In this document: positions 1 through 15,791 of the stretch, piece after piece
Numbering within the stretch: position 1 is the first letter of the stretch
Layout of the letters: each line of letters opens with the position of its first letter
Assembly (NCBI GenBank): GCA_001797815.1
Contig: MGQK01000062.1
Span: forward strand, 4,859 to 20,649
Origin: Deltaproteobacteria bacterium RBG_13_61_14
GTDB taxonomy: Bacteria > RBG-13-61-14
Direction: 5' to 3'
Length of the DNA stretch: 15,791 bases
Notes under the pieces: model-generated
The model's database searches: none
Told to the model about the DNA's origin: nothing
Seen by the model: the letters and a program-made list of their open reading frames with translations, nothing else
Program-made: the position numbers and the translations under genes

Positions 1-782
1 CCCGCCTCAATGATCGCCATCACCTCTTTGTAAAAAAACGGCCAGGCCACTTCCTCGAACATCTTCGGCGAGATGTAGGTGGCAGAGGCCCGGTTCGCGC
101 CGAGCAAGACCGTGGGCCGATGCTGGCTTAGCCCGGCGCCGGCTTGCCGGACCAGTTGCAAACCCAGCGCGATCAGGTCGTCCACCATCCATTCGCAGAC
201 CTCGCGCATCTTCTGCGGCCGGTCAATGAAATCAGTGAGATATCCCTGGAGCCCGCGCAGGTTGGCGAGCACATCGGTCGGGATATTGATCAGGCTGCCG
301 GCATAGACAAAGAGGTCCAACTCCCGGATCTTATCGGCCAAGGGCTTGAAGTGGGTAGCGCCGGAGACGAACAATTGGAGGAAAGAGTTGAGTTGGGGGC
401 GATCCGGCCGGAGGAAATAGAGGAGGCCTTTTTCCATGAGCAGGTCGTAATCCTCGCCGGAGATGATGAGGTTTTCCAGCATCTGCGGCACCTCATCCTG
501 GCCGGGCTGAGGCAGGACCCAGTGGAAAAACCAGGAAGAATGAGCGTCCACGTAAGGCGAGAGGTAAGCAATCCCAAAGGGCGAGCCCACGGCCATGTCC
601 ATTCCGGGATAGACCTCGTAGCATTTCAGCGCCGCCCGGGTGGCGAGCTCCGGGTTAGAGAAGCAATCGCCCAGAGGCACGCCCAGGACTTTGGCCGCGT
701 GCTCATTGATCAGGGGCGCGACCGGCACCTTGTCCGGCCGCTCCAGCCGGATCACCGCCTCGACTCGCTCCCGTCCGGTCAT
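1..782 (-). CDS. UroD-family (uroporphyrinogen decarboxylase / corrinoid methyltransferase-like) protein, 3' end outside window
   Basis: The minus strand is open from an ATG at 782 to the window edge (260 codons, C-terminus missing). The start is supported by AGGAG at 789-793, six bases upstream. The N-terminus MTGRERVEAVIRLERPDKVPV matches the classic opening of the UroD superfamily (PF01208), which includes haem-pathway HemE and many methylcobamide:CoM-type methyltransferases. Further on, a segment around residues 176-205 (RGLQGYLTDFIDRPQKMREV) fits the middle of the family fold. True HemE proteins are usually better conserved at the N-terminus (substrate-binding Arg motifs), which I do not see here, so a methyltransferase-like or uncharacterised UroD paralogue is more likely. 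It is transcribed divergently from the thiolase operon across a 541-bp spacer, so shared regulation is possible. Family is fairly certain; substrate unknown. Confidence 0.75.
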   Translation of the reverse strand, partial: MTGRERVEAVIRLERPDKVPVAPLINEHAAKVLGVPLGDCFSNPELATRAALKCYEVYPGMDMAVGSPFGIAYLSPYVDAHSSWFFHWVLPQPGQDEVPQMLENLIISGEDYDLLMEKGLLYFLRPDRPQLNSFLQLFVSGATHFKPLADKIRELDLFVYAGSLINIPTDVLANLRGLQGYLTDFIDRPQKMREVCEWMVDDLIALGLQLVRQAGAGLSQHRPTVLLGANRASATYISPKMFEEVAWPFFYKEVMAIIEA

Positions 783-975
783 GTTACGCTCCTGCCGATT
801 TCATTATTTCCCGGGCAATAATCATCCGCTGGATCTCAAAAATCCGCTCGCAACATGCAACTCCTCGAAATTTTTCAATCTCCATTAAACAACAATTGGT
901 TCGGATCAGTCAACTTTACTTTTCAATTCAAGGAATTGAATAAAAATTGCATTCCTGCTAACAAAAAATTTCCTA

Positions 976-1005
976 TTGACAAGTTTTTCCCAACCGTGCT
1001 ATTCA
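976..1005 (+). promoter_or_regulatory. Candidate sigma70-type promoter (distal)
   Basis: TTGACA at 976-981 is a perfect -35 hexamer. After 18 bases it is followed by TATTCA at 1000-1005. It would give a leader of about 310 nt before the thiolase start, containing the two hairpins. Matched by eye only. Confidence 0.35.
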
Positions 1006-1068
1006 AACCAAAGTGGGTAAGTCATGGAAGAATCTTGGGAAACATCCGAGGCAGGCGCGAGCATTGCG

Positions 1069-1108
1069 GGATTAGGCATAGCCTGGATCCGGACCAAGAG
1101 CCTAACCC
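1069..1108 (+). other. Leader stem-loop
   Basis: GGATTAGGC at 1069-1077 pairs with GCCTAACCC at 1100-1108 (8 of 9 Watson-Crick, one wobble-type position), enclosing a 22-nt loop. If transcription starts near 1012, the stem lies in the 5' leader of the thiolase operon. I recognise no known riboswitch family. Confidence 0.3.
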
Positions 1109-1151
1109 TAACTTACTGATTTATATAGTTTTTACGGAGCTGGAAAGGAAT

Positions 1152-1169
1152 CCCGGCATCTAGGCCGGG
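1152..1169 (+). other. GC hairpin in the leader
   Basis: CCCGGC (1152-1157) and GCCGGG (1164-1169) form a 6-bp all-GC stem with loop ATCTAG. It is followed by CTTAAAGTT rather than a clean T-tract, so it is at best a weak terminator or pause site ahead of the proximal promoter. Confidence 0.3.
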
Positions 1170-1194
1170 CTTAAAGTTGAATGTTTAATTATTA

Positions 1195-1222
1195 TTGAAA
1201 CCTATTGATAAATAAGAATAAT
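1195..1222 (+). promoter_or_regulatory. Candidate sigma70-type promoter (proximal)
   Basis: TTGAAA at 1195-1200 and AATAAT at 1217-1222 are separated by 16 bases in an AT-rich stretch about 100 bp before the thiolase start. It is the best-placed candidate for the operon promoter, by eye only. Confidence 0.4.
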
Positions 1223-1310
1223 CACGATGAATTTTGCGCGCGTAAATTATCAGAGATCCGGGAAGGGCCTGCCTGCTCTTGGAAGCATTGGCCCCTTGGC
1301 CCCATTGATG

Positions 1311-1319
1311 AGGAGGTGA
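1311..1319 (+). promoter_or_regulatory. Strong ribosome-binding site fixing a TTG start
   Basis: AGGAGGTGA is a perfect complement of the 16S rRNA 3' end. It ends four bases before the TTG at 1324, which makes this unusual initiation codon credible. Confidence 0.7.
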
Positions 1320-1323
1320 CGAG

Positions 1324-2487
1324 TTGCCCAAGCGAGTGGCCATAGTGGGCTGGGCCCAGACCAGGCATGAGCGGCGGAAGACCTTAGACAATGACTGGGA
1401 CCTGATCTACCCCACGGTCAAGGCGGCCCTCAAGGACGCGGGGCTCCGCCACGATGACATTGATGTCTGCCTGGAAGGGGCGAGCGATTACCTCGATGGC
1501 CGGGGCATCAGCAATTACACGATCGTGGACGGCGTCGGCGGTCAACTGAAAGAAGAGGCCAAGGTGAGCATGGATGCCGCCTATGCCTTCATCTACGCGG
1601 CGCAGAGGCTTTTGACCGGCCCGTTCGAGGTGGCGATCGTCTCGGGTTACGGCAAAGGCAGTGAGAGCGTGGAATTCCATTGGCAGACCAACACCCTGTT
1701 CGACCCCTTCTACGGTCAGCCCTTGGGATTGGATGCGCTGAGCGCGGCCGGGCTCCAGGCCTCGGCTTATTTCAACCGCTTTGGGATCAGCGAGGAGCAG
1801 GCGGCCCTGGTGCCGGTCAAGAACAAGCGGAATGCGCTTCGCAACCCGAACGCCCAGGTGAAGAAAAATCTGACGGTGGAGCAGGTGATGAAGTCGCCTC
1901 CGTTGTGCAAGCCGATCAAGCGGGAGGACGCTTGTCCGATTTCGGACGGCGCCGCGGCCCTGGTCCTGGCCACGGAAGAGCGGGCTAAAAAGATTTGCCG
2001 CAAGGCCGGGCATAAGCCGGTTTGGCTCCTGGGCATGGGCCATTGCCAGGAGGCGTTCAGCCTGGGCGCGCGGGATTTAACCTTTGCCCGGGCCGGCCAG
2101 CTCGCGGCCAAGCGAGCCTTTCAGATGGCCAGGATCCGCCATCCCCTCCAGGAGCTGGACGTGGCCGAGGTTTATGAGCCGTTCGGCTTCCAGGAGCTGA
2201 TGTGGTATGAAGCGCTGGGCTTTTGTCCGCCAGGGCAGGGAGCCGCGATCCTGGAAAAGAGAGTCACCGAGATGGGTGGCCGGCTTCCGGTCAATCCCTC
2301 GGGCGGGGCTTTGGCCGCGAACCCCATGCTCGCCACCGGCCTGGTCCGGATCATCGAGGCCGCGGCCCAGGTGGCGGGCCGGGCCGGCAAGATGCAGGTC
2401 AAGAAGAGGGTGCGGCGGGCCTTGGCCGCGGCGACTAACGGCGTGGCGCTCCAGAACTGCGCGGTCTTTGTCCTGGGAGGAAGCTGA
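1324..2487 (+). CDS. SCP-x-like thiolase-fold protein 1, lacking catalytic Cys and His
   Basis: A 387-aa protein with TTG start and a strong RBS. The N-terminus KRVAIVGWAQT, the CPISDGAAALVLA segment (res. 204-216), AEVYEPFGF (281-289) and NPSGGALAANPMLATG (334-339 within it) place it in the SCP2/SCP-x-type thiolase family. Aligned by eye, the nucleophile loop (KVSMDAAYAF, res. 80-89) has no Cys, and the GHPxGATG motif reads ANPMLATG, so His is replaced by Asn. The C-terminal second Cys position is also not recognisable. Known Cys-less relatives such as Ltp2 act as retro-aldolases on acyl-CoAs together with a DUF35 partner; BbsB is a DUF35-dependent thiolase homologue. One base separates its stop from the second thiolase gene. 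I infer an acyl-CoA C-C bond-forming or -cleaving subunit; substrate unknown. Confidence 0.8.
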   Translation: MPKRVAIVGWAQTRHERRKTLDNDWDLIYPTVKAALKDAGLRHDDIDVCLEGASDYLDGRGISNYTIVDGVGGQLKEEAKVSMDAAYAFIYAAQRLLTGPFEVAIVSGYGKGSESVEFHWQTNTLFDPFYGQPLGLDALSAAGLQASAYFNRFGISEEQAALVPVKNKRNALRNPNAQVKKNLTVEQVMKSPPLCKPIKREDACPISDGAAALVLATEERAKKICRKAGHKPVWLLGMGHCQEAFSLGARDLTFARAGQLAAKRAFQMARIRHPLQELDVAEVYEPFGFQELMWYEALGFCPPGQGAAILEKRVTEMGGRLPVNPSGGALAANPMLATGLVRIIEAAAQVAGRAGKMQVKKRVRRALAAATNGVALQNCAVFVLGGS

Positions 2488-2488
2488 G

Positions 2489-3649
2489 ATGGCGCGCAAA
2501 GTGGCCATCGTGGGGACCGGGCAGACCCAAGGCGCCCGCAAGCGCGGCGACGTCAACCTCGCCGGCCTGGTGGCCGAGGCCGTGAACCTGGCCCTGGCCG
2601 ACGCCAGGATTGACGCGAGCCGGATTGACGCGGTGGTCATCGGCAGCGCGCCCGAGATCTTCGAGGGCGTGAACTTTCCGGAATGCTGGCTGGGCCCGGC
2701 CATCGGCGCCCTGGACAAGCCCATCCTCCGCGTTTATACCGGCGGCACCGTGGGCGCCAGCACCGGCATCGCCGCTTATTACCACGTGGCCTCGGGCCTG
2801 TATGATACCGTGCTGGCCGTGGCCTTTGAAAAACTCTCCGACGGGGTGCCCATGTACGGGCTTTCCGTCACCTACGACCCGCTCTGGGGCCGGGAGATCG
2901 CGGCCGGCGCCGCCGGGCTGGTGGCGCTCCAGGCCCACCAGTATCTGGCGCGCTATCCCCAGATCAGCATCGAGCACCTGGCCAAGGCGGCGCTCAACGA
3001 TCGGACCAACGCGCTCTGCAACCCCAACGCCCATATCCGGGTCAAGCTCACCCTGGATGAAATCCTGAGCTCGCCGGTGATCACCTCCCCCCTCACCCTG
3101 CACATGTGCTGCCCCACCACCGACGGGGCCGCGGCCCTGGTGCTGGCGCCGGCGGCCCAGGCCAAGAAGCACCGGAAGAAGCCGGCCTATATCCGCTCCG
3201 TAGCCACCTGCGCCGAGGGCGCTTATTATCCGGGCATGGACATTGCGGCGCCGAAGAGCCTGAAGCTGGCCGGGCAATGGGCTTTTCAGCGGGCCGGGAT
3301 CCGGAACCCGGCGGAGCAGTTGGACGTGGTGGAGCTTTACTCGCCGTTTGCGCCGCAGAACCTGATTTGGGGCGAGTGTTTGCAACTGGCTTTGCCGGGT
3401 GAAGGCTGGCGCCTGGTGGAGGACAGCTTTTGCGGGCTCTCCGGCAAGCTGCCGATCAACCCCTCGGGCGGGGTGATCGCCCACAACCCGATCGGGGCCT
3501 CGGGCCTGATCCGCCAGATCGAGGCGGCGCGCCAGATCATGGGCGTGGCCGGCGAGTTCCAGGTGAAGCGGCCCCAGTTGGCCCTGGCTCATGCCTGGGG
3601 CGGCTGGGTTCAATTCCATAACGTGATGATCCTGGCAGCGGAAACATGA
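2489..3649 (+). CDS. SCP-x-like thiolase-fold protein 2, lacking catalytic Cys and His
   Basis: The ATG at 2489 has GGAGG eight bases upstream and lies one base after the preceding stop. A longer open frame upstream overlaps the first thiolase and is not used. The 386-aa product has the same architecture and almost the same length as its neighbour: ARKVAIVGTGQT at the N-terminus, CCPTTDGAAALVLA (207-220), DVVELYSPFAPQ (279-290) and NPSGGVIAHNPIGASG (334-339 within it). The nucleophile loop reads VYTGGTVGASTG (82-93) without Cys, and the usual GHP is HNP. A Tyr in the same place as in protein 1 (Y284) precedes the SPF/EPF motif. The pair probably arose by duplication and probably forms a heterodimer. 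It is translationally linked to protein 1 and followed by the tandem DUF35 partner. Confidence 0.8.
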   Translation: MARKVAIVGTGQTQGARKRGDVNLAGLVAEAVNLALADARIDASRIDAVVIGSAPEIFEGVNFPECWLGPAIGALDKPILRVYTGGTVGASTGIAAYYHVASGLYDTVLAVAFEKLSDGVPMYGLSVTYDPLWGREIAAGAAGLVALQAHQYLARYPQISIEHLAKAALNDRTNALCNPNAHIRVKLTLDEILSSPVITSPLTLHMCCPTTDGAAALVLAPAAQAKKHRKKPAYIRSVATCAEGAYYPGMDIAAPKSLKLAGQWAFQRAGIRNPAEQLDVVELYSPFAPQNLIWGECLQLALPGEGWRLVEDSFCGLSGKLPINPSGGVIAHNPIGASGLIRQIEAARQIMGVAGEFQVKRPQLALAHAWGGWVQFHNVMILAAET

Positions 3650-3654
3650 CCGGG

Positions 3655-3682
3655 GTAGGGGCATGGCATGCCATGCCCCTAC
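3655..3682. repeat. Perfect 28-bp palindrome
   Basis: The half-site GTAGGGGCATGGCA at 3655-3668 is followed directly by its exact reverse complement, ending at 3682. It sits between the thiolase-2 stop and the DUF35 ribosome-binding site. It resembles REP-like dispersed palindromes and would form a loop-free cruciform or a stable mRNA hairpin inside the operon. Confidence 0.85.
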
Positions 3683-3698
3683 TCAGAAGGAATTGCGA

Positions 3699-4625
3699 AT
3701 GGGAAACGAGCAAGGCCGGTTCTTATACGGGGCCATGGAAAGCCCTTACACCTGGTCCACCGGGCCGGTAGTCGGCACCTTCCTGACCCAACTCAAATAC
3801 CAGGAGTTCCTGGGCCGGCGCTGCCTCAAGTGCGAGACCATTTCCTGCCCGCCCTTTGACCATTGCGAGAAGTGCGGGTCTTTTGAGGCCGAATGGATGG
3901 AAGTCGGTCCCGGCGGCACGGTCCGGGCGGTGACCATCGTGCACCACTGCTTCTCCGGTCAGCCGGCCAATCCGCCCTATGCGCTGGCCCTGATCCAGCT
4001 CGATGGCACCGACACCGCGCTCTGCCACCTGATCCGGGAGTTGGACCTGGCTCAAATCCGGATCGGCGAGCGGGTGGAGCCGGTCTTCCGGGACGTGCGC
4101 GTGGGCAGCCTGCGGGACATTGAATACTTCCGGCCGGCCCCGCGGCGGGTGATCCGCAAGGCCCATCCCCGCGCCACCGTCCGGCTGGAGGTGCAGGAAG
4201 TCCTGGGCCGGGAGCGGATCCCTTTTGAGTATTCCTACGGCCGGCTTTATCCCAGGTTCTATGAGGGACTGCGCCAGAAGAAGATCACGACCGTCAAATG
4301 CTCCAAGTGCGGAAAAGCGATCTTGCCGCCCCGCCCTTACTGCGGCGCCTGCTTTGCCGACGCCAAGAAGTGGGTGGACCTTCCCGAAACCGGCACGGTC
4401 AAGACCTTTACCGTGGTGCACCAGGAGTTTTTAGGCCAGCCCAAGAAACCGCCCTATTGTTACGTGGTGGTGGTGCCGGACGGGCACGTCTCGGAGATCC
4501 ATCACCTGCTGGAAGGGGCCGATTATAACGAGGTCCGAGTCGGGATGCGGGTCAAGGCGGTCTGGAATGAAGATCGCCGCGGCACCATTTGGGACATCAA
4601 ATACTTCAAGCCGCTGGTAACGTGA
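3699..4625 (+). CDS. Tandem DUF35 protein (two Zn-ribbon/OB-fold acyl-CoA-binding units)
   Basis: A 308-aa protein. I chose ATG 3699 because AGAAGG (3685-3690) lies eight bases upstream; an in-frame ATG at 3663 falls inside the palindrome and adds 12 untypical residues. It contains two full DUF35 units. Unit 1 has zinc ligands C42, C45, C56, C59 and an OB fold at about 62-145 (TVRAVTIVHHCFSGQPANPP). Unit 2 has C201, C204, C215, C218 and an OB fold at about 221-304 (TVKTFTVVHQEFLGQPKKPP). Both ribbons have spacing C-x2-C-x10-C-x2-C. DUF35 proteins are obligate partners of SCP-x-like thiolases and aldolases (ChsH2, BbsA, the archaeal thiolase-HMG-CoA synthase complex) and help bind the acyl-CoA. 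Two fused units beside two thiolase chains suggest a 1:1 domain pairing. Most DUF35 proteins are single-unit and about 130-150 aa. Confidence 0.85.
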   Translation: MGNEQGRFLYGAMESPYTWSTGPVVGTFLTQLKYQEFLGRRCLKCETISCPPFDHCEKCGSFEAEWMEVGPGGTVRAVTIVHHCFSGQPANPPYALALIQLDGTDTALCHLIRELDLAQIRIGERVEPVFRDVRVGSLRDIEYFRPAPRRVIRKAHPRATVRLEVQEVLGRERIPFEYSYGRLYPRFYEGLRQKKITTVKCSKCGKAILPPRPYCGACFADAKKWVDLPETGTVKTFTVVHQEFLGQPKKPPYCYVVVVPDGHVSEIHHLLEGADYNEVRVGMRVKAVWNEDRRGTIWDIKYFKPLVT

Positions 4626-4732
4626 AGCCGAGATAGAGTAATCTGGTAAAGGAAAAAAGTTTTCCCCAGAGGGACACTGCTGATTCAAATGTTAATTCCC
4701 ATTCCCGGCTTTTTTTACGAAAGAAGTGAACC

Positions 4733-6073
4733 ATGAGCAAGCCCCTCGTCATCCTCCGCGACCAACCCGATTACCAGTTCGGGAAAATCCAGGAGCACGC
4801 CTCAGCCATCCTGGCCCGGACCCGCCTCCCGGTGAAAGGCCGGCGCGTGCTGGTGAAACCCAGCTTTGTCTATCCCACCCGCGAGGCTCCTGGCCTGCCG
4901 GTGATCACCAGTCCGATTTTTATCGCCGGGGTGGCCGCGGCGCTCCGCGACCACGGCGCCAAGGAAGTCCTGGTCGCCGAGTCCTCGGTGATCGGCCCCA
5001 GCCGCGTCTCCTTCTACTCGACCGGGGTGATGCCCCTGCTCCGGCGGTTGGCCACGCCGGTGTTCCTGGACGAGGCGGAGACCGTGGAGGTCCAGGTGCC
5101 GGCCCCCCTAGTGCAGGAGCGGTTCACCGTGCCCAAGGTCTGGCTCGATGCCGACCTGTTCGTGAGCCTGCCCAAGATCAAGGTCAACCTGTTCGCCGGG
5201 GTCACGCTCAGCATCAAGAACAACCTGGGCCTGCTCCGGCAAAAGGACCGGCTGCTCTATCACGACCATCGGCTGCACCAAAAGCTGGCCGACCTCTTCA
5301 AGGTGCGCCGGCCCGACCTGGTCATGTCCGACTGCATCGTGGCCGGCGAGGGCCAGGGGCCGCTCCTGGCCGACCCGGTGCCGCTGGGCCTGATCGTGGC
5401 CGGAACCAACCCGGTGGCGGTGGACGCGGTTTCCTGCCGGCTGATCGGTTACGCGCCGGCGGAAGTCGAACACCTGCGGCTCTTGCACCAAGCCGGTTTT
5501 GGGCCGATTGACTTGGAGGAGATCGAGGTCGAGCCGGAGGAGTTGCTGAGCAAGGCAAAAGTCTTGCGCCGGCCCGAGGTCTCGCTTCAGGACTTGAGCC
5601 CGAGAGTGCGGGTGTTCGAGGGCACCGAGATCTCCTGCCCCTGGGGCTGCAAGGGCCTGGTGCGCGGCGCGGTGGATGCTTACCTCGCCCGCTATGGCCG
5701 CGAGGGCATCCGCCCCCTGAACGTGATTCTGGGCAAGCCCATTGCCCAGGTCCCGGAAGACCTTGACCCGAATATCACCCTGGTCTTGGGCGACTGCGCC
5801 CTGCCCTATCGCGGCCGGGGCGAGTTCGTCCCCGGCTGCTGCCCGGTGCCGCTTGAGATCGGCTACGTGGTCCGCCGCATCCTGGGCCCGATGAAAGTGG
5901 CCATGCGCCTGAGCGACGTGATGGCGGGTTACACCGGTCACAACCTCTGGCGGCTTCGCCGGCGCCTGGCCGGCAAAAGCCTGGCGCCGGTTGAAAACCA
6001 TGTGCCCTTCCTCCGCGTCCTCCAAGAATACGCGGTCCTGGTCCGAGAAAAACTATTCGGGCAGAAATCCTGA
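4733..6073 (+). CDS. DUF362 family protein with Cys-containing C-terminal extension
   Basis: A 446-aa protein from ATG 4733 with only a weak purine-rich RBS (AAGAAGTG). Family hallmarks: RVLVKPSFVYPT (38-49), ADLFVSLPKIKVNLFAGVTL (140-159) with the following SIKNNLGLL, DLVMSDCIVAGEGQGPL (195-211) and GTNPVAVDAVSCRLIGY (224-240). DUF362 proteins often occur with or fused to 4Fe-4S domains; their reaction is not well established. This one has no CxxCxxCxxxC motif, but the C-terminal part contains C302, C306, C355, C369 and C370 (CPWGC, GDC, PGCCP), a possible metal site. The next gene starts two bases after its stop and encodes a ferredoxin-like protein, so the two likely work together. The 107-bp gap before it has no good terminator, so it probably belongs to the thiolase operon. 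Confidence 0.75.
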   Translation: MSKPLVILRDQPDYQFGKIQEHASAILARTRLPVKGRRVLVKPSFVYPTREAPGLPVITSPIFIAGVAAALRDHGAKEVLVAESSVIGPSRVSFYSTGVMPLLRRLATPVFLDEAETVEVQVPAPLVQERFTVPKVWLDADLFVSLPKIKVNLFAGVTLSIKNNLGLLRQKDRLLYHDHRLHQKLADLFKVRRPDLVMSDCIVAGEGQGPLLADPVPLGLIVAGTNPVAVDAVSCRLIGYAPAEVEHLRLLHQAGFGPIDLEEIEVEPEELLSKAKVLRRPEVSLQDLSPRVRVFEGTEISCPWGCKGLVRGAVDAYLARYGREGIRPLNVILGKPIAQVPEDLDPNITLVLGDCALPYRGRGEFVPGCCPVPLEIGYVVRRILGPMKVAMRLSDVMAGYTGHNLWRLRRRLAGKSLAPVENHVPFLRVLQEYAVLVREKLFGQKS

Positions 6074-6075
6074 TC

Positions 6076-6927
6076 ATGCTCTGGCTCTTTAGCTTCTTCT
6101 TGTTTGGGCATCTTTTCACCGCCTCGGGCGAGGTGGCGGAGGTCGGCCGGCTGCATTACTGGACCCATGCCGCTTATGCCAAACTCGAGCCCGCGGTCAT
6201 CCGCCTGGCCGACTTCATGCTCCGCCGCGCTTTCTTCACCCAAAACCCGGTCGGCCGCCGATTACTTTGGCTGTTGTCCTGGACCAACCTCCTGCTGCCC
6301 CACGGGGTGGTGATCCCGACCCCGGCCGCGGCCCGGCTCCTCCGCGATATCGCCGGCGCGCCGGAGGCCGAGGCCCACATCGCCATCGGCCCGTGCGTCT
6401 GCCAGAAAAACCTAGAGCGCTTCCGCGAGCCGGTGGAAAAAGACATTACCGTGCTCTATGGGGCCGAGATTTACCGCCGCTTCTTTCCCGAATACCGCCG
6501 GCTGGATCTGGACGAGGCCCTGGACCTGCTGAAAAAATTTAACCAGGCCGGGCTCACGCCGGTGGCCGAGTTCCTGATGCAGTCCGGGCAATGGATGTTC
6601 GTGCTCTGCCATTGCGACCAGGAAGTCTGCTGTCCCACCCGCATTTACAACGCCGTCGGCCGCTCGCTTTATCCCGGGCCTTACCAGGCCCGGCAAGACC
6701 CGAAAAAGTGCCTGGGCCCGGAGGTCTGCGGCCTCTGCCTGAAGCGCTGCCATTTCCACGCCAACCGCGCGGAGGCCGGGCGGGCGGTCCTGGAGGAGGG
6801 GCAATGCCTCGGCTGCGGCCTGTGCGTGACCACCTGCCGGGGCAAAGCGCGCAAGCTCGTCCGCCGGCCGGGTTACTCCGGCCGGCTTCTGCCTTTTGCC
6901 CGCGTGCAGACGCCGGAGCTGGATTAA
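6076..6927 (+). CDS. Ferredoxin-like [4Fe-4S] protein with additional Cys motifs
   Basis: A 283-aa protein whose ATG lies two bases after the DUF362 stop (translational coupling). The N-terminus is very hydrophobic (MLWLFSFFLFGHLF), suggesting membrane association or a buried helix. Cysteines form several clusters: C107/C109 (GPCVC), C178/C180/C185/C186 (LCHCDQEVCC), C212/C218/C221/C225 (C-x5-C-x2-C-x3-C) and C244/C247/C250/C254 (canonical C-x2-C-x2-C-x3-C). The last two could hold two [4Fe-4S] clusters; the first two may bind a further cluster or metal. The usual Pro after the last Cys of each motif is absent. It likely donates electrons to, or matures, the DUF362 partner (inference). The last 35 codons are duplicated downstream at 7602-7704. 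Confidence 0.75.
   Translation: MLWLFSFFLFGHLFTASGEVAEVGRLHYWTHAAYAKLEPAVIRLADFMLRRAFFTQNPVGRRLLWLLSWTNLLLPHGVVIPTPAAARLLRDIAGAPEAEAHIAIGPCVCQKNLERFREPVEKDITVLYGAEIYRRFFPEYRRLDLDEALDLLKKFNQAGLTPVAEFLMQSGQWMFVLCHCDQEVCCPTRIYNAVGRSLYPGPYQARQDPKKCLGPEVCGLCLKRCHFHANRAEAGRAVLEEGQCLGCGLCVTTCRGKARKLVRRPGYSGRLLPFARVQTPELD
6821..6923 (+). repeat. Direct repeat, copy 1 (3' end of the ferredoxin-like gene)
   Basis: This 103-bp stretch encodes the C-terminal residues from about 249 of the ferredoxin-like protein. It recurs 781 bp downstream at 7602-7704. About 88% of positions match by eye, and a 58-bp core (6836-6893 versus 7617-7674) is identical. Differences lie mostly outside the core. Confidence 0.9.
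6863..6886. repeat. GC-rich hairpin inside direct-repeat copy 1
   Basis: GCCGGCCGG and CCGGCCGGC form a perfect 9-bp stem around the loop GTTACT. The identical hairpin occurs at 7644-7667 in copy 2. It could be a recombination or pausing site, or simply reflect Pro/Gly/Arg codons in a GC-rich genome. Confidence 0.7.
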
Positions 6928-6937
6928 GAAAGAGCGG

Positions 6938-6991
6938 GATGCGCGGCATGAGCGAGCAAGGTGAAAAAAGTGGGAAAGGCGAAAAAGGTAT
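6938..6991 (+). repeat. Left terminal inverted repeat of the S23 cassette
   Basis: This 54-bp arm matches the reverse complement of 7548-7599, roughly three-quarters identical with short gaps. The shared core is GTGAAAAAAGTGGGAAAGG in the left arm. It begins 14 bp after direct-repeat copy 1 ends and includes the candidate start codons of the four-helix-bundle gene. Confidence 0.7.
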
Positions 6992-7520
6992 GAAAGGAAA
7001 AGCCGCTCGAACCTTTGAGGAACTGCATATTTATCAGCGGGCGCGCGAACTGACCAACGAAATCTATCGCCTGAGCCGCGGCGCCGCCTTCTCCCGTGAT
7101 CACTGCCTGGTGGACCAGATCCGCCGCGCCGCCCTCTCCGTTCTTTCCAACATTGCCGAAGGCTTTGAGCGGGGCACCTCTACCGAATTCATCCACTTCC
7201 TTTATATCGCCAAAGGCTCCTGCGGCGAGGTCCGTGCCCAACTTCAGATCGCTCACGATCAGGAGTATATCCCCCGAGACGAATGCCACCGCCTCCAAAG
7301 CCTCTCCTGCCAGACCAGCGGCATGATCTCCAATTTCATCGCCCACCTGCAGTCCTCGGACTACCCCGGAGCGAAATCCGCCCGGCCCCAGCGCCTGACC
7401 CGGGAAGAACAGGCCCATCGTCTTGAGCAGCTACGCCAGACCCAGCAAGCGAACATCCGCCGCCAAAAGGAATACTACCAACCCAAGCCTGAAAAGACCA
7501 ACCAACCCGATGAGGACTAA
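6939..7520 (+). CDS. Four-helix-bundle protein, 23S-rRNA-IVP / S23 family
   Basis: A 193-aa protein if started at ATG 6939. ATG 6948 and ATG 6990 are alternatives; 6990 would give 176 aa beginning MKGKAARTFEELHIYQRARE, closer to the family's normal start. Conserved family motifs are FEELHIYQRARELTNEIY near the N-terminus, LVDQIRRAALSVLSNIAEGF in the middle and EFIHFLYIAKGSCGEVRAQL after it. The last roughly 45 residues form a charged, Gln/Glu/Arg-rich tail beyond the normal ~120-aa domain. Relatives occur in 23S rRNA intervening sequences, and the Avd protein of diversity-generating retroelements has a related fold; the biochemical role of free-standing members is unknown. It lies within inverted repeats after the ferredoxin-like gene and is probably unrelated functionally to the upstream operon. 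Confidence 0.8.
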   Translation: MRGMSEQGEKSGKGEKGMKGKAARTFEELHIYQRARELTNEIYRLSRGAAFSRDHCLVDQIRRAALSVLSNIAEGFERGTSTEFIHFLYIAKGSCGEVRAQLQIAHDQEYIPRDECHRLQSLSCQTSGMISNFIAHLQSSDYPGAKSARPQRLTREEQAHRLEQLRQTQQANIRRQKEYYQPKPEKTNQPDED

Positions 7521-7547
7521 CCCTGCCTTTCCGCCCTTCCCGCCTTG

Positions 7548-7599
7548 ATGACCCTTCGCACCCTTCCCACTTTTCTCACCTTCTCACCCAGCCCGCATC
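7548..7599 (-). repeat. Right terminal inverted repeat of the S23 cassette
   Basis: Reverse-complement partner of 6938-6991. It ends three bases before direct-repeat copy 2. Core on the minus strand: GTGAGAAAAGTGGGAAGGG. Confidence 0.7.
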
Positions 7600-7601
7600 A
7601 A

Positions 7602-7726
7602 TCTGGGTGACCATTGGCCGGGGCAAAGCGCGCAAGCTCGTCCGCCGGCCGGGTTACTCCGGCCGGCTTCTGCCATTCCAGCGCGTGCGCACGCCGGAGT
7701 TGGACGGAGAAATAGAGCCGATCTGA
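7602..7726 (+). pseudogene. Displaced 3' end of the ferredoxin-like gene (direct repeat, copy 2)
   Basis: Positions 7602-7704 repeat 6821-6923. In frame it reads VTIGRGKARKLVRRPGYSGR, then LLPFQRVRTPELD and a further GEIEPI before TGA at 7724-7726. The intact gene instead stops right after PELD. The last cluster Cys of the intact gene (TTCRG) is Gly here (TIGRG), and there is no start codon, so it is not a functional ferredoxin. Because the operon's likely terminator follows directly, this copy may be the ancestral gene end, displaced when the cassette arrived. Confidence 0.75.
7644..7667. repeat. GC-rich hairpin inside direct-repeat copy 2
   Basis: Identical to 6863-6886: 9-bp GC stem and loop GTTACT. 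Confidence 0.7.
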
Positions 7727-7747
7727 CGGTCAAGCACTTTTATCCTC

Positions 7748-7784
7748 AAGGGCGCACTCGTCGGCGCCCTTTCGCTTTCCTTTA
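7748..7784 (+). terminator. Intrinsic terminator ending the rightward operon
   Basis: AAGGGCGC (7748-7755) pairs perfectly with GCGCCCTT (7764-7771) around an 8-nt loop, followed by a T-rich tail (TTTCGCTTTCCTTT region). The orientation fits the operon from the left; on the other strand the flank has no T-run. It lies 40 bp before the 3' end of the convergent minus-strand gene. Confidence 0.6.
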
Positions 7785-7811
7785 CCGTGGGGAGTTGGAT
7801 TTTCCAGGAGA

Positions 7812-9236
7812 TTAGTCGGACACTTCCAGCGCCGGCGGGCGCAGGGCGGCATTTTCCGCCTGTTTGCCTTCCACCCGAATCACCAGGGGGTGATCCTCGA
7901 TGTTCAGGAATTCCTGGAGCACATCCATCTTGAAACCTTGGGGATCGTAAAAATGGTCCGGGAAATACCAATGGATGAAAAAATCGTAATTGCCGGCCTT
8001 CATGGACTCGGTTTCGATGGAGGTCTGGACATAGCCGATCGAGCCGGGGATCCCTTCCGGAGGCAGGGAGACGTTTAAATCGTCAAGGTAGGTCAACCGG
8101 TTTTTGGTCTGCTGTAAAATTCTCGGGTCGAAAACGGCGCGCATGATCAGCGTGCCTTGCGGCCCGGTGATGCAAGACCATGGCGCCAGGTCGGTCGGGA
8201 TCGCTTTTTCCTGGGCCGACATCTTGCCGTCAATGGTCGCGCCGCCGAGGCAGTTGGGACTGTAAAAGCGCATGCCGTAGGCGTTGCGGTTTAAGTCGTA
8301 GCCGAAAGCGAGGCCCATCCGAGTGACGATGGTCTCGGGATTGATGGGAAAACTTATGCGCATCGGTGAAATAATGATCCGATCGTGGGTGATCACGTCC
8401 GAGTAGATCCGCGGCGCTTTCAGCCCCAGGGGCAACGCGATGGTCAGCCACTGCCGGCCGTAGCCGCGCACCAGGCCGTGGGTCAGGCGGGCGATGCCGC
8501 CGATCATGTCCGTCTCGTTCGCCTCGATCCGGACCTTGCCGAAAAAGAGTTCGACCCAGGCCCGCATTTTATGCGCATCCAGCAGGTTCTGGTTGGTGCC
8601 GCCCGCCCCTTCCGGCACCTGGAAGACCTTGTTGATCGCGGTCTTATAGACCTTGCCGCCGACCGTGTTGACCCGGCCCTCGAAATGGAAGTAGTCGCTC
8701 TCCACGACAAAGGGCAGTTCGGGAGAAACCCAGGGGTCCCAGTGCAAGAGGCGGATGGTGTCAAGGATCAGGGGCTGAGGCGCCGGCGCCTCGAAGCGGC
8801 AAAGGTAAACCCAGGCGCGGCCTTGATCCAACGGGTCCCCAAGCTCGATCTCCAGAGCGTCCTTCGCCCCAGCCGGCCAATCTATAGGCGAGGCCCGGTC
8901 CCCCGCGTCTTGCACCCGGAAGACCAGGAAGTCCTGGGGATCGAGAAGCCGGTTCGCATCTTGAGGGTTGGCCTTTTCCCCCAGCATGAAGATGAAATTG
9001 CCGTTGGGCAGGCGCTCGTCAATCTGATAGACGATCGGCGTCATGGCCCCCTGGGTGAAGACATAGAGGCGAAGCAGATCAAGCGAAACGCCCTTGAACT
9101 TCCCCAGCAGTTCCCCCGGCACCTGGATGGGATCGTTTCGCCGCGTGAGGGTCCGGGATTCCAAGGCCACGCTCCGGCCCGCGGCCGCGAGCAAAAAAAC
9201 CAGGATGATGCTTCCCGCCACGATCCGCAGTTTCAT
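7812..9236 (-). CDS. Secreted/periplasmic protein of unknown function
   Basis: A 474-aa protein. I chose the ATG at 9236 because it opens a typical signal peptide (MKLRIVAGSIILVFLLAAAG, likely cleavage after SVA near residue 24) and is preceded by GGGGAAAGGAAG; an upstream in-frame start at 9425 would bury the signal peptide and overlap the divergent gene. The mature part is rich in predicted beta strands and aromatic residues, with segments such as LLDPQDFLVFRVQDAGDRAS, YLCRFEAPAP and HWYFPDHFYDPQGF. I do not recognise the family. It has no obvious catalytic motif, lipobox or C-terminal anchor. It diverges from the Old Yellow Enzyme gene across 85 bp. A role in the envelope or in binding a ligand is possible but unsupported. 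Confidence 0.75.
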   Translation of the reverse strand: MKLRIVAGSIILVFLLAAAGRSVALESRTLTRRNDPIQVPGELLGKFKGVSLDLLRLYVFTQGAMTPIVYQIDERLPNGNFIFMLGEKANPQDANRLLDPQDFLVFRVQDAGDRASPIDWPAGAKDALEIELGDPLDQGRAWVYLCRFEAPAPQPLILDTIRLLHWDPWVSPELPFVVESDYFHFEGRVNTVGGKVYKTAINKVFQVPEGAGGTNQNLLDAHKMRAWVELFFGKVRIEANETDMIGGIARLTHGLVRGYGRQWLTIALPLGLKAPRIYSDVITHDRIIISPMRISFPINPETIVTRMGLAFGYDLNRNAYGMRFYSPNCLGGATIDGKMSAQEKAIPTDLAPWSCITGPQGTLIMRAVFDPRILQQTKNRLTYLDDLNVSLPPEGIPGSIGYVQTSIETESMKAGNYDFFIHWYFPDHFYDPQGFKMDVLQEFLNIEDHPLVIRVEGKQAENAALRPPALEVSD

Positions 9237-9321
9237 CTTCCTTTCCCCCTCGTCTCCGAATCCAACTTGATACCGTAGCATGGTTGTTGGCCGGTTTCTA
9301 GGATAAAATACAGTTGAATCC

Positions 9322-10539
9322 ATGAAGTTGCTCGAACCCGTCACCCTCGGCAAGCTCACGCTCAAGAACCGCATCGTCAAGTCGGCCACCCATGAGACCA
9401 TGGCCGGGCCGAACGGCGAGTGCACGGAGCGGTGCGTCGAGTTTTATCGCCGCATCGCCCGGGGCGGCGCGGGGCTGCTCATCACCGGCAACATTTTTCA
9501 CCACTGGGTTGGACATAACTGGCCCGGGCAACTGGGACTGGACTGCGACGAACTGATCGCCAGCTACCGGCCGCTGACCAAGGCCGTGCAGGCGGAAGGC
9601 GCGGCCATTGCCGCCCAAATCAACGACACCGGCCGGGAGGTGCACGCCCGCTACACCCGTGGCCACGAGCCGCGCGCGCCCTCCGCGGTCTTCGAGCCGC
9701 TGTTCTGGCACCGGCCTCGAGAGATGACGGTGGAAGATATTCACGAGACGGTGGAAAGCTTCGGCCACTGCGCCGCTCGGGCCAAGGCCGCGGGCTTTGA
9801 CGCGGTGCAGATCCACGGCGCGCACGGCTATCTCCTTAACCAATTTCTCTCGCCTTACACCAACCGCCGGCGCGACCAATACGGCGGACACCTGCCCAAC
9901 CGCTGGCGGTTCGTCCAGGAGGTCTATCAGTCCATCCGCCGCAACGTGGGCGCCGACTTTCCGGTCCTGATTAAAATCAACGCGACCGACGCCTTCCCGG
10001 TGCCGATCGGCGTTCGTTTTGGAGAAGCGCTTGAAACCGCAAAAATGTTGGCCGATCTCGGCGTGGACGCGATGGAAGTGAGTTGCGGCTGCTACGAGTC
10101 GGGCATGACCACCATCCGCGGGCCCTTGGAGTTCCGGCTGGCCCTGCGCACGGTGGCGGAGGCGCGGGAGGCGAACGCCCTCTCCCGCGCCGCGCTCTGG
10201 GCCCTGGCCCCGCTGCTCCGCAACCTCTACCCTTTCCGGGAAAATTACAACCTCGGATTCGCGGCCGCGGTCAAACGACAGGTGAAGGCGCCGGTGATCA
10301 CGGTAGGCGGACTGCGCCGGCCGGAGGTCATGGAGTCCATCCTCGAACAGGGGCAAGCTGACCTGGTCGCGCTCGCCCGCCCGCTGATCGCGGACCCGGA
10401 CTTTCCCCGCCAGATTGCGGCCGGCGACCTTTCGCCCTCGCGCTGCGTCAACTGCAATATCTGCATTGTCCACATCCAGGAAAGACCTCTCCAGTGCTAC
10501 GGGGGAGTGATCCCGAAGCCTGCAAGGAGCAGGCCGTGA
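9322..10539 (+). CDS. Old Yellow Enzyme-family NADH:flavin oxidoreductase with [4Fe-4S] motif, short form
   Basis: A 405-aa flavin-dependent reductase of the OYE / 2,4-dienoyl-CoA reductase type, probably reducing C=C bonds of enones or enoyl-CoAs. The FMN-barrel N-terminus (LLEPVTLGKLTLKNRIVKSA) and the hallmark IHGAHGYLLNQFLSP (164-178, H165 and H168 for substrate carbonyl binding) followed by NRRRDQYGG are clear. VITVGGLRRPEV (325-336) and ADLVALARPLIADPD (346-360) fit the phosphate-binding end of the barrel. Cys375, 378, 381 and 392 form the [4Fe-4S] motif of the dienoyl-CoA reductase/trimethylamine dehydrogenase branch, but the protein ends about 13 residues later, so the usual FAD/NAD(P)-binding half is absent. 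The RBS is weak (AGGAT 19 bases before the ATG). Electrons must come from another protein (inference). Confidence 0.85.
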   Translation: MKLLEPVTLGKLTLKNRIVKSATHETMAGPNGECTERCVEFYRRIARGGAGLLITGNIFHHWVGHNWPGQLGLDCDELIASYRPLTKAVQAEGAAIAAQINDTGREVHARYTRGHEPRAPSAVFEPLFWHRPREMTVEDIHETVESFGHCAARAKAAGFDAVQIHGAHGYLLNQFLSPYTNRRRDQYGGHLPNRWRFVQEVYQSIRRNVGADFPVLIKINATDAFPVPIGVRFGEALETAKMLADLGVDAMEVSCGCYESGMTTIRGPLEFRLALRTVAEAREANALSRAALWALAPLLRNLYPFRENYNLGFAAAVKRQVKAPVITVGGLRRPEVMESILEQGQADLVALARPLIADPDFPRQIAAGDLSPSRCVNCNICIVHIQERPLQCYGGVIPKPARSRP

Positions 10540-10676
10540 GACGGATCGGGCCCATGCCCTTCCTGATGGTTTCGGTCATGCTCAACGTGCCGGTGTTCTC
10601 ACCCGAGATCGTTCCTCTCTACCTCAACATCCTTGACCATCCCTTGGAAATCCAACTGGCTCCGCTGGCTCCCTAA
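10536..10676 (+). CDS. Possible 46-aa small protein, translationally coupled to the OYE gene
   Basis: GTG 10536 overlaps the OYE stop codon (GTGA) and has AAGGAG at 10524-10529, six bases upstream, a better ribosome site than that of OYE itself. The product begins MRRIGPMPFLMVSVMLNVPV (GTG read as Met) and ends at TAA 10674. The segment FSPEIVPLYLNILDHPLEI resembles FKMDVLQEFLNIEDHPLVI near the C-terminus of the secreted protein at 7812-9236 (about 8-9 of 19 identical). It may be a real small protein or the remnant of a larger gene. No homologue recognised. Confidence 0.35.
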   Translation: MRRIGPMPFLMVSVMLNVPVFSPEIVPLYLNILDHPLEIQLAPLAP

Positions 10677-10692
10677 GGGCCCGGTCCAGGAT

Positions 10693-12264
10693 CTATTCCA
10701 CGAAGTGGATCGGCGGCGGGGGCGGAGGCGTCTGCCCGTCCGGGGGATAGGTGACCCGGAAGAGGCGGATGAGGTCGGTGGCGAAGAAGATATCAATTTT
10801 CGCGCCCTGGAGTTCGGTGTGATCTTGGCGTCCCAGCCATTGGAATTCTTCTTCCACGCTTCGTATATGAAAATCCTTGTCAATGTAAATGATCCAGCGC
10901 GGTCCCAAATTGAGAAAAGGATAACGGTAAATAAACCAGTAATGGAAAGCCTCGCGGAAAGTGACGATATTAGGTATTTCCCGGTTTCGAAACAACCAGC
11001 TCAACTGTTCATCGCGACGGGAAGGCAGCAAAATCAGGGGGCGCTCTCCTGTTGGGATCTGGGATTTAAGCACCTCGGCCAGAACCTTGATCTCCCGCTG
11101 AATCTGGGCCTCGTGGGCTAGTTCCCGGTAATTGAGCTGAAACCCCCTTCCCGCGGCGGCGAAATGGAAAACCACCCCTACCAAGAGAAACCCGATTCCG
11201 AACCAGCGCCAAGGGGGTCGCAGGGTTGGGATCTTCTCAGCCATTTTCACCCAGACATAGCCGGCAAAGATCAACAAAAAGACCAAAGGAAAAAAGAAAT
11301 ATCGCTGCTGGGGATAGACCCCGGTTGCTCGGATGAGAAACCATACAAAAGCAGAGATGAGCAATGGAAATAAAACCAGGGGATGAAGCAAGGCCGGAAG
11401 ACGCCGTGGAAAGGCAAAAAGCGCGATCCCGAAGAGTCCGGTAAGAAAGGTGATATTCCCCAGGCGTGGCGCGATGAATTTTTTAAAGAAGACCAGCGCT
11501 TCCCAGGCGGAAAAAGGCGATCCCAGCCCCACGGCTTTATCTCGGGCGGAAACATGCAGGCTGTGAAGCAGGTCGCCGTTGATCCACCAGTCCTTGCTGA
11601 ACCAGATCACCGGCGCCAGCCCGATGATACCGGCGGCGAGCAGGAAACGAAGATCGCCCCGCTTTTGCCGCCGCGAAAAGAAAGCAAAAGCCAGGGGGAT
11701 GCCGAAGAGCCAGGCGTCGGGTCGCAGCAACCCGATCAGGAACGCGACCACGGCATAGCGCCAGAGGGCACGGGGGTTCTCGTCCCATTGCAGCATCGCA
11801 TGGATACAGAGAAAACCGCCGGCCAGGAGAGGCACCACCGTAATGCCTTGGGCGGCATAGAGAAACAGGTCGGGGTTGCTCGCGATCAGGATCGCGGCGA
11901 CCATGGCTATTTTCTCGCCCAGCGCCCGGCGCACCGCCAGGAAAGAGAAGAGCACGAACACCACGGCCCAGGCCGCGGTGACCAGCTCATAGCCCAGAGG
12001 CCCGGCCGGCAGGGCGCTCAGCCCGGTGAGCACGGCCAGGGGCTTGTGCAGCCGGGTGGGCGTGGGGTAAAAGCCGGCCTGGTGGATGACGCGGTAGCAG
12101 TAATCAATCGCGGCGTATTCGTCGTTGACCAGGGTGGGGCCGAGCATTAGGATCCAGGAGACCAGGCCGGCCGCGCTGAGCCCGGCCAGGATCCAGGGGA
12201 AAGCAGACCGGGCCTGGGAGAAGCGGGGGCGATGAGCAATTTCATTCACGCGATGGAACCCCAA
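10693..12264 (-). CDS. Polytopic membrane glycosyltransferase-like protein (GT-C / ArnT-PMT type)
   Basis: A 523-aa protein read from TTG 12264, or 518 aa from GTG 12249, whose GGGG-containing upstream sequence is better placed. The product has about nine to ten hydrophobic helices (for example PWILAGLSAAGLVSWILMLG, VVFVLFSFLAV, VLFPLLISAFVWFLI). The first extracytoplasmic loop contains the acidic pair LVNDEYAAIDYCYR and then RLHKPLAVL. The D-E pair plus a downstream K-P-L motif are typical of GT39/GT83-type enzymes that use polyprenyl-phosphate sugars. A soluble roughly 130-aa C-terminal domain ends in a Pro-rich tail (TPPPPPPIHFVE). It probably transfers a sugar to a lipid or protein acceptor at the membrane's outer face (inference). 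It is second in a two-gene leftward operon, 10 bp after the upstream gene. Confidence 0.7.
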   Translation of the reverse strand: MGFHRVNEIAHRPRFSQARSAFPWILAGLSAAGLVSWILMLGPTLVNDEYAAIDYCYRVIHQAGFYPTPTRLHKPLAVLTGLSALPAGPLGYELVTAAWAVVFVLFSFLAVRRALGEKIAMVAAILIASNPDLFLYAAQGITVVPLLAGGFLCIHAMLQWDENPRALWRYAVVAFLIGLLRPDAWLFGIPLAFAFFSRRQKRGDLRFLLAAGIIGLAPVIWFSKDWWINGDLLHSLHVSARDKAVGLGSPFSAWEALVFFKKFIAPRLGNITFLTGLFGIALFAFPRRLPALLHPLVLFPLLISAFVWFLIRATGVYPQQRYFFFPLVFLLIFAGYVWVKMAEKIPTLRPPWRWFGIGFLLVGVVFHFAAAGRGFQLNYRELAHEAQIQREIKVLAEVLKSQIPTGERPLILLPSRRDEQLSWLFRNREIPNIVTFREAFHYWFIYRYPFLNLGPRWIIYIDKDFHIRSVEEEFQWLGRQDHTELQGAKIDIFFATDLIRLFRVTYPPDGQTPPPPPPIHFVE

Positions 12265-12274
12265 CCTTTAATGA

Positions 12275-13555
12275 TTAGATTTTAGCAGAAGGATTGGGTT
12301 CCAGCACAATTTGGGAGGGAGCGGCGGCGAGGCGGAAGGAGCCGGAGGGGTTTTGCTCCAGGAGTTCATGGTGGACCCCGGCCTCCTTAAGTTGCTCGCG
12401 GAGCTTCGTGGCCAGCCGGGGAATGAGGTCCGGATCCACCTGTGCATCCAGGCCGGGAAGGTTTTTCACCAGTTCCGGCATCGAGACCCAGCCCCGCTGT
12501 TCGGGGAAATGGGGCAGGTGACTTTCCTGGCGCATGGTCGCGGCCAGGTAGCGGACAAACTGGAAAAGCATGGGCGCCAACCGCACCACGCATACGCTTT
12601 CGCCTTCCACCACCAGCAGCCCACTCTGGATCGGCTCCCCCGGATTCTCGATCAAGCGCAGGAGATAGTTGGAGGAAGTGGTTTCGGCCCCGGGCGGGGA
12701 GCTCTGCAGGGCCGCTCCCGAATGCTCGGAAAACGGCAGTTGGGACGGAGCCGGCGGGCTCGCCTGGTCCTGGCCGCGCAGCTCGGGGAACAGGCGGAGG
12801 AGCAGATCGTGATAGAGAAGAAAGATGAAGCGGACGTAATGATGTCGCTGCCGCTGGATGCTGCGCAAGCTCTGCAACAGGACGCTCCGGTCAAAGTCCA
12901 GGTCCGGGTGGCGTTCCAAAAGCCCGAGGCTGAGGTAAACCAGAAAGGAATGGTCCGGGAAGAAAGTCAGCGCGCGCTGGTAACGCACCATCGCCGCCTG
13001 GGGCTGGCTCAGCGCTTCGTGGATCAGTCCCAGGGCGCCCAGCAGATCCGCGGCTTGGACCGGAAAGGGCATGGAATAATATTGGGCCAGCAGGAGATCG
13101 CGCAGCCGGATCCCCGCCCGCCAGGAGCGGAAGCGGGCGATCCGGGCGGGATCGGTCTCGATTTTCAGGGTCAACAGCCGCTCAGCCCGATCCAACGCGG
13201 CCTGGTAATGACCGGCCGAGATGGCGTGGGCCAGGGAGTGGGTCAGGCTGAGGCGGGCCAGAAGCAGCCGGGTCAAGAGAAAGCCGCCGCCTCGGGCCAG
13301 GCAATAGCCGAGGCTGGCGCCGATGATGCCGCCGATCGGGCCGTAGAGTCGGCCGGAACCGCCCAGGCCGAAAGCCAGGCCCAGAAAAGCGCCGAGGAAG
13401 TGGAGGTAGGGAAGGAAGATAAAAGGAGGCACCGCCTCTCCGCCGGTATGCCGGAAGATGTTTTGCACGGACCGAAGGACCTCGAAAGGAGTGGAAAGAT
13501 CAAACGAGTGAGAGAGAAAAAATTCCGGGTCATCCACGCGCAGGACCGAGTGCAT
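12275..13555 (-). CDS. Unrecognised membrane protein with helical-repeat region and winged-helix-like C-terminus
   Basis: A 426-aa protein from ATG 13555, with AGGAG six bases upstream. Residues 45-110 hold two or three hydrophobic, glycine-zipper-like segments (FLGAFLGLAFGLGGSGRLYG and GPIGGIIGASLGYCLARGGG). Residues 165-255 look like TPR-type helices (AMVRYQRALTFFPDHSFLVY). A Pro/Ser-rich linker (262-295) follows. Residues about 310-412 resemble the OmpR/PhoB winged helix: RLAPMLFQFVRYLAA, then GWVSMPELVKNL, then DPDLIPRLATKLREQLKEAG and a final hairpin ending GSFRLAA. A transmembrane segment plus a DNA-binding-like domain recalls ToxR/CadC regulators with the order reversed, but the wing is degenerate, so DNA binding is uncertain. 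It is first in the operon with the glycosyltransferase-like gene and might regulate or scaffold it. Confidence 0.6.
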   Translation of the reverse strand: MHSVLRVDDPEFFLSHSFDLSTPFEVLRSVQNIFRHTGGEAVPPFIFLPYLHFLGAFLGLAFGLGGSGRLYGPIGGIIGASLGYCLARGGGFLLTRLLLARLSLTHSLAHAISAGHYQAALDRAERLLTLKIETDPARIARFRSWRAGIRLRDLLLAQYYSMPFPVQAADLLGALGLIHEALSQPQAAMVRYQRALTFFPDHSFLVYLSLGLLERHPDLDFDRSVLLQSLRSIQRQRHHYVRFIFLLYHDLLLRLFPELRGQDQASPPAPSQLPFSEHSGAALQSSPPGAETTSSNYLLRLIENPGEPIQSGLLVVEGESVCVVRLAPMLFQFVRYLAATMRQESHLPHFPEQRGWVSMPELVKNLPGLDAQVDPDLIPRLATKLREQLKEAGVHHELLEQNPSGSFRLAAAPSQIVLEPNPSAKI

Positions 13556-13783
13556 TGCTGTCTCCTGAAATGATCTCGCTCATCGCCCCTCTTCCCGTTC
13601 CGCCGGCCAGAGAGTTTACCTGGTGTTTTCCTGTCCGGTTACCTTGCCGCTCACTACCCTTGATAAATCCTGCCTATCCTTTCAACCAAGTGTCCGGCCC
13701 CCAAAAAAGAGGCATCGGAATACAATTTTCACGTCCAGTTTAGATCAAAGATTATTAGAATGCAATAAAAAAGTGGAAGAGTA

Positions 13784-13827
13784 AAAGTGACCCGGGGTCA
13801 ACCTCTCGGGCAGGGCTGGTTCACTTT
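13784..13827. other. Inverted repeat / hairpin
   Basis: AAAGTGACCC (13784-13793) and GGTTCACTTT (13818-13827) pair at 9 of 10 positions around a 24-nt loop containing CCT/AGG, which can extend pairing. On the minus strand the stem is followed by TTTT, so it may act as a leftward terminator; on the plus strand there is no T-run. It lies 16 bp outside the MITE-like element and could be part of a longer, decayed version of it. Confidence 0.4.
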
Positions 13828-13843
13828 GAAAAAGCGCGTGTCC

Positions 13844-14152
13844 AGGTTCAGATACATGGTAAACACTCTGCCTTCCTTCTCGGCGCGCCAACGTGCGCGC
13901 CCCAGGAGGGAGGCGCGCGCCGTCTGTCTTCGACCCTGCCTTCGGCCGTGAGCTCCATTCGGCCCGAGCTCATGGCCGAGGGCAGGCCGAACGGAGGCTC
14001 AGACCCGAAGGGAGCGCAAACACCCAAAGGCGCTGGACGCCTTCTTGTCTTGGCGTCTTCGCCCCTTTAACCGCCCTCTTCTCTTCTTTCGTCCCACCCC
14101 CCAAGTTTGCGGGGATCCGGAGGACACAAAGTGTTTACCATGTATTGAACCT
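13844..14152. mobile_element. MITE-like element with 23-24-bp terminal inverted repeats
   Basis: The left end (13844-13867) is the reverse complement of the right end (14130-14152) except for one inserted base; both contain GTGTTTACCATGTAT on the appropriate strand. The roughly 309-bp unit encodes no convincing protein and has strong internal hairpins, typical of non-autonomous miniature elements mobilised by a transposase elsewhere. I see no clear target-site duplication, so it may be old or decayed. It sits 57 bp upstream of the sugar kinase gene. Confidence 0.6.
13935..13986. repeat. Strong 21-bp-stem hairpin inside the MITE-like element
   Basis: Positions 13935-13955 pair with 13966-13986 over 21 bp (19 Watson-Crick and two G-U in RNA) with a 10-nt loop. 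The arms begin CCTGCC and end GGCAGG. Confidence 0.75.
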
Positions 14153-14208
14153 ATATAGCGCGTTGTCGCGCCGGCCATTTCGTGTTAAGGTGAAGGCGGC
14201 GAAAAAAG

Positions 14209-15177
14209 ATGAGCCGTCGTCATCAGGTTCTGGCCGTGGATATCGGGGCCGGTCATGTCACTGCCGGCGTGGTCAGCGCCGGCGGCAAGATCCTTTTTTC
14301 GCAAAGCATGGAGACGCAGGACCCGGAGCGGCCGGGCAGCCTGATCGGCCGGCTGGAGGAGTTGATCCGGAGCCAACTCCTTCGGGCGCACGAGCAGAAG
14401 CTGGAGCTGGCCGGGATCGGGATCGGCTCGCCCGGGATTGTCAACTCCGCCCTCGGCATCGTGGTCGCCGCGGGAAACCTGCCGGAATTGTTCGGGGCGC
14501 ACCTGGGCGAGCGCTTCGCCCAGGCCTTTGCGCTGCCGGTCCTGGTGGAGAACGACGTCAACGCCCTGGCCCTGGGCGAGATGCTGTTCGGCGTGGCTAA
14601 AGGCCAGAAAAATTTTATTGTCTTCGCGCTGGGCACCGACCTGGGCGGCGGGGTGGTGTTGGACGGCAAGTTGATCCCGGGCGCAAATTTCATCGCCGCG
14701 GAGTTCGGGCACCTGACCCTGGACCTGCACGGGAAAAAATGCGTGTGCGGCGGAGTGGGGTGCGCGCGGGAATGGGTCTCCGGCGCCGGCCTGGCCGAGC
14801 GGGCGCGCGAGCTCTTGCCGGAGGAATCGCAGGCCATTGCCCTGGCCGGGACCCGCAGCCAGGTGAGCGCGGCCGAAGTTTTTCAGGCCGCGGAGCAAGG
14901 CGATCGGCCGGCCGCGGAGCTGGTGGAGGAGTTCGGCCGGCGCTTCGGCGCTTTAGTGTCGAACGTGATGAAAGTGCTGGACCCGGAAGTGGTGGTGCTG
15001 GGCGGAGAGGTCTGCCGGACCGAGCCGCAGGTGATGAACCTGGTGGCGCGGTGGACCCGGCACTATTACTTCCCCATCCCCAAACTGCCCGAGTTCCGCC
15101 TCAGTCAGTTTTCCAAGGGCAGTGCCATCCTGGGACCGGCCGCGGCTTTCCTGGTCAAGCACCGCCGGCGGAAGTAA
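14209..15177 (+). CDS. ROK-family sugar kinase (probable N-acetylglucosamine kinase or glucokinase)
   Basis: A 322-aa protein of normal ROK-kinase length. It phosphorylates a hexose or N-acetylhexosamine with ATP in the cytoplasm. Motifs: phosphate-binding AVDIGAGHVTAGVV (9-22, DIGAG instead of the common DIGGT), GIGSPGIVN (71-79), catalytic D116 in ENDVNALALGE, ATP-binding GTDLGGGVV (142-150), EFGH (165-168), and the zinc motif CVCGGVGC (178-185) with H168 as further ligand. After the zinc motif, the usual G-C-L-E reads G-C-A-R-E, so the conserved Glu is shifted or replaced. There is no N-terminal helix-turn-helix, so it is a kinase rather than a NagC/XylR repressor. The nagA-like gene 4 bp downstream favours GlcNAc as substrate. 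AAGGTGAAGG precedes the ATG at a somewhat long distance. Confidence 0.85.
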   Translation: MSRRHQVLAVDIGAGHVTAGVVSAGGKILFSQSMETQDPERPGSLIGRLEELIRSQLLRAHEQKLELAGIGIGSPGIVNSALGIVVAAGNLPELFGAHLGERFAQAFALPVLVENDVNALALGEMLFGVAKGQKNFIVFALGTDLGGGVVLDGKLIPGANFIAAEFGHLTLDLHGKKCVCGGVGCAREWVSGAGLAERARELLPEESQAIALAGTRSQVSAAEVFQAAEQGDRPAAELVEEFGRRFGALVSNVMKVLDPEVVVLGGEVCRTEPQVMNLVARWTRHYYFPIPKLPEFRLSQFSKGSAILGPAAAFLVKHRRRK

Positions 15178-15181
15178 CGCC

Positions 15182-15791
15182 ATGCCGGACCTCTTCATCG
15201 TCAACGGCACCCTGGTCCTGCCCGACCGTCTTCTCCCGGGCACGGCCTTGCACCTGCGGGACGATCGCATCGTCGGCTTTCAGGATCCTCCAGCCGGCGG
15301 CGCCCGGACCCTGGATGCCGGCGGCGGCCTGGTCTTGCCCGGCCTGATTGATATCCACTACCACGGCCGTCTGCTGTTCCCGGAGCCGAGGCTCGCCGTG
15401 GAAGCGATGGAAAAGGACGCCGACTTCTTGCCGCAGACCGGTGTTACCCGCTTTTGCCCGACCCTGGCCACGGCCCCGATCCCGGTCCTGACCCAGGTCT
15501 TGAAAAGCCTGGCCGGCCGGCTGGAAGAACCTCCGGCCGGAGCCCAGATCCCCGGCCTGCACCTGGAGGGCGTCTTTCTCAATCCCGAGGCGGCCGGCGC
15601 GCACCCCCCTGCCCTCTTGGCCGACTACGATCCCCTGAATCCCGAACACCGGGAACTGCTCGAGGCCGCGGGAGCGTGGCTCAAGATCATCACCTTTGCG
15701 CCGGAGCGGCCGGGCGGGGCGGAGCTGGCCCGGTTCTGCCGCGAGCGCGGCGTGGTCGCGGCCTGCGGGCATTCCGCGGCCACGCTTGACC
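15182..15791 (+). CDS. nagA: N-acetylglucosamine-6-phosphate deacetylase, 3' end outside window
   Basis: The frame is open from ATG 15182 to the window edge (203 codons; full enzymes are about 370-390 aa). The enzyme removes acetate from GlcNAc-6-phosphate, giving glucosamine-6-phosphate for glycolysis or wall-precursor recycling. Amidohydrolase and NagA signatures: LPGLIDIHYHG (52-62, metal-ligand region H59/H61), GVTRFCPTLAT (87-97), GLHLEGVFLNPEAAGAHPPA (125-144, metal-binding E129), IITFAPE (169-175) and CGHSAAT (195-201, metal-binding H197). The start lies 4 bp after the kinase stop with a GGCGGAAG purine stretch upstream, so the two genes form an operon: a kinase making GlcNAc-6-P and a deacetylase consuming it. 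Confidence 0.88.
   Translation, partial: MPDLFIVNGTLVLPDRLLPGTALHLRDDRIVGFQDPPAGGARTLDAGGGLVLPGLIDIHYHGRLLFPEPRLAVEAMEKDADFLPQTGVTRFCPTLATAPIPVLTQVLKSLAGRLEEPPAGAQIPGLHLEGVFLNPEAAGAHPPALLADYDPLNPEHRELLEAAGAWLKIITFAPERPGGAELARFCRERGVVAACGHSAATLD

Follow-up and report, generated by a model that had tools for sequence, protein, structure and literature searches.

S23 array elements: an apparently undescribed and probably mobile class of bacterial elements with one S23 gene between inverted arrays of a short unit

The window, by which we mean the whole 15,791-nt stretch of DNA analysed here, carries downstream of a DUF362 gene a ferredoxin-like gene (referred to below as the host gene), which is followed by a cassette with an S23-family gene and then by a second, displaced copy of the host gene's own 3' end (Table 1). 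The arms that face each other across the S23 gene (6958-6989 and 7551-7582) are 32 nt long with 81% complementarity, and when gaps are allowed the match extends to 42 nt with a score of 40, whereas 5,000 shuffles reached 30 at most. An initial annotation of this DNA had described the S23 gene as enclosed by imperfect terminal inverted repeats, with edges at 6938 and 7599 that fit what is found here. What had not been seen is that the arms consist of imperfect tandem copies of a ~9-bp unit, (A/G)(A/G)GTGNGAA (RRGTGNGAA), and that the two arrays are placed in opposite orientation. Since a longer N-terminus would be overlapped by the left array, the likely start of the S23 gene is the ATG at 6990 and not position 6948.

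Table 1. Features of the S23 cassette and its surroundings in the window.
Feature	Position	Strand	Remarks
4Fe-4S ferredoxin-like ORF (host gene)	6076..6927	+	3' of the DUF362 gene at 4733-6073
Direct repeat, copy 1	6823..6934	+	Last 35 codons of the host gene plus a few bases; continuous with the intact gene
S23 cassette, 662 bp	6938..7599	+	Single copy; no second copy in the genome
Left array, ~9-bp unit	6958..6999	+	AAGGTGAAA-AAAGTGGGAA-AGGCGAAAA-AGGTATGAA; overlaps the S23 start region
S23 / 23S_rRNA_IVP four-helix-bundle gene	6990..7520	+	176 aa; extra C-terminal helix
Right array, inverted	7551..7589	-	GGGTGAGA-AGGTGAGAA-AAGTGGGAA-GGGTGCGAA-GGG on the - strand
Direct repeat, copy 2	7604..7715	+	Displaced 3' end of the host gene
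Hairpin, terminator-like	7748..7772	+	AGGGCGC...GCGCCCTTT; 3' of copy 2; read from the sequence, weak

The family assignment of the S23 protein is clear from its matches to PF05635 (E 7e-33, 113 bits, curated cut-off 33.8) and TIGR02436 (E 2e-32, 111.6 bits, cut-off 24). No other Pfam or NCBIfam domain is found in the protein, thus no recognised nuclease or transposase domain, and S23 is the only domain in the entire cassette, where the same profiles recognise neither a transposase nor a recombinase. The predicted structure (pLDDT 92) is a four-helix bundle that best matches 2GSC, which is XCC0516, an S23 protein of Xanthomonas campestris, and 2RLD, followed by Avd (4DWL) and the RNP of a diversity-generating retroelement (DGR). 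Both of the solved S23 entries contain five chains each, and the Avd protein of DGRs is a pentamer.

The repeated end of the host gene on either side of the S23 gene, which had also been noticed at the outset, is real and can be delimited more precisely. Its two copies are 112 nt long and 86% identical (16 mismatches), lie 781 bp apart from start to start and share an identical run of 58 nt at most. Because no such run was obtained in 100,000 trials in which 16 mismatches were evenly scattered, the divergence between the copies is a mosaic, and this mosaic of an identical core with diverged repeat ends suggests that the repeat was partially homogenised by gene conversion after the duplication. 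Copy 2, which begins 4 bases to the right of 7599, is without the fourth cysteine of the host gene's cluster motif, and its reading frame is open as far as the TGA at 7724-7726. The terminator-like hairpin just after it, which is absent from the output of the consensus scan, weakly suggests that copy 2 sits at the gene's original end. The genome search revealed no further copy of the 112-bp repeat (the next best match being 24 nt), and no second copy of the host gene is left in the genome. Perfect 9-bp palindromic arms around GTTACT (6863-6886 and 7644-7667) are found within the identical core of the repeat, and they could be a recombination site or a product of chance in GC-rich coding DNA.

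The window's genome (G000) has eight S23 genes, and most of the others are also closely flanked by inverted arms. The search of this genome for the window's termini, which had been suggested as a check, therefore gave a divided answer: inverted arms recur, but the termini themselves are different, because each copy has a unit of its own. These units, of ~7 bp, are TGGTTCC, GTAGGTC, GGCTTTA, AGGGTGA and ATTTTAG, which are mutually unrelated, while one further copy has a CTACATA array at its right and is masked on the other side. Short-read assemblies may be broken by such arrays, as could be the case at two loci (L005 and L008) where runs of N stand immediately beside the S23 genes, at the expected position of the array. 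Two other places in the genome deserve mention. A solo array of six 9-mers (AAGTGTGAA/GGGTGTGAA) that resembles the window unit is present at C18:1310-1363 (L279), accompanied by neither an S23 gene nor an inverted partner, and on contig C45 (L286) a large hairpin and a heptamer array of the GTGCACA type lie close to the start of a gene, again without S23 nearby.

This arrangement is by no means restricted to one genome. Inverted arms (score >=26) surround S23 in 61% of 155 loci from many phyla, compared to 1.0% of 491 control frames shifted by 800-1000 bp within the same loci, and the remaining ~40% are without clear arms by the score used, some of them showing arrays by eye. Arms of the same locus match each other better than foreign pairs do (P = 6e-65), an arm's own partner ranking first in 60 of 168 cases. 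The periodicity of the arrays is mostly 7 (74/99), less often 8 (15/99) or 9 (4/99), and at every period the most common number of units per arm is 4-5. Similarity between arrays follows similarity between S23 proteins (Mantel r = 0.37, 0/500 permutations; r = 0.16, again 0/500, without the homology-selected set), and one S23 subfamily has CAGNANN-like units in Nitrospirae, Verrucomicrobia, Planctomycetes, Chloroflexi and Cyanobacteria. The S23 set taken from genome contigs was drawn with a single protein as query and is therefore biased towards one subfamily. S23 lies between two genes of its own strand in 101 of the 144 loci with clear neighbours, each flank being co-directional at P < 1e-13, which could reflect counter-selection of the other orientations or a step at the RNA level. 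Less regular arrangements were also seen. In three loci (L187, L079 and L044), arrays enter the S23 frame (giving a QYS-like tail) or two inverted arrays stand back to back on one side, which suggests nested insertions, and genome G010 has ~19 partial PF05635 matches, mostly in divergent (head-to-head) pairs separated by 100-400 bp, which may represent decay or another type of arrangement.

For the class, precise insertion is shown by filled and empty sites that could be paired on cyanobacterial plasmids with identities as high as 97%. Five Nostoc plasmids (L155-L159) have the uninterrupted junction GGTTCTAGGTTATGC, into which three others (L069/L153/L154) have received an insert of ~415 bp that consists of arrays and S23. 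In Trichormus/Scytonema plasmids, an S23 copy fills AAAAAGTAATTAACAAAT (L070/L313) and has generated a 5-bp target duplication, GTAAT, the plasmids with the empty site (L309-L311) being 97% identical to them. The filled site in Aulosira (L068), when compared with its empty counterparts (L315-L317), has a truncated upstream gene end and no target duplication, and in Picosynechococcus PCC 7003 an S23 copy is found between cmr2 and cmr3, which are adjacent in PCC 7002. Target duplications in the clean pairs are thus ~5 bp or none, that is, short and not constant. Arrays and S23 enter a site together as one unit, and related elements recur at unrelated sites. The Nostoc plasmid pNsp_c (L156) has a second S23 element, of another subfamily and with GGGAAAA arrays (1937-2443), which has entered the neighbouring gene junction of the same operon. 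As to the window, no orthologous empty site was found, the nearest genomes belonging to another family of the same order, with homologues only ~30% identical; with no close relative in the collections, we infer the insertion of the window copy from its class, which the cassette fits by having an S23 gene between matching inverted arrays of a 7-9 bp unit.

Elements of this type also occur without the S23 gene. On the Nostoc plasmid pNPM1, an S23 gene (L154:1531-2094) is interrupted by a ~200-bp S23-less element, which has the same five-unit arrays in inverted orientation and, inside, a strong hairpin, and on Brasilonema pBOCT2 (L314) the Trichormus site is occupied by a short element without S23. 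Heptamer arrays of the unit GGGAATC are reported from two Xanthomonas genomes, ~185 in each, with 70-75 instances of convergent inverted pairs; they were left unexplained and are generally without association to mobile elements (PMC4692102). The prediction that GGGAATC arrays bracket an S23 gene, set before the search, held in G753, probably a relative of Xanthomonas and the only one among 369 gammaproteobacterial genomes with three consecutive GGGAATC units. Its single S23 gene, apparently frameshifted, has GGGAATC arrays on both sides, and the genome contains in addition at least six S23-less elements. Several of its array sites are S23-less inverted pairs with a spacing of ~70-160 bp, and at their inner ends they are similar to the S23 copy (about ATCGTNGAAGC). 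In the open-access literature, no published link between S23 and heptamer repeats was found.

We propose that the window cassette belongs to a broad class of small mobile elements whose ends the S23 protein would recognise, a reading to which we give a probability of roughly 0.7. These 'S23 array elements' are about 0.4-0.7 kb long, with inverted arrays of a 7-9 bp unit on either side of a single S23 gene, and they are very widespread and, as far as the open-access literature goes, apparently undescribed. The original suggestion of an inserted unit built around S23, with inverted termini and no transposase, as a non-rRNA counterpart of the intervening element of 23S rRNA, is thus strengthened by empty sites and S23-less derivatives from beyond the window.

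Two other views of the arrays have to be weighed against this. The literature ascribes heptamer repeats to polymerase slippage (PMC4692102, PMC4679880), in which case the arrays would have arisen near S23 by chance and would not be element ends. This is extremely improbable considering that inverted pairing is found in 61% of loci against 1% of control frames, that the left and right arms match in a copy-specific manner and that, when filled and empty sites are compared, both arrays are gained together with S23. A far more serious contender, although we consider it rather unlikely, is that the mobility of array elements comes from an unrelated host transposase or from replication/repair, with S23 as a passenger or a regulator of the transcript that would, for example, bind RNA at the array stem. 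It would account for S23 having no recognised nuclease or transposase domain, for the existence of S23-less array elements and for target duplications of ~5 bp that look like ordinary transposition. Strong co-directional placement also suits a role at the RNA level, as does the predicted fold of the window RNA, which is closed by the array stem, though with an energy z of only -1.6 versus shuffles. However, the S23 copies of one genome differ in their units and the unit goes with the protein, which is not what a shared host enzyme predicts, and the scattered arrays in G753 match the array of its only S23 gene.

The duplicated end of the host gene is a separate matter. It had been proposed that the element inserts in such a way as to leave the host gene with its 3' end complete, which would make the 112-bp duplication a signature of the element, either a long target duplication or a carried gene end. 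Both copies directly adjoin the cassette edges, like a target duplication, a terminator-like hairpin follows copy 2 and the codons that differ between the copies in the last third are mostly synonymous, but the idea is nonetheless very doubtful. When other S23 genes were checked for duplicated ends of the preceding gene, as had been recommended, none of 95 loci had a comparable case (which makes the window unique among the 96 tested and rules out a duplicated host-gene end as a general feature of S23 elements); clean filled/empty pairs show ~5 bp or none, and one insertion, that in Aulosira, truncated the upstream gene instead of preserving it. The main alternative for the window's repeat is that the gene, or its end, was duplicated in tandem at an earlier time and that the S23 element inserted later between the copies, or else that most of a second gene copy was deleted. 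The 58 identical bases between diverged flanks suit gene conversion of old paralogous ends, yet it would be a coincidence for the element to have hit precisely the point where the two copies meet, and no second gene copy remains, so that we find this account possible but not probable. The account that fits best, and the simplest since both copies adjoin the cassette, is that the duplication arose as an unusual by-product of one insertion or of its repair.

Several known systems resemble S23 array elements in part. The intervening sequences (IVS) of 23S rRNA with an S23 ORF, for example in Coxiella burnetii, likewise have the S23 gene between terminal inverted repeats that make a long stem possible, and their mobility has long been suspected (PMC4990558). 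In contrast, the window cassette lies between protein genes and none of the 168 S23 loci has 23S rRNA motifs, the element ends are arrays of short tandem units which vary from copy to copy, and the filled and empty sites are in protein operons. As for the stem in the transcript, which RNase III cuts in IVS, the arms of the window cassette pair in the predicted RNA. The orphan heptamer repeats of Xanthomonas and Nostoc (Rehm et al., 2015; PMC4692102) are also intergenic with 7-bp units, and those of Xanthomonas often form convergent inverted pairs of the same GGGAATC unit as in G753; these were described without a link to mobile elements or S23, whereas they appear here as S23-less relatives of an S23 element. 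Beggiatoaceae have intergenic 7-bp repeats as well, TAACTGA (PMC4679880). Like MITEs and ordinary IS elements, S23 elements have inverted ends, short target duplications and non-autonomous derivatives, but the S23-bearing form is without a transposase and its ends are copy-specific tandem arrays. In REP/RAYT systems (REPINs), a protein gene is flanked by a repeat that is scattered genome-wide as short inverted pairs, RAYT being a Y1/HUH transposase. S23 elements are alike in combining a gene with scattered inverted pairs, and unlike in that S23 is all-helical and without a Y1/HUH domain. Finally, S23 has the same four-helix fold as the Avd protein of DGRs (4DWL, 8UB7), but reverse transcriptase (PF00078) is absent from G000 and from 10 of the 13 other S23 genomes checked, several of which are complete. 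Reverse transcriptase is therefore not needed, and we reject movement driven by it.

As for how S23 array elements might move, the S23 protein, probably a pentamer like Avd, would bind the arrays, perhaps with one unit per protomer, and bring the two element ends together, after which either S23 or an activity of the host would cut and join the strands, and S23-less array pairs would be moved in trans. In the window, such an element would have inserted where the ferredoxin-like gene ends. The five chains in each S23 crystal entry and the pentameric Avd make a five-subunit ring that reads 4-5 units an attractive possibility. S23 could possibly be (i) a targeting factor for a host enzyme, (ii) a passenger or (iii) an unusual mobility protein. 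The boldest version, which we hold only tentatively and rate at somewhat less than even odds, is that S23 is itself the mobility protein of a transposase-less class, in which a five-subunit ring reads five-unit arrays, unit and protein co-evolve, the heptamer repeats abundant in many bacterial genomes are the ends and non-autonomous offspring of the element and the rRNA IVS is the special case of an insertion into rRNA.

A large proportion of the sampled bacterial genomes carry S23/four-helix-bundle genes, often in several copies. If S23 is an array-recognising mobility protein, this would (i) explain what S23 is for, (ii) explain the origin of heptamer repeats such as GGGAATC, (iii) show how the fold of Avd was recruited to diversity-generating retroelements and (iv) represent a mobile element without a known transposase.
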